DNA of 64,000 nt, taken from assembly GCA_022824405.1 (NCBI GenBank), contig JAJDZZ010000019.1:62001-126000 (forward strand), written 5' to 3'. Under the pieces are notes generated by a model, which worked only from the letters and a program-made list of their open reading frames with translations, had not been told where the DNA came from and did no database searches. Each line of letters begins with the position of its first letter. Position 1 is the first letter of the stretch. This DNA is from Opitutales bacterium. Its GTDB lineage: Bacteria > Verrucomicrobiota > Verrucomicrobiia > Opitutales > UBA2995. This document shows, one piece after another, positions 1 through 64,000 of this stretch. A program made the position numbers and the translations under genes.

Positions 1-1
1 C

Positions 2-67
2 CCCTGGGAAAGTGGGCACGATGGTTGCGGCGCCTTTGCCCTGAAACGGGTTAAACCGGCCCCTTGA
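2..67 (+). CDS. C-terminal end of an unidentified protein (partial)
   Basis: An open frame enters from the left window edge and stops with TGA at 65-67, giving about 21 residues ending in GHDGCGAFALKRVKPAP. The GxDGxxAF pattern near the end resembles the last residues of NOL1/NOP2/Sun RNA methyltransferases such as RsmB, but this is too little sequence to rely on. It would overlap the 3' end of the convergent transporter gene by 17 bases. A second frame also runs in from the edge to a TAA at 52-54, so even the frame is uncertain. Confidence 0.25.
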   Translation, partial: PWESGHDGCGAFALKRVKPAP

Positions 68-1373
68 TCCTTTCCTCTTCCACAGGTGGCAGGAAGAAAC
101 ACCGGTAGAGCGGAACAACAATGACGATGCCCGCCAACAGGTAGGCCGCTTTTGCGCCGAAGTACCAATAAACCGCTGCCGCCAGCAAGGGTCCGACGGC
201 CCGGGCGAAGGATCCGGAAGAGCGGAACAGGCCGAGGTGGGCCCCTTGTTTTTCCTCCGTTGAATACAAAGATACCAGACTCGCCAGGCTGGGATTGACC
301 AGTCCCCCGGCCAAGGCCATCACGGTCAGGGAGGCGTAAAAGAGCGGGATGGTTTCGGAATGGCTCAGCAACAGAAAAGCCAAGACCCCGCACCCCAGGC
401 CGCAAAGAGCCATGCGCTTCTCCCCAAATTTTGCCGAAAGTCGGCCCACCAGCGTCCCCTGGATCAGAACCAGGAAAAATCCGACGTAGAGAAAGATGAA
501 CCCGTTTTGGGCCGGGGTGTAGTCAAACCGCTCCACCGCCAGGAAGGTCAAGGTAAATTCCATGCCGCTGAAGGCTGCAATAAAGATCAGGAACAAACCG
601 TTTACCTTACGTATCCCGGGATGATCGACCCGGAGCAGCGCCACCAGGGAAGCCCATGCTCCCGCGGAGGGGGCTCGGTGCCGATTTTTTTCGGTCAGAG
701 ATTCCTCGAAACGAAATTGAAACCAGCAAAAATTGATCAGAGAGAGGATGAGGGCCAACAGGGCGGGCGCGGAAAAGGGATTTATGCCAATGCGGGCCAG
801 GCCGGGGGCCAGATCCAGGATGTTTACCTTGGAAAGCAGAGATCCCAGGACCGGCCCCACGATAAAACCCAGACCAAAAACCGCCCCGACCAGAGCCATC
901 CCTTTTGACCGGTTTTTCTTGCTCGTAATGTCGGCCACGGCGGCGGTGGCCACTGATATGTTCCCGGCCATGATCCCCCCCAGCAGACGGCCCAGCAGCA
1001 GCAGTTCAAAGCTTCCGCTCAATCCCCATACCAGGTAGCTGACCGCCGTTCCCAGCAAGGTGAGTTTGAGAACGGGCTTTCTTCCTATGCGGTCGGAGCG
1101 CCGGCCCCAGATGGGAGCAAAAATAAACTGGGTGCAGGAGTAGAGACTTCCCAGAATTCCTCCGAATAGGACAGCGGTGTAGTGCCCCCCTCCCGTGAGG
1201 CCATCCAATCGTGGAACGGCCCATCCCAGAATGCCCGATTGTCCACTGGCCTCGAAATAATAGTCCAGCATTCCCGGAAAAAGGGGGAAAATGATGGAAA
1301 ACCCCACCAAGTCCAGGAACAGGGTGAGCAGAACCACACCAAAATTTTTTCGGAGAGAAGGCGAGGTGGACAT
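51..1373 (-). CDS. MFS transporter, TetA/TCR-like drug:proton antiporter family
   Basis: A 440-residue multi-pass inner-membrane protein, the usual size for a 12-segment major facilitator. After the first hydrophobic segments (residues 12-35 and 68-90) it carries the loop motif GRRSDRIGRKP at about 90-100, which matches MFS motif A (GxxxDRxGRKP) and is placed as in tetracycline and other drug exporters. Further glycine-rich membrane segments and a second loop (GRLSAKFGEKR) follow in the C-terminal half. The substrate cannot be read from the sequence; drug or small-metabolite export by proton exchange is what the family suggests. ATG start at 1373. It lies 48 bases downstream of coaD on the same strand. 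Confidence 0.8.
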   Translation of the reverse strand: MSTSPSLRKNFGVVLLTLFLDLVGFSIIFPLFPGMLDYYFEASGQSGILGWAVPRLDGLTGGGHYTAVLFGGILGSLYSCTQFIFAPIWGRRSDRIGRKPVLKLTLLGTAVSYLVWGLSGSFELLLLGRLLGGIMAGNISVATAAVADITSKKNRSKGMALVGAVFGLGFIVGPVLGSLLSKVNILDLAPGLARIGINPFSAPALLALILSLINFCWFQFRFEESLTEKNRHRAPSAGAWASLVALLRVDHPGIRKVNGLFLIFIAAFSGMEFTLTFLAVERFDYTPAQNGFIFLYVGFFLVLIQGTLVGRLSAKFGEKRMALCGLGCGVLAFLLLSHSETIPLFYASLTVMALAGGLVNPSLASLVSLYSTEEKQGAHLGLFRSSGSFARAVGPLLAAAVYWYFGAKAAYLLAGIVIVVPLYRCFFLPPVEEERIKGPV

Positions 1374-1421
1374 GAGGGTATATTCTGGCTGGGAGGAGCG
1401 CCTCCCCGTCCGTTTATCGGC

Positions 1422-1910
1422 TCAATCCTGCAAGTTCGGGAACTTGTCCTGCAGGGCGGCAAAAACGTTTGCCGGGACAAACTTGGAAATGTCTCCCCCG
1501 AATTCCGCCACCTGTTTGATCAGGTTTGAACTGATGAAGGTATAGGCTTCCTTAGGCATGAGGAAGATGGTCTCGATCGATTCATCCAGATTTCGGTTCA
1601 TCTGTGCCATCTGCAACTCGTACTCGAAATCCGATATGGCGCGCAGTCCCCGGACGAGGGCGATGGCTCCGACTTCCCTGGCGAAATCGACGAGAAGGCC
1701 GTCGAAAGCTTGCACCTCCGTATTGGGGGTTCCGGCCAGGTTCTGCCGAATGAGTTCCACCCTCACGGAAGCATCGAAAGTGGGGGCCTTCTCTTCGTTT
1801 CGCGCAACCGCGATGACCACTTTGTCGAACAATTGGGTGGCTCTGTGAAAGACGTCGAGGTGGCCCAGGGTGACGGGATCGAAGGTGCCCGGATAAAGAG
1901 CGGTTTTCAT
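1422..1910 (-). CDS. coaD: Phosphopantetheine adenylyltransferase
   Basis: Transfers AMP from ATP to 4'-phosphopantetheine, the penultimate step of coenzyme A synthesis in the cytoplasm. The 162-residue length is typical. The N-terminus ALYPGTFDPVTLGHLD contains the nucleotidyltransferase GxFDPxTxGH signature with the TxGH motif at about residues 15-18. A central RGLRAISDFEYE stretch and the later ISSNLIKQVAEFGGD segment are family hallmarks; the usual ISSSxVRE is recognisable as ISSNLIKQ. ATG start at 1910; no Shine-Dalgarno is visible. The next plus-strand gene (pgsA) is divergent, so 1911-2044 probably holds both promoters. Confidence 0.95.
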   Translation of the reverse strand: MKTALYPGTFDPVTLGHLDVFHRATQLFDKVVIAVARNEEKAPTFDASVRVELIRQNLAGTPNTEVQAFDGLLVDFAREVGAIALVRGLRAISDFEYELQMAQMNRNLDESIETIFLMPKEAYTFISSNLIKQVAEFGGDISKFVPANVFAALQDKFPNLQD

Positions 1911-2044
1911 GGGGAAATCTTACAAAAAGGGTTCATTTTGCCGCAGGTTGGCCGATTCGCAACTTTGAATATTGCCAGTTCAAGGCATCGGTGGAAAACA
2001 TGTCTGCTTTCCTTTTGGCCGGAAACCTGCTCGCGGCTCAATCC

Positions 2045-2656
2045 ATGAACTTGCCCAATTTACTAACCTTATCCAGGGTCCCCTTTCTCTTTTTAATTGC
2101 CGCCCTGCTTTACTGGAGGTTCCCTTTTTCCCATACCCTCGCTTTCGCGGTCTTCGTAATGGCCGGTTTAACCGATTGGCTGGACGGGAAAATTGCCCGT
2201 GACAGGGACATGATATCCGTATTCGGACAGCTCATGGACGCCTTGACCGACAAGATTCTCACGGTGGGGTTATTCATTACCTTTTTGGCCGTGGGTCTAT
2301 TGCCGGACTGGATGATGATCATGGTTTTATTCATCCTGAGCCGGGAATTTTTGATCACGGGTTTGCGTATGGTCGCGGCCGCGAAAAACAGAGTTCTGCC
2401 GGCGGAAAGGGCTGGAAAAATAAAAACGGTATTTCAGATCGTTTCCATCGGGGCCCTCATATCGGCCCGGGCCGTGGAATGCGACTGGCTTCCCCTGACC
2501 GATTACGACCTCGATTGGTTTGTTTCTACCTGTAACTACCTGGGTTTGAGTCTATTCACCGTGGCCACGGTAATGACAGTGTATTCGGGTTTCTACTACA
2601 TGATCAAGTACGGGAACCTGTATTTTGGCGCATCCTCAACCCCGGATCGTCCATGA
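2045..2656 (+). CDS. pgsA: CDP-diacylglycerol--glycerol-3-phosphate 3-phosphatidyltransferase (CDP-alcohol phosphatidyltransferase)
   Basis: An integral membrane enzyme that makes phosphatidylglycerophosphate, the first committed step to phosphatidylglycerol. The 203-residue protein starts MNLPNLLTLSRVP, the classic PgsA opening. It carries the complete CDP-alcohol phosphotransferase signature DGxxAR-x8-GxxxDxxxD (DGKIAR ... GQLMDALTD, about residues 48-70), whose aspartates bind the metal. An upstream in-frame ATG at 1991 would add 18 residues, but family alignment favours 2045. Its stop overlaps the pgpA start (ATGA at 2653-2656), so the two consecutive steps of the pathway are translationally coupled. 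Confidence 0.93.
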   Translation: MNLPNLLTLSRVPFLFLIAALLYWRFPFSHTLAFAVFVMAGLTDWLDGKIARDRDMISVFGQLMDALTDKILTVGLFITFLAVGLLPDWMMIMVLFILSREFLITGLRMVAAAKNRVLPAERAGKIKTVFQIVSIGALISARAVECDWLPLTDYDLDWFVSTCNYLGLSLFTVATVMTVYSGFYYMIKYGNLYFGASSTPDRP

Positions 2657-3183
2657 GGAAGCATCTCTGGGTCAGGCTGTTGTCCGATTCGGTCGTCCTC
2701 AATGCCGCCACCCTGGGTCCGGTGGGAAAGTGGCCTCTGGCTCCGGGAACCTTGGGATCCTTAGCCGGCCTGCTCTGGTTTACGATCGCTTATTTGAACC
2801 TCAATTACCTGGCTACCTTGCTCTTTACCCTGTTTTCCGCTTACTTGGCCATCCAGCTTTGCTGGGAAGCCGAGTTTCGGATGCAAAAGCGGGATCCCCC
2901 CCAGATCGTCCTGGATGAATTCGTGGCCATTCCGGTTTGTTTCCTGGGCATGCCGGGCCTCTTGCATTCGGAAATCGGATGGCTGGTCCTGCTCCTGGGT
3001 TTTGTTTTCTTCCGGATCTACGACATTGTGAAACCCCTGGGCCTGCGAAGGTTTCAGAATCTTCCCGGGGGAATAGGGGTTGTCGCCGACGACCTGGCCG
3101 CGGCCTTGGCGACCTGTCTTACCCTGAACCTGATCGCCCTCATCGCCTTTTCCCGCGGCCTTCTGGATGGCTATTCCCTTTAA
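2653..3183 (+). CDS. pgpA: Phosphatidylglycerophosphatase A
   Basis: Removes phosphate from phosphatidylglycerophosphate to give phosphatidylglycerol at the inner membrane. A 176-residue membrane protein with the PgpA pattern GKWPLAPGTLGSLAG near the N-terminus (about 25-40) and the acidic metal-binding stretch PPQIVLDEFVAIPV (about 85-98), followed by RIYDIVKPLGLRRFQ and a GGxGVVADDLAAAL motif near 140. All three motifs are diagnostic. It overlaps pgsA by four bases, so both enzymes of PG synthesis are made from one message. Confidence 0.93.
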   Translation: MRKHLWVRLLSDSVVLNAATLGPVGKWPLAPGTLGSLAGLLWFTIAYLNLNYLATLLFTLFSAYLAIQLCWEAEFRMQKRDPPQIVLDEFVAIPVCFLGMPGLLHSEIGWLVLLLGFVFFRIYDIVKPLGLRRFQNLPGGIGVVADDLAAALATCLTLNLIALIAFSRGLLDGYSL

Positions 3184-3255
3184 CCCGCCCCGGGGCGAAG
3201 GCGGATTCCTTTCCCTTGCCTCACGGCCTCACGGCAACTTAGCATCTCGTCCAAA

Positions 3256-3684
3256 ATGAAAACCGTCGCCGTCATAAACGGACCCAACCTGGATCGGCTT
3301 GGCAAGAGGGAACCCGAAATTTACGGATCCTTTTCCCTGGACGATTTGAAATCCCGCCTGAAAAGGGAAGCGACCGGCCTGGGAGTATCCCTGCAGTTTT
3401 ATCAATCCAACCACGAGGGTGCTCTGGTCGATTTGTTCGGTCAGTTGGCCGACGACGGCATTGATGGAGTCATATTGAATGGCGCCGCTTATACCCATAC
3501 CAGCGTAGCCCTCCGGGACGCCGTGTCCGCATCGGGCTTGCGCGTCATAGAGGTGCACATCTCCAACATTTACGGACGGGAAGAATTCCGGAAACATTCC
3601 TTTACGGCTCCGGTGTGCGAGGGGGTTATAACCGGTCTGGGTCTCAACGGCTACTCCTGCGCTTTACAGCACTTGGCCCAATAG
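3256..3684 (+). CDS. aroQ: 3-dehydroquinate dehydratase, type II
   Basis: Dehydrates 3-dehydroquinate to 3-dehydroshikimate in the shikimate pathway; the type II enzyme forms a cytoplasmic dodecamer. The 142-residue length is typical. Visible motifs are INGPNLDRLGKREPEIYG (about 7-24, with the active-site Arg and Tyr in the flexible lid), NGAAYTHTSVALRDA (about 75-89, substrate-binding Asn and His), EVHISNIYGREEFR (about 99-112) and the following HS. ATG at 3256 without a visible Shine-Dalgarno. It may share a transcript with pgsA-pgpA, 72 bases upstream. Confidence 0.94.
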   Translation: MKTVAVINGPNLDRLGKREPEIYGSFSLDDLKSRLKREATGLGVSLQFYQSNHEGALVDLFGQLADDGIDGVILNGAAYTHTSVALRDAVSASGLRVIEVHISNIYGREEFRKHSFTAPVCEGVITGLGLNGYSCALQHLAQ

Positions 3685-3806
3685 CCCGGGTTTCTCACTG
3701 CCGAGCGGACGTAGATCGAGCGCTGGCCTCGGGGACATGCCTGGTTTTTCAACATGAGTACATGTCAAAAATCAAGGAGTTGACCCCGGCTGGCGTCCTC
3801 CGCTCT

Positions 3807-4562
3807 CTACAAGGGACAAGCCGTGGGGATGAACTCCCAAGGCAGGGAAAATTTTTGGGCCAACTCTGTGGCGAGGGCTTTGACCCCATAGGTTTCGGTG
3901 GCGTAGTGGCCGCACAAATAGAGGTTTATACCGGCTTCCTGAGCCTGGTTGTAGGTGTGCTGCCTGACTTCTCCGGTAACCAGGGTGTCCGCGCCCGCTT
4001 TTTCCAGTTGCGCTACTGCCTCCGCCCCGCTGCCAGTGACCACTGCTATGGTTTGGGGTTCCTCCGAACCGCATTCGATCGCGATTATTCCGGCGGGGAA
4101 TTCCTTGGCCAGGCGCGATTTCAGATCGGTCCGGGAAATCCCTCCCTCAGCCAGGAATCCTATGCGGTTTCCCTTGTATTCCAGGAACTTTCCCTTGGCC
4201 TTCAGGTTCAGGTTTTTAATGAGGCAGGCATTGTTACCCAGCTCATCGTGGCAATCCAACGGCAAATGGGCGCTGAAAACGGCCAGGTTGTTTTCCACCA
4301 GAAACCGGTATTTTCGATACCGGACCCCGGATACCGGGTAAGGTGTGCCCCAAAACATGCCGTGGTGAACCAGCAGGAGGTCAACCCCGGCCCGAGCCGC
4401 TTTGCCGAAGGTTTCCATTCCCGCGTCGACGGCCGCCCCGATTCTTGTAACTTGGCCCTTGTTTTCAAATTGCAAACCGTTGACCGCTCCGGGAAAATCC
4501 TCGATTTCCTCCAGCCCGAGCCTCCTTTCGCAGTAGCGGGCGATGTCTTGGAGCGGTACCAC
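3807..4562 (-). CDS. NIF3/DUF34 family protein (Nif3-like dinuclear metal centre hexamer)
   Basis: A 251-residue cytoplasmic protein of the NIF3-like family, which forms hexamers with a dinuclear metal site; a GTP cyclohydrolase I type 2 label is common but the cellular role is unsettled. Visible motifs are NGLQFEN (about 28-34), the metal-binding LLLVHHGMFWG (about 62-72), SAHLPLDCHDELGNN (about 97-111) and, near the end, LYLCGHYATETYGVKAL with the last metal His and Glu. The start is GTG at 4562 (GTG-GTA-CCG), because the nearest ATG is in another frame. It is convergent with aroQ and divergent from the PEGA gene. Confidence 0.88.
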   Translation of the reverse strand: MVPLQDIARYCERRLGLEEIEDFPGAVNGLQFENKGQVTRIGAAVDAGMETFGKAARAGVDLLLVHHGMFWGTPYPVSGVRYRKYRFLVENNLAVFSAHLPLDCHDELGNNACLIKNLNLKAKGKFLEYKGNRIGFLAEGGISRTDLKSRLAKEFPAGIIAIECGSEEPQTIAVVTGSGAEAVAQLEKAGADTLVTGEVRQHTYNQAQEAGINLYLCGHYATETYGVKALATELAQKFSLPWEFIPTACPL

Positions 4563-4647
4563 CTACCGAGCTTTTTTATCCTTCGGGGCATGTCAATCGG
4601 AACCCCGGCTTTTCTCGGGGCGGAGGGAAACCTTGAATTTTTGAATT

Positions 4648-4663
4648 CGATGCGTCAGCATCG
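4648..4663. promoter_or_regulatory. Short perfect inverted repeat in divergent promoter region
   Basis: CGATGC-GTCA-GCATCG, six-base arms and a four-base loop, lies in the 136-bp space between the divergent NIF3 gene and the PEGA gene. It could be an operator or a small hairpin in a leader. One copy was seen in this window. Function is inferred from position only. Confidence 0.25.
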
Positions 4664-4698
4664 GCAGGTCGGGAAATATAGCCTCCCGCGGGAAAACC

Positions 4699-5529
4699 AT
4701 GGATGAAACCCATTTTCAGGATCCGAACAAGCGCTGGGCAAAACGGGCCGTTTTTTTCGGTTTGCTGGTCGTGCTGGCCCTTGCCGTTTGGCAAAGGGAG
4801 GCCATTCTCGGCTACTTCTCCTTCCGCGAACACGGGGAAGCCCGCATTGTCATTTATGCCGAGCCCGGAACAACCGTCAGGCTGATTCAGGGAAACAAGC
4901 CTGGAATGGTGCTGGGCCGGGTCGGCCGCGATGGTAAACTGACCCTGGTGGAGAAAAAGGCCATATCCGGGTTGAGGGTGTCTCTGCAGCATCCCCAGTA
5001 CTTCCCGGAAGAGAAATCCTTCGATTTTGTCGGCAAGGGAGAAGCGGTGACCTTTCGCGCCTCCATGGCGCCGCTTTTCGGCAGTATCGAGGTCAATTCC
5101 TTCCCGACCGGCGCAACCGTATGGGTGGATGGGAAAGAGGTGGGATCGACCCCGTGGACCCGAAAGGGCATACCCCATGAAACAGAAATGCTCATCCAGG
5201 TCGGCCTGGATCATTTCGTCAAACAGTCGCGCCAAGTCAGGATCCTGGCTGGCCAAAAAGAGGAGGTACTAATGAACCTCAGATCGACCTGGTGCGCCAT
5301 CACCCTGGTTTCCCCCGAGCCCACTTTTTCTTTTGCCGGTCTGAAGGTTTTCCTGAATGAGGAGTTGAGGACGGTAATTGACGGAGAGATAAAGTTTATC
5401 GAGCCGGGAAAACATGAACTTCGCCTCATTGCCAGCGATGGACTCGTCCTGCAAAAACAGGTCAATCTGAAGCCCGGGCAGCATCTCTCATTGCATTTGC
5501 CGGATTGGTTTGTGAAGGATGAAGTGTAA
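4699..5529 (+). CDS. Membrane-anchored PEGA-domain protein
   Basis: A 276-residue protein with a positively charged N-terminus, one hydrophobic segment (about residues 15-32) and a long extracytoplasmic part. Residues about 118-195 match a PEGA domain, a small beta-sandwich often found in surface proteins: GSIEVNSFPTGATVWVDGKEVGSTP followed by VRILAGQKEEV. The flanking regions look like degenerate beta repeats of the same kind. It probably sits in the periplasm anchored to the inner membrane. No catalytic residues are apparent; PEGA domains are generally structural or carbohydrate-related. ATG at 4699. The gene is followed after 59 bases by the deaminase gene. Confidence 0.75.
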   Translation: MDETHFQDPNKRWAKRAVFFGLLVVLALAVWQREAILGYFSFREHGEARIVIYAEPGTTVRLIQGNKPGMVLGRVGRDGKLTLVEKKAISGLRVSLQHPQYFPEEKSFDFVGKGEAVTFRASMAPLFGSIEVNSFPTGATVWVDGKEVGSTPWTRKGIPHETEMLIQVGLDHFVKQSRQVRILAGQKEEVLMNLRSTWCAITLVSPEPTFSFAGLKVFLNEELRTVIDGEIKFIEPGKHELRLIASDGLVLQKQVNLKPGQHLSLHLPDWFVKDEV

Positions 5530-5588
5530 TTTTGGGACTGAGCATTGACTTCTACCCTCCCGCACCAGCATGAATAGTTATTTCCCCG

Positions 5589-6080
5589 ATGTCCGAAGCA
5601 GTTGAACACCTGGTCCCCTTGCAGCCCGTCAATGCCATAGCCGATATGATCGAGGCCTGGCCCCAGCGGTTGTCCTGGGATGAATATTTCATGGCAACCG
5701 CCCACCTCATCGCCAGTCGATCGGCCTGCCGACGCTTGAGCGTGGGTTGCGTCATCATTTCGGGGGGAGATGGGAAAAACCGTCTTATTGCGGCCGGATA
5801 TAACGGATTTTTGCCCGGGGCCTCCCATGTTTCGAGGATTCGGGACGGACACGAACAGGGAACGGTGCACGCCGAACAGAATGCCGTGGCCGATGCCGCT
5901 CGCCGGGGCATCAGCTTGGCCGGCGCCACCGCCTACGTGACCCACTACCCTTGCCTGAACTGCGCGAAAGTGCTGGCCGCCGCCGGCATTTCGGTCATAA
6001 AATACCACCGCGATTATCAAAGCGACCCGCTGGTGATCGAACTCCTGGCCGAGGCCGGGGTCGCAATCGTCAAATTTTGA
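5589..6080 (+). CDS. dCMP deaminase family protein (zinc-dependent cytidine/deoxycytidylate deaminase fold)
   Basis: A 163-residue cytoplasmic zinc deaminase. The HAE motif (TVHAEQNAVADAA, about 99-111) supplies the zinc His and catalytic Glu, and PCLNCAKVLAAAG (about 127-139) supplies the two zinc cysteines, the PCxxC signature. The phrase SWDEYFMATAHLIASRSACRR near the N-terminus and VGCVII are typical of the ComEB/dCMP deaminase branch, which makes dUMP for thymidylate synthesis. That substrate is assigned by family, not by context. Its TGA stop is two bases before the yqgE ATG, so the genes are probably cotranscribed. Confidence 0.85.
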   Translation: MSEAVEHLVPLQPVNAIADMIEAWPQRLSWDEYFMATAHLIASRSACRRLSVGCVIISGGDGKNRLIAAGYNGFLPGASHVSRIRDGHEQGTVHAEQNAVADAARRGISLAGATAYVTHYPCLNCAKVLAAAGISVIKYHRDYQSDPLVIELLAEAGVAIVKF

Positions 6081-6082
6081 AG

Positions 6083-6643
6083 ATGGAAAGTAAGGGATCA
6101 TTTTCCGAAAATTATTCGGGCTCACTATTGATTTCCCATCCCCGGTTGTTGGATCCCAATTTCCACAGGACGGTGGTCCTGCTTTCGGCCCATTCCAGGG
6201 AAGACGGAGCGGTGGGGGTAATCCTCAATCGCCCCACCGACAAAGTCTTGGGGGAAATCGAAGACGAGTTCGCCTTCGGTTCCCTGGCTCGGGTCCCCTT
6301 ATACCTGGGCGGACCGGTGGCCTCCAACCAGATCCTGCTCGTGGCCTGGACTTGGTCCAAGGAAGCATCCGCCTTTAAACTCTTCTTCGGGATCGATCCC
6401 GACCGCGCCTCCGAACTGATGCATAACCCGCACGCCACCGTTCGGGCTTTCCAGGGCTATTCCGGTTGGTCAGGCGGGCAGTTGGAAGTTGAACTGGAAC
6501 GGGATTCCTGGATCGTCTCCCAGGTAAGCTCTCGCTTCGTCAATAATTTGGATGGCTATCTCCTTTGGAAAAAGATGGTAGCCGGCCTCGGCCCGCCGTT
6601 TACCCTGGAGGCGCTATCCCCCGAGGATCCATCATTTAATTGA
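6083..6643 (+). CDS. YqgE/AlgH family protein (DUF179)
   Basis: A 186-residue protein matching the YqgE/AlgH family throughout: GSLLISHPRLLDPNFHRTVVLL (about 13-34), GAVGVILNRPTDK (about 43-55), LYLGGPV (about 75-81) and near the middle FQGYSGWSGGQLEVELE (about 129-145). The molecular role of the family is not firmly established; AlgH has been linked to transcriptional control of alginate in Pseudomonas. The start ATG at 6083 follows the deaminase stop by two bases; a longer upstream frame exists but is antisense-like noise over the deaminase gene. Confidence 0.88.
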   Translation: MESKGSFSENYSGSLLISHPRLLDPNFHRTVVLLSAHSREDGAVGVILNRPTDKVLGEIEDEFAFGSLARVPLYLGGPVASNQILLVAWTWSKEASAFKLFFGIDPDRASELMHNPHATVRAFQGYSGWSGGQLEVELERDSWIVSQVSSRFVNNLDGYLLWKKMVAGLGPPFTLEALSPEDPSFN

Positions 6644-6710
6644 ATGGTTCATTTTCCGTTGACAAGGGACCGGGACACCCGTTTTTTCCATTCCTTTTCC
6701 CAGTTGGCCC

Positions 6711-6836
6711 ATGAAAGTAGTGTCCTCTCTCAAGTCGCTAAAAAATCGGCACCCCGATTGTCAGGTCGTTCGCCGCAAGGGCCGCGTTTACGTCATTTGC
6801 AAATCCAATCCGCGATTTAAAGCCCGCCAGGGATAA
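6711..6836 (+). CDS. rpmJ: 50S ribosomal protein L36, zinc-free (C-minus, type B)
   Basis: A 41-residue basic protein, [20 protein letters not shown] ... NPRFKARQG, the length and sequence of the type B L36 (as E. coli YkgO). It lacks the CxxC...CxxxxH zinc ligands of type A; the two cysteines present (17 and 30) are not in that pattern. A TTGACA hexamer at 6659-6664 is a possible -35 box, but no good -10 follows. It sits 20 bases upstream of the zinc-free L31 gene, the same pairing as E. coli ykgO-ykgM. Confidence 0.92.
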
Positions 6837-6856
6837 TTTTCTCCTTCTTTTCTCCC

Positions 6857-7111
6857 TTGAAAGCAAAAATTCATCCGCGGTCGCATCCCGTTTGTTTCGT
6901 TGACGTATCCTCAGGGAAACGGTTTTTCACCCGTTCCACGGTCAAGTCCAAGAAGAAGGAGACCATTGACGGGGTCGAGTATTACGTGATTGTGCAGGAC
7001 GTCACTTCGGATTCTCATCCGGCTTATACCGGGGAAAAGCGCTTCGTGGACAGCGCCGGGCGAGTGGAGAAGTTCAACAAAAAGTTCCGCCGTCTGCGTC
7101 GCGGAAGTTGA
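6857..7111 (+). CDS. rpmE2: 50S ribosomal protein L31, type B (zinc-free)
   Basis: An 84-residue basic protein with the type B L31 pattern: KIHPRSHPVCFVDVSSGKRF at the start, then SHPAYTGEKRFVDSAGRVEKFNKKF. Zinc-ligand cysteines of type A are absent. The start codon is TTG at 6857 (TTGAAAGCAAAAATTCATCC); no ATG or GTG gives a start compatible with the family N-terminus, and no Shine-Dalgarno precedes it. Together with the adjacent rpmJ it forms a zinc-independent ribosomal pair. Confidence 0.9.
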   Translation: MKAKIHPRSHPVCFVDVSSGKRFFTRSTVKSKKKETIDGVEYYVIVQDVTSDSHPAYTGEKRFVDSAGRVEKFNKKFRRLRRGS

Positions 7112-7190
7112 CCTCTCGGATCCTCCTTCTCCGCCCCTCGGAATGAACGGACGGCGGAGCTACATCCGCCATGGGCTTGGTTTCCCGTCT

Positions 7191-7228
7191 CCCCAATTCC
7201 TCATTCCTAATTGGCGCACTTGGGCGCC
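7191..7228 (+). repeat. Type-1 dispersed repeat: ATTCCTMA octamers plus GGCGC hairpin
   Basis: The block reads CCCCAATTCC-TCATTCCTAA followed by the hairpin GGCGCACTTGGGCGCC. It lies in the 145-bp gap between the convergent rpmE and DUF1015 genes. The same leader-plus-hairpin unit recurs at 20414, 30992, 31683, 35921, 37576, 45231, 54683, 55771, 55973 and 61391, and inverted at 20263. Confidence 0.85.
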
Positions 7229-7256
7229 TTTTGACCCCATGGCGTCCTGATCCCCG

Positions 7257-8474
7257 TCAGATGGTGTGAATGAACAAACCGCTCCTCAGCTTGGGTTCGA
7301 ACCAGGTGCTCTTGGTCGGCATGATCTTTCCGGCATCCGCGATGTCCATGATTTGCTCGACGCTGACCGGGTGCATGGCAAAGGCCACCGGCCCATCCCC
7401 CCGGCTCACCCGTTTTTCCAGCTCGGTTGGTCCTCGAACCCCGCCAATGAAATCGATCCGGTCACTGGTTCGGGGGTCTTCAATCCCCAGGATGGGTTTA
7501 AGAATGGTCTCCTGCAGCCGGCTGACGTCCAAAACGCGGGCCGGATCGGAAAATTCCCGGTCGGGGAATTGGAGCCCGTACCACCGGTTCTCCAAGAACA
7601 TGCTGACTTGGCCGGCCCGTTCGGGTGAAGGGCCGGCTTGTTCCGCGAGGGGGACGAGCGATTTTAATTTTTGCAAAAACTGTTCCCTGGAATGCCCGTT
7701 CAGGTCGTGGACCAGTCGGTTGTAAGGCAGGATTTTCAGTTGGCTGGCCGGGAAGTTGACCGCGAGGAACCAATTGTAATCTTCCCGTCCCGTATGATGG
7801 GGGTTTGCCGCCTGCCTTTCCTCGCTCAAACGGGCGGCGCTGGCGCTGCGGTGGTGGCCATCGGCCACGTAAGAGATACCGATCCTGGCAAAGGCCTTTA
7901 CCAGCGGACGGGTCCGGACGATTTTCCAAATGGAATGCCTGACCCCATCCGGGGCTGTGAATTCAATGAGAGGAACGTCTTGTTGAATGCGTTCGACCAG
8001 GGTGTCAATTTCCCTGTCGTCCCGATACATCATAAACACCGGTCCCGGGTGTGCGTCGAGGGTTGCGTTGAGGCGGGTGCGGTCCTCAACCTTCCGCGGC
8101 TGAGTCCTTTCATGTTTTTTTATGCGGCCACTGCGGTAATCATCCACGTGGCAAACCGAAACCAGACCCTTTTGCCGGTGATCCCCGATTCCCTGCTCAT
8201 AAACGTAAAGGCTGGGGGACGTCTCCCGGGCCAGGGCCCCCGTTTCCCTCAGCCCGTTCAGGTTGTCCCGCGCCCTTTCGTAAACGGCCGGGGAGTAGGG
8301 ATCTGTTTCCTCGGGCAAATCGATTTCGGCCCGAACAACGCGCAGGAAACTCTTCGGGTTTCCCCGCGACAGTTCCCGCGCCTCTCTCCGGTCGACTACA
8401 TCGTAGGGTGGCGAGGCCACTTCAGAGGCCAGATCGGGCCTGGGAATCAGGCCCTGAAAGGGGCGGATTTTCAT
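7257..8474 (-). CDS. DUF1015 family protein
   Basis: A 405-residue protein starting MKIRPFQGLIPRP, the standard opening of DUF1015 proteins. ASPPYDVVD follows at about 19-27, then KHERTQPRKVEDR near 135, and GISYVADGHHRSASAARL near 220, which contains the family's best conserved DGHHR box. The function of the family is not known to me from sequence; it is widespread next to serine and one-carbon genes in some bacteria, but no such gene is adjacent here. An in-frame extension to 8618 was rejected because family members start at the ATG at 8474. Confidence 0.85.
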   Translation of the reverse strand: MKIRPFQGLIPRPDLASEVASPPYDVVDRREARELSRGNPKSFLRVVRAEIDLPEETDPYSPAVYERARDNLNGLRETGALARETSPSLYVYEQGIGDHRQKGLVSVCHVDDYRSGRIKKHERTQPRKVEDRTRLNATLDAHPGPVFMMYRDDREIDTLVERIQQDVPLIEFTAPDGVRHSIWKIVRTRPLVKAFARIGISYVADGHHRSASAARLSEERQAANPHHTGREDYNWFLAVNFPASQLKILPYNRLVHDLNGHSREQFLQKLKSLVPLAEQAGPSPERAGQVSMFLENRWYGLQFPDREFSDPARVLDVSRLQETILKPILGIEDPRTSDRIDFIGGVRGPTELEKRVSRGDGPVAFAMHPVSVEQIMDIADAGKIMPTKSTWFEPKLRSGLFIHTI

Positions 8475-8620
8475 AAGTTCGGAAGGGAACAAATGGGTTA
8501 TTCGCTGGCAAGTAAAATTGAAACGAATTTCCGGATCGCTCTTCCCCGACCCCTTTTCCCTTGCCCATTGACTCAGCAACGCCATTCGCCTTTGACTCCC
8601 TTGGCCCGGCTGGCACAATC

Positions 8621-9013
8621 ATGGGTCGTTCTATGGAAGATCGCGCTCGATTTCGCAACAGGGGAATAAAACGCCTCCTGCTGGCCACCAAATTTTCCGC
8701 TCAGGGTTTGGTCGCCGCCTTTAAAAATGAGTCTGCTTTCAGGCAGGAGTTGTTTCTTGGCCTCGTCTTGGTAGGGTTGGCCCTGTGGCTGGAACCGGGT
8801 TTTGTGGGCCGGGCCATTCTCATCGGAAGCGTCCTGGTGGTTTGGATGGTGGAACTCCTGAATTCCGGAATCGAGGCTGCCATCGATTATCAATCCACCA
8901 AAGTTCATCCCATGGCCAAATTGGCCAAAGATCTCGGGAGCGCGGCCGTATTCATCAGCCTGTTGAATGTCGGGCTGGTGTGGGGACTGTTTTTGTGGGA
9001 TAAATTTGGCTGA
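8621..9013 (+). CDS. dgkA: Diacylglycerol kinase, prokaryotic DgkA type
   Basis: A 130-residue inner-membrane kinase with three hydrophobic segments. It phosphorylates diacylglycerol (or undecaprenol in relatives) with ATP. Family motifs are AAFKNESAFRQE (about 32-43), VELLNSGIEAAIDYQ (about 78-92, including the catalytic Glu and the metal-site Glu) and AKDLGSAAVFISLL (about 105-118). The ATG at 8621 is preferred over a TTG at 8561; a second ATG at 8633 is also possible. Its TGA stop abuts the TCA stop of the convergent lipA gene, so the two genes share a TGATCA junction with no spacer. Confidence 0.9.
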   Translation: MGRSMEDRARFRNRGIKRLLLATKFSAQGLVAAFKNESAFRQELFLGLVLVGLALWLEPGFVGRAILIGSVLVVWMVELLNSGIEAAIDYQSTKVHPMAKLAKDLGSAAVFISLLNVGLVWGLFLWDKFG

Positions 9014-9880
9014 TCAGGCCGGGCTCAACCTCTGCAGGTAGTGGCGGGACTGTTCTTCCGCGTGGTAGGAACTCCTTACCAGGGGAGCCGACTCCACCAT
9101 GCCAAAACCGATTTTCAGTCCAAATTGTTTCCAGTGCTCGAATTCTTCCGGGTTGACCCAACGGTGCAACGGCAGGTGCTGGGAGGTCGGCCGCAAGTAT
9201 TGGCCAATGGTGACGATGTCGATTTGGGCGCGGCGCATATCGCGCAGGCAGGTGGCGATTTCCTCCCGTTTCTCCCCGAGGCCCAGCATGAGGCCCGATT
9301 TGGTGACGAAACCCCGATTTTTGGCGTGGCGCAGGACGTGGAGGGACCGTTCGTAGCGAGCGGTTTTCCGCACCGTTCGTTGCAGCCGTTCCACCGTTTC
9401 GACGTTGTGATTCAAAATGTCCGGACCGGCGTTCAGGACCACGTCGACGTGGTCGGTGTTTCCTTTGAAGTCGGGAATGAGGACCTCGATTGCGGTGGCG
9501 GGATTGCGGTGGCGGACGGCCCTGACCGTCGCGGCCCAAACCGATGCGCCTCCATCCTTCAGGTCATCTCTTGCCACGGAAGTTATGACGGCGTGTTTGA
9601 GCCCCATTTTGGCCACGGCGTCGGCCACCCGGGCCGGTTCCCCCAGGTCCAGTTCGGTCGGCCTTCCCGTCTGCACGGCACAGAATCCGCAAGACCGGGT
9701 GCAAATGTTGCCCAGAATCATCAAAGTGGCGGTGCCGCGGGCCCAGCATTCACCCAGGTTGGGACATCGGGCGCTCTGACACACGGTGTGCAGCTTGTTG
9801 GCTGCAACCAGTCGGTTGACCGCATCGTATTCCGGACTTATGGGCAGCTTTGCCCGCAACCATTTTGGTTTCTCCGACAT
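9014..9880 (-). CDS. lipA: Lipoyl synthase (radical SAM)
   Basis: Inserts two sulfur atoms into octanoyl groups on lipoyl domains. The 288-residue protein has both iron-sulfur cluster motifs: the auxiliary cluster CQSARCPNLGEC (CX4CX5C, about 34-45) and the radical-SAM CTRSCGFC (CX3CX2C, about 60-67). GTATLMILG lies between them, and the C-terminal RSSYHAE region provides the serine that caps the auxiliary cluster. It follows lipB with a four-base gap, matching the order of the two steps (octanoyl transfer, then thiolation). Confidence 0.96.
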   Translation of the reverse strand: MSEKPKWLRAKLPISPEYDAVNRLVAANKLHTVCQSARCPNLGECWARGTATLMILGNICTRSCGFCAVQTGRPTELDLGEPARVADAVAKMGLKHAVITSVARDDLKDGGASVWAATVRAVRHRNPATAIEVLIPDFKGNTDHVDVVLNAGPDILNHNVETVERLQRTVRKTARYERSLHVLRHAKNRGFVTKSGLMLGLGEKREEIATCLRDMRRAQIDIVTIGQYLRPTSQHLPLHRWVNPEEFEHWKQFGLKIGFGMVESAPLVRSSYHAEEQSRHYLQRLSPA

Positions 9881-9884
9881 CCAA

Positions 9885-10610
9885 TCAGTTCAGGTAGCGT
9901 TCGAATACTGAATTAAAGGCTTGGGAAACTACGGGTTTTACCGATTCCGGATCAATGGGAAAACCCAATTCCGCCTCCATCGAGGTTACGGCTCCGTCGG
10001 TTATGCCGCAGGGAACGATTCCAGCGAAGGGGGCCAGGCACAGGTTGGTCACATTCAGGGCAAATCCATGGTAAGTTACCCACGATTTTACCGCCACCCC
10101 GATGGCGGCAATCTTTCGCTTCTCCACCCAGATCCCCGTCTTTCCTTCCCGGCGACCGGCCCCTAGTCCCCATTCTCCCAGGGCGCGGATAACAGCCGCT
10201 TCCAACAAGTGCAAATAGGCGTGTAGATCGCGCAGTTTACCCAAATGAAAAATGGGATAACCGGTCAATTGGCCGGGTCCGTGATAGGTGATGTCTCCAC
10301 CCCGGTTGGTTTTATGCACGGCGATTCCGCGGCGCTGAAGTTGTTCCTCATCCCAGATCAGGTGGTGTTCGGACCCGGGACGAACCCCCAGGGTATAAAC
10401 GGGACGATGCTCCGCGAAAATGAGGGTGTCCGGGCGTTCCCCGGCTATTCTCTGCCTGACGTATTCCCTTTGCTTGCGGAAAGCGGTCCGGAATTCGATG
10501 CGACCCCAATCCTCCACGGAAAAAAGTTCTATGTTCCCGACCCCGACGGCCCTGTCGGGTTTACGCGACAAACGGGCCGCCTTTTGGGCTAATGGATCCT
10601 TATCTTCCAA
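9885..10610 (-). CDS. lipB: Octanoyltransferase
   Basis: Moves octanoate from acyl carrier protein to lipoyl domains. Motifs are RPVYTLGVR (about 69-77), the RGGDITYHGPGQLTGYP box (about 103-119), the catalytic Lys in KIAAIGVAVKSWVTYHGFALNV (near 165-185) and the catalytic Cys in IVPCGITDGAVTS (near 197-209). At 241 residues it is a little long. The start given is a TTG at 10610; about 27 residues precede the conserved core, so a shorter start is possible. Probably one transcript with lipA. Confidence 0.92.
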   Translation of the reverse strand: MEDKDPLAQKAARLSRKPDRAVGVGNIELFSVEDWGRIEFRTAFRKQREYVRQRIAGERPDTLIFAEHRPVYTLGVRPGSEHHLIWDEEQLQRRGIAVHKTNRGGDITYHGPGQLTGYPIFHLGKLRDLHAYLHLLEAAVIRALGEWGLGAGRREGKTGIWVEKRKIAAIGVAVKSWVTYHGFALNVTNLCLAPFAGIVPCGITDGAVTSMEAELGFPIDPESVKPVVSQAFNSVFERYLN

Positions 10611-10763
10611 CTCCGGGTTCTTCTGGGTCTTTGTATTTAATTTCCCGGCGGGTCAAAAAACCCGTCCTCCGTTATCCGCCTCTGCCTGCCCAATGCAGGT
10701 AGGCGATTGTCAATTTCTCAGTGTTATCTGCGGTTAGTCCTTTCCTCAGTTCCTTGGAAAAAA

Positions 10764-12539
10764 TCAGATAAAGAAAAGCATGCCAAGTATGACCACGGCA
10801 ACGAGGGCGGCGAGGCCGAGGGGAAGCGCCCCTTTTTCCAGGTTGATCCTCACGGCGGTCCGCAAGCGATCGCGCTGATGGGCGTTTTTTCCAGTCAGGA
10901 TCCAGTAGCCCCCGAGGAGTAAATTCGCCAAGCGGGCCGGTCCGGCGGTGGCGAATCCAGCCAGGGCCCCGGTGAGCCCGGCCACGAAGGTTTTGTGGGC
11001 CATGGCATTGATGCCGTTCAGACTCCGGTCGAAAATGCGGTAGAAGTATCTGCCTCCCCGTCGGTAGAGCCAGTCACTGTCGATATTGACGGAACGGATT
11101 TCCGACGGGTAAATCCCGCCCAGCAGCAGGAGGGTAAAGGCCAGAGCGGAGAATATGAGAAGTAAACTCTGCGCCATGACGTGGGCAAACGTATAGGGCT
11201 CGTAAACGGGAGCTTCGAAGGGAAGCAAAGGGTAAATGGTCTGGTGGGGGAAAGTCCCAATGGCTATACAGGCCAGAGCGGCCAGTCCCATGGCGATGCG
11301 CATGTTCCAGGGCGCTTCCTTTACCCGGATACCCGAGTCGTGGGAGAAGAAGGCGAAGAAGGGAATTTTAATTCCGGCGTGGTGGAACACCCCGGCTGAG
11401 GCGAATAGCAGCAACAACCAGATGATGGTGAAATGACCTTCCGCGGCGGCCGACATGATGATGGACTTGCTGGCGAATCCGCTGAAGAGCGGAAAGGCGG
11501 ATATGGATGCGGCTCCGACGATACAACAGATCCCGGTGAAGGGCATGGAGCGGAACAAGCCGCCCAACTCCGTGGCTTTGGTTTTCCCGGTTCGGTAGAG
11601 GACGGCCCCGACCGCCATGAAGAGAAGGCCCTTGAAGAGGATGTCGCTGTAAACGTGAGCGGCCGATCCGTTCATGGCCAAACCGGTTCCAATTCCAATG
11701 CCCACCACCATGAACCCCACCTGGTTGATGAGGCTGTAGGCAAGAACCCTGCGGAGATCGTTTTCGATGACGGCGTAAAAAATCGGGAAGGTGGCCATGG
11801 CGGTCCCGATCCAGACCAGGGACGGCTCCCCGGGGAAGCCGCGCAGCAAGGCGTAGATGGCCGTTTTGGTGGTGAAGGTGGCCATGAATACGATGCCGCC
11901 CACGGTGGACTCCGGATAGGTGTCGGTGAGCCAGGAATGCAAAAGGGGCCAGGCACAGTTGAGGCCGAAACCGAAAAAGATGAGGTAACTGGGCAAGCCG
12001 TTCAGTCCGATTTGCCCGAAACCGGTCGAGCCGGTCTGTTGAATGTGCAGAATGATGCCCGCCAACAGGACCAGCCCCCCCAGCACGTGAACCAACGTGT
12101 AACGTACCGCCGCGCCGAGCGACTCTGCCGTTTTGCGGACCAGGAGGAGGAAGGAGGCCCCGACCGTGAGCAACTCCCAGAAAACGAAGAAAGTAATCAG
12201 ATCTCCCGCCAGTATGACCCCCAGGGCGCTGCCCGAATAGAGGAAGGCGGAGAAGTGTTCCAAACGGCTCCGCACGTGGCTGTTGTAAATGATCCCGATA
12301 AAGGTGATGACGATAAAGACATTGAGGAAAATCAGACTGAGCCTGTCTACGCGGCCGAAAATGAGATCGAACCCGAGGACTGTGGCGGTCCAGTAGGTTC
12401 CCTCCTCCAACAGGAGGTAATTGTAGAAGGCCAGAACGGGCAAAAACAACATGTAGGCCGTCCTCACCCAACCCCTGAAAAGCGGGATCAGGAGACCTCC
12501 GAGGAGAAAGATGAACTGGGGAGGGATGGCGTTACTCAT
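10764..12539 (-). CDS. Third MrpD/NuoL-like antiporter subunit (proton-conducting membrane transporter), TM7 Lys replaced
   Basis: A 591-residue polytopic membrane protein of the NADH:quinone oxidoreductase ND4/ND5/MrpD family, the last gene of the Mrp operon. The TM5 Glu is present (FFVFWELLTVGASF). By eye, the TM7 Lys is replaced by Asn194 in GLNCAWPLLHSWL, where the two sister subunits have AKAGIMPLHSWL and IKMAFFPLHAWL. The TM8 Lys (TTKTAIYALLR) is kept. It has an extended C-terminal hydrophilic part after about residue 480, then a last hydrophobic segment. The ATG at 12539 overlaps the upstream 83-residue gene by eight bases. Confidence 0.85.
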   Translation of the reverse strand: MSNAIPPQFIFLLGGLLIPLFRGWVRTAYMLFLPVLAFYNYLLLEEGTYWTATVLGFDLIFGRVDRLSLIFLNVFIVITFIGIIYNSHVRSRLEHFSAFLYSGSALGVILAGDLITFFVFWELLTVGASFLLLVRKTAESLGAAVRYTLVHVLGGLVLLAGIILHIQQTGSTGFGQIGLNGLPSYLIFFGFGLNCAWPLLHSWLTDTYPESTVGGIVFMATFTTKTAIYALLRGFPGEPSLVWIGTAMATFPIFYAVIENDLRRVLAYSLINQVGFMVVGIGIGTGLAMNGSAAHVYSDILFKGLLFMAVGAVLYRTGKTKATELGGLFRSMPFTGICCIVGAASISAFPLFSGFASKSIIMSAAAEGHFTIIWLLLLFASAGVFHHAGIKIPFFAFFSHDSGIRVKEAPWNMRIAMGLAALACIAIGTFPHQTIYPLLPFEAPVYEPYTFAHVMAQSLLLIFSALAFTLLLLGGIYPSEIRSVNIDSDWLYRRGGRYFYRIFDRSLNGINAMAHKTFVAGLTGALAGFATAGPARLANLLLGGYWILTGKNAHQRDRLRTAVRINLEKGALPLGLAALVAVVILGMLFFI

Positions 12540-12783
12540 AGTAGTCCTCGTCTCGCATGACCAGGGGTCGCAGGACGTATTTTGCCACCAGCACCAGCAG
12601 TACACAGGCGACAAAACCGAAGACGGCGTAGAAACCCGGCCAATTTTCCCATTCGAACACGGCGTGTTTATCGAACGAGGGGGAAAGAAATAGAAAATCG
12701 ATTAGAAAGCCGATCGCACAGGCCGCGAACAAGAGAGCGATGACGACTTTCGCCGCTTTGGGTCGATGTGAAGAATCACTCAT
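12532..12783 (-). CDS. Small two-segment membrane protein of the Mrp operon (WPGF type)
   Basis: An 83-residue protein with hydrophobic segments at about 12-32 and 50-68 and an acidic C-terminus (MRDEDYYE). Between the segments is ENWPGFYAVFGF. The same WPGF-xx-VF motif occurs in the 48-residue protein encoded next door, which suggests the two are related. It is not recognised as any standard Mrp subunit. Its 3' end overlaps the following MrpD-like gene by eight bases, which argues that it is translated and coupled to that subunit. Confidence 0.65.
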   Translation of the reverse strand: MSDSSHRPKAAKVVIALLFAACAIGFLIDFLFLSPSFDKHAVFEWENWPGFYAVFGFVACVLLVLVAKYVLRPLVMRDEDYYE

Positions 12784-12807
12784 GGATCGAAATGGAAGCG
12801 GTATCCG

Positions 12808-12954
12808 TTAATGGTGAAGGCCTCCCGCCCCGCCATCGGGGGACGACAACAGGATGATTAACAGGTAGATGGAGAGAAGGGCAAAAACGATGGCGAACAC
12901 TTTCTTAAAACCGGGCCAGGCTTCATGGGAAAGTTCCTTTAAGACTTTGTTCAT
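12808..12954 (-). CDS. Tiny membrane protein of the Mrp operon (48 aa, WPGF type)
   Basis: The frame from ATG at 12954 to TAA at 12808-12810 encodes 48 residues. It starts MNKVLKELSHEAWPGFKKVF, followed by one strongly hydrophobic stretch (about 18-37) and a short Gly/His tail (DGGAGGLHH). The AWPGFKKVF segment mirrors NWPGFYAVF of the neighbouring 83-residue protein. It fills the only sizeable space in an otherwise overlapping operon (24 bases to the next gene, 11 from the previous one). It is probably an accessory single-pass subunit; no family is recognised. Confidence 0.6.
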   Translation of the reverse strand: MNKVLKELSHEAWPGFKKVFAIVFALLSIYLLIILLSSPDGGAGGLHH

Positions 12955-12965
12955 GAGAAGGGGTA

Positions 12966-14456
12966 TTAAAGATTCATCAGGTGTTGGGCGGCGGCATCGG
13001 CCAGGGCAAAGAAGGGTTCGGGATAGATGAACAGGAACATGGTCACCACGGCCGTGAGGGAAAGCGCCACTACGGCGCAGGGATGCGCTTCCTCAACTTT
13101 GGCCTCGAACAGCGAGTCCTCCGGCTTGCAGAAGAAGGCCCGGAAGGCGATGGGAAAGAAATAAGCCGCGTTGAGAAGAGAACTGATCAGCAGAACCGCC
13201 AGCATGGCGTACTGCCCATCCTCCACGGTGCCCCAAAGCAGGTAGATTTTGCTCCAAAAACCTCCGGCCAAAGGAATGCCGATGACACTGAGAGAACCGA
13301 TAAAGAAGGCCGCCATGGTCACGGGCATTCGTTTGCCGATTCCCACCATCTCGCTGATGTACTTTTTCCCCGTGGCCTGGAAGATGGCTCCGGCGCAGAA
13401 GAACAGGGTGATTTTGCCCCAGGCGTGCATGGCAATGTGCATCATGCTTCCGGTTACCCCCTTGGGAGTGAGCAGAGCCATGCCCAATACGATGTAGGAA
13501 AGCTGACCGATGGTGGAAAAGGCCAGCCGTCGCTTCAGATTGTCCTGGGTCAAGGCAATCAGGGAGGATACCACCACGGTGAAAGCGGCGATCCAGGTCA
13601 CGATGACCCCCAGGTTCAAATCGCTCAGAAATTCGATCCCGAAAACGCCCGAATAAACCCGTAAGATGCAAAATACCCCTACTTTTACCACCGCTACGGC
13701 ATGCAGCAAAGCGCTCACCGGGGTTGGGGCCACCATGGCGGCGGGCAGCCAGGAGTGGAGGGGCATGATGCCGGCCTTGGCAAAACCGAAGGTGAGCAGA
13801 AGCAAAAGGACCAGGGCCTCTGTTCCGCCGATCCGGCCCTCTAAAAATCCTCCGGCCACGAAATCCAGGCCTCCGCCCGTTTTGATGAAGATGTATATCA
13901 GGGACGGCAGGACAAATAAAATGGAAGCGGTCAACAGATAGGTTAAATAGGTCCTGCCACCGCTGCGCGCTTCCTTGTCCTGATGATGGGTTACCAGCGG
14001 GTAAGTGGCCAGCGACAACATCTCGTAGAAGAGAAAGAGGGTAAAGAGGTTGGCCGCGAACGCCACCCCGACGGTGGCCGCCAGCGAAACGGCAAAATAG
14101 GAAAAGAACCGCGTTTGGGCGTGCTCCTTGAGCCCGCGCATGTAGCCGATGGAATAGAGCGTGGTGATGATCCAGAGCGATGAAGCCACCAGTCCGAAGA
14201 TCATGCCCAGGGCATCCACCCGAAACGCGATGGCCAGATTGGGTATGATTTCCCAAAGGGTGTATTCTATGGTCGAACCCGCCATAATCGTCGGCAGCAT
14301 CGAGGCAATGAGCCCGAACTTTACTATCCCGGCCACAAAACTGGTCCCTTCCCGCAGGTTGGACCGCCGCCCCAGAAGTATGATGGGGATGACCGCCAGA
14401 AGGGAGACCAGGCTGGCCAGAACGGGGGTAATGCTGATGATGGCAGGCGGGGTCAT
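12966..14456 (-). CDS. mrpD: Mrp antiporter subunit D, second copy (proton-conducting transporter)
   Basis: A 496-residue membrane protein with about 14 hydrophobic segments, homologous to ND2/ND4/MrpD proton-translocating subunits. The TM5 Glu (LFLFYEMLSLATYPLV, about 135-150), TM7 Lys (FAKAGIMPLHSWLPAAM), TM8 Lys (HAVAVVKVGVFCILR) and the late WGKITLFFCAG segment are all intact, so it should be competent for ion movement. It overlaps the upstream mrpD copy by four bases (ATGA) and is followed by the two small WPGF proteins. Confidence 0.9.
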   Translation of the reverse strand: MTPPAIISITPVLASLVSLLAVIPIILLGRRSNLREGTSFVAGIVKFGLIASMLPTIMAGSTIEYTLWEIIPNLAIAFRVDALGMIFGLVASSLWIITTLYSIGYMRGLKEHAQTRFFSYFAVSLAATVGVAFAANLFTLFLFYEMLSLATYPLVTHHQDKEARSGGRTYLTYLLTASILFVLPSLIYIFIKTGGGLDFVAGGFLEGRIGGTEALVLLLLLTFGFAKAGIMPLHSWLPAAMVAPTPVSALLHAVAVVKVGVFCILRVYSGVFGIEFLSDLNLGVIVTWIAAFTVVVSSLIALTQDNLKRRLAFSTIGQLSYIVLGMALLTPKGVTGSMMHIAMHAWGKITLFFCAGAIFQATGKKYISEMVGIGKRMPVTMAAFFIGSLSVIGIPLAGGFWSKIYLLWGTVEDGQYAMLAVLLISSLLNAAYFFPIAFRAFFCKPEDSLFEAKVEEAHPCAVVALSLTAVVTMFLFIYPEPFFALADAAAQHLMNL

Positions 14457-15973
14457 CTGAACATTGGATCGGCCAGGTTGAATTGCACGAGGAAGTCGGT
14501 TATGATGGAGACGATGCTCTGGTTGAATATTCCAATCAAAAGGACCAATGACGCCGTTCCCATGAGCGGCAGCAGGATCGAAGCAGAGGCTTCGGAAAAT
14601 TTACCCTGGTCGCCGGCGTGGTGATCTCCATGACCTTCCGCCGGTTTGACTCCGAACAGGGCGTACTCGAATATCCGAAAGAAGAGGACGGCCATGGCCA
14701 AACTGGATATGAGCAGGGCGACCACGTACCCCCAATGGCCCGAGGCCATGCCCCCTTGGATCAGGTACCACTTGCTGAAAAATCCTGCCGTCGGAGGGAT
14801 CCCGATCAGTGAAAGGGCGCCCACCGCCAATCCGGCCATGGTCAGGGGCATTTTGGCGAACAACCCGTGCGTGGCTGTGATTTCCCGCTTGCCCGTTTTG
14901 GCAAATACGATCCCGGCGAATAGAAAGACACACAGGGTCATGAAAACATCGGCGATGAGGTGGTAGATGGCTCCCACCAGACCGGCCGTGTTGGCCAGCC
15001 ATACGCCGCCCACCATATAGCCCACTTCGGCCACGATGAGGAAGGCCAGCATCCTGCGCAAATCGGTTTGGGCCAATGCGGACAGGGAACCGACCAGAAT
15101 GGCGATGACCGCCATCCATACCACGATGTCGCCCCAATTGAGCTGAACAAAGGTGTAGACGGGGTCGAATACCGTCAGCATCATGCGTATCATGACGTAA
15201 ACCATCACCTTGGTCACCAATGGTCCCAACAGGCAACTGGTGGTGGTGGGGGCAAAGGTGTAGGAGTTGGGCAACCAGGCGTGTAAGGGGAAGAAGGCCA
15301 TTTTAATCCACACCCCCACCGTAATCAGGATAAACGCCACCAGGACCGTGGTCGATCGGTGCAGGTCTTCCGCCACCAACACCTCGTGGATGTCGAACAT
15401 GTTGAGGGAGCCGGTCTTGATGTAGAGGTAACCGACCCCGAGCAGGTAGAAGGAAGCCCCGATGGTTCCAATGATGGCGTATTTGAAGGCTGCCACCGTG
15501 GCCCGCCTGGTTCCCATGGCAATAAGGGCATAACTGGTGAGGGCGGAGACTTCCAAGAGGACGTAAAGGTTGAAGGCATCTCCGGTCAAAACCATGCCCA
15601 GCAATCCCGTCACCACTAACAGAAGCAAGGTGTAATAGATGGAGATTTTGTCCCCATTCTCCTCCGGCACCCTGTTTTTTGAGTAGACGGCGGAGATCAG
15701 CGCCACGGTGGAAACGGTCAACGCCACCAGGGCATTCAGCCCATCGATGCGGAATTCTATGCCAAAGGGCGGGGGCCATCCCCCCATGTAATAACGGAGG
15801 GTGCCGGCTTCAACGACTTGCAGGATCGTTTGGACGGCGGCGGCAACCGAAAAACTCAACCCAAGCAGGACCAACGGAAAACAGGCGCGTTCGTATTTCA
15901 TGCCCACCAGGACCACCAGAACGGCCGTCAGAAAGGGAGCTAGCAGAACGATGGCGGGAGCCTGATCAATCAT
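14453..15973 (-). CDS. mrpD: Mrp antiporter subunit D, first copy (proton-conducting transporter)
   Basis: A 506-residue membrane protein. The TM5 Glu (NLYVLLEVSALTSYAL), TM7 Lys (WIKMAFFPLHAWLPNSY), TM8 Lys (GPLVTKVMVYVMIR) and the later GIPPTAGFFSKWYL segment are intact, as expected for a proton-translocating MrpD. Near residue 450 a cytoplasmic or periplasmic loop carries a short His cluster (GHGDHHAGDQGK), echoing the His-rich loop in the adjacent MrpC. Its ATG overlaps the MrpC gene by eight bases, and its stop overlaps the next mrpD by four. Confidence 0.9.
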   Translation of the reverse strand: MIDQAPAIVLLAPFLTAVLVVLVGMKYERACFPLVLLGLSFSVAAAVQTILQVVEAGTLRYYMGGWPPPFGIEFRIDGLNALVALTVSTVALISAVYSKNRVPEENGDKISIYYTLLLLVVTGLLGMVLTGDAFNLYVLLEVSALTSYALIAMGTRRATVAAFKYAIIGTIGASFYLLGVGYLYIKTGSLNMFDIHEVLVAEDLHRSTTVLVAFILITVGVWIKMAFFPLHAWLPNSYTFAPTTTSCLLGPLVTKVMVYVMIRMMLTVFDPVYTFVQLNWGDIVVWMAVIAILVGSLSALAQTDLRRMLAFLIVAEVGYMVGGVWLANTAGLVGAIYHLIADVFMTLCVFLFAGIVFAKTGKREITATHGLFAKMPLTMAGLAVGALSLIGIPPTAGFFSKWYLIQGGMASGHWGYVVALLISSLAMAVLFFRIFEYALFGVKPAEGHGDHHAGDQGKFSEASASILLPLMGTASLVLLIGIFNQSIVSIITDFLVQFNLADPMFR

Positions 15974-16478
15974 CGCCGGATTTCAGTTGGTCCAGGATTT
16001 CGTTCTCCTCGATAGTGCCGAACTCGGTGTAGAGCTTCTGCGTAATTGAAAGCGCCACTCCCAGCGTGCTGACTCCCACCACAATGGCGGTTAGCATCAG
16101 GACGTGGGGAAGGGGATTGGTAAATCTGTCGGGGTCGATCTTCGAAGATCCGGCGTGAGAAACGGAGGGCTTCTCCTTGCCCTCCTCGATGGCGGAGGCT
16201 GCTTCTTTTCCCTTATGGGACGGGTCCGAATGCTTGCCTCCTTCCCCATGATCTCCCTGTTTGGCATGCGCTTGATCGTGGTGCAAAATCGGGATGGTGG
16301 CCCCTTCCTTTACTGCCAGGGAAATGAAAAACAAAAGGATGGAGGTCTGAAATATGGACATCCCGATCAATTTTTTGACCAGGTTGTTTTTGGTAATCAT
16401 GGCGTAGAGCCCGATCATCATCAGGATGATGAAGATCCAGTAATTCATGCCGCCGACAATGGCTTTCAACAGCTCCAT
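15966..16478 (-). CDS. mrpC: Mrp antiporter subunit C (NuoK-like) with His-rich insertion
   Basis: A 170-residue relative of NuoK/MrpC with three predicted membrane segments (about 11-29, 39-56 and 126-148). MrpC proteins are usually about 110-125 residues. The extra length is a hydrophilic insertion at about 66-115 containing seven histidines plus many Lys, Glu and Gly, inserted between segments 2 and 3. The segment-2 core LIGMSIFQTSILLFFIS and the LMLTAIVVGVSTLGVALSI segment with its conserved TAIV pattern are intact. The loop might bind metal or sense pH, but no function is proven. Confidence 0.88.
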   Translation of the reverse strand: MELLKAIVGGMNYWIFIILMMIGLYAMITKNNLVKKLIGMSIFQTSILLFFISLAVKEGATIPILHHDQAHAKQGDHGEGGKHSDPSHKGKEAASAIEEGKEKPSVSHAGSSKIDPDRFTNPLPHVLMLTAIVVGVSTLGVALSITQKLYTEFGTIEENEILDQLKSGDD

Positions 16479-16481
16479 GAC

Positions 16482-17240
16482 CTAAATGCCCTCCTTCATT
16501 TTGCCATTGGAGGAGAGGTTCGAGTAGATGGAAAACATGATCGCGGTTACGGTGAAAGCCACCCCGATTTCCACCACCAGTATGCTGTGGTAACGCGCCA
16601 TCACCGGATCCGTCGGCAGGATCCGGTGCAGGATCTGGTAGTCGAGAAAATTATCCCCCAGGAATTGGCACAGAACCCCTATTCCGGCATAGATCAATAT
16701 ACCGCAACAGGCCAGGATCAGGGTGCGTTTTTCCGCTACCCAGTTTTGAGCCGCCTTCAGATCGCGGGCCAGAGCCAGAAGGATGAAACTGGCCCCGAAA
16801 ATAACCCCGCCCTGAAACCCTCCACCGGGGCTGTGGTGCCCGTGAGCGATGACGTAGAGGGCAAAGATCTGGATGATGGGAATGAGCAGCCTGACCGTGC
16901 TCTCCACAATCAGGTCGGGCTTCTTGGGGGTCAGGGGCGTTTCCCTGGCGGACGGGATGGAATTCCTGCTCCCGTAGCGCCGCAGAATCCCTATCACGGC
17001 AATGCCGGCGGTGAAAATCACCACGGCTTCAAAAAGGGTGTCGTAACCCCGGTAATCTGCCAGGACCGCCGTAACCATATTGGGAACGGCCGTTTCGTTT
17101 ATGGTCTCGGTAATGAAATGGCGCGAAAGCCGGTAGCTGCTGGCCGGAGAATCGGGATCCCCCCAATTGGGAAAGTCACGGGAGGCCGCCAGCAACAACA
17201 GGCCGGTCCCCAAAACCGCTATGAACCCCAGCGCCTTCAA
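16482..17240 (-). CDS. mrpB: Mrp antiporter MbhE-MrpB fusion subunit
   Basis: A 252-residue membrane protein that combines two usual pieces. Residues 1-85 match the MbhE-like part that forms the end of MrpA in classical systems (NMVTAVLADYRGYDTLFEAVVIFTAGIAVIGIL, about 54-86). Residues about 105-250 match MrpB/MnhB, with HGHHSPGGGFQGGVIFGASFILLALA as the signature (about 132-157). The ATG overlaps the upstream MbhD-like gene by four bases. With that gene it replaces the C-terminal end of a MrpA subunit, which is otherwise missing from this operon. Confidence 0.88.
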   Translation of the reverse strand: MKALGFIAVLGTGLLLLAASRDFPNWGDPDSPASSYRLSRHFITETINETAVPNMVTAVLADYRGYDTLFEAVVIFTAGIAVIGILRRYGSRNSIPSARETPLTPKKPDLIVESTVRLLIPIIQIFALYVIAHGHHSPGGGFQGGVIFGASFILLALARDLKAAQNWVAEKRTLILACCGILIYAGIGVLCQFLGDNFLDYQILHRILPTDPVMARYHSILVVEIGVAFTVTAIMFSIYSNLSSNGKMKEGI

Positions 17241-17488
17241 TCAGATGATCTCCTCGAGGTTCGCAGAACGGTCGAAATCAGAAATACCGCGCTGACACCG
17301 GCCCCTACCGCCGCTTCCGTAAAGGCCACGTCCACCGCCGCCATCCCGGTCCACAAAAGACAAATGAGAAAGCTGTAAACGCCAAATATCATGGCCGCGC
17401 TCAGCAGGTCCCGCACTTTCAGCGAGATCACGGCGGTGAGGACGAGAAAGATCAGTAGGATCAAATCGAATATCCAGAGCTGACTCAC
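17237..17488 (-). CDS. MbhD-like (DUF4040) antiporter subunit
   Basis: An 83-residue membrane protein with three hydrophobic stretches and the family box AAVDVAFTEAAVGAGVSAVF, which matches the MbhD/DUF4040 part found near the C-terminus of classical MrpA. I prefer the GTG at 17488, because GTGA at 17485-17488 gives the four-base overlap with mrpG that is typical of this operon. An ATG at 17518 would add ten hydrophilic residues and overlap mrpG by 34 bases. Confidence 0.85.
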   Translation of the reverse strand: MSQLWIFDLILLIFLVLTAVISLKVRDLLSAAMIFGVYSFLICLLWTGMAAVDVAFTEAAVGAGVSAVFLISTVLRTSRRSSD

Positions 17489-17820
17489 GATTTCTCCTTC
17501 CGGTCCTTGCGCCTCCACATTTTAATGCCCTCCATGAAACCGGCCTTGATCAGCGCGTGGGTGCTGGTCGGGCTGGTCATCATGATAAAAAGGGCGATCA
17601 ACAGGATCTTCAATGCCACCAGAATATGGGCCGGGGTCGGGTCCTGCAGTTGGTAAACGGCCAGCCCGAGAAGGATGGTGAACATCGACATGGTGTCCCC
17701 CTTTCCGGCCGCGTGCATCCGCGTGTAAAAATCGGGAAAGCGAAGGATTCCCACCGCCCCGCCGATGAAAAAAAGCAGACCGAGCGCTATCAGGACTGCG
17801 GAAATGATGGGGATAATCAT
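17485..17820 (-). CDS. mrpG: Mrp antiporter subunit G
   Basis: A 111-residue membrane protein with the MnhG/PhaG signature GAVGILRFPDFYTRMHAAGKGDT (about 22-44) between the first and second hydrophobic segments, and the later TSPTSTHALIKAG segment. It is part of the monovalent cation/proton antiporter complex in the inner membrane. It overlaps mrpF by four bases (ATGA at 17817-17820) and the MbhD-like gene by four. Confidence 0.93.
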   Translation of the reverse strand: MIIPIISAVLIALGLLFFIGGAVGILRFPDFYTRMHAAGKGDTMSMFTILLGLAVYQLQDPTPAHILVALKILLIALFIMMTSPTSTHALIKAGFMEGIKMWRRKDRKEKS

Positions 17821-18122
17821 CGCGACTGTTCTCCAGGGGTGGCGGAAGCTACGTGTTTTTCCGGGTTGACCCGGCCCAAAAAATAGGCCGCGGCGAGGGA
17901 ACCGATGAAATTCAACAGCGCGTAGGTGAGGGCGAAATCCACGAACATTTCCACTCTCCCGTAGATCACCCCGATGATCACCAGGAGGACGGTCGTCTTA
18001 GTGCCGATGACGTTGACTGCCACGATCCGGTCGATGGCGGTGGGACCTGCCAGAATCCGGTAGAGCATGGGCAGCATCAAGGCGAATATGGCCACCCCGG
18101 TAAACAGGAAAAAGTTCTCCAT
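17817..18122 (-). CDS. mrpF: Mrp antiporter subunit F
   Basis: A 101-residue membrane protein matching MnhF/MrpF: three hydrophobic segments, with MLYRILAGPTAIDRIVAVNVIGTKT (about 20-44) as the diagnostic region, including the conserved RxxxGPxxxDRxxAxN pattern. ATG at 18122, three bases after the mrpE stop; overlaps mrpG by four bases. Confidence 0.92.
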   Translation of the reverse strand: MENFFLFTGVAIFALMLPMLYRILAGPTAIDRIVAVNVIGTKTTVLLVIIGVIYGRVEMFVDFALTYALLNFIGSLAAAYFLGRVNPEKHVASATPGEQSR

Positions 18123-18125
18123 TGC

Positions 18126-18620
18126 TTACTCCTTCCCCCTTTCAAATACCTCTGCGATCCTCCGCTCCATGGTCCCGTCGCGCAGGCCGGCCTCCGTCTC
18201 ATCGCTGATGGAGTGGACCAGCAGTTCGTCTCCTTCTATCTGCACGGTAATGGTTCCGGGGGTGAGGGTTATCGAGTTGGCCAGGACGTACCTGCCGAAG
18301 TCGGTCTTCAGGTTGGTCCGTATCTTCACCAAGGAGGATTCCACTCCTTTCAGATCCCCCGGCGTGAGAGCAAGTTTCAGAATGTGGATGTTGGCCTGAA
18401 AGATTTTGTAAATAATCCAAATCAGATAACCCGGAATCCGGATGATCTCTCCCAGGCACTGACCTGCGCTCCTGTCCCGGTCGAGAAACAAAAAGCTCGA
18501 AGAAATCAGGGTAATGAAGAGGGCCGAGATCAGGCCCATGGCCAAGTGAAAGGCGTCGAACTGGCCGGAAAAAATGATCCAAATTCCAAACAGAAGCAGG
18601 AAAATGGCGATGCGATACAT
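18126..18620 (-). CDS. mrpE: Mrp antiporter subunit E
   Basis: A 164-residue protein with two N-terminal membrane segments and a cytoplasmic domain, matching MnhE/MrpE. Diagnostic features are YLIWIIYKIFQANIHILKLAL (about 65-85) and YVLANSITLTPGTITVQIEGDELLVH (about 111-136). It is the first gene of the eleven-gene operon running leftward from 18620 to 10764 in the order E-F-G-MbhD-MbhE/B-C-D-D-small-small-D. The operon promoter should lie in 18621-18768, shared with the divergent lysS. Confidence 0.92.
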   Translation of the reverse strand: MYRIAIFLLLFGIWIIFSGQFDAFHLAMGLISALFITLISSSFLFLDRDRSAGQCLGEIIRIPGYLIWIIYKIFQANIHILKLALTPGDLKGVESSLVKIRTNLKTDFGRYVLANSITLTPGTITVQIEGDELLVHSISDETEAGLRDGTMERRIAEVFERGKE

Positions 18621-18768
18621 GAGAGACAGTTAGAGAGCGGATTCCGGAACGACTTGAGAAATTCTAAAAAAGGATCTCCTCACTATTGCTCAAGCCTTTT
18701 TTCCTCTTTCCTTTGGCATTGCGGTTTACTGGCCGGTCCTACAAGTTGGCGCGGTTTTCAAAACCATT

Positions 18769-20286
18769 ATGAGCCAACCAACTCCGGATACCCACGACTT
18801 GTTTGCCGTTCGTAAAGCCAAGCTGGACCAGATGCGCGCCGATGGATTCGATCCCTTTCGCGCCAACTGGGATCAAACCCACACCTCCGCTTCCGCCAAA
18901 GCGCTCTATGAATTGGGGGAAGAAGACGAAAAGGAAGTTTCGGTGGCGGGTCGGCTTACCAACATCCGTATCATGGGAAAAGCCGCCTTCGCCAAGATCC
19001 TGGACCGGGATGGACGCATCCAGATCTACGCCCGCCGCGATGCATTGGGGGAGGAAGCCTACCGGGCTTTCAAAAAGCTCGATATCGGGGACATCGTCGG
19101 CGTTTCCGGTCCCCTTTTCGTGACCCGGACCGGGGAATTGACCGTGCGCGCCCTGCACTACAAACTGGTTTCCAAGTCCTTGCGCCCTCTGCCCGAGAAG
19201 TGGCATGGGCTCAAGGATAGCGAACAGATTTACCGCAATCGTCACCTCGACCTCATCGTAAACGAGGAGAGCCGGGAGCGGTTCAGGAAACGCAGCGCCA
19301 TCATCTCCTGCATTCGCCGTTTTCTGGAATCGCGCGATTTCATGGAGGTGGAAACATCCACCCTGCACGGAATAGCCGGTGGGGCTGCGGCTCGTCCCTT
19401 TGTCACCCACTTTAACGCTTTGGATTGTGATTTCCACCTGCGCATTGCCCTGGAACTCCATTTGAAGCGGCTTCTGGTGGGGGGATTCGACCGGGTGTTT
19501 GAAATCGGCCGGGTCTACCGCAACGAGGGGCTGGACCGCCGACACAACCCGGAATTCACCATGCTGGAGGTCTACCAGGCCTACAGCGATTACCGGGGCA
19601 TGATGGAGCTGATCCACTCCATGGTTCAAACCGTATGTCATGAGGTATTGGGTTCCACCGCCGTGGTGAATGCGGATGGGGTGGAAATCGAGTTGGCCGG
19701 ACCATGGCGCGAGGCGTCTTATCTGGACCTGATCCGGGAAGCCACGGGGGATTCCCAATGGCACAAACGGTCCAAACGGGAAAAACTGGTCGCTGCCCGG
19801 AAATTGGGCTTGGCCCTCGACCCGGAATTGGAAGATTTCGAGGTGACCAACCAAATTTTCGAGAAACGGGTGGAGCCCCAATTGATACAGCCGACTTTTG
19901 TGACTCATATTCCCCGGGAACTTTGTCCTTTGGCCAAACTGAATGAGGACGATCCAACTGTGCTCGATGTTTTCGAACTTTGCATCGACGGCGTCGAAAT
20001 CGCTCCGGCCTATTCCGAACAAAACGATCCGTTTCTGCAAATGGAGATGTTCGAGCAGCAGGTGGGAGAGGAAACGCAAAATCTGGACCGCGAATTCATT
20101 GCCGCCCTGGAGCAGGGCATGCCTCCCGCCGGTGGCATGGGCGTCGGCATCGACCGGTTGATCATTTTATTGACCGGCGCAGCCAATATTCGCGATACCA
20201 TCCTGTTCCCAGCCCTGCGCCCTTGGCCTGCAAGGGGTCAGAATGAACTAACCACAGAGAGAGAGGCGCCCAAGGGCGCGAATTAG
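18769..20286 (+). CDS. lysS: Lysyl-tRNA synthetase, class II, with repeat-derived C-terminal tail
   Basis: Charges tRNA-Lys. The N-terminal OB-fold tRNA-binding domain covers about 55-150 (VAGRLTNIRIMGKAAFAKI). The class II catalytic core follows: motif 1 region FLESRDFMEVETSTL (about 187-201), motif 2 YRNEGLDRRHNPEFTMLE (about 249-266) and motif 3 GMGVGIDRLIILLTG (about 455-470), ending LFPALRP. The last 20 residues (486-505, from base 20224) are not part of the family. They are encoded by dispersed-repeat sequence, and the TAG stop itself lies inside an inverted type-1 repeat. No Shine-Dalgarno precedes the ATG. Confidence 0.95.
   Translation: MSQPTPDTHDLFAVRKAKLDQMRADGFDPFRANWDQTHTSASAKALYELGEEDEKEVSVAGRLTNIRIMGKAAFAKILDRDGRIQIYARRDALGEEAYRAFKKLDIGDIVGVSGPLFVTRTGELTVRALHYKLVSKSLRPLPEKWHGLKDSEQIYRNRHLDLIVNEESRERFRKRSAIISCIRRFLESRDFMEVETSTLHGIAGGAAARPFVTHFNALDCDFHLRIALELHLKRLLVGGFDRVFEIGRVYRNEGLDRRHNPEFTMLEVYQAYSDYRGMMELIHSMVQTVCHEVLGSTAVVNADGVEIELAGPWREASYLDLIREATGDSQWHKRSKREKLVAARKLGLALDPELEDFEVTNQIFEKRVEPQLIQPTFVTHIPRELCPLAKLNEDDPTVLDVFELCIDGVEIAPAYSEQNDPFLQMEMFEQQVGEETQNLDREFIAALEQGMPPAGGMGVGIDRLIILLTGAANIRDTILFPALRPWPARGQNELTTEREAPKGAN
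20238..20260 (+). repeat. TCAGAATGAACYAACC repeat, copy 1
   Basis: TCAGAATGAACTAACCACAGA inside the lysS 3' end recurs with small changes at 25798-25820 (TCAGAATGAACCAACCGCAG). In both places a CAGAG-rich tract follows. It is part of the intergenic repeat vocabulary of this genome. Confidence 0.6.
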
Positions 20287-20290
20287 GAAT
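20263..20290 (-). repeat. Type-1 dispersed repeat, inverted copy, overlapping the lysS stop
   Basis: GAGGCGCCCAAGGGCGCG followed by AATTAGGAAT is the reverse complement of the ATTCCTAATT plus hairpin unit. The lysS TAG stop (20284-20286) is the CTA of the ATTCCTAATT octamer read backwards. This is the only clearly inverted type-1 copy in the window. Confidence 0.8.
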
Positions 20291-20340
20291 TTAACTTTCC
20301 TCATCCATGTGTAATCTCCTCTTTACCACATTGATTCTGG

Positions 20341-20457
20341 TCAACCAAAAGTTGCTTGTCGCCTCAGCGTCTTTGTATCTCTGTGCCTTGGTGCCTCTGT
20401 GCCTTTCCCCTCCCCATTCCTAATTCCTAATTCCTAATTGGCGCCGGAGGCGCCTCC
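20341..20457 (+). repeat. Repeat mosaic between lysS and lolC (GTGCCTCTGTGCC block plus type-1 unit)
   Basis: Bases about 20361-20412 form the CAGCGTCTTTG...GTGCCTTGGTGCCTCTGTGCC block, which is also seen at 35878-35902 and 56038-56075. Bases 20414-20457 form a type-1 unit: three ATTCCTAA octamers and the hairpin GGCGCCGGAGGCGCC. The hairpin ends directly in front of the lolC start. Confidence 0.8.
20446..20450 (+). promoter_or_regulatory. Shine-Dalgarno of lolC supplied by the repeat hairpin
   Basis: GGAGG sits in the loop and right arm of the GGCGCCGGAGGCGCC hairpin, nine bases before the GTG start at 20460. Most other starts in the window have no such sequence. Folding of the hairpin would bury this site, so it could also repress translation. 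Confidence 0.5.
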
Positions 20458-20459
20458 TT

Positions 20460-21728
20460 GTGCCCTGGTCCTTCTATCTGGCCCTGAAACAGCTCTTTCC
20501 CTCCGGGCGGAAGTTGTCTTTCTTTTCCGTTCTCTCCATCGCCGGGGTGAGCCTGGGCGTCTGTCTGCTCATTGTCGTTCTCAGTGTCATGAATGGATTT
20601 CAGAAGGAGATCAGGGATAAGATTGTGGAGACGACGGGTCATCTGCGCGTGGAGGCCGGTTCCGTCATTTACGACTACGATGGGATCATGGAAGCATTGC
20701 TGGGTTTGGAATACCGGGGGGAAAAAGTGATCCGGGCGGTTTCCCCCTATGCCTACGGATTCGTCATCGTGCAAAACCGCAGTGTTCCGGTCTTCCCCGC
20801 CATCCGCGGAGTGGATATCGCCTATGAGGCCGAGATCGTACCGTTTAATAAATTTCTCATTTCCGGATCCGTGGATGATCTGGATAACGATTCGGTCATC
20901 ATAAGTTCCGGCCTGGCCCGGAAGATCGGCGCCCGCCAGGGGGATGTATTGGAGTTGGCTTCTCCCCTCATCATTGAAAAACTTAAAGAAGATGAGCTCA
21001 TGTTGCCGCGGGAGGTGCGGGTAGTGGGGATTTTCGAGACGGGTTGGACCGTCATCGATAACAATACGCTGTTCTGCACCCTGACCCTGATGCAGGAGTT
21101 CTACGGCTTGGAGGACGGAATTCACGGCCTCACCGTCCGGTTGGTCGACGGTTACGACGAGGAGGTCGACCTCATCACCGGCAAGGTCAATGAGCTGCTC
21201 CGCCAAGGGGAAGATTTTCCCATGGGAGTGCGGGCCTTTTCCTGGCTGGATCTGAACCGGGATTTTCTCTTCGTCCTGCAATTGGAAAAATCGGTCATGT
21301 TTTTTCTGCTCCTGTTTGTCATCCTGGTCTCGGCCTTTGCCATCACCAGCACCTTGTTGATTACGGTAGTGAGGAAAACCAAGGAAATCGGCCTTCTCGC
21401 CGCCATGGGCGCCAAACCCGGTGGCCTGGTCGCCTGTTATACCTTCCAGGGGTTTATTCTGGGGGTGGGTGGCGCCACCCTGGGGATCGCCTTAGCCCTC
21501 CTGGCTCTGGCCAATCGCAATGAAATAGTAGGTTTTGTGGCCAAAATCTTCAATAAGGAGGAGGCCCTGATCCGGTTTTATAGATTTACCCACCTTCCGG
21601 CCCACTACCAGAGGGACGATTTCCTGTGGGTGGTTCTCTGCGCCATTATTATCAGCACCCTGGCCGGCCTCATCCCCGCTTTCCGCGCCTCCCGAATGAA
21701 ACCCGCTTCCGCCCTCAGAGATGAGTAA
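20460..21728 (+). CDS. lolC: Lipoprotein-releasing ABC permease, LolC/LolE type
   Basis: A 422-residue inner-membrane protein of the LolCDE lipoprotein sorting system. It has the LolC/E layout: a first membrane segment after LALKQLFPSGRKLSFFSVLSIAG (about 8-30) with LSVMNGFQKEIRDKI, a periplasmic domain to about 265, then three membrane segments (about 280-300, 325-350, 385-402) and the ending IPAFRASRMKPASALRDE, typical of FtsX-like permeases. The start is GTG at 20460, matching the family N-terminus. It is followed by lolD after 56 bases. Confidence 0.92.
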   Translation: MPWSFYLALKQLFPSGRKLSFFSVLSIAGVSLGVCLLIVVLSVMNGFQKEIRDKIVETTGHLRVEAGSVIYDYDGIMEALLGLEYRGEKVIRAVSPYAYGFVIVQNRSVPVFPAIRGVDIAYEAEIVPFNKFLISGSVDDLDNDSVIISSGLARKIGARQGDVLELASPLIIEKLKEDELMLPREVRVVGIFETGWTVIDNNTLFCTLTLMQEFYGLEDGIHGLTVRLVDGYDEEVDLITGKVNELLRQGEDFPMGVRAFSWLDLNRDFLFVLQLEKSVMFFLLLFVILVSAFAITSTLLITVVRKTKEIGLLAAMGAKPGGLVACYTFQGFILGVGGATLGIALALLALANRNEIVGFVAKIFNKEEALIRFYRFTHLPAHYQRDDFLWVVLCAIIISTLAGLIPAFRASRMKPASALRDE

Positions 21729-21784
21729 TCCATTGCCATCGAGTATACTCTCGGCCTATCCCACTAACTGAATTGCGAACGACC

Positions 21785-22501
21785 ATGGTGGGAAAATCCA
21801 GTATCAGCCTAATCCCCGCGGTCATTGAATCCCGGGAGATCGTGAAGACCTTCCCCAATGGGCGGGAAGTCATCCAGGTGCTCGATGGGGTCGATTTCAA
21901 ACTGGAGCGAGGGAAAACCGCCAGTATTCGGGGGGAATCGGGAAGCGGGAAGACCACTTTTTTAAATATAATTTCCGGGTTGGAAGCGGTGGACAGCGGC
22001 CAATTGTTTTGGGATGGAAACCGGGTCGACCTCCGCTCCTCCGGCGAGTTGGCCGCCGTCCGCTCTTCCCAGATAGGGTTTATTTTTCAGGCCTATTATC
22101 TGCTGCCCGAACTGAACCTCTGGGAAAATGTGTTGCTGGCCGCCCGGTTGCGTGGAAAGCCGGAGCCTCGGGAACGGGACCGGGCCGAATACCTGCTGCG
22201 GCGGGTCGGATTAGCCGAAAGATTCAAATTTTCCGTGGAAAAGCTTTCCGGAGGCGAGCGGCAAAGAGCCGCCCTGGCCCGGGCCCTCATGAACCGCCCC
22301 AGACTGATTTTGGCCGATGAACCGACCGGGAACCTGGATGAAACTACCGGGGATTCCATGATTGAACTCCTGTTGGAGATGGTGAGAGAAGAGGGTGCCA
22401 GCCTGATACTGGTGACCCATAACATGAAGCACGCCGCTAAAACCGATGTCAGTTACCGCCTGCATTTGGGTAAACTCCAGCCCGTGAAACATAATGGATA
22501 A
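21785..22501 (+). CDS. lolD: Lipoprotein-releasing ABC ATPase LolD
   Basis: The 238-residue ATPase partner of the preceding LolC/E permease. Walker A is GESGSGKTT (about 50-58), the Q-loop region is GFIFQAYYLLPEL, the ABC signature is LSGGERQR (about 153-160) and Walker B is LILADEPTGNLDETTG (about 172-187), followed by the H-loop VTHN. The ATG at 21785 is used rather than a TTG at 21773. The 3' end overlaps the oxidoreductase gene by eight bases. Confidence 0.92.
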   Translation: MVGKSSISLIPAVIESREIVKTFPNGREVIQVLDGVDFKLERGKTASIRGESGSGKTTFLNIISGLEAVDSGQLFWDGNRVDLRSSGELAAVRSSQIGFIFQAYYLLPELNLWENVLLAARLRGKPEPRERDRAEYLLRRVGLAERFKFSVEKLSGGERQRAALARALMNRPRLILADEPTGNLDETTGDSMIELLLEMVREEGASLILVTHNMKHAAKTDVSYRLHLGKLQPVKHNG

Positions 22502-23426
22502 GGACCCGATCACGTGTGGGGTCGTGGGGGTTGGCTATTTAGGTCAACACCATGTGCGTATCTACCAGGAACTGGAATCCTGCCAATTGGTAGGATTTTA
22601 CGAGGTTGATCCCGAGCGCGCCAGGGAAGTCGCAGCTCAATACGGGTGCGAGCGCTTCGGGTCCATAGAGGAACTGGCCGAGGCCTGTCAGGCCGTGAGC
22701 GTGGCGGTGCCGACCGACAAACATTGTGAGATAGCCCTTCCCCTTCTGGAAGCCGGTTGCCACCTGCTCATCGAAAAGCCGCTCTGCGAAAGCAACCAGG
22801 AGGCGGAAATGATCCTGCGCGCTGCCGAGAGGAACGATCGCATCATCCAGGTCGGGCACGTCGAACATTACAACCCCGTAACCAGCTACCTGAATCGAGC
22901 GGTTGAGCGTCCCCTCTTCATTGTGGCCGACCGCTTGGCCCCCTTTCAGCCACGCGGCACCGAGGTGGGTGTAGTGCTCGATCTGATGATCCACGACATC
23001 GGTATCATTCTGCAACTGGTCAAGTCTCCCGTAGCCAGAATGGAGTCTGTCGGGGTCAAGGTCCTGTCACCCTCCGAGGACATCGCCAATTGCCGCCTTA
23101 CCTTTGGAAATGGAGCCGTAGCCAATATCAACACCAGCCGGGTCAGTGAAAAGAAAGTGAGGGAGATCCGTGTCTTCCAAACCAATGGATACCTCTCGTT
23201 GGATTTCATGAACCAGATCGGACACTTTGTCAGACGTGAAGGCGGGCAATTGACCAAGGAGGAAATTCCCATCGAAAAAGGTGAACCCCTGAAAATAGAG
23301 CTGGCTTCCTTTGTGCATTGCGTGGCCAACCGGGAAAATCCCACCGTCGACGCCACCCTCGGTAAACAAGCCCTCGAAATTGCCCTCCGCATTACCGAGC
23401 AAATCAAAAGGCGCTCGCCCTTATGA
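22494..23426 (+). CDS. Gfo/Idh/MocA family NAD(P)-dependent oxidoreductase linked to lpxB
   Basis: A 310-residue dehydrogenase with an N-terminal Rossmann fold (GVVGVGYLGQHHVRIY, about 9-24), the EKPLC box (about 93-97) and a downstream HVEHYNPVTSYL region; the catalytic-type DLMIHDIGIILQL (about 163-175) follows. It overlaps lpxB by four bases, which points to lipid A metabolism. One family member, GnnA, oxidises UDP-GlcNAc at C3 for amide-linked lipid A, and this gene could have that role. No GnnB-like aminotransferase is adjacent, so this is a suggestion only. Confidence 0.8.
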   Translation: MDKDPITCGVVGVGYLGQHHVRIYQELESCQLVGFYEVDPERAREVAAQYGCERFGSIEELAEACQAVSVAVPTDKHCEIALPLLEAGCHLLIEKPLCESNQEAEMILRAAERNDRIIQVGHVEHYNPVTSYLNRAVERPLFIVADRLAPFQPRGTEVGVVLDLMIHDIGIILQLVKSPVARMESVGVKVLSPSEDIANCRLTFGNGAVANINTSRVSEKKVREIRVFQTNGYLSLDFMNQIGHFVRREGGQLTKEEIPIEKGEPLKIELASFVHCVANRENPTVDATLGKQALEIALRITEQIKRRSPL

Positions 23427-24598
23427 CCCAAATCCTCCCTCTGCCGAACGTTCTGCAAAACCCTTCGGTCGGGGGCGTTGACGTTCTCGTCGTAGCCGGA
23501 GAACATTCCGGGGACGAACACGCCGCCGTCCTCATCCAAAACCTCCTGCGAAAGTATCCCGATTACAAAATTGCCGCCGTGGGCGGGAAGCATTTGCAGG
23601 CTGCCGGGGCCCAACTCCTCTACGACCTGACCGATTTGTCCGTAGTCGGATTTTACGAAGTCCTGCGCCATTACCGTTACTTCAAGCGCTTGTTCTTTCT
23701 CGTGGCCGAATGGGTGGAGAAGCATCGACCCCGCGCCGTGCTTTTTGTCGACTATCCGGGCTTCAATCTCCGGTTGGCCCGGGAGCTGTTCGACCGCGGG
23801 GTGGGGGAGAAGGCCGGCGGTAATACCGCCCTGCTATATTACATCAGCCCCCAGGTTTGGGCCTGGAAAGCCAAGCGACGGTTCGAGATGGCCCGGCTGC
23901 TGGACGGCCTGGCCGTTATCTTCCCCTTCGAAGTGGACACCTTCGCCGACACCCCATTAAACGTCACCTTTGTCGGCCATCCCTTCCTCCAATCGGAACA
24001 GAACTGCCGATTAATCTACCATCCGGATGAAAAAATATTGCTTCTGGGAGGCAGCAGGCTGGAAACGGTTCGCCGGGTTCTGCCCATACAATTGAAAACC
24101 TTCCGTCTCTTGTTGGCCGACCATCCGGCCCGGGAAGCCCGCCTAGTCTATCCCAGCCATGCCATTCGTAGCGAAACCCAAAAAATCATAACCTCCTTTC
24201 CCGATCTGGAAGGTAAACTGGAGTTGGTCGAAAACAAAGGAACCATCAGGGGATGCGCCGTCATGACTGTCTCCGGGACCATGTCCCTGCGCTGCGCCTT
24301 GGCTGGAATCCCCGGATGCGTCGTGCACAAAATTCACCCTTTGTCCTACGTTCTGGGAAAAATGCTCGTCCACGTCTCCTACATCGGCATTGCCAACCTA
24401 TTGTTGAACCGGCTTCTTTACCCCGAGTTTCCTCAATACGCCGCCAAGCCCAAAATTATGGCGGAAGTTTTGCGCCAGTGCCTGGAAGACCCCTCCGTCA
24501 TCCAAAAAACTCATCAAGAACGCAACGAACTTACCCGTGTCCTCAGCGAAACCAATGACCACACCCCCTGGTCCTGGCTCGCAAGCTACTTGAACTGA
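23423..24598 (+). CDS. lpxB: Lipid-A-disaccharide synthase
   Basis: A GT19 glycosyltransferase that joins UDP-diacylglucosamine and lipid X at the inner face of the inner membrane. The 391-residue protein shows VVAGEHSGDEHAA (about 23-35), VGGKHLQAAGAQLL (about 53-66), FVDYPGFNLRLA (about 108-119), YYISPQVWAWKAKR (about 139-152), FVGHPF and a C-terminal SGTMSLRCALAGIPGCVVHK (about 281-300). All are LpxB hallmarks. It ends the lolC-lolD-gfo-lpxB cluster, an envelope biogenesis operon. Confidence 0.94.
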   Translation: MTQILPLPNVLQNPSVGGVDVLVVAGEHSGDEHAAVLIQNLLRKYPDYKIAAVGGKHLQAAGAQLLYDLTDLSVVGFYEVLRHYRYFKRLFFLVAEWVEKHRPRAVLFVDYPGFNLRLARELFDRGVGEKAGGNTALLYYISPQVWAWKAKRRFEMARLLDGLAVIFPFEVDTFADTPLNVTFVGHPFLQSEQNCRLIYHPDEKILLLGGSRLETVRRVLPIQLKTFRLLLADHPAREARLVYPSHAIRSETQKIITSFPDLEGKLELVENKGTIRGCAVMTVSGTMSLRCALAGIPGCVVHKIHPLSYVLGKMLVHVSYIGIANLLLNRLLYPEFPQYAAKPKIMAEVLRQCLEDPSVIQKTHQERNELTRVLSETNDHTPWSWLASYLN

Positions 24599-24946
24599 CT
24601 TTTTCCCCTTCCCACCGCGCCCCCTCCGGGGATTTCTTTCAATCGTGATCGTGATCCCTAACCATCGTTAGAGCGGCTTAACGCCGCGATCCCGTAATAT
24701 AACCTCAATGCAATCGCGGCATAAAGCCGCTCCTACAAATTCCTCATTCCTGATTCTTCTAACTTCTGTGCTTTTTGAGCCTTTTGTGGCTAATTTTCCT
24801 AACATTTCCTGCCGCTGTGCCGTGCGTAGCATTGCGAAGCACGATCCGTGTCCATCAGTGAAATCCGTGGTCAATTCCTTCAGCCTTCAGCCTTTCGCCT
24901 TCAGCCTTTTCCTCTCCCCTCTCTGTGATCTCGGTGTCCTCTGTGG
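24599..24946 (+). repeat. 348-bp intergenic repeat mosaic after lpxB
   Basis: No gene is seen. In order it holds CAATCGTGATCGTGATCCC (24643-24660), an inverted-repeat REPIN-like unit (24668-24736), truncated ATTCCTCATTCCTGATT octamers without a hairpin (24738-24757), a GTGCGTAGCATTGCGAAGCACG segment (about 24821-24843) similar to one at 37643-37668, an ATCCGTGTCCATCAGTGAAATCCGTGG segment, CTTCAGC heptamers (24877-24910) and CTCTGTG...CCTCTGTGGTTAAA. Most of these pieces recur elsewhere in the window. Confidence 0.8.
24668..24736. repeat. REPIN-like pair of inverted REP sequences
   Basis: Two near-palindromic arms face each other: GAGCGGCTTAACGCCGCGAT (24671-24690) and ATCGCGGCATAAAGCCGCTC (24713-24732), followed by CTAC. 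Read outward, the right arm gives GTAGGAGCGGCTTTATGCCG, which closely resembles REP elements known from gamma-proteobacteria, where RAYT transposases move them. The spacer is 22 bases. No RAYT gene is in the window. Confidence 0.75.
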
Positions 24947-25717
24947 TTAAAAATAGTCCACCCCAAACGCCCGCAGTTGCTTCTCGACCTGTTCCGCCCA
25001 GCCCCGGTTCGCTGCCGGGTTGGCCGGGCTGGGATGCAGGATGCTCCCTACCTCCACCCGGCCTCTCCCTATCGCGGTTCCCGAAGTTGGGTCGCCCAAA
25101 ACGGTGCGGGCCCGATTGGCCCCAAATTTGCCCACACCCAGAACAATCGAAGGCCGGATGAAATCGATCATTTCCGCCAAGGCGCTATCGCAGATCTCGA
25201 ACAGGAGGCGGCGCTCCTTGGCGGGCAGCCGGTCCGGAGTGCGGTTGCGTCCGGAATCCTCCAGGAAAGACAGCGGACAGTAATTCCACACGAAAAACCG
25301 CGCGAAAAAGGCCTCCGGAGATCCGAAACGCTCCCGTGCCCACCCCCAAAGGCGGCGGCCGCTCACTTCGCTGCGCGGGCAGGCGAAGCCTTGGATGGGA
25401 CGCTTGGGATGCTCGGCTCTAGGGCGGTCTACTCCATCCCTTATGCCCAGCCAGTTCCGCACCAGCGATACCTCCCCGAAAGGCACGCCCGTCTGCGCCA
25501 TACCCCAGGGTCCTGGATTCATCCCCAGCAGGAGAACCTTTGTTCCCGTACGGCAATACCTGTCGAGGTATTGGCCATGTGCTTTAGCGGCGTAGATCAA
25601 AGGATTGTAGACGTGGGCCACCGGCGGCCCGAAGCGCAGGTCATCCACGGCCCGTCCCAGTCTCCGGGCGATACTGCATGGATCTTTCGTCATGCCGTAC
25701 CCGTCCCGGAATTCCAT
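24947..25717 (-). CDS. SMUG1-like uracil-DNA glycosylase
   Basis: A 256-residue base-excision repair enzyme of the SMUG/UDG superfamily family 3. Motif 1 is LLLGMNPGPWGMAQTGVPFGEV (about 63-84), with the GMNPGP box that activates water. EHPKRPIQGFACPRSEVSGRRLWG follows near 102-125, typical of SMUG proteins, and motif 2 is ILHPSPANPAANRGW (about 227-241) with the catalytic His. WNYCPLSFL and GVGKFGANRA are further matches. ATG at 25717; an internal ATG eight codons on is also possible. Monocistronic as far as can be seen. Confidence 0.9.
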   Translation of the reverse strand: MEFRDGYGMTKDPCSIARRLGRAVDDLRFGPPVAHVYNPLIYAAKAHGQYLDRYCRTGTKVLLLGMNPGPWGMAQTGVPFGEVSLVRNWLGIRDGVDRPRAEHPKRPIQGFACPRSEVSGRRLWGWARERFGSPEAFFARFFVWNYCPLSFLEDSGRNRTPDRLPAKERRLLFEICDSALAEMIDFIRPSIVLGVGKFGANRARTVLGDPTSGTAIGRGRVEVGSILHPSPANPAANRGWAEQVEKQLRAFGVDYF

Positions 25718-25797
25718 CCCGCAATAGAAAGATTGTAAGACATGCCGGTCAACCTGAGACCTGCCACAAAAATTTGTAAGCCTTTTTCATCCCGGAC

Positions 25798-25820
25798 TCA
25801 GAATGAACCAACCGCAGAAC
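25798..25820 (+). repeat. TCAGAATGAACYAACC repeat, copy 2
   Basis: TCAGAATGAACCAACCGCAG and a following CAGAG tract match the segment at 20238-20260 in the lysS tail. A further segment just upstream (25734-25751, TTGTAAGACATGCCGGTC) resembles 59816-59836 (TTGTGAGACATGCGGGTT). Confidence 0.5.
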
Positions 25821-25843
25821 GTACAGAGAAGGGGTGTTAGGCC

Positions 25844-26209
25844 TCAAAAAATTCCGTTTTCGTTCGGTGAGTCCTTTGGAACAATCATGCCAACATCCCA
25901 AAGTTCGATAATCTTGTCGTTTTCAAACCTGAAAATATGAACGACGGCTATGTCATTACCATTCTCTTGTCTCACATGAGAATGAACAGCAACGGAATTT
26001 TCATTTTCTAATGTGCGTTTGACTTCAAGAAACTCATTGGGGCTTATTTTATGTGCCTCTTCCATTCCTTTCATCAGGGATTCTCTGTCTCCCTTGAAGT
26101 ACCCATTGTGGTGTTTGAATCCGGCATGAACGTATTTATCGTACGCCTCACGCACCAAGCCAGACGAAGCCAATTGGAGAAAGGTGGTTGCGATGTCTTT
26201 TCTTTTCAT
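25844..26209 (-). CDS. SnoaL/NTF2-like protein
   Basis: A 121-residue protein with the cone-shaped NTF2/SnoaL-like pattern: DKYVHAGFKHHNGYFKGDRESLMKGM (about 24-49) followed by beta-strand segments EVKRTLENENSVAVHSHV, DIAVVHIFRFENDKIIELWDVG (about 85-107). Members bind small hydrophobic ligands or act as cyclases or isomerases; the specific role cannot be told. The composition is noticeably more AT-rich than neighbouring housekeeping genes. It lies 54 bases downstream of the DUF1080 gene on the same strand. Confidence 0.75.
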   Translation of the reverse strand: MKRKDIATTFLQLASSGLVREAYDKYVHAGFKHHNGYFKGDRESLMKGMEEAHKISPNEFLEVKRTLENENSVAVHSHVRQENGNDIAVVHIFRFENDKIIELWDVGMIVPKDSPNENGIF

Positions 26210-26263
26210 GTCGCTTTCCCTCGGTAAGTGAGAGATCCGGGCTAAGCAGAAATGGGATTGTAT

Positions 26264-27310
26264 TCAATCCCTGATTACGGGCGCCAGGTATAGGTTCCGG
26301 TATTTTACCGAAGTATGGTCTCCCTGCAAGTGGATGGGGCCGGAACTCATCGGGTCGGTGTGAATCGCTCCTCCGGTGGGGCCCTCTACCGGCTGGTTAT
26401 CTATTACGGTGACTCCATTCAGAACCACGGTCACATGCCGGTCGACCAAAGTCAGGTCATAGCTTTGCCACTTCCCCGGTTCCTTCCCGGCGTTCAACGA
26501 GGGCGCAATTCTACCGAAAATGGCGCCGATTCCCTGAATCCCCTGCATCCGGCTATCCCGGTCGACGACCTGGGCTTCATACATGCCGCGCAGGTAAACA
26601 CCACTGTTGTGGTTTGCTTCGATAAGGAAATCCACATGGAGCCAGAAATCATCGAATACAGCTTCCGTTTCCAAATTGCCATAGGCGCCAGTGGAACCGA
26701 AATCAGTCTTGGGAGTTTCGTTGATCAACAGGGCGTCCTCAACCCTCCATCCATTTCTTTTTTTGGGATTATGCAGCTTCCAGCCCGTCAGGTCCTTTCC
26801 ATTGAATAACGAAATCGGGTGTCCGAACCGGATCTTCGACAAATCGGGCCTCTGAGGCATGGGAGGAAATTTTTTCCCAGTAAAAGTGATGCGGTCATAC
26901 GGTTTATCCGCGGTCTCGTTTACAATCAAACCATCCAATTTGCCGTTGTTTATCCCGACAACAACCGTGTTCGTGGTGGTGACCGGGCCTTCATTGACTT
27001 CTCTTTTGATCTTCAAAGGAAAAATCAGCCGCCCGTTCTTAAGTTGGACACCCTTATGGGGTCCGGCAGACAAAACGTGGACACGCATGTAAACAACCGG
27101 TTTACCATCTTGTCGGTCGACTTTCAGCCAGGCAGGCTCTTTGGTGGATAGATCCAAGGACCAATCTCCAATGAGGTCATCGGGTAATGAATCCGCCTGA
27201 AGGTTCTGCTCAAAAATAAACAATGCAAGGCAGACCGTCAGCCCTGTTAACCAGCTTGACCGACTGCTGGCATTTTCAAAGTCGATCGAAGACCATCGTG
27301 ATTTGTTCAT
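26264..27310 (-). CDS. Secreted DUF1080 (3-keto-disaccharide hydrolase-like) protein
   Basis: A 348-residue exported protein. The N-terminal hydrophobic stretch (about 20-38, SWLTGLTVCLALFIFEQ) with ADS after it looks like a signal peptide, with an unusually long charged n-region. The C-terminal 190 residues match DUF1080: ISLFNGKDLTGWKLHNP (about 166-182), DFWLHVDFLIEANHNSGVYLRG (about 220-241) and PIHLQGDHTSVKYRNLYLAPV at the end. This concanavalin-like fold occurs in carbohydrate hydrolases of Planctomycetes, Verrucomicrobia and Bacteroidetes. It follows the GH2 gene on the same strand, so both may act on one polysaccharide. Confidence 0.85.
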   Translation of the reverse strand: MNKSRWSSIDFENASSRSSWLTGLTVCLALFIFEQNLQADSLPDDLIGDWSLDLSTKEPAWLKVDRQDGKPVVYMRVHVLSAGPHKGVQLKNGRLIFPLKIKREVNEGPVTTTNTVVVGINNGKLDGLIVNETADKPYDRITFTGKKFPPMPQRPDLSKIRFGHPISLFNGKDLTGWKLHNPKKRNGWRVEDALLINETPKTDFGSTGAYGNLETEAVFDDFWLHVDFLIEANHNSGVYLRGMYEAQVVDRDSRMQGIQGIGAIFGRIAPSLNAGKEPGKWQSYDLTLVDRHVTVVLNGVTVIDNQPVEGPTGGAIHTDPMSSGPIHLQGDHTSVKYRNLYLAPVIRD

Positions 27311-27454
27311 TTTTTCCTCTCTGTTGTTTTTCGTCTGAGTGTTTTCTTAGCCCATTAGTGAGGCACTACACCAGAATCCTAGAACTCCCAACAACTAAAA
27401 AAGGTGCTGGTTTTGGAAAAGAAAATACGACGCATTTTGACAGAAAAGGTTAAA

Positions 27455-29872
27455 TCAATTCCTTGCCTCAAATTTCAGTTCCGCTCCTGAGAGCCCTTCG
27501 GCTCTGACTTCACACACGATGGATCCTTGTTGTTTCGTAGTTTGAAGAATTGCCAGGCACTTCCCGTTGAACGCATTTCTCTTGGATTCTTGAAATGGCT
27601 CATGGCTGAATGGATTACCATTTCCAACCGCAATCAAGCGGGCCTCACCAATCACGTTAAAATGGAGCTCGTTGTCGGCATGGGGCACAAAGTTTCCATC
27701 TGAATCCAGGATCGAGCATTCCACATAGATCAGGTCTTTTCCATTGGCCTCAACCTGTTCGCGCCGAGAGAACAGCTTGATCCTGGCAGGTTTTCCGGCG
27801 GTCTTTACCCATTTTTCCGCACGGACCTTTCCCCCCTTCGAGGCGACCGCCCGGAGCGATCCCGGCTGGTAGACGACCTCCCATTGCTGATACTCAACCT
27901 GGCCTGGATCGTTGCCTTGTTTTCCAAGAGACCGCCCATCCTGGAAGAGCTCGACCTCATCTCCATTGGTAAAGGCATAAACGGTGACCGTTTCACCCTC
28001 CTGCCCTTCCAAATTCCAATGAGGAAAAAGGTGAACCATGGGTTCCCCGGTCCATTGTGATTTGTAGAAGTAGTAACCGTCCTTCGGAAATCCACACAAG
28101 TCGATGGGAGCAAAGGAGGATGATCGAGCAGGCCAGCCAAATGGCACGGTTTCACCCAGGTAGTCCCAACCCGCCCAAATGAATAGCCCCATCACATTAT
28201 CGGCAGCCTTTACCTTGCGCCAGGCATCGATCCCTTCATCAGCGATCAATCCCCTCCGGTCCGCCCAGGTGAAGGAAGCATCGTTTGCGTAACCCAAAGC
28301 ATCCCACCACTGTTGTTTCGCATCGCCATACAAATAGGTCCCTCGGGGATAGAAGGACTGTGCGGAAAAGCATTCTCCCACCAATACCGCCGACCCCGGA
28401 TACATGCGTCGTTGTTCATCGAGGTCCTTGTCGGCCTTGACCTCGCCAACAACCATGGAAGGAGCGCCGAAAGCGGCTTCATCCACGATGCCGTTCAGCA
28501 CCGGCCGATCATCCAGTTGGGACACGATGGAGGTGAGATACTGTGCGGTTTGAAGCTCATCTTCCCGCATTCTCGAGTGCATCTTGGCTCCGATGCCCCA
28601 TAAAATCACGCAAGGATGGTTTCGATCCCGCAATACGAACTCGGTCAAGTCCCGTTCGGCCCACTCCTCGAAATGTCTGGCGTAGTATTTGAATTCCACA
28701 TTTACGCGTGCGCCGTTCTGCATGACAGGCCCCCTGCGAGGCTTTTCCCATTCGTCAAAGGCATCATTCATGACCAGGAACCCCATCTCATCGCAGAGGT
28801 CCAAAAACTCCGTTGAAAAGGGAGTGTGGCCCGTCCTGACGGCATTACATCCCATTTCGCGCAGAATTTCCAACTGTCGCTCCAGGGTTCTTCTTTGCAC
28901 CGCTGCTCCGAGTGGTCCCCCATCGTGGTGGAGGCATACACCTCGGATTCCGGTGCGGACTCCATTGACGGCAAATCCCTTCTCCGGATCGAAGGTCAAC
29001 TTCCGAATGCCAATCCTCATCGATTCCTGACCAAGCTTTTCTTCTTCCTCCAGTAGCTGAACGTTCAGTCCATAGAGTTCCGGTGACTCAGGGGACCACA
29101 ACATGGGATTTTGAACGCTCAGAGAATGGTTGCCGGATACCTGGGAAAGCGGGCTTAGGGAAAGATCCTCTTTTCGAGTTGCCACAATCACACCATCCTT
29201 GGAAAGACGCGTTATAACTCGGACCTGCTTGGATTCCGTGAAGTCGTTTTTCAGGCTAAAAGACACATCGACCAACGCTCGGTCCTCGCCGACCTCCGGA
29301 GTGGTCACATGCAAACCCCAGGTAGGAAGATACACCTTGTTGCGAATCTTCAAGGTTACTTCCCGATAGAGCCCTGATCCGGAATACCAGCGGGACCCGG
29401 GCTGCTCCGAATTATCCAGCGTAACGACCAATACATTTGGTTGTTTGAAATCGATCAACTCGGTCAGGTCATACTCGAAGCCAATATAACCGAAGGGCCG
29501 GAAGCCGACTTTCTGTCCGTTGAGGTAAGTGACAGAATTGCGATAGGCGCCATCGAAATAAATGAACACTTTGTCGGTTTCCGAATCACCGGAAACCGTA
29601 AAGGTTTTTCGATAGACACCCTTGCCCGCCGGCAGCCAGGCTCCACGCGACAGCGCCGGATTTTCAGCGGAAAAGGATCCTTCGATGCTCCAATCATGCG
29701 GAAGAGTTACCCGGGCCCAATTCGAGTCATCATAGTCCACCTCAATCGCAGCCGGAATTTCACCTTTGGAAAACCTCCAACCCTCGTTGAATTCGGTATG
29801 CTGTGCCCCAAGCCAATCTACTTGAGAGAGCAGGCACAAAATTGAAATAAGTATCCGGCGATTGAGGAACAT
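27455..29872 (-). CDS. Glycoside hydrolase family 2 protein (beta-galactosidase-like) lacking the acid/base Glu
   Basis: An 805-residue secreted protein with an N-terminal signal (MFLNRRILISILCLLSQVDWLGAQ) and the GH2 domain order: sugar-binding (about 25-185), immunoglobulin-like, TIM barrel (about 295-580), then DUF4982-type and further beta domains. GVCLHHDGGPLGAA (about 310-323), MGCNAVRTGHTP and FDEWEKPRRGP are family motifs. The general acid/base is normally Glu in a GNE triplet after NHPxVIxWxI. Here the triplet is Gly-Ala429-Lys430, while the nucleophile region keeps Glu500 (VLVGEC). Activity is therefore doubtful or altered. Confidence 0.88.
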   Translation of the reverse strand: MFLNRRILISILCLLSQVDWLGAQHTEFNEGWRFSKGEIPAAIEVDYDDSNWARVTLPHDWSIEGSFSAENPALSRGAWLPAGKGVYRKTFTVSGDSETDKVFIYFDGAYRNSVTYLNGQKVGFRPFGYIGFEYDLTELIDFKQPNVLVVTLDNSEQPGSRWYSGSGLYREVTLKIRNKVYLPTWGLHVTTPEVGEDRALVDVSFSLKNDFTESKQVRVITRLSKDGVIVATRKEDLSLSPLSQVSGNHSLSVQNPMLWSPESPELYGLNVQLLEEEEKLGQESMRIGIRKLTFDPEKGFAVNGVRTGIRGVCLHHDGGPLGAAVQRRTLERQLEILREMGCNAVRTGHTPFSTEFLDLCDEMGFLVMNDAFDEWEKPRRGPVMQNGARVNVEFKYYARHFEEWAERDLTEFVLRDRNHPCVILWGIGAKMHSRMREDELQTAQYLTSIVSQLDDRPVLNGIVDEAAFGAPSMVVGEVKADKDLDEQRRMYPGSAVLVGECFSAQSFYPRGTYLYGDAKQQWWDALGYANDASFTWADRRGLIADEGIDAWRKVKAADNVMGLFIWAGWDYLGETVPFGWPARSSSFAPIDLCGFPKDGYYFYKSQWTGEPMVHLFPHWNLEGQEGETVTVYAFTNGDEVELFQDGRSLGKQGNDPGQVEYQQWEVVYQPGSLRAVASKGGKVRAEKWVKTAGKPARIKLFSRREQVEANGKDLIYVECSILDSDGNFVPHADNELHFNVIGEARLIAVGNGNPFSHEPFQESKRNAFNGKCLAILQTTKQQGSIVCEVRAEGLSGAELKFEARN

Positions 29873-30058
29873 ATCAAATAGTCATCCGGTATGATCCGGA
29901 GGCAACAGCGACATATGGACAGGAGACATCCGCCTTCACCCCTGAATTACGGATGTCATAACTTCAAGCGTTTTCACAAACGACAAACCGGATACTTGCC
30001 TGCCTCGATTGATAATTTGCTCGAAGTGGGAAAGGTAGTATGAAAGGGATCAATCCCC

Positions 30059-30622
30059 ATGGAAATCGGAGAGACACTCTATGTCGTCGACAGAAAGCCC
30101 TGGCGTGAGTGGTTGGAAGCCAACTTCGACACGGCCAGGGATATCTGGCTCATCTATCCAAACAAGGCCTCGGGCCAGCCGCGCATCCTCTACAACGACG
30201 CGGTGGAGGAGGCGCTGTGCTTCGGCTGGATAGACAGCATCATCAAGAAGCTCGATCCCCTGCGCGCCGTCCAGCGTTTCTCACCGAGGAATCCCAAGAG
30301 CGGCTACTCCCAGCCGAACAAGGAGCGGCTTCGCTGGCTGGACGAGGAGGGGTTGCTGCACCCGTCGGTACGGGCGTCCGTGGAGCACCTGTTGAAGGAG
30401 GAGTTCGTGTTTCCCACCGATATCCTCGAGGCAGTCCAGGCAAACGAACAGGCGTGGAAGCATTACCAGAGCTACTCCCCCGCCTATCAGCGAATTCGCG
30501 TGGCCTATATCGACATTGCCAGGGTTCGTCCGGACGTATTCGAAAGCCGTTTGAAAAACTTCCTCATGGCCACCGAGAAGGGCAGGCAGATAGGTTACGG
30601 CGGTATAGACAAATATTTCTAA
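30059..30622 (+). CDS. YdeI/OmpD-associated family protein
   Basis: A 187-residue cytoplasmic protein matching the YdeI/OmpD-associated family: PWREWLEANFDTARDIWLIYPNKAS (about 14-38), ILYNDAVEEALCFGWIDSIIKKLD (about 43-66) and QRFSPRNPKSGYSQPNKERLRWL (about 71-93). The C-terminal YIDIARVRPDVFESRLKNFLMATEKGRQIGYGG is typical too. Members have been linked to peptide/bacteriocin resistance in some organisms, but the biochemical role is unclear. ATG at 30059. The composition is GC-rich relative to the preceding accessory genes. Confidence 0.85.
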   Translation: MEIGETLYVVDRKPWREWLEANFDTARDIWLIYPNKASGQPRILYNDAVEEALCFGWIDSIIKKLDPLRAVQRFSPRNPKSGYSQPNKERLRWLDEEGLLHPSVRASVEHLLKEEFVFPTDILEAVQANEQAWKHYQSYSPAYQRIRVAYIDIARVRPDVFESRLKNFLMATEKGRQIGYGGIDKYF

Positions 30623-30783
30623 CGTCCTGTCCCTAAAATAATTCACCACAAAGAACTCATCCTCCTTCGCCAAGGCTCCGGCGTGACGGGGAGCGCACAG
30701 AGGTGCAAAAGCTCCAAAGACTCTATCTTGATCAAAAACTTACATGGATAAACAGGATGGACAGGATGAAATAATTAACGGAG

Positions 30784-30807
30784 GGCGGGTTTTCCAACCC
30801 GCCTTTT
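30784..30807 (+). terminator. Rho-independent terminator-like hairpin
   Basis: GGCGGGTT-TTCC-AACCCGCC is a perfect eight-base stem with a four-base loop, followed by TTTT. It lies 161 bases after the YdeI-like gene and could end that transcript, although the same sequence may simply be one of the dispersed hairpin repeats. Confidence 0.45.
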
Positions 30808-30812
30808 CGTAG

Positions 30813-30832
30813 GGGCGAGGCATGCCTCGCCC
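30813..30832. repeat. 20-bp perfect palindrome
   Basis: GGGCGAGGCATGCCTCGCCC reads the same on both strands. It lies five bases after the terminator-like hairpin and is preceded by GTAG. One copy in this window. Confidence 0.6.
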
Positions 30833-30904
30833 ACATTCCTCAAAATCGTAATCGTGATCGAAAAAGAAACCAATTAGCCACAAAACGCTAAGCAAAGGCA
30901 CAAA

Positions 30905-30952
30905 ATGAGCGGGCTCAGAACATATCGAGATTTGCTCGTTTGGCAAAAGGGT
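30905..30952 (+). pseudogene. N-terminal remnant of a four-helix-bundle (S23 / 23S rRNA intervening-sequence type) protein
   Basis: ATG at 30905 opens a frame reading MSGLRTYRDLLVWQKG, the characteristic start of the four-helix-bundle protein family (usually about 120 residues, YxDLxVWQK near the N-terminus). After residue 16 the frame runs straight into CTTCAGC heptamers and a type-1 repeat, so the rest of the gene is missing. Repeat material therefore sits precisely at the breakpoint. Assignment rests on only 16 residues. Confidence 0.5.
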
Positions 30953-30956
30953 AGCG

Positions 30957-31023
30957 CGCCTTCAGCCTTTAGCCTTTCCCCCTCCCTCTCTCCCAATTCC
31001 TCATTGGCGCGCCCCGCGCGCCT
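30957..31023 (+). repeat. CTTCAGC heptamers plus type-1 unit overlapping a gene 3' end
   Basis: GCGCCTTCAGCCTTTAGCC (about 30955-30973) is followed by CCCTCTCTCCC and a type-1 unit at 30992-31023 with the hairpin GGCGCGCCCCGCGCGCC. It covers the last 20 or so codons and the stop of the minus-strand gene ending at 30969. Confidence 0.8.
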
Positions 31024-31379
31024 CCCGCCTCTACCCCGGGAAACCACCGGACCATAGGACAGGGGCAGGATTTACCGCACAGCAATTCGTACTGCCGGGT
31101 TAAGGAATCGATGCGCTTGTCCTGCACTTGCAAGCCGGTTGCCAGCGACTTGTCGAGAGGCGACCGATGTCGGTAGCCGCGCCGCCGCATCTCCGCCACC
31201 AAAGCTTCGTGCCGGAAGTAGAGGGCGGCCAGCCGCCCAACCCATCTCAGGGTCTCCGGATGCCTTCCGTAGCCTGACTTTCCCTGGGTTAAAATATTCC
31301 ACAAACCATGGAGTTCACGGTGCTCCCCGAGCAGATGCTGCCGGCAAAGAAGCGTCGGCGGAAGATCCCAGATTCTCAT
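30969..31379 (-). CDS. Pyrimidine-dimer DNA glycosylase-like protein (Pyr_excise/endonuclease V type) with repeat-derived tail
   Basis: A 136-residue protein starting MRIWDLPPTLLCRQHLLGEHRELHGLW, with LTQGKSGYGRHPETLRWVGRLAALYFRHEALVAEMRRRGYRHRSPLD (about 31-76). I recognise this as the bacterial family related to T4 endonuclease V (PF03013), which repairs UV pyrimidine dimers; the family call is from memory and moderately sure. The last 22 residues (GVEAGGARGAPMRNW and on) do not belong to the family. They are a translation of the type-1 repeat at 30992-31023 and its flanks, so the natural stop seems to have been lost. Confidence 0.65.
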   Translation of the reverse strand: MRIWDLPPTLLCRQHLLGEHRELHGLWNILTQGKSGYGRHPETLRWVGRLAALYFRHEALVAEMRRRGYRHRSPLDKSLATGLQVQDKRIDSLTRQYELLCGKSCPCPMVRWFPGVEAGGARGAPMRNWERGRGKG

Positions 31380-31750
31380 CGATTTGCCAGTGTCTCTTCA
31401 GGTATTGCAGGGATTGCCTGCCTCTCAACCCGCATTTATCGCAAAATTCCTACAATTTTCAAGTGAACCGGAAGGCATTCAGCGCCCGTCCCATCATCAG
31501 GAATGTTGTCGAATCCATGGCAATGTTCAATCCCCTTTCCCATCCATGAAATCGTGATCTCTCCCCCCTTTGCGTTCCTTGCGATCTTTGCGAGATTCCT
31601 CTCTCCCAAAATTCCCTTCCTTTCGATCACGATCACGATTAACCTTCAGCCTTCAGCCTTCAGCCTTTCCCCCTCCCTCTCTCCCAATTCCTCATTCCTC
31701 ATTCCTCATTCCTCATTGGCGCGCCCCGCGCGCCTCTACCCCCTTCATGG
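31380..31750 (+). repeat. 371-bp intergenic repeat mosaic
   Basis: The first 170 bases (31380-31548) show no repeat and no gene. Then follow AAATCGTGATCTC (31549), CCCTTTGCGTTCC...GATCTTTGCGAGATTCCTCTCTCCC (31565-31612), TTTCGATCACGATCACGATTAA in the opposite orientation (31621-31642), CTTCAGC heptamers (31644-31670) and a type-1 unit (31683-31734) with four octamers and the hairpin GGCGCGCCCCGCGCGCC. The unit ends 17 bases before the minus-strand stop at 31751. Confidence 0.85.
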
Positions 31751-34330
31751 CTATTCCCGGACCTTCACCCGGAAAAAGGCCTCCCCGGGATTTTGGCCCG
31801 AAACTTTCACCGTGCCGATCGCTTCGTCCCCCACCTCTACGGGGTTGCCCTCCACTGACCAATCTTCCCAAATTTCCAGGTCCCGACTCACTTCCACGGT
31901 GTAGTTACGGTTCCGGGTAACCGGAAATTCCAGGCAAATTTCACCATCGACCAACCCATATAGGAGCTTCCAGAAGTTCCCGGAATCGAGAGCATCGGTG
32001 GCGGTCAGGTATTCGAAGCGGTTGCTTATGCCATCCGCATCGGGATCCGACCCGAGATCCGCCTCAATGGATTCGGGGTTTGGGAATACCTCATCCTGCC
32101 AGCGCAGGTATCCTTCCGAAATAGAACCTATCCACTCCTTTATCAGGGCGATGGCCTGACCGTCCAACTCGTTCGTAGCGACGTTGGGCATCCGGGTAAA
32201 ACCGTGGGTACCACTGATTCGGCTCAGCAAAACCGATGACTCCGGATCTCCCGGTACCACGAGTTTGCCCGCGGGATTGCCCCCGTCATTCAGGGGAACT
32301 CCCCCTATCAAGCCCGTATCGAACAGGCTTATGTGCGGCCGGGCATCCCAGGTGGTGGAAGCTATGGCGCCGGGCTGATGGCAGGAAGCGCAATTGACGG
32401 CCAGGTAGGAGCGAACTCGGCTTAACAGGGACGCCTTCCTGTCCTCGGCCGAATGGAACCTCGGCAGGTCTTCGACCTCAACGATGGCGGTATCCAGAAT
32501 GCCCACCTCCCCCAAATACTGCAAAAGGTTCCTTTGTCGTCCCTCGATCGGCTGCTCCCGGTTCAGTTGCCTGGAATTGAAACTCAACGCGTATCCGGCT
32601 CCCGGGGTATGGCATTGCAGGCATTCGGCTCGACTGGGAATACGCCAGGTCTGCTTCGCCGGACCCTCCTCCGTTTGAACGGAAAAATCGATGTCCGCTC
32701 CCTCCTCACCCACCAAGGTGGCCTCGCTACCGGCTTCATTCCAACGATAGCTGATTCCGTAAACACCGTTTTCGGTTTTGACCAGGAACCGGGTTTCGAC
32801 CCGCACGGATGATGCCCGATTATTCCGCTCCAATGGCAACTCGAAATGCTTGATCCAAACCGTCCCCGGTGGAAAGACCCAGGGAAGATCCCGGCGGTAG
32901 CCGATGGTGGCGTCGGGGACGGCAACCCAACGGGATTTGATCCCGTAATCGGACCAGAAGGACAGATTGGGCTCATAGGCCATGATTCCATCCTCCGGCT
33001 CCAGGCTGACGAGAGATTTGAAGGCGCCGGTTGCCGATAAAGTGGAGGGAAAGGGGGGTTCCTGCCATCCGTCTCCGCGAACCAGCCGCCGGATATTCCC
33101 ATCTCCACCGGCAATGAGCACATCTCCATTGGAAGGGTCCAAACCGTATTCGTAATGCCTGGGGTATCCGGTCAGCCGTATTCGGTCATACCTTCCCTCA
33201 CTTTCGATCAGAGCCCAGACGTGGCCCGATTCGTAATCGCCAAATACATAGGCTCCCTCCAATTCGGGAAATCGGGTCCCTCGGTAAACGACCCCGCCCG
33301 TAACGGATTGTCCATCCTCCCGGGGATAGTCGTGAATCGGATCGAGCAGCTCTCCAAAGGCGGGCGGAGGTGTCAGATTTCCCGGGCCTCGATTAAAAGC
33401 GATGAACCCCTCGCGAATGGCCCAACCGTAGTTGCCTCCCTTGACGATGATATCGACTTCCTCACGGGTTACCTGCCCCACGTCTCCGGCAAACAGCCGC
33501 CCGGTCGGAGGGTCGAAAGCCATCCGCCAGGGGTTGCGCAAACCAATGGCATAAAACTCCAGGCGAAGTTCGGAGTCGGGATCGGATCCCGCCCGTTGCC
33601 ACTCCTCTACCAGCGGATTGTCGATCGGGACGCTGTAAAAAGCCTTGCCTCCGCTGTCGCGCGGAATGGCGGGATGGTGGGTGGGTTCGCTATTTTCCGG
33701 CAGCTTGTCAACGTCCAGCCGAACGATACCGGCAAAAAAGTCCTTGGTCACTTTTTGGCTGTTGCCCCATCGGTCGTTGGCTCCACCTTCGTCCCCCAGA
33801 GCCACGTACAAATACCCGTCGGGACCAAAGTGAATATCGCCCCCGTTGTGATTGTTGGCCTGGTCCAGTTGATCGAAATAGATGATTTCGGAATCCGGGT
33901 CCGCCCTTATCGGATCTTCTTCTGTTATCAGGAAACTGGATACCCTGTTGCGCCGGATGCCCTCCAGATTGTGGGTGTAAAAGACGAAAATACGCTTTTT
34001 CTCGCTGTAGCGGGGATGAAAGGCCAAGCCCAACAATCCGTTTTCGCCGTTTCTGGTGACCGAGCGAATACCCGACAGGTCCAGCACGTATTCTGTCTGA
34101 ATGGTGTTTTGAGACAAATCCGTGACCACCCGTATCCTGCCAGCTCTTTCTGCTACGTAAAGTTGGTTGGTTTCACCCGGAGGGTGCGCCAGAGCGATAG
34201 GGACATCGAATTGGTTCCAGGCCAATTCCATCCGGTAATTCCCGGTGGGCAGACCGGTCGGGAGGGCCAGGGAGTCGTTGATGACACGTTGGCCAAGGAG
34301 ACTATTGGCCAAAATTAAAGCGATAATCAT
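31751..34330 (-). CDS. Secreted PQQ-type sugar dehydrogenase with two haem-c sites
   Basis: An 859-residue periplasmic protein. A short N-terminal hydrophobic stretch (MIIALILANSLLGQ) may be the signal. Residues about 30-430 form a beta-propeller of the soluble glucose/sorbosone dehydrogenase type: NGENGLLGLAFHPRYSE, NNHNGGDIHFGPDGYLYVALGDEGG, AIGLRNPWRMAFDPPTGRLFAGDVGQ and GNYGWAIREG. A linker domain follows. Two CxxCH sites suggest covalent haem: CLQCHTPG (about 580) and CASCHQPG (about 650). After a calcium-type loop (DPDADGISNRFEYL) comes a C-terminal beta domain (YTVEVSRDLEIWE) common in Verrucomicrobia. It probably oxidises a sugar and passes electrons to haem. Confidence 0.82.
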   Translation of the reverse strand: MIIALILANSLLGQRVINDSLALPTGLPTGNYRMELAWNQFDVPIALAHPPGETNQLYVAERAGRIRVVTDLSQNTIQTEYVLDLSGIRSVTRNGENGLLGLAFHPRYSEKKRIFVFYTHNLEGIRRNRVSSFLITEEDPIRADPDSEIIYFDQLDQANNHNGGDIHFGPDGYLYVALGDEGGANDRWGNSQKVTKDFFAGIVRLDVDKLPENSEPTHHPAIPRDSGGKAFYSVPIDNPLVEEWQRAGSDPDSELRLEFYAIGLRNPWRMAFDPPTGRLFAGDVGQVTREEVDIIVKGGNYGWAIREGFIAFNRGPGNLTPPPAFGELLDPIHDYPREDGQSVTGGVVYRGTRFPELEGAYVFGDYESGHVWALIESEGRYDRIRLTGYPRHYEYGLDPSNGDVLIAGGDGNIRRLVRGDGWQEPPFPSTLSATGAFKSLVSLEPEDGIMAYEPNLSFWSDYGIKSRWVAVPDATIGYRRDLPWVFPPGTVWIKHFELPLERNNRASSVRVETRFLVKTENGVYGISYRWNEAGSEATLVGEEGADIDFSVQTEEGPAKQTWRIPSRAECLQCHTPGAGYALSFNSRQLNREQPIEGRQRNLLQYLGEVGILDTAIVEVEDLPRFHSAEDRKASLLSRVRSYLAVNCASCHQPGAIASTTWDARPHISLFDTGLIGGVPLNDGGNPAGKLVVPGDPESSVLLSRISGTHGFTRMPNVATNELDGQAIALIKEWIGSISEGYLRWQDEVFPNPESIEADLGSDPDADGISNRFEYLTATDALDSGNFWKLLYGLVDGEICLEFPVTRNRNYTVEVSRDLEIWEDWSVEGNPVEVGDEAIGTVKVSGQNPGEAFFRVKVRE

Positions 34331-34356
34331 GCCGGGCCGGGAGTATTTCCCAATTC

Positions 34357-35637
34357 CTAATCGTCGATGGATTGCATGACCAGTTGGCGGAACTGCCAGG
34401 ACGTGTTGTCGGATTTATGGTTCCGGGTCTGCTTCAGAATTACCCCGATAATGCCTTCCACCGGGTCCGCGAAATATTGGGAGTTGAAATAACCGCCCCA
34501 GAAAAAGGTCCCTTCGCTTCCCAAGCCTCCTTGGGGAACCGCTTTCTCGTTCAATACCCCGAAAGCGAGTCCGTGGTGAGCATGTTTTGCCGTTTCGATT
34601 TGAAAACCCATGATCGTTTCCACGGTCTTTCGGCTGAGAAAGCGAATGCCGCTGAGTTCTCCGCCATTGAGGTACATTTGCAGGAAGGTGGCATAGTCCT
34701 TGGCCGTGCTGGATAGACCTCCCCCTCCTCCGTAATAAGTCTTGGCCCCCTTGATCGGATAGTCCGCGTCGTAATATTCGTTGCCCTTGTACTTCACCCA
34801 CTTGCCGCCTTCCGGTCGGTGCACCGTGACCATGCGGTGGGCCTTGTCCTCGGGCAGATAGAAATACGTGTCGTTCATGCCCAACGGTTCGAACAATCGC
34901 GTGTGCAGAAATTCACTGAAGGTCAGGCCCGACACGATTTCGATCATGTAACCCAACACATCCAGACCCTCGGCGTATTTGTAGCGCTCGCCCGGGTGAA
35001 AATGTAAGGGCAATTGGGCCAGCTTCCTAATATTATCGGCCAGGAAGGCTTTTTCGGCGGTCCAGGCGTCGATGATGCCCGCTTTTCGATAAAGCAGTTT
35101 CATGCGCTCTTCGCTTTCGATAAACCCGTAACCCAGGCCCGAGGAGTGAGTGAGCAACTGCCGGATGGTGATCTCGCTCCTGGCCGGCACCGTCGTGTAA
35201 TTGAGATCGTCATCGAAACGAACCAGAACCTGGGGATTTTCAAACTCCGGTATGAACTTGGAAATGGGGTCATCCAATTGAAACCATCCCTCCTCCCAAA
35301 GCATCATTACCGCCGTGGCCGTGATGGCCTTGGTTTGGGAGGCGATGCGGAAGATGTCGTCCTTTTTCAAGGATCGGCCCGTGCCTGCATCGGCCAGACC
35401 GAATGCCTCGTGGTAAACAATTTTTCCTTGCCGCGCCACCAAAGCGACCAACCCGGGAACACCTCCCTCTTCTATGGCCGATTGGGCCATGGCATCTATC
35501 CGGGCCAGGCGCTCAGCGGAAATCCCCACCGATGCCGGATCGGCGACTTCCAAGGGAGGGGAACTTTGTCCCGACCGGGTTTGCGCGGCCAACTGTCCGC
35601 ACAGGGCAAGGACCAGAAAAAAGAACGGAACTTTCAT
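34357..35637 (-). CDS. Secreted serine hydrolase, beta-lactamase class C/EstB-like
   Basis: A 426-residue exported protein with signal peptide MKVPFFFLVLALCGQLAAQ. The nucleophile motif SxxK is SQTK (about 100-103, RIASQTKAITATAVMML). RYKYAEGLDVLGY (about 217-229) holds the conserved Tyr of the second motif, and LTHSSGLGYGF is typical of the family. Members are esterases, peptidases or beta-lactamases; with these neighbours an esterase on polysaccharides is as likely as antibiotic resistance. It lies 26 bases upstream of the PQQ dehydrogenase gene on the same strand, so they may be cotranscribed. Confidence 0.85.
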   Translation of the reverse strand: MKVPFFFLVLALCGQLAAQTRSGQSSPPLEVADPASVGISAERLARIDAMAQSAIEEGGVPGLVALVARQGKIVYHEAFGLADAGTGRSLKKDDIFRIASQTKAITATAVMMLWEEGWFQLDDPISKFIPEFENPQVLVRFDDDLNYTTVPARSEITIRQLLTHSSGLGYGFIESEERMKLLYRKAGIIDAWTAEKAFLADNIRKLAQLPLHFHPGERYKYAEGLDVLGYMIEIVSGLTFSEFLHTRLFEPLGMNDTYFYLPEDKAHRMVTVHRPEGGKWVKYKGNEYYDADYPIKGAKTYYGGGGGLSSTAKDYATFLQMYLNGGELSGIRFLSRKTVETIMGFQIETAKHAHHGLAFGVLNEKAVPQGGLGSEGTFFWGGYFNSQYFADPVEGIIGVILKQTRNHKSDNTSWQFRQLVMQSIDD

Positions 35638-35996
35638 GGGAAGTTCATTAAACGAGCCTGAAATGGATATTCAAGACAAGGTTCCAAGGAACCCCCTTCG
35701 CGCCTAATGCCTCTCGCCGAAGCCAAATAACCACAAGGGTTAATCGTGATCATGATCGTGATCGATCAAAGTGGATACAAAATAGCCACAAAACGCACAA
35801 AAACACAAAAGCCCCCAGCGTGCCTCTCCCTTCATCCTTCACCCTTCTTCCTTCGCGCCCTTGGGCGCCTCTCCCCTTTGTGCCTCTGTGCCTTTGTGCC
35901 ATCTCGCCTCGGCGAGATCCCATTCCTAATTGGCGCGCCCCGTCGCGCCTCTGCGCCTTGACCTCCCGACCTTCCCTTGTAAGATGCTGGGTTATC
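35638..35996 (+). repeat. 359-bp intergenic repeat mosaic before a sulfatase gene
   Basis: Contents in order: GCCTCTCGCCGAAGCC (35709), TTAATCGTGATCATGATCGTG and further GATC units (35739-35766), AATAGCCACAAAACGCACAAAAACAC, TTCATCC heptamers (35831-35853), hairpin GCGCCCTTGGGCGCC (35855-35869), GTGCCTCTGTGCCTTTGTGCC (35880-35900), CTCGCCTCGGCGAGATCCC (35904-35920) and a type-1 unit with hairpin GGCGCGCCCCGTCGCGCC (35921-35949). The remaining 47 bases to the ATG hold no repeat. No other gene is seen. Confidence 0.85.
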
Positions 35997-37421
35997 ATGC
36001 GCGTTTTTCTTCTGCAAATTGCTTTCCTTTCCTTCGTTTCTTTAAGTCCGGCTCTCCAGGCCCAGGATCTACCCGAAAAGCCCAATCTGATTTTCATCAT
36101 GGCCGATGATTTGGGCTGGGCCGATGTCGGCTATAACGGGGCTTCCTTCTATGAAACGCCTCATATCGATGCCCTGCGCGCTTCCGGTATGAAATTCAAC
36201 TCGGCCTATCCGGGCGCTTCCAATTGCATGCCATCCCGATCCTGTATCGTCAGCGGCATGTACATCACCCGCACTCAGATGTGGACCCCGGGAGGCGAGG
36301 CCAAAGGAAATGCGGCCTACATGAAATTTCTGGTGCCGCGCAAGGGGGATGACGCGGGTGAGGGGATCTTTCCCTCCAAAATGAGCATGGACCCTTCCGT
36401 CACCTCCATCGCCGAAGTTCTGAAACCGGCCGGGTACAGGACGGCCCGTTTCGGCAAATGGCACCTGGGCCCCGATACTCAGGGGTTCGACCTGAGCGAT
36501 CCCAATGGTTTGGGCGGACCTGAAAAGACTTATTATGGCGATATTGACGTGGAGGAAACCCTTACCGATGCGGTAGTCGGATTTATTGCCGAGAATGCGG
36601 AGAGGCCGTTTTTCATATACCTCAATTATTGGGACGTCCACACTCCCATTATAGCCCGTCCCGAGGTCACCGCCAAATACGAAAAGAAGCTGGCCGACAG
36701 CCCATGGGACAAACCGTGGAAACCCATCTATGCGGCCATGATCGAAGCGGTGGATACCGGGGTCGGCCGCATCAGGGAAGCCGTGCAGGCCCAGGGGCTC
36801 GCTGGAAAAACGCTGATTGTCTTCACCTCCGACAACGGGGGCCACTCCGGGGCCACCTGGTGCGAACCCCTCAAGGGAGCCAAAGGCGCATTTTATGAAG
36901 GGGGCATTCGAGTGGCCACCTGCATGAGTTGGCCCGGTGTCATCGAAGCGGGATCGGTCTGCGACACCCCCATAACTGGGGTCGACTATTTACCCACCTT
37001 TTCCCAACTGGCCGGGGCAAACCTTCCGACCCATCAACCCGTGGACGGCCAATCCATCGTGCCGTTGATCCTGGGAAAACCCGCCTTGGAAGATCGCTCC
37101 ATTTTCTGGCACTATCCACTCTATCTGGCGGGAGCCCAGTACAATCAGGTGGTCAATGTACACGGCACGGACAGGCCTTATTGGAGAGCTACCCCATGCA
37201 GTGTAATCCGCCGGGGAGACTGGAAGCTTATGCAATTTTTCGAAGATGACTCCGTCAAGCTGTTCAATTTGAAAGAGGATCTGGGTGAAAAAAATGACTT
37301 GGCCGATTCCGAACCGGAACGAACGGCCCGGCTGCTGGAGGAATTGCGGGACTGGCAAAAGCGCACCGGCGCCGTCATTCCCAGCGTCCTCAACCCGGAT
37401 TTTAACCCCGGCCGAGGTTAG
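35997..37421 (+). CDS. Secreted sulfatase, formylglycine-dependent (arylsulfatase family)
   Basis: A 474-residue exported sulfatase. The signal peptide is MRVFLLQIAFLSFVSLSPALQAQ. The sulfatase core starts with KPNLIFIMADDLGWADVGYNG (metal aspartates). The formylglycine motif C-x-P-x-R is present as CMPSR (in SNCMPSRSCIVSG, about 81-93). FGKWHLG (about 155-161), NYWDVHTP and FTSDNGGH (near 275-282) follow, giving the remaining catalytic and metal residues. The cysteine must be converted by a formylglycine-generating or anaerobic maturase encoded elsewhere. Start at ATG 35997; a longer frame runs back into repeats and is not used. Confidence 0.93.
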   Translation: MRVFLLQIAFLSFVSLSPALQAQDLPEKPNLIFIMADDLGWADVGYNGASFYETPHIDALRASGMKFNSAYPGASNCMPSRSCIVSGMYITRTQMWTPGGEAKGNAAYMKFLVPRKGDDAGEGIFPSKMSMDPSVTSIAEVLKPAGYRTARFGKWHLGPDTQGFDLSDPNGLGGPEKTYYGDIDVEETLTDAVVGFIAENAERPFFIYLNYWDVHTPIIARPEVTAKYEKKLADSPWDKPWKPIYAAMIEAVDTGVGRIREAVQAQGLAGKTLIVFTSDNGGHSGATWCEPLKGAKGAFYEGGIRVATCMSWPGVIEAGSVCDTPITGVDYLPTFSQLAGANLPTHQPVDGQSIVPLILGKPALEDRSIFWHYPLYLAGAQYNQVVNVHGTDRPYWRATPCSVIRRGDWKLMQFFEDDSVKLFNLKEDLGEKNDLADSEPERTARLLEELRDWQKRTGAVIPSVLNPDFNPGRG

Positions 37422-37626
37422 TGAAGAGGGAAGAGTGGAGAGAGTTAAATCGTGATCGTGATCGAATTCCCTCTCTTGGCGTCTCTTGGCGATCTTTGCG
37501 AGAGTCCCCTACTCTCAGCCTCTCTTCTCTCCACTATCCACTCTTCACTCTCCACCGGGCGCAAGCCCCTCTTTCCCAATTCCTCATTCCTCATTCCTAA
37601 TTCCTGATTGGCGCGCCTTGGCGCGT
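37422..37626 (+). repeat. Intergenic repeat mosaic running into a sulfatase 5' end
   Basis: After the upstream sulfatase stop: AAATCGTGATCGTGATCGA (37447-37465), GGCGATCTTTGCGAGAGTCCC (37489-37509), a CTCTCCACTATCCACTCTTC tract, then a type-1 unit with four octamers and the hairpin GGCGCGCCTTGGCGCG (37576-37626). The last bases of the hairpin are also the first codons of the next gene. A CGTTGCATTGCAAAGCACG segment follows at 37643-37662, similar to 24827-24843. Confidence 0.85.
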
Positions 37627-39039
37627 CTCTGCCTCTTGACCTGCGTTGCATTGCAAAGCACGGTATGTGCCCTTGTGGGCCTCGCCGGGTCGGCCGCAAA
37701 GCCCAACTTCATTCTCGTCTTTATCGACGACATGGGATGGGCGGACTTTTCCTGTTTCGGCAACACCGAGGCCGAGACCCCCAACATCGACCGGTTGGCC
37801 GCCGAGGGAATTGCCTTCGAGCAGTTTTACGTCAACTCTCCCATATGTTCTCCTTCCCGTGTGGCCATTTCCACCGGTCAATACCCATACCGGTGGCGCA
37901 TCGCCTCTTATTTGGCCAGCCGCTCCTTGAATGCCGAGCGAGGTATTGACAATTGGCTGGACCCGGAAGCGCCGCTCTTGGCCCGCTTTCTGAAAAATGC
38001 CGGTTACGCCACCGGCCACTTCGGAAAATGGCATATGGGCGGACAACGCGATGTCGACGATGCACCCCACGTAACCGACTACGGTTTCGATGAATCCCTC
38101 ACCAACTTCGAGGGACTGGGCCCTCGGGTGCTGCCCTTGCGATACGAACCGGGCGGACGTCCGCCGGTTCCCCTCAATCACCGTTCCCATGAGCTTGGGC
38201 ATGGTCCGGTAATCTGGCATGACCGGGCCTACATAACGGAAAAGTTTACCGAGGCGGCCACGACCTTCGCCAGAGTGGCCCTGGCCCGAAATCAGCCCTT
38301 TTACCTGAACCTTTGGCCGGACGATGTTCATACCCCGGTTCACCCTCCCCTGGAGAAGTGGGGTGACGGAGGCAAGCGCCACCTGTATTTGCGAGTTCTG
38401 GAGGCTATGGACGAGCAACTGGGGCCGCTCTTCGATCTGGTGCGTGAACATGACCGACTGCGCGAAAATACCGTGATCCTGGTGTGTTCGGATAATGGCC
38501 CCGAAGTGGGTTTTGGATCGGCCGGCCCTTTCCGTGGACACAAAGCCACCCTCTTCGAAGGAGGGGTTCGATCGCCCCTGGTGGTCTGGGCTCCGGGATT
38601 CATGCGGGAACAGGCCATGGGGACCCGAAATAACCAATCCGTCGTCTCCGCCATGGATCTGGTCCCGTCCCTGCTATCCTTGGCCGGAATTACGACAGAG
38701 ACAAAATTTGATGGTGAAAACCTCCTGGATACCCTGCTTGGACGTGCCACCGCGTCTCGTTCGGCACCTCTTTATTTCCGCCGTCCCCCCGACCGGGAAA
38801 ACTTTCGTCACTACACCGGCTTGCCCGACCTGGCGGCGCGAAGCGGAAGGTGGAAGCTCTATTGCGACTACGATGGAGGGAATCCCCAGCTATACGATCT
38901 CACGCATGATCCGTCCGAATCCGAAGACCTTGCCGCCCGCCACGGAGAGGTGGTGAGAAATATAAGCGCGGGATTATTGGCCTGGAACACCGCTATGCCT
39001 CGGGACAATGGCGCCGAATTTCGCCGGAGACGGCCATAG
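37618..39039 (+). CDS. Secreted sulfatase, formylglycine-dependent, with repeat-derived N-terminus
   Basis: A sulfatase of about 473 residues. The core begins KPNFILVFIDDMGWADFSCFG, with the formylglycine motif CSPSR in ICSPSRVAISTG, then FGKWHMGG, WPDDVHTPVHPP and VCSDNGPE. The start is uncertain. No ATG precedes the core in frame; TTG at 37618, inside the type-1 hairpin, would give a signal-like MARLCLLTCVALQS... segment ending GLAGSAA. TTG at 37486 and GTG at 37675 are alternatives. The signal peptide therefore appears to be encoded by repeat sequence. Confidence 0.85.
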   Translation: MARLCLLTCVALQSTVCALVGLAGSAAKPNFILVFIDDMGWADFSCFGNTEAETPNIDRLAAEGIAFEQFYVNSPICSPSRVAISTGQYPYRWRIASYLASRSLNAERGIDNWLDPEAPLLARFLKNAGYATGHFGKWHMGGQRDVDDAPHVTDYGFDESLTNFEGLGPRVLPLRYEPGGRPPVPLNHRSHELGHGPVIWHDRAYITEKFTEAATTFARVALARNQPFYLNLWPDDVHTPVHPPLEKWGDGGKRHLYLRVLEAMDEQLGPLFDLVREHDRLRENTVILVCSDNGPEVGFGSAGPFRGHKATLFEGGVRSPLVVWAPGFMREQAMGTRNNQSVVSAMDLVPSLLSLAGITTETKFDGENLLDTLLGRATASRSAPLYFRRPPDRENFRHYTGLPDLAARSGRWKLYCDYDGGNPQLYDLTHDPSESEDLAARHGEVVRNISAGLLAWNTAMPRDNGAEFRRRRP

Positions 39040-39051
39040 CGGAGGAGTGAT

Positions 39052-39411
39052 TCAATATATGGGCCGACGGATTTTCGGATTATGGGGCCGGTCCGAAACC
39101 GGATAATTCTTTTCCAGGTAATCCAGTATATCGGATTCCACTTCACCCAGCGGATACAGTCCCTCGGATTGCTGCATCTTCTGAAGGGTTTTGGCCCAGT
39201 TGGAACGATCCTTCCCGGCCTGGGTGACGATTTTCAAGGAATGACAGGCAAAACAGTGCGTCCTGACCAGTTCCCAGCCCTGGGCCATGACCAGGCCGGT
39301 GAGGGGATCCGGCCCGGGCTTCGAGGAATCTTCGGGCTCACTCCGGCCGTTCAGAGGAGAGGTGGCCAGGAGGGAGACCAAAAGGGCTGATATGGCGGGA
39401 AGTTGCCTCAT
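39052..39411 (-). CDS. Periplasmic monohaem cytochrome c, likely SorB-like sulfite dehydrogenase subunit
   Basis: A 119-residue exported protein with signal MRQLPAISALLVSLLATSP and one haem-c site, CFACH (about 53-57, THCFACHSLKIVTQAG). The later residues DRSNWAKTLQKMQQSEGLYPL fit the small cytochrome that accepts electrons from SorA-type sulfite dehydrogenases. Its ATG is one base after the stop of the molybdenum enzyme gene, so the two are a transcriptional pair. Confidence 0.75.
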   Translation of the reverse strand: MRQLPAISALLVSLLATSPLNGRSEPEDSSKPGPDPLTGLVMAQGWELVRTHCFACHSLKIVTQAGKDRSNWAKTLQKMQQSEGLYPLGEVESDILDYLEKNYPVSDRPHNPKIRRPIY

Positions 39412-39412
39412 C

Positions 39413-40684
39413 TCAACCCACGTAGACGGCGATGCGATGGCAGGAGTTGTTCAAATACCCCTTGGGGTTCCAACCCGGCACCAGCATGGGTTGGGAGGTC
39501 CCTTCTTCATCCACCGCCCGAGCCCACACCTCGTAGTAACCCGCTTTGGGAAAGCGAACCTCGGCGTCCCAGTTTTGCCAGGCCAGCCGATTGACCGGCT
39601 TGCCCAGGTCGGCTTCTTGCCAAGTCTGCCCAAAATCAATGGATACGGAAATGCCTGCCACTTCCAGATCGCCGGCCCAGGCGTGGCCGTGAAGCCGCAA
39701 TGGTTGTGCCAGAGAATGCTTCAATCCGCTACGGGGGAAGGTAATGAGGGATTTTACCGGCAAGGACTCGATAATCATCATGTCTTCATCGGGCACCTCG
39801 GAGCCGGGTTTAACCGGATATCGGGGAACCCGATAGGAGGACCCGCCCATCTTGGTGCCGTCGTGCACCCGGTTGCGGATGACGATCCGGTCGATCCATT
39901 TGCCCGAGGCCGAACCGGGCCAACCCCCGAATATCAGCCGCAGAGGATAACCGTGGTGGGGAGAAAGCGGATCGCCATTCATGCCCCAGGCGATCATGGA
40001 TTGTTCTTCCATAGCCTTCCAAAGGGGGACGCCCCTTGAAATTGCGTCTTTTTTTGGGTCCTGGCTCAGGTGCCGGTCCTCCCCGTAATAGCCGATGTAG
40101 ACGGCGTCCCGCTTCACGCCGCAATCCTCCAGGACGTCCTTGAGACGTATTCCGTTCCACTCGGGACAGCCCACCGCCCCGGTTGTCCATTGGTTTCCGC
40201 CGGCCGGGGGATAGTATTCGGCTCGTCCGTTGCCGGCACATTCCAGGGTGAGGGCCAGGGAAATGCTTTCAAACCTGTCCCTGAGTTCCCCCAAGGTATA
40301 GGTTTTGGCAGTTTTAATGGATTCTCCTCCCATACTGAGCGTCCACCTGTCGGCATCGGCTTCCACCGGCGGCAACCCGTTGTTGCGAATGAAAAGGCGG
40401 CTGGCGGGGGTTATGTCGTCATTCAGGAGGTGAGCGGGCGTTTCCGCATTTAACGGTCGGTCGTTTAATACGCGCAATCCGTCCTTGCCTTCGATGACGA
40501 ATCCTTCCCGGGATTGGGCCAAGGCAACCGGGATCAGTCCGCGGGGCATGCAATGGGCAAATGCGATGTTGGCGCCGAGAACGGAGGTCATCCTTCCCAT
40601 GCTCCGCAGAAACCGGCGACGGTTGAAGGACCAGGGCAGGTTTTTTGCCTCCGGCAACTTGAACTCGGCTTGGCCCATTTCCAT
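39413..40684 (-). CDS. Molybdopterin sulfite dehydrogenase/oxidase-like enzyme (SorA type), Tat-exported
   Basis: A 423-residue periplasmic oxidoreductase. The twin-arginine signal is NRRRFLRSMG (about 22-31). The sulfite oxidase molybdopterin domain includes LECAGNGRAEYYPP with the molybdenum-ligand Cys at about 149, GAVGCPEWNGIRLKDVLED, HGYPLRLIFGGWPG and a GSSYRVPRYP stretch. The C-terminal dimerisation domain has LHGHAWAGDLEVAGISVSIDFGQTWQEADL. It oxidises sulfite to sulfate, passing electrons to the adjacent cytochrome. ATG at 40684 is preferred over one at 40726. Confidence 0.85.
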   Translation of the reverse strand: MEMGQAEFKLPEAKNLPWSFNRRRFLRSMGRMTSVLGANIAFAHCMPRGLIPVALAQSREGFVIEGKDGLRVLNDRPLNAETPAHLLNDDITPASRLFIRNNGLPPVEADADRWTLSMGGESIKTAKTYTLGELRDRFESISLALTLECAGNGRAEYYPPAGGNQWTTGAVGCPEWNGIRLKDVLEDCGVKRDAVYIGYYGEDRHLSQDPKKDAISRGVPLWKAMEEQSMIAWGMNGDPLSPHHGYPLRLIFGGWPGSASGKWIDRIVIRNRVHDGTKMGGSSYRVPRYPVKPGSEVPDEDMMIIESLPVKSLITFPRSGLKHSLAQPLRLHGHAWAGDLEVAGISVSIDFGQTWQEADLGKPVNRLAWQNWDAEVRFPKAGYYEVWARAVDEEGTSQPMLVPGWNPKGYLNNSCHRIAVYVG

Positions 40685-40833
40685 GGTGGCAACCCTAGGA
40701 GGGGATAGGGAAAATTCAACCATCAACCGGGTAGGGGGAAATTGATCTTTTTTTTGTTTCCCTCTCTTTCACTTAAACCTTTAGAACCAGTTGCAATTCC
40801 TCTGCCGGCGCCAGACACCTGCCTTAATTGATC

Positions 40834-43197
40834 ATGACCGCGGACATCGCGCTTGTTTTAGCCATCCTGCTCGTATCCCTGATTCTGTTTTTTTCGGAGA
40901 TCGTCCGCATGGATATTGTGGCCCTTCTGGTCTTGGTGGCTCTTGCTGTTACCGGCCTCGTCACGCCGGAGGAAGCGATTTCGGGGTTCAGCAATGCGGC
41001 CGTTGTCACGGTCTGGGCCATGTTCATCCTGAGCGAAGGATTAACCGAAACGGGCGTGGCCGGAATCGTTGGAAAACAGGTGCTCAGATTGGCCGGCAAA
41101 ACGGAATTCAGAATGATCGTGGTCATCATGCTGAGTTCCGGAGTGTTGTCCGCATTCATGAACAATATCGGAGTGGCTGCCTTCATGTTGCCGGTGGTTA
41201 TTTCGGTAGCCCGCAAGACCGGAGTGGCCGCTTCGCGGTTATTGATGCCCCTTGCCTTCGGATCCCTCCTGGGGGGGCTGACCACCATGATAGGCACTCC
41301 CCCCAACCTCCTGGTCAGCAATGGATTGGAGGAAATGGGCTACGAGCCTTTTGCATTTTTCGATTTTTCCCCCATCGGAGGGATGATCATGATCGCCGGT
41401 ACCGTTTTTGTCGCGCTTACGGCCCGTTTTCTATTGCCCAGCAAGGACCCCGGGGCAGACGAGTCCACCGGTTCACACCGCGTCGCTCTGCAAAATCAAT
41501 ACGCCCTGGGGGAGAGAGCCTTCTTCCTTCAACTGGGGGACGATTCTCCCCTGGCCGGGAAAACGCTGCAACAAAGCAGCCTGGGCCGTTCCCTGGGGCT
41601 TTACGTTGTGGCGTTGCAGCGCAATGGACAAACTCAATTTGCTCCGGGACCGAATACCATTCTGCGGACGGGCGATCGCCTCTATACCCAAGGTGAAACC
41701 GAACGCCTCAAGGAACTCCGAAGCTGGCAGGACCTCAAACCGGTGGGTCGCAACACCCAGGATTCCGCCCTGCTTTCCGAACGTTTCACCATCGCCGAGG
41801 CCACTTTATCCGAAACGGCCGATTTTTTGGGCAAAACCATCCGGGAAGCCGATTTCAGGAAACGGTTCAACTCCAACGTGCTCATGGTTTTCAAGGCCGA
41901 GGGCGCGGTGGACCGTGAACTGGGCCGGTTGAGCTTGCAGGCGGGAGACCGTCTCCTGCTACAGGGCGACCCCGCCTCCATCGAGGTATTGAAATCCGAT
42001 GAATCCTTTGCCGCCTGCAAAATGGCCTCCTCCGAGTTGATGAAGCTCTACACTGCGGCGGAGAAAAACTTGTTCAAGGTTATCGTGCCGGAAGGTTCCT
42101 GGCTGGCCGGAAAAGGGCTCAAGGAAAGCCGGCTCAGGCAACGATTCGATCTGCACGTGATTTCCATCGAGCGGGAAGGCACCGAGTTCTTTATGCCCGA
42201 TCCCAATGAACCCCTGCGGGAAGGTGACAAGCTGACCCTGCATTGTCGGCCGGAAAATCTCGATACCCTGCGAGGCCTGCAACAACTCGAGGTGGAAACC
42301 TCGGCAAAGTTCGATGCCAGCCTGATCCAAACCGAGGAGGTAGAAATGATCGAGGCAACCCTGGCCCCAAACTCCAAACTGGCCGGTCGGACCGTGGCCG
42401 ATATTCAGTTGCGCAATCGCTATGGAATTCAGCTGCTGGGCATTCTGCGCTCCGATGAGGTCCATCGGTCTCACCTCGGTCAGATGAAAATTCATTTTGG
42501 CGACGCCTTGCTCCTGATGGGTCCCAAAAATAAATTGGACGTGCTCCGGGAGGATAAAAATTTCCTTATTCTAACCCAGCTTCCCAAAACCGAGGTGGCG
42601 GGGAGCAACAAACCGGTGCTTGCTTCCCTCATCATGCTGGCCGTTGTGGTTCCCGTATTCATGGGTTGGATGCCCATCGCCATCACCGCCATTGCAGGGG
42701 CTTCCGCTATGATGCTGACCGGTTGCCTTTCCAGGAACAAGGCCTTCCGGGCCATTCAGTGGCGGCCTGTTTTTCTCATCGCAGGCATGCTTCCCATGGG
42801 AATAGCCATGCAGAACACGGGCGCCGCTTCTTTATTGGCCGAATTGCTCATGTCCGCCATCGGCGGTTTTGGGCCTTGGGCGGTTATCGCCGGGTTATAC
42901 CTCATCACTTCACTGGCCACCACCATCATCCCCACCGCCGCCCTGGTCGTTTTGATGACCCCCATTGCCATTCAATCCTCCGTCGAATTGGGCATACCCC
43001 CCCACACCGCCATGATGGCCCTGGCCATGGCCGCCTCGGCCAGTTTTACCAGTCCCATTTCCCATCCCGCCAATGTCCTGGTCATGGGACCGGGCGGGTA
43101 TCGTTTCAGCGATTACCTCAAAGTCGGCCTGCCCCTGGCCCTGGTCGTGTTCATCACCGCCATGATCGGACTGCCCCTCCTCTGGCCCATACCGTAA
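40834..43197 (+). CDS. SLC13/DASS-type carrier with four RCK_C (TrkA-C) domains
   Basis: A 787-residue membrane carrier. Membrane halves flank a large cytoplasmic insert. The first half (about 1-200) has the loop GTPPNLLVSNGLEEMGY; the second (about 590-787) has TIIPTAALVVLMTPIAIQS and SFTSPISHPANVLVMGPGGY. Between them are four RCK_C-like units, each with LAGKxLxx...GDRL or GDKL-type signature, at about 225-295, 318-386, 411-478 and 506-573. Relatives with two such domains transport sulfate, dicarboxylates or sodium-coupled anions. Sulfate is attractive here because of the sulfur genes nearby, but that is inference. ATG at 40834. Confidence 0.85.
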   Translation: MTADIALVLAILLVSLILFFSEIVRMDIVALLVLVALAVTGLVTPEEAISGFSNAAVVTVWAMFILSEGLTETGVAGIVGKQVLRLAGKTEFRMIVVIMLSSGVLSAFMNNIGVAAFMLPVVISVARKTGVAASRLLMPLAFGSLLGGLTTMIGTPPNLLVSNGLEEMGYEPFAFFDFSPIGGMIMIAGTVFVALTARFLLPSKDPGADESTGSHRVALQNQYALGERAFFLQLGDDSPLAGKTLQQSSLGRSLGLYVVALQRNGQTQFAPGPNTILRTGDRLYTQGETERLKELRSWQDLKPVGRNTQDSALLSERFTIAEATLSETADFLGKTIREADFRKRFNSNVLMVFKAEGAVDRELGRLSLQAGDRLLLQGDPASIEVLKSDESFAACKMASSELMKLYTAAEKNLFKVIVPEGSWLAGKGLKESRLRQRFDLHVISIEREGTEFFMPDPNEPLREGDKLTLHCRPENLDTLRGLQQLEVETSAKFDASLIQTEEVEMIEATLAPNSKLAGRTVADIQLRNRYGIQLLGILRSDEVHRSHLGQMKIHFGDALLLMGPKNKLDVLREDKNFLILTQLPKTEVAGSNKPVLASLIMLAVVVPVFMGWMPIAITAIAGASAMMLTGCLSRNKAFRAIQWRPVFLIAGMLPMGIAMQNTGAASLLAELLMSAIGGFGPWAVIAGLYLITSLATTIIPTAALVVLMTPIAIQSSVELGIPPHTAMMALAMAASASFTSPISHPANVLVMGPGGYRFSDYLKVGLPLALVVFITAMIGLPLLWPIP

Positions 43198-43335
43198 ACC
43201 GCCTCTCGAACCCCATAGCCATGCAAAGCTAAATCGTGATCTTGATCCCTTCTCCCTTCTCCCTACTTTCTTCTTCCTTCAGCCTTCATCCTTTAGCCTT
43301 CATCCTTCAGCCTTCAGCCTTCAGCCTTTAGCCTT
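43198..43335 (+). repeat. Repeat tract with GATC unit and CTTCAGC/CTTCATC heptamers
   Basis: AAATCGTGATCTTGATCCC (43232-43250) is followed by about ten heptamers of the CTTCAGC/CTTCATC/TTTAGC kind up to base 43332, almost touching the ATG of the next gene at 43336. Any promoter for that gene would have to lie within or before this tract. Confidence 0.8.
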
Positions 43336-44607
43336 ATGCATGGTGTAGCCCTTGACCTGCTCATTCTTCTCACCGGGATTTGGCTTGTTGCCGTAACTTT
43401 GCGTCCCCTGGGTTTGCCCACCGTCATGGGCGAGTTGATTGTCGGGGTGCTGCTGGGACCGGCCGTGTTCGGGTGGATCACCCCCAATGAAGCCATCACC
43501 TTGTTGGCTGAGATTGGCATTTTCTTCCTCATGTTTCACGCCGGTATCGAGACCCAGCCGCTGGAGTTTTTCGATGCCCTCAAACGTTCCCTGGGGGTTG
43601 CCGTGGTGGGGGCCATTGTGCCCTTCAGCGTCAGTTTCGGCATAGCCACCCTTTTCGGACTGGGCTGGGTCGCCGCTACTTTTGTGGGACTGACCATGAC
43701 GGCGACAGCGGTGGTGATTACCCTGAAGAGCCTCAAGGACCTCGGCCTCGCCAATACGCGTTTTGCCCGGGTCATTGTGGCCAGTTGCGTCATCGACGAT
43801 TTGCTCACCTTGGTCTTCTTCGGCCTGATCATCGGCGTATTGTCGGGGGGCGATTTCGAACCTTTGAATATCCTTGTCACCCTGGGCAAGGTGGTCGGTT
43901 TTTTCGCCGTGTCCATGGTGATGGGCCGCTACGTTTACCCGCGGCTCACGCTGCCCTTTCGCTCCGAAGGCGGCAAGGGTTTTACCTTCATTCTGATGTC
44001 CGCCTTTGGAGCCGGGCTTTTCGCCGAGTTGATAGGACTTCACATGATCCTGGGGGCTTACCTGGCGGGGTTGTTTTTTGAAGAAAAGGTTGCCCATCCC
44101 AACCTCGTAAAAATTGTTCAGGACCGTTCCTACGGAATCGCCTATTCCTTCCTCGGGCCGATCTTTTTTATTTCACTGGGATTCTCCATCACCTTCGATA
44201 TCGATCTGGCCGAGATCGGGTTCGTGGCGGCTCTGACCTCCGTGGTGATCGTGGGCCAGATTTGTTCTGCCGGGCCTATGGCCCTGCGCATGGGCCTTCC
44301 CTTCCGCGAAGCCTTGACCGTGGGGGTCGGTATGTGCGGCCGGGCCGAGATGGCTTTTATTCTGGCAGCCTTGGCCCTCAGTCAGGGAGCCATCGATAAA
44401 CCGGTTTTTACCGTGTTGATCCTTACCGCTTTTATCCTGAACCTCTTTACCCCGCTGGCCCTGAAGGGTTGTGCCGTATTACTCCAGGGCAAGGCGGCGC
44501 CTCATCCCGGAGCCACCCGGGGCATTATGCAGATTGACAAATTCAAGGATCCTCTGGTGGAAAAACGGGATGTTGAAATAAGTTCCCAAGATGTGCATCT
44601 AAAATGA
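43336..44607 (+). CDS. CPA2-type cation:proton antiporter (Kef/NapA-like)
   Basis: A 423-residue membrane protein with about 12 hydrophobic segments. It shows the CPA2 patterns [17 protein letters not shown] (about 26-42), [14 protein letters not shown] (about 59-72), [15 protein letters not shown] (about 120-134), [15 protein letters not shown] (about 148-162, with the ion-binding DD pair) and [13 protein letters not shown] (about 335-347). There is no C-terminal TrkA domain, unlike KefB/C. It exchanges Na+ or K+ for protons across the inner membrane; the ion cannot be told from sequence. Followed after seven bases by msrB. Confidence 0.88.
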
Positions 44608-44614
44608 TAAAGCC

Positions 44615-45175
44615 ATGAAAACCACCTTTACCCGATCCAAGTTTTTTTTGCTGGCCCTCCTGGGAGTGGCCCTTACCTATGCTTCAATCCTGCTTTTTTC
44701 AGGTGAACCCAAACCGCCCGGCAATTTTTCCGAAATGAAAGAAAAACTCACTCCCATCCAATACCAAGTCACCCAGAAGAACGGCACCGAGCCGGCCTTT
44801 CGCAATGCCTATTGGGACAACAAGGCGCCCGGCATTTACGTGGATATCGTATCGGGAGAACCCCTCTTCAGCTCCACCGACAAGTTTGCCTCCGGAACGG
44901 GCTGGCCCAGCTTCGTTCGCGCCCTGGTGGAAGAAAACGTGGTGGAAAAAACCGATAGGAGTCACGGAATGGTCCGCACCGAAGTGAGATCCAAAAAGGC
45001 AGATTCTCACCTGGGCCATCTATTCCCCGACGGCCCCAAGCCTACCGGTATGCGCTATTGTATCAACTCGGCTTCTTTGAGGTTTATTCCTGCCCGGGAC
45101 CTGGAAAAAGAGGGTTACGGCCAATTCATCGAAATGTTCGCCGAACCCGAGAAGAAAACTCCCGCAAAAAAATAA
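44615..45175 (+). CDS. msrB: Exported methionine-R-sulfoxide reductase, zinc-free MsrB
   Basis: A 186-residue MsrB with an N-terminal membrane segment (about 10-30) that should place it outside the cytoplasm. The core has [18 protein letters not shown] (about 45-62), [18 protein letters not shown] (about 83-100), [27 protein letters not shown] (about 131-157), with the catalytic Cys in RYCINS. The two CxxC zinc sites of many MsrBs are replaced (for example VSGE before PLFSS), which is a common class variation. It repairs oxidised methionine and is tightly linked to the antiporter gene. Confidence 0.92.
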
Positions 45176-45184
45176 TCCCGGATA

Positions 45185-45274
45185 GGCGCTGGAGGCGCCC
45201 TCTGCGTTCTTGTAGGTCTCCCGTTTTAATTCTCAATTCCTAATTCCTAATTCCTAATTGGCGCCCCCGGCGCC
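45185..45274 (+). repeat. Two hairpins and type-1 unit before the DUF3500 gene
   Basis: GGCGCTGGAGGCGCC (45185-45199) is a one-base variant of the GGCGCCGGAGGCGCC hairpin. The full type-1 unit is at 45231-45274: three ATTCCTAA octamers and GGCGCCCCCGGCGCC. The DUF3500 ATG is at 45324. Confidence 0.85.
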
Positions 45275-45323
45275 TTTGCGCACTTGCCTTCCATCGGCGG
45301 AAGGCCATGCTACCGTGTTCATC

Positions 45324-46352
45324 ATGACAATTAAGCGCTATACCCCCGCCCTTCTCATTCTGGGCTTGGTTTTTTCTCCCCTCTCCCCCTTGCCCGCGGT
45401 GGAATCCGTCATTGGCGAAATGCAGGAGGCCGCCGCCGCCTTCCTCGATTCCTTGCCGCCCGAACTGAAGGACAAGGCTACTTTTTCCATGGACGATGAA
45501 GAGGAGCGGGTCAATTGGCACTTCGTCCCCAGAGAACGCGAGGGGGTCGGTATAAAAGACCTCAACGAAGTTCAGAAGGCCAAGTTGACCGCCCTTCTGG
45601 CCGCGGGCCTGAGCGCTCGCGGGCATACCAAGGTCGACCGAATCATGGACCTGGAATCGGTGCTCTTTCTGCTGGAAGGAGAGGCCCACCGGGACCCGGA
45701 TTTGTACTTTACCACCCTGTTTGGCCGGCCCACCCCTGACGGCACTTGGGGTTGGCGGTTCGAAGGACACCACCTCTCCCTCAATTTCACCATTGTCAAG
45801 GGCAGGTTTCTGGCCGAGGCGCCCCACTTCTGGGGGGCCAACCCGGCCAAGGTTCCGGTGGGCCCGACCAAAGGCCTGAGAGCCTTGAAGGAAGAAGAGG
45901 ACGTGGCCCGGCAATTGTTGTTGTCATTGAGCGATAAACAGCAGGAAAAAGCCATCATAGCAGACAAGGCTCCCAGGGACATTTACACCGGCGCGAAAGA
46001 GAGGGTCTCACCCCTCCCGTCCGCAGGGGTTGCCGCTTCCGAAATGACCGCGCGTCAACGCGAGGTCCTGAACCGGTTGATAGACGTCTATATCGGTAAC
46101 ATGCCAGCCGACCTCGCGGGGAAGCGTTGGAACCAACTGCGCCAGGCCGGCCTGGACAACGTAGTTTTTGCCTGGGCCGGATCCAAGGAGCCCGGCGGCC
46201 CCCACTATTATCGCGTCCAAGGCCCAACTTTTCTCATCGAATACGACAACATCCAGAATAACGCCAATCACATCCACGCCGTCTGGCGCGATTTCGATGG
46301 CGACTTCGGCCGCGACCTGTTGCGAGAGCATTATGAGCAGGCCCACCCATAA
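45324..46352 (+). CDS. Secreted DUF3500 family protein
   Basis: A 342-residue exported protein with a signal-like N-terminus ([25 protein letters not shown]). The body matches DUF3500: [37 protein letters not shown] (about 63-99), [21 protein letters not shown] (about 139-159), FWGANPAKV, and near the end [38 protein letters not shown]. No catalytic function is known to me. ATG at 45324; an earlier in-frame start at 45258 lies in the type-1 repeat. Confidence 0.85.
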
Positions 46353-46369
46353 AAAACACAGCCCCATCC

Positions 46370-47296
46370 ATGCCCATTTACAACAACGTATGTGAGCTCA
46401 TCGGCAATACCTCGCTCGTTTACCTCTCCAGGTTCAGCGATGGACTTCCTGGCCGAATCATCGGAAAGCTCGAAGGTTACAACCCGGGGTGGTGTGTTAA
46501 GGACCGCATCGGATTATCCATGATCGAAACGGCCGAACGCGACGGGAGCCTGGCCGAGGGAGGCACCATCATCGAGCCCACCTCCGGCAATACCGGCATC
46601 GGCCTCGCCATGACCGCCGCCGTCAAGGGCTACCCCATCATCCTCACCATGCCGTCCTCCATGAGCGTGGAGCGCCGCAAGATGCTCATCAACCTGGGCG
46701 CCGAACTGGTCTTGACCGATGCCGATCTCGGCATGCCCGGAGCTATCGAAGAAGCCGAAATGCTGACCCGGAATATTCCCGGCGGCTTCATGCCTCAGCA
46801 GTTCAACAATCCCGCCAATCCCCAGGTTCACTACGACACCACCGGTCCCGAAATCTGGCGCGACTCCGCGGGCCGTGTCGACGTCTTTGTCGCCGGGGTC
46901 GGAACCGGCGGAACGGTGGCCGGCGCGGGCCGCTACTTGAAAGAAAAAAACCCCGATATCGAGGTTGTCGCGGTCGAGCCCGATGAATCGCCCGTGCTCA
47001 GCGGGGGAAAAATGGGGCCCCATATGATTCAGGGCATCGGAGCCGGGTTCATCCCTCAAGTCTACGATGGTGACATCGTGGATGAAGTCATCCGCATCGA
47101 CAGCCACGAGGCCATCAGGACGGCCCAGAAACTCGGAACCACGGAAGGCCTGCTGGTCGGTATTTCCTCGGGCGCCGCCGCCCTGGCCGCCTACCGGGTG
47201 GCACGCCGCCCCCAAAACCGAGGCAAGAACATCGTGGTCATGCAACCCGATACCGGGGAGCGCTACATTTCAACCCTTCTCTTTTACCACGACTAA
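46370..47296 (+). CDS. cysK: Cysteine synthase (O-acetylserine sulfhydrylase)
   Basis: A 308-residue PLP enzyme that makes cysteine from O-acetylserine and sulfide. The PLP lysine is in [11 protein letters not shown] (about 38-48), with Cys where Ser is common before VK. The substrate loop is [20 protein letters not shown] (about 67-86), and the phosphate-binding loop is [17 protein letters not shown] (about 175-191). IGAGFIP and the [11 protein letters not shown] stretch complete the family pattern. It is followed by the siroheme reductase gene after 13 bases, so sulfide could be made and fixed from one operon. Confidence 0.95.
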
Positions 47297-47309
47297 ACCC
47301 TACCCGAAT

Positions 47310-48866
47310 ATGCAGTGGACATTAGGTAAACGGCTCGTCAGCGAGGACGAAATCATCAAGGACCAGGGGCTCTTCCTGGACTACGATGAAATTGCCCGCA
47401 AGGGTTCCATGACCGCGGAAGAGAAAAATATCTCCAAGTGGTATGGTATTTACACCTCCCGCCAGCCCGGCAATCACATGGCCCGAATCGTGATTCCCGG
47501 CGGGGTTTTGACTTCCAGCCAGGCCCGGCGCATCGCCAAGGTGGCTGAGGATTATGCCCAAGGCAAGCTGGCCATCACCACCCGGCAATGCGTTCAATTG
47601 CACTGGCTCAAAATCCCCTCCCTGGCCGATATGGTTCGGAGCCTGGCGGAGGATTCTATTTCCACTTTCCACGGTTGCGGAGACGTCACCCGAAACGTGG
47701 CCGGTTGCCCCCTGGCGGAAACCTGCCAGTTCCGGCGTTTCAATGTCCTTCCCCACGTCAAGGAAACCGCCCGCCTGCTCACTGAAGCCCGCGACCTGGA
47801 CAACCTTCCCCGCAAGTTCAAAATCACTTTCTCCGGTTGTGGAGCCGGTTGCGCGCAGCCCTTTATCAATTGCATAGGTATCGTGGCGGTTCAGCGTAAA
47901 ACCCCCCTGGGCGACGATGAATTCGGGTTCAAGGTCATGATCGGCGGCGGAATGGGCTGGGCCCCCTTCATCGGACAGGAGCTGTTTTCCTTTGTCCCCC
48001 CGGAAAAAATGGCCCGGGTCAATAGGGCCATCGCCCAGCTTTTCCGCGACTACGGGGAACGCCGCGACCGCTCCTTTGCCCGCCTCAAATTTGTCGTCCA
48101 CCGCAGGGGCATCGAGGAGTGCCGCCGCATCGTCCTGAAATTCCTGCAAGACGAAGGCGTCGACGTGGACGACCTGGAAACGGAGGACTTCGAAGAGACC
48201 GGCGTGGACTATCCGGATCGTCCCCTCCTGGAGCAGAACCCGGTGGGCACGGACGGTAAAGTGACCGTGCGCGCCATGGTTCCCAAGGGTGAACTGACCC
48301 ACCTCGCCTTCAAGCGCATGGCGGAAATTTCAGAAATTTACGGCAACAAGCGCGTCTACCTGACCAATCGGCAAAACATCGAAATCCACGGGGTGAAACC
48401 GGGGAAGGTGGATGAAGCGTCCGCAGAAATCCGCCAGATCGGCTTCGATACCGACGGCTTCTTCGGCCTGCGCGATATTGTGCCCTGCGTGGGTACGACC
48501 TACTGCCCCAAAGCGGTTACCGAAACGCGGTCCCTCTACGATCTGCTCATGCCGGTGGTGAGCCAGTCCAAGTACCGGGAAATCTGGGACAAAGCCCTCA
48601 TCAACATTACCGGCTGCCCCAACAGTTGCTCGCCCTATCGTATCGCCGACATCGGTTTCCGGGGCATGCGCATTCGGGAAACCGTCGGCTCTACCGAGGC
48701 CTATGAAATGCGTATCGGCGGAAAACACGACCGCCTCGGAAGCAAACTTGGAGAATTTAAAAAAGAGGATTGCGCTCCCGCCCTGGAGAGAATCCTCGAC
48801 ACCTTCCTCGACCTCCGACGGGGAGACGAAACCCTGGCCGATTGCGCCGAGAGGTTGGGGCTCTGA
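47310..48866 (+). CDS. Siroheme nitrite/sulfite reductase family protein
   Basis: A 518-residue cytoplasmic reductase with the duplicated ferredoxin-nitrite/sulfite reductase fold. N-terminal half: GNHMARIVIPGGVLTSSQARRIAKVAEDYA, then ITTRQCVQLHWLKI and FHGCGDVTRNVAGCP. The C-terminal half carries CVGTTYC (CX5C) and GCPNSCS (CX3C), the siroheme-[4Fe-4S] ligands. Neighbouring cysK suggests sulfite to sulfide, but nitrite is possible because the families overlap. ATG at 47310. The gene ends two bases before a GltD-like flavoprotein gene that could supply electrons. Confidence 0.88.
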   Translation: MQWTLGKRLVSEDEIIKDQGLFLDYDEIARKGSMTAEEKNISKWYGIYTSRQPGNHMARIVIPGGVLTSSQARRIAKVAEDYAQGKLAITTRQCVQLHWLKIPSLADMVRSLAEDSISTFHGCGDVTRNVAGCPLAETCQFRRFNVLPHVKETARLLTEARDLDNLPRKFKITFSGCGAGCAQPFINCIGIVAVQRKTPLGDDEFGFKVMIGGGMGWAPFIGQELFSFVPPEKMARVNRAIAQLFRDYGERRDRSFARLKFVVHRRGIEECRRIVLKFLQDEGVDVDDLETEDFEETGVDYPDRPLLEQNPVGTDGKVTVRAMVPKGELTHLAFKRMAEISEIYGNKRVYLTNRQNIEIHGVKPGKVDEASAEIRQIGFDTDGFFGLRDIVPCVGTTYCPKAVTETRSLYDLLMPVVSQSKYREIWDKALINITGCPNSCSPYRIADIGFRGMRIRETVGSTEAYEMRIGGKHDRLGSKLGEFKKEDCAPALERILDTFLDLRRGDETLADCAERLGL

Positions 48867-48868
48867 TC

Positions 48869-50752
48869 ATGGAAAATAACAATCATCTGAATCCTTTTCT
48901 AAAGGCCATTGAAGATCTTGGCGTTTCCTACGAAATGGCTCCCAATCCGCAGGAGACCTCCGTCTTCCTCGGGGTTGGCGCCGAACCGTTGGATTTCAAG
49001 ACTTTCCTCAAGGATATTCCCTGTCAGGACGCTTGCCCGGCCAAAACCAACGTGCCCGCCTACATCGAAGCGATTGCCCAGGGGGACCCCGACAAGGCCT
49101 ACCTGATCAACCAGGAAGATAACGTATTTTCCGGGGTGCTGGGCCGGGTATGCTCGCGCCCTTGCGAGGATGCCTGCCGCCACAACTGGACCGGTACGGC
49201 CGGGCCCGTTCATATCTGCCACCTCAAACGATCCGCTTCCGATTATAAGGAAAACCCGCCCAAACCCCTTCCGTCCTGGTTTGAGGATACCGCCAAAAAG
49301 GTCGCCGTCATCGGAGGTGGACCGGCCGGCTTGACCGCGGCGCGGGAACTGCGCCGTTACGGCCACGGGGTGACCATCTTTGAGCGCGACAGCGTTCTGG
49401 GCGGAATGATGGTTCAGGGAATTCCCGTTTTCCGTCTGCCCCGCGAAACCGTCGAGGCGGAGGTGAAGGCCATCGTCGACAGCGGTATCGAGGTGAAGTG
49501 CAACACCGGGGTCGACGCCGCCCTCATGGAACGGATCATGCAGGATTACGATGCGGTGCTGGTGGCGGTGGGAGCCGTTAACCCATCCAACCTGAAACTC
49601 CCAGGCTTGCCCGGCGACGGACACACCATTCCCGGTCTCAAGTTCATGTACGATTACAACATGGGCCTGATCGGCGATATGAAGGGCCAGAATGTCATCA
49701 TCGTCGGGGGCGGATTCACCGCCGTCGATTGCGCCCGCTCCTGCGCCCGCGCCGCCAAACGCCTGGTCGGAGCCGAGGGAACCGTAACCATCATGTACCG
49801 CAGAACCGAAGCCCAAATGTCGGCCGACCCCGACGAAATCAACCAGATGCGACTGGAGGAAATTGAGGTGGAAACCCTCATGAATCCTTTATCGGCCCGC
49901 ACCGAGAACGGCAAACTGGTGGCGGTTACTTTTCAACGCAATGCCTTGGACGAAGAACAATCCGAAGGCGGCAAACCCAGGATCCATGCCATCCCGGGCA
50001 CTGAGGAGGAATATCCCTGCGACCTGCTCATCATGGCCATCGGGCAGACCCGCCAGTTGAGCATCCTGCCACAGGGCGTCAGCCAGACCGAAGGACATCA
50101 CACCACCCACGAGAATATTTTCGTGGCCGGGGACTTCAACTATGGGAGTTTCGACGTTATCACCGCCGTCAACGACGGCAAGGAGGTGGCCGATAAGATC
50201 GACGCCCATCTCATGGGCCGGGTTCGCCGCAAAAAACACATCGCCATCTCCTTTATGGATACCAACGGTGAAACCGGTCGGGTGCGCGACCACGACATCC
50301 AGTTTCCCGTGCAGATGCCCAAACTCCCCCTGCCCGAGCGCGACGGAACGGCGGAAGTGGAATTGGGCCATACCGCGGATGGCACCCACATTCACGCCAC
50401 CCGTTGCTACTTTTGCCACTACAAATTCGAAATCGACCAGGACGCCTGTATCCACTGCGACTGGTGTATCGGTGTGGCGCCGCGCGATTGCATCAACCGC
50501 GTCTCACGCCTCTTTCACGATGATGATGGAGTCGTGACTTCCAGCCTGGAAGCAAACCTGGCCGAGGAAACTACCTACATCTGGATCGACAGCGACGAAT
50601 GCGTGCGCTGCGGGAAATGCCTGCGCGTATGCCCCACCGCAGCCATCACCATGCGCAAAATGGAAATGTGCAGTTGCTCCACCGCCGAGCTGGAGGAAAA
50701 ACAGAAAGACAACGTCCCCTACGGCGCCTTCAAATACGAAAAGTTCAAATAA
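48869..50752 (+). CDS. GltD-like FAD/NAD(P) oxidoreductase with C-terminal ferredoxin domain
   Basis: A 627-residue cytoplasmic flavoprotein. The N-terminal iron-sulfur domain has CQDACPAKTNVPAYI and CSRPCEDACRHNW (about 51-110). The FAD-binding fold has VAVIGGGPAGLTAARELRR (about 148-166) and the NAD(P) fold VIIVGGGFTAVDCARS (about 275-290), as in glutamate synthase small subunits. The extra C-terminus has two [4Fe-4S] motifs: CIHCDWC and CVRCGKCLRVCP (about 530-600). It starts two bases after the siroheme reductase stop, so an electron supply role to that reductase is likely. No glutamate synthase large subunit is near. Confidence 0.85.
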   Translation: MENNNHLNPFLKAIEDLGVSYEMAPNPQETSVFLGVGAEPLDFKTFLKDIPCQDACPAKTNVPAYIEAIAQGDPDKAYLINQEDNVFSGVLGRVCSRPCEDACRHNWTGTAGPVHICHLKRSASDYKENPPKPLPSWFEDTAKKVAVIGGGPAGLTAARELRRYGHGVTIFERDSVLGGMMVQGIPVFRLPRETVEAEVKAIVDSGIEVKCNTGVDAALMERIMQDYDAVLVAVGAVNPSNLKLPGLPGDGHTIPGLKFMYDYNMGLIGDMKGQNVIIVGGGFTAVDCARSCARAAKRLVGAEGTVTIMYRRTEAQMSADPDEINQMRLEEIEVETLMNPLSARTENGKLVAVTFQRNALDEEQSEGGKPRIHAIPGTEEEYPCDLLIMAIGQTRQLSILPQGVSQTEGHHTTHENIFVAGDFNYGSFDVITAVNDGKEVADKIDAHLMGRVRRKKHIAISFMDTNGETGRVRDHDIQFPVQMPKLPLPERDGTAEVELGHTADGTHIHATRCYFCHYKFEIDQDACIHCDWCIGVAPRDCINRVSRLFHDDDGVVTSSLEANLAEETTYIWIDSDECVRCGKCLRVCPTAAITMRKMEMCSCSTAELEEKQKDNVPYGAFKYEKFK

Positions 50753-50779
50753 TCGGGACCGTCCCCACTTCGCGTAGGT

Positions 50780-52696
50780 TTACCTGCGAATCACCACCAG
50801 CCAGTCCTCCTCCTCGTCCGCCGGCGGAAGGCCCAGGGAAACGGATCCGCCTCCTTCCACGCTTTTGACCGAACCCCCGAGGAGGTCTCCGCCGACGCGC
50901 GGATTGAACCACCCTACCTGGAATTTCCCCGAAGCGGCTGAGAGGTCCAGTTGGCTGGTCCCTCCCTCGGGGAGGTAGGCCAGATAAATTTCCCCTTCCC
51001 GGGCCAGGCAATAGCGCGAGTTGTCGTTTTCGCTGTTGCCGACCAGGGCATTGGAGGGGCGCATGTGCCAGAAGGGGACCCCTTCATCGCTAAAAAACGC
51101 GAGGGCAATACGACAATAATCCCAGCTCCGGTCCCGGCTGCGGAAATCTTCGCACACCAGATCGTTCTCCGGCAGACCGTAACCGAAATAGTATTCCACG
51201 CCCGCTCCACCGGCCATGAGGTTTCCCCACAGGGTGTATTTCCTTATGTCGTGCAGGTTGTATTTCTTGTCCGGCTCACCATCCTCGGCCCAACCGGAAA
51301 AACCCTGGTAACCGGGATCGGGCGGCACCCCTTGGTTGGCCGGATTCTGCTCGTCGTTGGCCACCACCCAGGGTTTGCCCGCTGCCCGCGAGGCTTCCAC
51401 CCAACGCAGGGTCCGTTGATGAACATTGTTCCAGGGATTTTGCAGGGAAGCGCCCGTCAGGACGGACTGTGGTCCCAGCAGAGCCCGATAAATCCTTTCC
51501 TGACCAGGGGTGCCCGTGTGAACGACGATGTGGTGGTCGTAAGGATCGGTGTTGAGAATGTATTCCGCCATGGCGTTTTGCTCCTCGTAGGACTGGGAAT
51601 TTTCCTCGCTCAGGTTCCAGTTGAGAGCCAGGTTGTGCCCGTAACGGGCGATCATTTCCCGCAAATAGAGTTTCCTCTCCGGTCCCAATAGTCCTCCGTC
51701 GAGGGATTCCGGAATGATATCCTTTTCCCTGTGCCGGTTGTCGTCCATCTCGGTTTCCTGCAACTTGAAATGCAGGTAGATTCCCTTGGATTGAGCGTGT
51801 GCGAAGACGATGCCCCACTGGTCCAGCTTGGAGCAATCGTAATGAAACTTGGCCTCTCTGCTCACGAACGGCCAGACGTTGTCCCCGTCCCCCCCCGCGT
51901 TGTAGGGGAGGAATGAGACAACATTCAACCCTTTGGCAGCCAAGTAGTTTACAGCCCCGATGAGACCTTTTCCCTTGCCCTTTTTCCAGGTGGGATCCCC
52001 GGGGTTGAAATCTTTCACGTGGGGTTCCCAGGTCTTCAGCGGCACATCGGGTTTCATCGCCGCCGTACCGTCGAAGTCCGCGTAAGCCAGGAGGGTTTCC
52101 GGGGCATCCGGTCCCGCCTTGAGGAAAAATTCGCCGTTACCGGCGTGCCGAAGGTAGGGCCCGCCGACGTATTGGAGGCGCCCTTTGCCCCGGAAGTCGC
52201 GGCCGCTTTTATCGCTTGGGCTTACCCTGAATCTACCTGACACCCCGTGGTAGGGGGCCAACTCCTCCCCCACGTCCGGTTCGAGCGCGGCCCGATCGCC
52301 TCCCAGGAAAGATACGCGGTAGCTCCACTCCCCGGGGCTATCGGGGGCGAAATGGGCCCGCCAAACGGTGCCGGACTGAGCCGAGGTTTGGGCCGCGTTG
52401 CCATCGGCGGCAAAATAACCGGGGACGGTGTAAACCGGCGCCCCCGACTCAGGGGTAAAGGTGACGCTGAAACGGTAATCGGTAAACGGGTTGGGATCCT
52501 TGTCCTCCTCGTGGGCATGCGGACCGGCCAGATCGAGGGTGATCTTGTGCCATTCCTTGAGTTCACCGCTCACCTCGACCGAACCGTCTCCGTCGCCTTC
52601 CGCGCCGAAGAGGGCTTGGCCGTCGATGAGTGCGGCCGTGTGAAGAGCAGCGAGGATTAGGCTACAAGAGAAGGCTGTGCGAACGAATGAGATCAT
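50780..52696 (-). CDS. Secreted DUF5060-domain glycoside-hydrolase-like protein
   Basis: A 638-residue exported protein. The signal is MISFVRTAFSCSLILAALHTAALIDGQA. Residues about 40-165 match DUF5060 (VSGELKEWHKITLDLAGPHA, DYRFSVTF, SPGEWSYRVSF). A barrel-like part follows (about 185-540) with YVGGPYLRHAGNGEFFLKAGPDAPETLLAYADFDGT, GLNVVSFLPYNAGGDGDNVWPF and NWNLSEENSQS, which hold candidate acidic residues. The C-terminal part resembles the collagen-binding-like beta domain that follows in such proteins. It is probably a polysaccharide-degrading enzyme; the substrate is unknown. Confidence 0.8.
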   Translation of the reverse strand: MISFVRTAFSCSLILAALHTAALIDGQALFGAEGDGDGSVEVSGELKEWHKITLDLAGPHAHEEDKDPNPFTDYRFSVTFTPESGAPVYTVPGYFAADGNAAQTSAQSGTVWRAHFAPDSPGEWSYRVSFLGGDRAALEPDVGEELAPYHGVSGRFRVSPSDKSGRDFRGKGRLQYVGGPYLRHAGNGEFFLKAGPDAPETLLAYADFDGTAAMKPDVPLKTWEPHVKDFNPGDPTWKKGKGKGLIGAVNYLAAKGLNVVSFLPYNAGGDGDNVWPFVSREAKFHYDCSKLDQWGIVFAHAQSKGIYLHFKLQETEMDDNRHREKDIIPESLDGGLLGPERKLYLREMIARYGHNLALNWNLSEENSQSYEEQNAMAEYILNTDPYDHHIVVHTGTPGQERIYRALLGPQSVLTGASLQNPWNNVHQRTLRWVEASRAAGKPWVVANDEQNPANQGVPPDPGYQGFSGWAEDGEPDKKYNLHDIRKYTLWGNLMAGGAGVEYYFGYGLPENDLVCEDFRSRDRSWDYCRIALAFFSDEGVPFWHMRPSNALVGNSENDNSRYCLAREGEIYLAYLPEGGTSQLDLSAASGKFQVGWFNPRVGGDLLGGSVKSVEGGGSVSLGLPPADEEEDWLVVIRR

Positions 52697-52944
52697 TATG
52701 TTATGGGGTTGTTAGAGGGTTTCCGGGCTTCGAGTCGTTCTGCTATCCAAACTTTAATCAATGACTGTCGAGGAACGCCCAACCGCGACGATTCTTGGTC
52801 CATACGCTCGATCATCCAAACAGGAAAGTCGACATTCACCCTCCTTAATTCCTGCCCAGGTCGGAACGCTTTGGATAAGTCAAGGTACGGGTTGATGTCC
52901 ACTTCACCATCATCAAAAATTTTATCCAAATCCTTTGCTTTCAT
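52696..52944 (-). CDS. brnA: BrnA-type antitoxin (CopG-like)
   Basis: An 82-residue protein with the BrnA pattern: KAKDLDKIFDDGEVDINPYLDLSKAFRPG (about 2-30) followed by the ribbon-helix-helix RRVNVDFPVWMIERMDQESSRLGVPRQSLIKVWIAERLE (about 34-72). It neutralises the BrnT toxin encoded immediately upstream and usually represses the shared promoter. The 23-base overlap with brnT is typical. It ends one base from the DUF5060 gene start region. Confidence 0.9.
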   Translation of the reverse strand: MKAKDLDKIFDDGEVDINPYLDLSKAFRPGQELRRVNVDFPVWMIERMDQESSRLGVPRQSLIKVWIAERLEARKPSNNPIT

Positions 52945-53194
52945 ATAATTTCCTTTCTGCTTTTCGGGTTCTCCTGACCGAGATGATCCGTATTTTTCCT
53001 TCTCTTATCGTGTAAAAGGCTACCAAAAGCTTGGAATTCAGTGCTGCGATAATGGCAAACCTGGGCTCGTCGTCAGACTTTCCAGGAAATCCCATCGATC
53101 TGGAATCCCTCCAAAGTAACTGGGCTTCAACGAAATCGATTCCATGTTTTTCCTTATTCTTTTTGCTTTTATTGGGATCGTATTCAAAAACCAT
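52922..53194 (-). CDS. brnT: BrnT-type ribonuclease toxin
   Basis: A 90-residue toxin of the BrnT family (RelE-like fold, RNase). The hallmark opening is FEYDPNKSKKNKEKHGIDFVEAQLLW (about 3-28), followed by GFPGKSDDEPRFAIIAAL and IRIISVRRTRKAERKLYES (about 68-86), containing the catalytic basic residues. Together with brnA it makes a type II toxin-antitoxin module in which the toxin gene comes first. The AT-rich composition and position beside a secreted enzyme suggest acquisition. Confidence 0.9.
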   Translation of the reverse strand: MVFEYDPNKSKKNKEKHGIDFVEAQLLWRDSRSMGFPGKSDDEPRFAIIAALNSKLLVAFYTIREGKIRIISVRRTRKAERKLYESKGFG

Positions 53195-53196
53195 TC

Positions 53197-53213
53197 GGTA
53201 TAATTTCTATACC
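53197..53213. promoter_or_regulatory. Palindromic operator/promoter of brnT-brnA
   Basis: GGTATA-ATTTC-TATACC, perfect six-base arms separated by five bases, begins two bases upstream of the brnT ATG. BrnA proteins autoregulate through such ribbon-helix-helix operators, so this is a likely binding site overlapping the promoter. Read on the plus strand it also contains TATAAT. Confidence 0.5.
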
Positions 53214-53341
53214 TTTATGATTTCTCAGCAAGTACATTTTTTCGTGGGGAAGATAGGGGCAACGAAGAAGACCTCTTTCCATTAGGCTGTGGTAGATTTT
53301 GACGCCGAGGAGTCTCCGTCGAGGTTTTTTTTGGTTTTCTT

Positions 53342-54553
53342 ATGGTCACGGTGGGGACGCCTGACATAGTCCGAAATCGTATTCCCCATTTCATGCCGAT
53401 TGCTTCAGCGAATTCCTCCCATACTTCCACTCCCCGGGGCAAGGGGAAATCAAAGCGAAAAAACCCCCGGAGAAAAGCCTGGACGCGCGGGACGGATTTC
53501 ATGGGCACGCGGGTGAGCCGGAAAGCGCTGACCCTCTTCACCGGTCAATTGGCCACATTGCTGCAGTCGGGATTGCCTTTGCTGAAAAGTTTGGAGGTGT
53601 TGACCCGGCAACAAAAAAATCCGGGATTTCGTCGGATCATCCGGAAAATGGCCGACGACGTTCGGGCGGGTAATACGGTTTCCCATAGCTTGGCCCGGTA
53701 TCCCAAGGTATTCGGCAATCTTTACTGCAACATGGTTCGGGCCGGGGAAGCCAGCGGTCATTTGGATCTGGTTCTGGACCGCTTGGCCCGCTTTATGGAA
53801 AAGGCCCAGCGCCTTCGGGGAAAACTGCTGTCCGCCATGGTTTATCCCATAGTGGTCATGGCCCTGGCCTTTTCCATTTTGGGTTTCCTCATGGTGTTTG
53901 TGGTGCCACGCTTCCAAGCCATTTATGCGAATTTTCTTGGTGGCGCCTCCCTGCCGCCCCTGACTCAGGCCATTTTGAACCTGTCCCTGCTGGTGAAGGA
54001 CCATATCCTGATTATTCTGATTCTTGCATTCCTTCTCATAATGGGAATCAAGCTGTTGGGAGCCGTTGAAAATGCCCGTTATGCCGTCGATCTGATGAAG
54101 GTAAAATTACCGATTTTTGGCGATTTGCTCAAAAAAAGCGCCTTATCCCGGTTTGCCAGAACCTTGGGCACCCTCCAGGGAAGTGCGGTCCCCTTGTTGG
54201 AAGCCCTGGAAATTACCGGCGCCGTGGTGGGCAATCGCGTTTACCAGCGTGAACTGGAAATTACCTATGCCCGGGTCAGGGATGGCGATCCCATCTCCAA
54301 ACCGCTCAGCCAAACCCGCCATTTTCCCGAAATGGTGTCCAGTCTGATCGAAGTGGGGGAGGAGACCGGCACCGTTCCCGAAATGCTGAATCGCATCGCG
54401 GATAATTATGATCAGGAACTGGACAATTCCATTGCCGCCATGACCTCGGTCTTGGAGCCGGTCATGATCGTCCTTCTCGCCGTGGTGGTCGGGGTTATCG
54501 TCACCGCTCTCTTCCTCCCCCTCGTGGGCATTTTCCAAAATTTAACCGCTTAG
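53342..54553 (+). CDS. Type II secretion/type IV pilus assembly inner-membrane protein, GspF/PilC type
   Basis: An inner-membrane platform protein of the GspF/PilC family with two T2SF domains: SRKALTLFTGQLATLLQSGLPLLKSLEVLTRQQKNP (about 59-94) with a membrane segment at about 172-192, and FARTLGTLQGSAVPLLEALEITGAVVGNRVYQ (about 270-301) ending in a membrane segment (about 370-395). The start is uncertain: ATG at 53342, 53393 or 53501, none with a Shine-Dalgarno; 53501 would remove the basic N-terminus. No other pilus or secretion gene is adjacent. Confidence 0.88.
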   Translation: MVTVGTPDIVRNRIPHFMPIASANSSHTSTPRGKGKSKRKNPRRKAWTRGTDFMGTRVSRKALTLFTGQLATLLQSGLPLLKSLEVLTRQQKNPGFRRIIRKMADDVRAGNTVSHSLARYPKVFGNLYCNMVRAGEASGHLDLVLDRLARFMEKAQRLRGKLLSAMVYPIVVMALAFSILGFLMVFVVPRFQAIYANFLGGASLPPLTQAILNLSLLVKDHILIILILAFLLIMGIKLLGAVENARYAVDLMKVKLPIFGDLLKKSALSRFARTLGTLQGSAVPLLEALEITGAVVGNRVYQRELEITYARVRDGDPISKPLSQTRHFPEMVSSLIEVGEETGTVPEMLNRIADNYDQELDNSIAAMTSVLEPVMIVLLAVVVGVIVTALFLPLVGIFQNLTA

Positions 54554-54918
54554 GAAGAAGACCTGACATCTTTCAACACTCGCATTCTTCCTTCCCTAAT
54601 GCCTCTCGCCAAGATCGCCAAGACCGCAAAGAGATCCGGCTTCGCCGGAACAAGAGTTAACGGAGGGGGGACATTCCTGTCCCCCAATTCCTAATTCCTG
54701 ATTGGCGCGCTCCGCACGCCTCTTCCCCCTTCTGCCTCTTAGCATCTCAGTACCTCAGAATCTCAGAATCTCAGAATCTCAGAAACTCTTTCCCCTTTCG
54801 ATCACGATCACGATTAATTTTCATCCTTCATCCTTCATCCTTCTTCCTTCTTCCTTTCCCCTCTCCGCGCCCTTGGGCGCTTCCCCCTCTTTGCGCCTCT
54901 CCGCGCTCTTTGCGAGAT
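54554..54918 (+). repeat. 365-bp intergenic repeat mosaic between convergent genes
   Basis: Contents: the 84-bp block (54602-54685), a type-1 unit with hairpin GGCGCGCTCCGCACGCC (54683-54720), a CTCAGAATCTCAGAATCTCAG tract (54755-54785), TTTCGATCACGATCACGATTAA inverted (54797-54818), CTTCATC heptamers (54822-54850), hairpin GCGCCCTTGGGCGC (54867-54880), GCGCTCTTTGCGAGATTCACTCC (54904-54926). The last element and a following CTTCATCC/CTCGGCGAGACCC segment run inside the 3' end of the minus-strand ABC gene. Confidence 0.9.
54602..54685 (+). repeat. 84-bp two-hairpin block, copy 1
   Basis: It reads CTCGCCAAG-rich lead, then hairpin TCCGGC-TTC-GCCGGA, a short ACAAGAGTTAACGG spacer, then hairpin GGGGGACA-TTCC-TGTCCCCC. 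By eye it differs at four positions of 84 from 61189-61272. A partial copy (first hairpin only) lies at 55825-55872. Here a type-1 hairpin follows immediately, giving three hairpins in series. Confidence 0.9.
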
Positions 54919-55758
54919 TCACTCCATCACTCCCTCATCCTTCATCCCATCTCCCCTCGGCGAGACCCAATCTAACCGGAACCGTCCTTTCGAACGCTCC
55001 AGTTGCAAGGGTGTGTCGAAGGTGAGCGAGAGGGAAGCCGAGTCGAGGGTCCTGTCCATGGGTCCTTGGGCGACCGTTTCCCCGGCCCGCAACAATAAAC
55101 CGTGGGTAAAGCAGGGGGTGATTTCCTCCACGTGGTGGGTTACGAGCAGTAGGGAGAGATCGGGCCGATGGCGGTTGAGGTTTTCCAGCGAATTCAAGAA
55201 TTGTTCCCGCGCCACCGGGTCGAGGCCGGCACAGGGTTCGTCCAGGATGAGAATCTCCGCCTTTGCCATGAGGGCCCGGGCGATGAGCAGGCGCTGTCTT
55301 TCTCCCTGGGATAGGGTGATCCAGGATTTGTCCAGGAGGTGGTCGCATTCGAGCCGCTCCATTAAACTCCGGGCCCGGACTCGGTCCTTTTTCCTTATCG
55401 GGCCCCAATAATTGACCTGGGCGTATTTTCCGGACACCACTACCTCGATGGCCCGTTCACCTTGTCCTATCCGCTGCTGGATACTGCTGGAGACCATCCC
55501 GATACGGAGGCGGACTTTATTCCAATCGAATTTTCCGTAGGTTTTTCCCAGGACGGAAATACTACCCCTTGTAGGTGGAAAATAACCCGTCAGCGATTTG
55601 AGCAAAACGGTTTTGCCCGATCCGTTGGCTCCCAGGATTACCCAGTTTTCCCCCGGCATGACCTGCCAGCATATATCCTTAAGAATATAACCGTTTCGCT
55701 CAATAGTGAGCTGATCAACCCGAAGCACAGGCTCGACCGAGGACATGGGATCTTTCAT
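54919..55758 (-). CDS. Stand-alone ABC transporter ATP-binding protein with repeat-derived tail
   Basis: A 279-residue ATPase. Walker A is GANGSGKTVLLKSLTG (about 42-57), the signature is LSQGERQR (about 149-156) and Walker B is ILILDEPCAGLDPVA (about 168-182), then VTHH. The order of motifs and the opening VDQLTIERNGYILKDICWQVMPGENWVILGANGSGK resemble ModF/iron-type single ATPases; no permease is nearby, so the partner is unknown. ATG at 55758 is used because the longer TTG start lies in an octamer repeat. The last 14 residues (SPRGDGMKDEGVME) are encoded by repeat sequence. Confidence 0.85.
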   Translation of the reverse strand: MKDPMSSVEPVLRVDQLTIERNGYILKDICWQVMPGENWVILGANGSGKTVLLKSLTGYFPPTRGSISVLGKTYGKFDWNKVRLRIGMVSSSIQQRIGQGERAIEVVVSGKYAQVNYWGPIRKKDRVRARSLMERLECDHLLDKSWITLSQGERQRLLIARALMAKAEILILDEPCAGLDPVAREQFLNSLENLNRHRPDLSLLLVTHHVEEITPCFTHGLLLRAGETVAQGPMDRTLDSASLSLTFDTPLQLERSKGRFRLDWVSPRGDGMKDEGVME

Positions 55759-55770
55759 CACCCCGGCTTC

Positions 55771-56091
55771 CAATTCCTCATTCCCAATTCCTCATTCCTC
55801 ATTGGCGCCCTTGGGCGCCTACCGCCTCTCGCCAAGCTCGCCAAGAACGCTAAGGGATCCGGCTTCGCCGGAACTGAATTTAAAATCCGTGATCATCCGT
55901 GAAATCCGTGGTTGATCCCTTCCCCCTTTGCGTCCTTTGCGCTCTTTGCGAGATTCCTCTCTCCCAATTCCTCTCTCCCAATTCCTCATTCCTCATTCCT
56001 CATTCCTAATTGGCGCGCCCCCGCGCGCCTCCTCCCCCCTCTGTGCCTTTGTGCCTCTGTGCCTTTGTGCCTTCTCGCCTTGGCGAGATCC
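55771..56091 (+). repeat. 321-bp intergenic repeat mosaic
   Basis: Contents in order: type-1 unit with hairpin GGCGCCCTTGGGCGCC (55771-55819); partial two-hairpin block GCCAAGCTCGCCAAG...GGATCCGGCTTCGCCGGAAC (55825-55872); ATCCGTGATCATCCGTG and AAATCCGTGGTT (55882-55915); CCCTTTGCGTCC...CTCTTTGCGAGATTCCTCTCTCC (55923-55965); a second type-1 unit with hairpin GGCGCGCCCCCGCGCGCC (55973-56030); GTGCCTTTGTGCCTCTGTGCC (56042-56070); TCTCGCCTTGGCGAGATCCC (56073-56091), which ends exactly where the aldolase stop begins. Confidence 0.9.
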
Positions 56092-57126
56092 CTAAACTTG
56101 GCCGAATATCGATTTACCTGCCGATAGCAGGTCCCGGCATCCTCGAACCACCCGGGCGGACATGTTTTCTTCCGCCTTTTTCAGGTAGGAACGCGGGTCA
56201 TAGGTCTTTTTCGAGCCCACTTCCCCGTCGATCATGAGGACGCCGTCGTAGTTTTTCATCATGTGATCGGCAATGGGCCGGGTAAAGGCGTACTGGGTAT
56301 CGGTATCGATGTTCATTTTTATGACGCCATAATCCAGGGTTTGGCGAATCTCGCTCAATTTACTGCCGGAACCTCCGTGAAATACCAGATCGAATTCCGC
56401 ATCCGCTCCATAAAGTTCCATTACGGCGGTCTGACCTTGTTTGAGAATTTCGGGGCGCAGTTTGACCGCGCCGGGTTTGTAGTGTCCGTGCACGTTGCCG
56501 AAGGTGGCGGCAAAGGTGAACCGGCCGATATCGCCCAAGGATTCGTGGACCTTCACCATGTCCTCGGGAGTGGTGTAAAGCTTTTCCTCCGGGGTATCCT
56601 CCGTCCCGGCCGCGCCATCTTCCTCTCCCCCGACCACACCGGCCTCCACTTCGAGAATTATATCGTTTTCCTGGCACATTTTCAGGTATTCCCGAGATAT
56701 GGCCATATTCTCCTCCAAGGGCAGGGCGGAAGCGTCCAGCATGTGGTTCTGGAAAAGGTTGTTTTGCCCCTTGGCCCGCCGTTTGGCCGTTGCTTCGATG
56801 AGCGGCTTGAGAAAGGAAGCGGCTGTTTGGGGCTGGCAATGGTCCGTATTGAGGGCGATGAGGACATCGTATTGTTCGGCCAGGAGATGGGCCGCTTCCG
56901 CCAGCACTATGCATCCGTAGGCCGGGTCTTTTTTAACCAGGCCGGAGGCGAATTGTCCCGCCCCGGTGGAAAACTGGATGATGCCGTCGGACTTGGTTTC
57001 GGCGAAACCCTTCATGGCCGCGTTCAGCGTTATGATGGAGGTGCAATTGATTGCCGGATAGGCATAGCCCGCTTCCTGGGCGGAATCCAGCATGGCTTCG
57101 AATTGGGGTGGGGTGGCAATGGGCAT
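56092..57126 (-). CDS. fba: Fructose-bisphosphate aldolase, class II
   Basis: A 344-residue cytoplasmic zinc aldolase that cleaves fructose-1,6-bisphosphate in glycolysis. Metal and active-site features are ALNTDHCQPQ (about 91-100, catalytic Asp and zinc His), EVEAGVVGGEEDG (about 158-170), FAATFGNVHGHYKPG (about 208-222, zinc His) and DLVFHGGSGS (about 246-255, zinc His and phosphate loop), then KMNIDTDTQYAF. These define the class II long-chain type. ATG at 57126. It lies 50 bases downstream of the topoisomerase gene on the same strand. Confidence 0.95.
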   Translation of the reverse strand: MPIATPPQFEAMLDSAQEAGYAYPAINCTSIITLNAAMKGFAETKSDGIIQFSTGAGQFASGLVKKDPAYGCIVLAEAAHLLAEQYDVLIALNTDHCQPQTAASFLKPLIEATAKRRAKGQNNLFQNHMLDASALPLEENMAISREYLKMCQENDIILEVEAGVVGGEEDGAAGTEDTPEEKLYTTPEDMVKVHESLGDIGRFTFAATFGNVHGHYKPGAVKLRPEILKQGQTAVMELYGADAEFDLVFHGGSGSKLSEIRQTLDYGVIKMNIDTDTQYAFTRPIADHMMKNYDGVLMIDGEVGSKKTYDPRSYLKKAEENMSARVVRGCRDLLSAGKSIFGQV

Positions 57127-57176
57127 GATGAAACCTTTTCTTTCGAGTTATGGTGTTAAGGGGTTCAAAGGGGTTT

Positions 57177-59657
57177 TCAAGATCGCTTTCGGAATCTTTT
57201 CTTACTGGGTTTCCGAGGGGGAAATTCGAATCCCACACTGCCGTTTTCCTTTAGGACCAGAAAGGCCGAAAACGGTTTTTTGGTGCGCTTGGATATGAAG
57301 CCGTTCATCAGGTCGGTTTTCTTATGGGAAAGGAGTTTTTCCACCTGTTCCCGGGATATCGATTGTCCCAGAATCGTTTTGCTCATCCTGAACCCTTTGC
57401 CATTTCCCTTGGATTCCAGGCGCTCCCGACAGGCGTATGCCCTTTCCGTTTCGTATACCGGCGTTTGGTGGTGGGGACAGGTTCCAACTACCGGCAGGGT
57501 GTCGAACTGTAATTTTTCCGCCGGTTGCTTCCCCGATCCGGACGGGTTGCCGTTGTCATTTTCGAACTGGAACTGGACCTTGTAGTTTTCATCCAGAACG
57601 AGGATGCCGGTGTAGGGCTTGCCCGTTTTGTTGGCACGGAATCCTTCCAGGGGGCCGAGCTTTCCTTCCGCCAGCAGGGTCCTCAATTCTTCCGGGGATA
57701 GTCGGCGGTTCCGGATGATCTTGTAAATGGTCACCCGGCCGTCTCTCGATTTGTAGGCACGGAAATTTTCCAGCATGGGCTGGTTGTCGGTTGGGCTGAT
57801 CGCGTCGATTTCCGTCGCGTCCTCGTCCGTATCCTTGAAGTTTTTCACCTTGTCCACGATATCCTCGGTCTGGGTCACTATGGCGGACATGAATTCCTCC
57901 CGCGAAAGGCTGCCCTCTTCCACGTGGTGGAGCCGGTGTTCCCATTCGCCGGTCAGGGATGGACTGGTCAGGGTCTCAGCCTTGATCGTAGCAAGGAAAT
58001 TCAGCAGGGATTCCGCCTTTCCCGTTGGAATCAGTTCCCGTTTTTCCCGTTCCAGGTATTTCTTGGTAAGCAACTTCTCGATGGTGTCGGCCCGGGTTGC
58101 CGGTGTTCCCAGGCCCTTTCCCTTCATGGCTTGGGCCAAGGCTTTGTCGTCCACCCGTTTGCCCGCCCCTTCCATGGCGGAGAGAAGGGTGGCCTCGGAA
58201 TACCGGGAAGGCGGTTTGGTCGTATCCTTTTTCAGATCGACCGACACCACCTCCGCGAGTGGGGGGGCGCCGTCGGCCTCGGAAAGGGGAGCAAGGTTGT
58301 CTTTTCCTTTGCTGGGTCCTCCGTAAACTTTCAACCATCCCTCCTTGACCGTCGTTTTTCCCTCGGTTTTGAAAACATGGGGCCCCACCGCCGAGGCGCG
58401 GGTGGTCACGTCGAACTCCGCCGGAGGGTAGAAAACCGCGATGAACCGGCGGGTGATCATGTCGTAGAGCCTGGATTCGTAGGCATTGAGTTTACCGGAA
58501 GAGGATGGGGTCGGAATGATGGCAAAGTGGTCGCTCACCAGCGCGTTGTTGAATATGCGCTTATTCGGCCTCACCCAGTTGTTCCGCAACGCCTCCCGGG
58601 CAAATTCCGCGTATTCCCCGGGGAGATCTTGCAGAACTTTGCGGCAATTTTCCACGTAGTCCTGGGGAAGGGCTCGCGAATCGGTTCGCGGATAGGTGAT
58701 CAGTTTGTGCCTTTCGTAGAGGGCCTGGGCGATATCCAGGGTTCTCTTGGCCGAGAAATGATGGCGTCGGTTGGCTTCGCGCTGCAGGGTGGTGAGGTCG
58801 TAGAGCATCGGAGGCAACTGCTTCTTGCGTTTTGTCCGCTCGCTGACCTCGGCCCGGGGGTTGTTCTTTACCTCCTCCACGATTTGTTCGGCCCGGGTTG
58901 CCTCCCAAATGCGGTCGGCCCTGTCCCCCTCCAGCGACGATTTCTTCCAGCCCGGTTTTTGATAGACCCCTTCGTACTGGCCTTTGCTGACGGCAAACTT
59001 TCCCACGATCCGCCAGTAGTCGCGCGGCTCGAAATTGCGGATTTCCCATTCCCGTTCCATGACCATGGCCAGGGTGGGGGTCTGGACCCGCCCCACCGAG
59101 GCGACTTGGCCGAAAATCCGCTTGGTAACGGCCCGGGTCCCGTTCATTCCAATCAGCCAATCGGCTTCGCTCCGGCAACGCGCCGCCGCCTGCAACGTTC
59201 GCATTTCCCCGCTGTCACGCATGGATTTGAAGGCTTGACGAATGCCGGCCCGCGTCATGGAGGACAGCCACAACCGCCGGATGGGCTTCCTGTTTTTAGC
59301 CAACTCGACGATATAGGTAAATATCAACTCGCCTTCCCGCCCCGCATCGCAGGCGTTGATGATTTCGCCGATATCATTGCGATGGATCAATTTTTTCAGC
59401 TCCAGAAATTTGGATTTGGTTTTTGTGATCGGTTTTAATTGGAATTTATCCGGAATGATGGGAAGGCTGTTCAGTTTCCAGGTCTTCAGTTTCTTGTCGA
59501 TGTCTTCGGGCTCGAAGAGTTCGACCAGGTGACCCACGGCAGAACTGATCACGTAACGTTCGTTCTCGTAGTAATCGCCTTTTTTAGGCGCTTTTCCCAG
59601 CGTTGCGGCCAAGTCGCGGGCCACGCTGGGTTTCTCAGCTATGATGAGTTGTTTCAT
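57177..59657 (-). CDS. topB: DNA topoisomerase III (type IA)
   Basis: An 826-residue type IA topoisomerase. The Toprim domain starts MKQLIIAEKPSVARDLA with INACDAGREGELIFTYI (about 100-116, acidic metal residues). The active-site Tyr is in KLITYPRTDSRALPQDY (about 323-339), preceded by SVGRVQTPTLAMV and DLTTLQREANRRHHFSAKRTLDIAQALYE. After about residue 640 come two repeats of a small domain with KSRDG or FRANKTGKPYTGILVLDENYKVQFQF and FISKRTKKPFSAFLVLKENGSVGFEFPPRK, the non-zinc C-terminal repeats typical of TopB-like proteins in this group. Confidence 0.95.
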   Translation of the reverse strand: MKQLIIAEKPSVARDLAATLGKAPKKGDYYENERYVISSAVGHLVELFEPEDIDKKLKTWKLNSLPIIPDKFQLKPITKTKSKFLELKKLIHRNDIGEIINACDAGREGELIFTYIVELAKNRKPIRRLWLSSMTRAGIRQAFKSMRDSGEMRTLQAAARCRSEADWLIGMNGTRAVTKRIFGQVASVGRVQTPTLAMVMEREWEIRNFEPRDYWRIVGKFAVSKGQYEGVYQKPGWKKSSLEGDRADRIWEATRAEQIVEEVKNNPRAEVSERTKRKKQLPPMLYDLTTLQREANRRHHFSAKRTLDIAQALYERHKLITYPRTDSRALPQDYVENCRKVLQDLPGEYAEFAREALRNNWVRPNKRIFNNALVSDHFAIIPTPSSSGKLNAYESRLYDMITRRFIAVFYPPAEFDVTTRASAVGPHVFKTEGKTTVKEGWLKVYGGPSKGKDNLAPLSEADGAPPLAEVVSVDLKKDTTKPPSRYSEATLLSAMEGAGKRVDDKALAQAMKGKGLGTPATRADTIEKLLTKKYLEREKRELIPTGKAESLLNFLATIKAETLTSPSLTGEWEHRLHHVEEGSLSREEFMSAIVTQTEDIVDKVKNFKDTDEDATEIDAISPTDNQPMLENFRAYKSRDGRVTIYKIIRNRRLSPEELRTLLAEGKLGPLEGFRANKTGKPYTGILVLDENYKVQFQFENDNGNPSGSGKQPAEKLQFDTLPVVGTCPHHQTPVYETERAYACRERLESKGNGKGFRMSKTILGQSISREQVEKLLSHKKTDLMNGFISKRTKKPFSAFLVLKENGSVGFEFPPRKPSKKRFRKRS

Positions 59658-59832
59658 GTTGAAAATCCAGGACCGACCCCTTGGCGCATGCTTCGAGATT
59701 CGTCGGGGTCATGCCTTGTAATCTTGACGAAGCTTGCGGAGTCAACCGATTCAAGGCTTGACCCCTTCCTCCGCTCCTTCAGGCGAAGCGGGATATTCCG
59801 GAGTGCGGTAGAAAATTTGTGAGACATGCGGG

Positions 59833-60906
59833 TTAGGTGGCGGCGATGGCCTGGTCCAGGCAATCCAGGAACCAGGCTATGGTTTCTTCCGTTTCGTTTC
59901 CCATATTGTTGATGCGGAAGGTCTTTCCTTTGATTTTTCCATATCCCTGGTCCATTTGCACGGCAAAGTTTTCCCGCATGAATTGGTTGAGGGAGGGCAC
60001 GTCGACCTGACCGTCGTTGCGGATGCAGGTGAGGGAGACGGATTCATACCCGGCCTCCGGAAACAGTCCAAACCCACGGTCTTTGGCCCATCCGCGCACC
60101 ATGGCGTTGAGACGCCGATGGCGGTCATAGCGCGCCTGAAGGCCTTCTTTCTCGATGCGGCCCAATTGTTGTTTGAGGGCAAAGAGATGCGGAATGGTGG
60201 GAGTGCTCGGGGTCATTCCCTTCTGGTGGTTCCTGTCGAATTCATGGAAGTCGAAGTAGTAGCCGCGCCCCTCCACCTCCGCCGCCCTTTCCAAGGCGCG
60301 CCGGCTCACCGAAAAGAGCGCCATTCCCGGGGGCAGGGCCAGCGCTTTTTGCGATCCGGTCAGCAGGACGTCGATGCCGAGCGCGTCTTTTTCGATGGGC
60401 AGCACGGAAAAGGAACTGACCGCATCGACCACCGAGATGACCTCCGGAAACTTGCCCACCACCTCCATGATCTCCTCCAGAGGGTTCATCGTGCCGGTGG
60501 AAGTTTCGTTGTGGATGAGCGTGATGGCGTCGTATTTTCCGGTGGCCAATTCGGCCTCCACCTTTTCCGGTTTTACCGCCCTTCCCCAATCGAAACGAAG
60601 CGCCGCCGCGTTTTTTCCGCAGCGCTTGCTCACGTCGAACCACTTGTCCGAAAATGCGCCCGACATACAATTGAGCACTCCTTTTTTCACCACGTTCCTC
60701 AGGGCTCCTTCCATGACTCCCCAGGCGCTGCTGGTGCTGACGTAAACCGGATCCGTCGTGTAGAACAGCTTTTGCAAACCGGGCTGAACCGACCGGTAGA
60801 GCTCGACAAATTCGGGGCTCCGATGCCCCATCATGGGCGTGGCCATGGCCTGCAGGGTTGCCTCGGACAGTTCGACGGGCCCTGGAATAAATAGTCTAAA
60901 ACTCAC
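59833..60906 (-). CDS. Class V PLP aminotransferase (serine/alanine-glyoxylate type)
   Basis: A PLP enzyme of about 357 residues from GTG at 60906 (VSFRLFIPGPVELSEATLQAM, the family opening); an ATG at 60999 would add 31 residues not seen in relatives. HRSPEFVELYRSVQPGLQKLF (about 28-48), LIHNETSTGTMNPLEEI, VVDAVSSFSVLPI (with the PLP-stacking Asp) and LTGSQKALALPPGM (Lys for PLP near 188) are diagnostic. Related enzymes act on serine, alanine, aspartate or phosphonates with glyoxylate or pyruvate; the substrate here is not determined. It lies downstream of topB on the same strand but is separated by 173 bases. Confidence 0.85.
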   Translation of the reverse strand: MSFRLFIPGPVELSEATLQAMATPMMGHRSPEFVELYRSVQPGLQKLFYTTDPVYVSTSSAWGVMEGALRNVVKKGVLNCMSGAFSDKWFDVSKRCGKNAAALRFDWGRAVKPEKVEAELATGKYDAITLIHNETSTGTMNPLEEIMEVVGKFPEVISVVDAVSSFSVLPIEKDALGIDVLLTGSQKALALPPGMALFSVSRRALERAAEVEGRGYYFDFHEFDRNHQKGMTPSTPTIPHLFALKQQLGRIEKEGLQARYDRHRRLNAMVRGWAKDRGFGLFPEAGYESVSLTCIRNDGQVDVPSLNQFMRENFAVQMDQGYGKIKGKTFRINNMGNETEETIAWFLDCLDQAIAAT

Positions 60907-60999
60907 TGCTCCACAGATTTGAGATTCACTTTGGCCGCGCCTCCCGAGGAAACCGGGAAGGCTTCCGGCTGAAATTAACTTAAAAAGGTTGCTGACCAT

Positions 61000-61517
61000 T
61001 TGTCCGTCAATAATGGAGTTCGGTTTTTTTCCTCAGACCGCCTGTCTCAATACCGAACGAATGCAACATCACCCTCATTCCTCTCGCCAAGACAGAAAAA
61101 AACCACAGAGACCACAGAGGACACAGAGTTGGAAGAAAGACGAACCTCCGACAATCGTGATCTTGATCGTGATCGTGATCGAAAAAAACCTCTCGCGAAG
61201 CTCGCCAAGACCGCAAAGGGATCCGGCTTCGCCGGAACAAGAATTAACGGAGGGGGGACATTCCTGTCCCCCACCAATTACGGATATGGCGCCCTTGGGC
61301 GCCTCAGCGCTTTCCTCTTTGCGTTTCTCTGCGCTCTTTGCGAGATTCCTCTCTCCACTCGCCCCCCTTCTCCCTTTTCAGCCTTCAGCCTAATTCCTAA
61401 TTCCTCATTGGCGCCGGAGGCGCCACCGTCTTCCCCGATTTAATTCTTGAGATTTCGCGCCGCAGGGGGAACGTTAACCCCTTGTCTTCTTAAAGGCTGC
61501 CAGCATTTGTCCATCAA
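61000..61517 (+). repeat. 518-bp intergenic region largely made of repeats
   Basis: 61000-61080 holds nothing recognised. Then AACCACAGAGACCACAGAGG-type repeats (61100-61126), CAATCGTGATCTTGATCGTGATCGTGATCG (61152-61181), the second 84-bp block (61189-61272), hairpin GGCGCCCTTGGGCGCC (61288-61303), CTCTTTGCGTTTCTCTGCGCTCTTTGCGAGATTCC (61318-61352), CTTCAGCCTTCAGCC (61377-61391) fused to a type-1 unit with hairpin GGCGCCGGAGGCGCC (61391-61424). The final 93 bases to the lpxK ATG show no repeat and no gene. Confidence 0.9.
61189..61272 (+). repeat. 84-bp two-hairpin block, copy 2
   Basis: Matches 54602-54685 at 80 of 84 positions by eye. It has the same two hairpins (TCCGGC-TTC-GCCGGA and GGGGGACA-TTCC-TGTCCCCC) and the same lead of CTCGCCAAG units. 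Here it is followed after 15 bases by a GGCGCCCTTGGGCGCC hairpin with no octamer leader. Confidence 0.9.
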
Positions 61518-62723
61518 ATGATCAAACGCTTCCTCAGGCGCGTTCATCAATACATCGAGCGTTTCGCCCTCTTTTTGGAGGACGTGATTCTCGATCGCAG
61601 GAAGGGAAAACGCGTCACGGTTTTTGCCGGGTTTCTCAAATTGTTTTCCTACCTTTTCAGCGGTCTGGTCCAATTGCGGCTCTGGTTGTATGAGAATCGC
61701 CTGTTCCGGACCAACCACCTGGGTTGCCTGGTGGTGGTGGTGGGCAACCTGACCGTGGGAGGAACCGGCAAAACCCCCGTGGTGGAGAAGTTTGCCCGCT
61801 CTCTGGCCGCACGCGGGCGCAAGGTGGCTATCCTCAGCCGGGGATACAAAAGCAAGCCCGTTCCATTTTGGAAGCGCTGGCTGCGCCAGTTTTCCCACGT
61901 GGGCGATCCTCCCCCGAAGGTGGTGAGCGATGGGGAAAGGGTTTTGCTCGACTCGGAGGAGGCCGGGGACGAACCCTACATGCTCGCCCGGAACTTGCCC
62001 GGGGTCATGGTGTTTGTGGACAAAAACCGGGTCAACGCCGGGTCCTTTGCCATTCGCAATTACGGGGTGGACACCCTGATACTCGATGACGGGTTTCAAT
62101 ACCTGCCCCTCAAGGGACGTCTCAACCTGTTGTTGGTGGATAAGAACAATCCCTTCGGCAACGAGAGATTGCTTCCAAGGGGAATCCTGCGCGAGCCGAT
62201 CAAACACCTCAGGCGCGCCACTTATGTCTTCATTACCAAATCGGATGGCGACTCCGATCCGGAGCTGGAGCGTCGCATCAAGCGGCACAACCCGGGGGTC
62301 GACATCATCGAATGCGCCCACCGCCCTCAATACCTGGAGAACCTGGAATCGGGTCAACGCCGGGAACTTGCCGATCTCATGGGCCGGAACATCGGAGTTT
62401 TCAGCGCCATTGCCGACCATTTCAGTTTCGAGGGGGTCCTGCGCCAAAACGGGGCTCAGGTGGTCTATTCCCGCCGTTTTCTGGATCACCACCGTTATAC
62501 CGGGGAGGAACTGAACCAACTCTTCGAACAGGCGCGAAGGAAGAACCTGGATTACCTGGTCACCACCGAGAAGGACGCCGTGAAGATTCCGTCCGGTTTA
62601 TCCACGCCCGTCCCCCTCTTGTTCCTCAGGGTGGAGATCGACATTCTTTCCGGAGATAAGGACTTTGAAAAAGCGGTTTCCCGGATCTGTTTCCCGGAAA
62701 ATCCGACCCATTCATTGGCTTGA
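61518..62723 (+). CDS. lpxK: Tetraacyldisaccharide 4'-kinase
   Basis: A membrane-associated kinase that phosphorylates the lipid A precursor disaccharide at the 4' position. The 401-residue protein has an N-terminal hydrophobic segment (about 33-60), [27 protein letters not shown] (about 75-101, P-loop GGTGKTP), [18 protein letters not shown] (about 150-158), [16 protein letters not shown] (about 185-200, catalytic DDGFQ) and [10 protein letters not shown] near 350. These are all LpxK hallmarks. It is far from lpxB in the same window, so lipid A genes are split over two loci. ATG at 61518, no Shine-Dalgarno. Confidence 0.94.
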
Positions 62724-62976
62724 AGGGGAAAAATCGGGTTGAATTCGTCTTTCAAATGGTCAACTTGGACTTTTCACAATTCTTCCTTTGCGCTGGGAAC
62801 ATCGCGGAGGAATGACCCCGACGGGTGGGTTGCTGAGTGTCGGCCCGGTTGACCCGCCCATCGGCTCGTGGTCGGCGCCCCTGCCAGACCTCCTATCGTT
62901 GGCTTGGAATTTTGGGAGATTTGTGGTGTATTCTGGTTAATTGACGGAAGCTTTTTCCTAAGGGATCTATAAAATA
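62724..62976. other. Intergenic region without recognised feature
   Basis: 253 bases between lpxK and the adenylate-kinase-like gene. No repeat from the intergenic vocabulary is present. TTGACG at 62941-62946 and TATAAA at 62968-62973 resemble promoter hexamers, but the 21-base spacing and the closeness to the ATG make this doubtful. No small gene could be supported. Confidence 0.5.
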
Positions 62977-64000
62977 ATGGCACAAACGGCAGAAGAAGAA
63001 ACGATACAGGATCTTGAGATTAAAGATGCCCAGCTCATTTTTAATGCCGTTTGGCATAACCTGGTGCAGAAGTACGGACACCATGGCCTGCGATTTCCCA
63101 AGGAAATTATTTGGTTGAATGGCGCTCCGGGGTCCGGAAAAGGGACGCAAACCCGGTTTATCATGGAATTCCGCGACCTCACCGCTGGGCCGATCGTGGT
63201 GAGCGACCTGCTCACCAGTCCCGAGGCCGAAAAAATAAAGGACGCTGGGGGAATGGTCGGGGACGGCGAGGTGGTTACCCTGCTCTTTGAGGAACTGCTC
63301 AAGTCGAAGTATGAAAGTGGCGTGGTGGTCGATGGATTCCCCCGTACCACAGTGCAGGTGGAGTGTTTGAAACTTCTCTACCAGGCGGTGAGCAGTTTGC
63401 GCCTCGAATTTTACCAAACCTCCCTGCAACAGAAGTTTCCCAAACCGATTTTTCACATCATGGTGCTCTTTGTGGATGAACACGAAAGCGTTGCCCGTCA
63501 GATGTTCCGCGGTAAGCAGATTCGCCGACACAATGAGAAGGTGCGCGCCTCCGGAGTGGGGGAACTGAAAAAGGAACGCGCCACCGATTTTGACGAAGCA
63601 ACCGCTCGCCGCCGCTACCGCACCTTCAAGGAAGGCACCTACGAGGCTTTGAAGGATTTGCGGCAGATCTTCCACTACCATTACATCCATGCCCACGGCT
63701 CGATCGAAGAAGTGGAGGAACGGATCCTCAGGGAATTGCGCTATCAGAGTTCTCTCGAGTTGGGGGAAAAAACATTCGATGTGTTGCGTGTCATTCCGGT
63801 GTCCGGGGAAATCGTGCGCCACGCCCGACAGGACCTGGTTAACCGGCTGGATCGATACGCCGAGGAGCAACCCGAGCTTCTTGCCGGCGTAATCCGAAAC
63901 ATCCGGGATAAATTCATGCCCATCATTCTGCGTCATGCCATTTCGGGAAAGGCTCAGATCAATTCGGAGGATCTCTTGTTTCGCAACCCCTTGGCTTTAC
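62977..64000 (+). CDS. Adenylate-kinase-like nucleoside monophosphate kinase with long C-terminal extension (partial)
   Basis: The frame is open to the right window edge, 341 codons from the ATG at 62977. The P-loop is WLNGAPGSGKGTQTRF (about 47-62), the NMP-binding part includes VVSDLLTSPEAEKIKDAG (about 75-92), VVVDGFPRTTVQVE (about 117-130) is the DGFPRT motif, and the lid region starts near VARQMFRGKQIRRHNEKVR (about 164-182). A normal adenylate kinase is about 190-220 residues; here at least 100 extra residues follow (from GEKTFDVLRVIPVSGEIV). The end and the role of the extension are not visible. Confidence 0.85.
   Translation, partial: MAQTAEEETIQDLEIKDAQLIFNAVWHNLVQKYGHHGLRFPKEIIWLNGAPGSGKGTQTRFIMEFRDLTAGPIVVSDLLTSPEAEKIKDAGGMVGDGEVVTLLFEELLKSKYESGVVVDGFPRTTVQVECLKLLYQAVSSLRLEFYQTSLQQKFPKPIFHIMVLFVDEHESVARQMFRGKQIRRHNEKVRASGVGELKKERATDFDEATARRRYRTFKEGTYEALKDLRQIFHYHYIHAHGSIEEVEERILRELRYQSSLELGEKTFDVLRVIPVSGEIVRHARQDLVNRLDRYAEEQPELLAGVIRNIRDKFMPIILRHAISGKAQINSEDLLFRNPLAL

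Follow-up and report, generated by a model that had tools for sequence, protein, structure and literature searches.

The 64,000-nucleotide stretch of DNA analysed here (the window), from a bacterium belonging to the Opitutia (Verrucomicrobiota), carries twelve copies of a short repeat, the type-1 unit. On its pyrimidine strand the unit reads (ATTCCTM)n-ATT-hairpin, as a rule with no more than four heptamers and a GC hairpin of 15–18 nt; the opposite, G-rich strand of the heptamer is TTAGGAA or TGAGGAA. The hairpins have two classes of arms, GGCGCC..GGCGCC and GGCGCGC..GCGCGCC, with loops of 2–4 nt, and their remaining variation lies mostly in the loop. The units in the window are:

7196–7228, plus strand: two heptamers, hairpin GGCGCACTTGGGCGCC; the minus-strand gene 7257–8618 has its stop-codon end 28 nt away
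20265–20290, minus strand: one heptamer, inverted, lying within the upstream gene at its 3′ end
20416–20454, plus strand: three heptamers, hairpin GGCGCC-GGA-GGCGCC; the orthologous intergenic region of a congener (G001, below) has no unit
30996–31022, plus strand: one heptamer, hairpin GGCGCGC-CCC-GCGCGCC
31687–31734, plus strand: four heptamers, hairpin GGCGCGC-CCC-GCGCGCC
35922–35949, plus strand: one heptamer, hairpin with one extra base (GGCGCGCCCCGTCGCGCC)
37579–37627, plus strand: four heptamers, hairpin GGCGCGCCTTGGCGCGTC, with an uncompensated arm change
45236–45274, plus strand: three heptamers, hairpin GGCGCC-CCC-GGCGCC
54687–54720, plus strand: two heptamers, hairpin GGCGCGCTCCGCACGCC, with an uncompensated arm change
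55773–55819, plus strand: four heptamers (one imperfect), ATT, hairpin GGCGCC-CTTG-GGCGCC at 55804–55819; period 7 in Tandem Repeats Finder
55981–56029, plus strand: four heptamers, ATT, hairpin GGCGCGC-CCCC-GCGCGCC at 56012–56029
61393–61424, plus strand: two heptamers, hairpin GGCGCC-GGA-GGCGCC

By chance, 0.41 matches would be expected in the window at ≤2 mismatches, and shuffled sequences always had fewer than 12. A first-pass annotation of the sequence had counted at least eleven copies. The twelve units include those at 55773–55819 and 55981–56029; the minus-strand unit at 20265–20290 was absent from it. This unit overlaps a lysyl-tRNA synthetase-like ORF (18769–20286), the last residues of which (EAPKGAN, window 20257–20290) are encoded by the hairpin, and the stop codon of which comes from the TTAG of the unit. 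The annotation had described the tandem repeat as an octamer. Tandem Repeats Finder gave a period of 7, with adjacent copies spaced 7 bases, and the repeating unit is the heptamer ATTCCTM.

Distribution and turnover

The genome holding the window (G000; 3.39 Mb, 92 contigs) contains 269 exact copies of the core ATTCCTMATTGGCGC, versus none for a reversed control, and the one congener compared (G001; a draft of 91% completeness) contains 145. No copy of the core was found in 86 other relatives from the family and order, and a longer core pattern, which matched 197 times in G000, was absent from all 387 of the other Verrucomicrobiota genomes sampled. Single matches of a 15-mer in unrelated genomes were discounted, being at chance level for 257 billion bases. 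The type-1 unit is a dispersed intergenic repeat restricted to the genus. The copy statistics given below cover approximately 0.80 Mb of G000 (24%, in part selected because copies were there) and 0.20 Mb of G001.

The units turn over fast between the two species. Genes of G000 and G001 are approximately 90% identical, and intergenic phrase blocks have been gained or lost; a whole block of approximately 330 bp around 54687–54720 is missing from G001. Eight orthologous intergenic regions contain a unit in at least one of the species; in three of them both species have it, and units are not kept at given genes.

Array length and hairpin conservation

Among 103 arrays in G000, the heptamer number was one in 19, two in 21, three in 22, four in 38, five in 2 and six in 1, so that 38/103 arrays have four heptamers and 3/103 have more. 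The counts in G001 were 27, 18, 16 and 22 for one to four heptamers, and 6 for five or more; here the single heptamer is commonest, yet there is a sharp fall past four (22 arrays with four, 2 with five). The first-pass annotation had put the number at one to about four and attributed its variation to slippage. Slippage is insufficient alone because array lengths peak or shoulder at four and then stop, without an open-ended decay.

The annotation had further claimed that the hairpin centres differ between copies while the arms stay complementary, and had taken this as arm covariation and a sign that the folded form is under selection or is used by some mechanism. Hairpins with differing centres are indeed present in the window. 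The complementarity of the arms is true in a weak sense, as there are two arm types and most other variation is in the loop. Pairing was analysed in 104 copies from G000 and 99 from G001. Stem pairs 2–5 deviated from consensus in 9/416 cells in G000 and 5/396 in G001 (14/812 overall), and none of these 14 deviations was compensated. Pair 1 was broken in 13/104 and 32/99 copies, respectively. Pair 6 was C-G in 59 copies from G000 and 37 from G001, G-C in 32 and 42, and broken in 13 and 20; it was thus paired in 91/104 and 79/99 copies, versus approximately 52 and 45 in shuffles. This is the sole strong two-sided change, and it represents a subfamily split, for which one old event can be sufficient. 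Uncompensated arm mutations, the observation that the annotation had named as counting against it, therefore occur at pairs 2–5 in both genomes, and compensatory covariation was dropped as a structural proof.

Support for the folded form comes by another route, the conservation of the stem. In copies with an intact 5′ arm, 1.4% of the 3′ arm was non-consensus, compared with 48% of the loop and 53% of the 6 nt beyond the hairpin, so that the loop is approximately 34 times more variable than the stem. Copies were picked on the intact 5′ arm only, and the 3′ arm was placed with ≤2 mismatches; 57/60 copies qualified, making the resulting bias small. Because the 3′ arm varies so little and the loop about as freely as the flanking DNA, the stem is constrained, which upholds the annotation's view of the folded form, although not its covariation evidence. 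Recent spread from few master copies could partly explain the stem conservation. The annotation had also suggested modelling the hairpin: positions 55980–56050 folded as RNA gave −15 kcal/mol (z −5.1), and the adjoining unit folded as DNA gave a z of only −2.0.

Placement and polarity at gene edges

Genes were called with a simple codon-based finder and are approximate, start codons above all. The hairpin end was closer to the gene than the array end in 70/80 intergenic units of G000 (p 3e-12) and 33/36 of G001 (p 2e-7), and the G-rich strand points away from the nearer gene. In G000, 53 hairpins faced the 3′ end of a gene and 27 the 5′ end (p 0.005). The median gap to stop codons was 18 nt in G000 and 16 nt in G001, and that to starts was 57 and 208 nt. 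Several hairpins overlap a stop codon, in which case the TTAG of the first heptamer is the stop, and 4/100 units lie deep inside coding sequence. Where units are consecutive within one intergenic region, the order was minus-plus in 12 cases and plus-minus in none, both genomes combined. Units at both sides of a region numbered 7 in G000 (approximately 6.4 expected) and 5 in G001 (approximately 6.9 expected).

Other phrase families, which have no hairpin, show a similar direction at gene edges, and the polarity is also present at 5′ edges; the polarity therefore need not stem from the hairpin. Phrase families at the two sides of a region showed no matching beyond chance (p 0.08, 0.13), suggesting that the two edges act independently. 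Purine skew drops across intergenic regions from one side to the other in G000 and G001; the drop was unclear in five other genomes, for which samples were small. Orientation by replication strand was rejected because the correlations with GC3 skew were weak (−0.39, p 0.08; −0.45, p 0.05).

Intergenic regions genome-wide, and the window at 55820–56091, draw on a common stock of short imperfect tandem phrases, including CTTTGTGCC, ATCCGTGG, CTTTGCGAGA, CCTTCAGCC and CTCTGTG, with the G-rich strand mostly directed away from the gene edge. A literature search on the phrase sequences themselves returned nothing relevant. One GATC-rich hexamer phrase lacked edge polarity (17 in and 13 out in G000, 12 in and 12 out in G001). 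Same-orientation pairs of units were in excess within contigs (107 versus 84 expected, p 0.006; C11, C15 and C18 of G000).

Related elements and possible roles

Cyanobacterial STRR heptanucleotide repeats are short heptamer arrays scattered between genes; they differ in sequence, and the hairpin cap belongs to the type-1 unit. Rfam gave no match in the window at gathering thresholds. The closest comparison is with the G-rich heptamers (GGGAATC)n of Xanthomonas and (GGGGAYT)n of Nostoc, for which Rehm and colleagues found no function (PMC4692102). As described there, these heptamers share with the type-1 unit low hundreds of arrays per genome, mostly intergenic, a four-unit preference, a G-rich strand leading away from the nearest ORF, and inverted pairs and stop-codon overlaps; on the coding strand they closely follow stops, and on the non-coding strand they sit shortly before starts. 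In contrast to their GGG tracts, the type-1 heptamer has only GG, and a G-quadruplex account of the four-unit preference consequently fits less well here. The constrained, gene-side GC hairpin of the type-1 unit is not described for the Xanthomonas and Nostoc heptamers in the passages of that study consulted, and the host phylum differs from theirs. We place the type-1 unit outside the GGG class, as a hairpin-capped variant of this kind of heptamer repeat, because it has no GGG tracts from which a G-quadruplex could form.

The unit also resembles REP elements of the GTAG/CGTC superfamilies (PMC3733652), which have short GC stem-loops with stems of 6–7 bp and loops of 2–4 nt, and hundreds of intergenic copies in subfamilies differing in stem and loop. 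Unlike these, it has no GTAG/CGTC tag, carries an attached heptamer array and shows no consistent association with a RAYT gene. Mobilisation of the unit by a RAYT, as a REP or REPIN that a hairpin-recognising Y1 (HUH) transposase moves in the form of single-stranded DNA, would fit the hairpin, the high copy number, the intergenic location and the seven Y1_Tnp matches in G000, but is quite improbable. The stem has neither GTAG nor CGTC; ATT adjoins it on one side, and the sequence on its other side varies. G001 has 145 units and no Y1_Tnp match, although a draft of 91% completeness could have lost one, and two-sided units at chance level (7 versus approximately 6.4) give no inverted pairs as one unit. 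The one small RAYT examined (locus L042) has a different flanking palindrome, GTAGGGCRAGAGCATCCYTGCTCTGCC. The Y1 gene at L041 is closely followed by a unit, and one array lies approximately 0.4 kb from the Y1 gene at L038; none was seen at the Y1/RAYT loci L036, L037, L039, L040 and L042. Membership was rejected on the tag and on the lack of a consistent RAYT-gene association. A reverse-transcriptase or telomerase-like source was likewise rejected: RVT_1 gave nothing in G000 and a single partial hit in G001.

Several of these loci have features of their own. L042 (C76 of G000, approximately 1136–1848) is a small RAYT-like gene between GTAG-tagged GTAGGGCRAGAGCATCCYTGCTCTGCC palindromes, the first half of which occurs, at ≤1 mismatch, 39 times in G000, 4 times in G001 and 17 to 23 times in each of three relatives from other genera. 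L038–L041 (ends of C63, C89, C73 and C19) encode related Y1-domain proteins of approximately 340 aa, all close to contig ends, where a multi-copy element that interrupts assembly would be expected to lie. At L036 (C47 of G000, 14096–14326), a Y1 transposase domain lies in frame within a long ORF resembling the HsdR subunit of type I restriction systems.

Our preferred reading, tentative and at less than even confidence, is that the hairpin of the type-1 unit acts in RNA at gene boundaries, the heptamer array being a passenger; the functional steps of this role are all inferred. The unit would be a REP-like parasite or by-product that the genome tolerates, and in part retains, at these boundaries. 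The hairpin would work in RNA as a boundary structure, by protecting 3′ ends or by stalling RNA polymerase or the ribosome just past the stop, and the array would merely be carried along with it. Copies may spread by a route that does not use the RAYT transposase of the genome, such as template switching from one intergenic block to another. E. coli REPs ≤15 nt from a stop codon are reported to stall ribosomes and act as translational regulators (PMC12306157); the palindrome there likewise lies directly past the stop, although its sequence is unrelated.

The units could instead be a neutral by-product, in which slippage lengthens short tandem phrases and template switching carries them from one intergenic block to another, with polarity and stem conservation as side effects of copying. 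We consider this somewhat unlikely. Polarity is common to many other phrase families, whole blocks come and go between species whose genes are approximately 90% identical, and the Xanthomonas and Nostoc study reported no function (PMC4692102), all of which suits such an origin; it accounts poorly for a stem approximately 34 times less variable than the loop and for an array length capped at four, and homogenisation of the arms within a hairpin predicts two-sided changes, which are absent at pairs 2–5. Another way of marking a boundary would be through Rho, which could load on inward-directed RNA that is C-rich and G-poor before the hairpin, the hairpin then pausing polymerase and the genes being insulated. 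The 80 nt before the hairpin are 33% C and 12% G, C is at least twice G in 71–75% of copies and the reverse holds in none, the inward-facing orientation is the only common one, and Rho-terminated fragments of B. subtilis are C- and T-rich (PMC13323073). This version is nonetheless unlikely, with many units within a few nt of the gene edge, which is late for insulation, and with units not conserved at given genes.

Ordinary Rho-independent termination, suggested by stable GC hairpins shortly behind stop codons, is extremely improbable and was rejected for want of a U-run: read in the sense direction, the sequence past the hairpin is AATTAGGAAT, with AATTAGGA in place of the run, and in the opposite direction TTTT occurs within the next 8 nt in only 7/107 copies. 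Very improbable, too, is a polarised DNA-end process that adds the unit and the other purine-rich phrases inward from gene edges, in which each broken end would be extended 3′-ward by short G-rich repeats whose templates are other intergenic blocks, with the hairpin as start or anchor of the copying. Such a process would account for the single G-rich-to-C-rich switch in each intergenic region, like that of head-to-head telomeric arrays.

The geometry and the four-unit preference are already known from the Xanthomonas and Nostoc study (PMC4692102); what is added here is the strongly preserved gene-side hairpin. The G-quadruplex explanation proposed for the repeats of those two genera is weakened by a third phylum that has the same geometry and mostly ≤4 units with GG only. 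The conserved stem and free loop provide a testable handle for distinguishing RNA action at gene boundaries from the trace of polarised copying.
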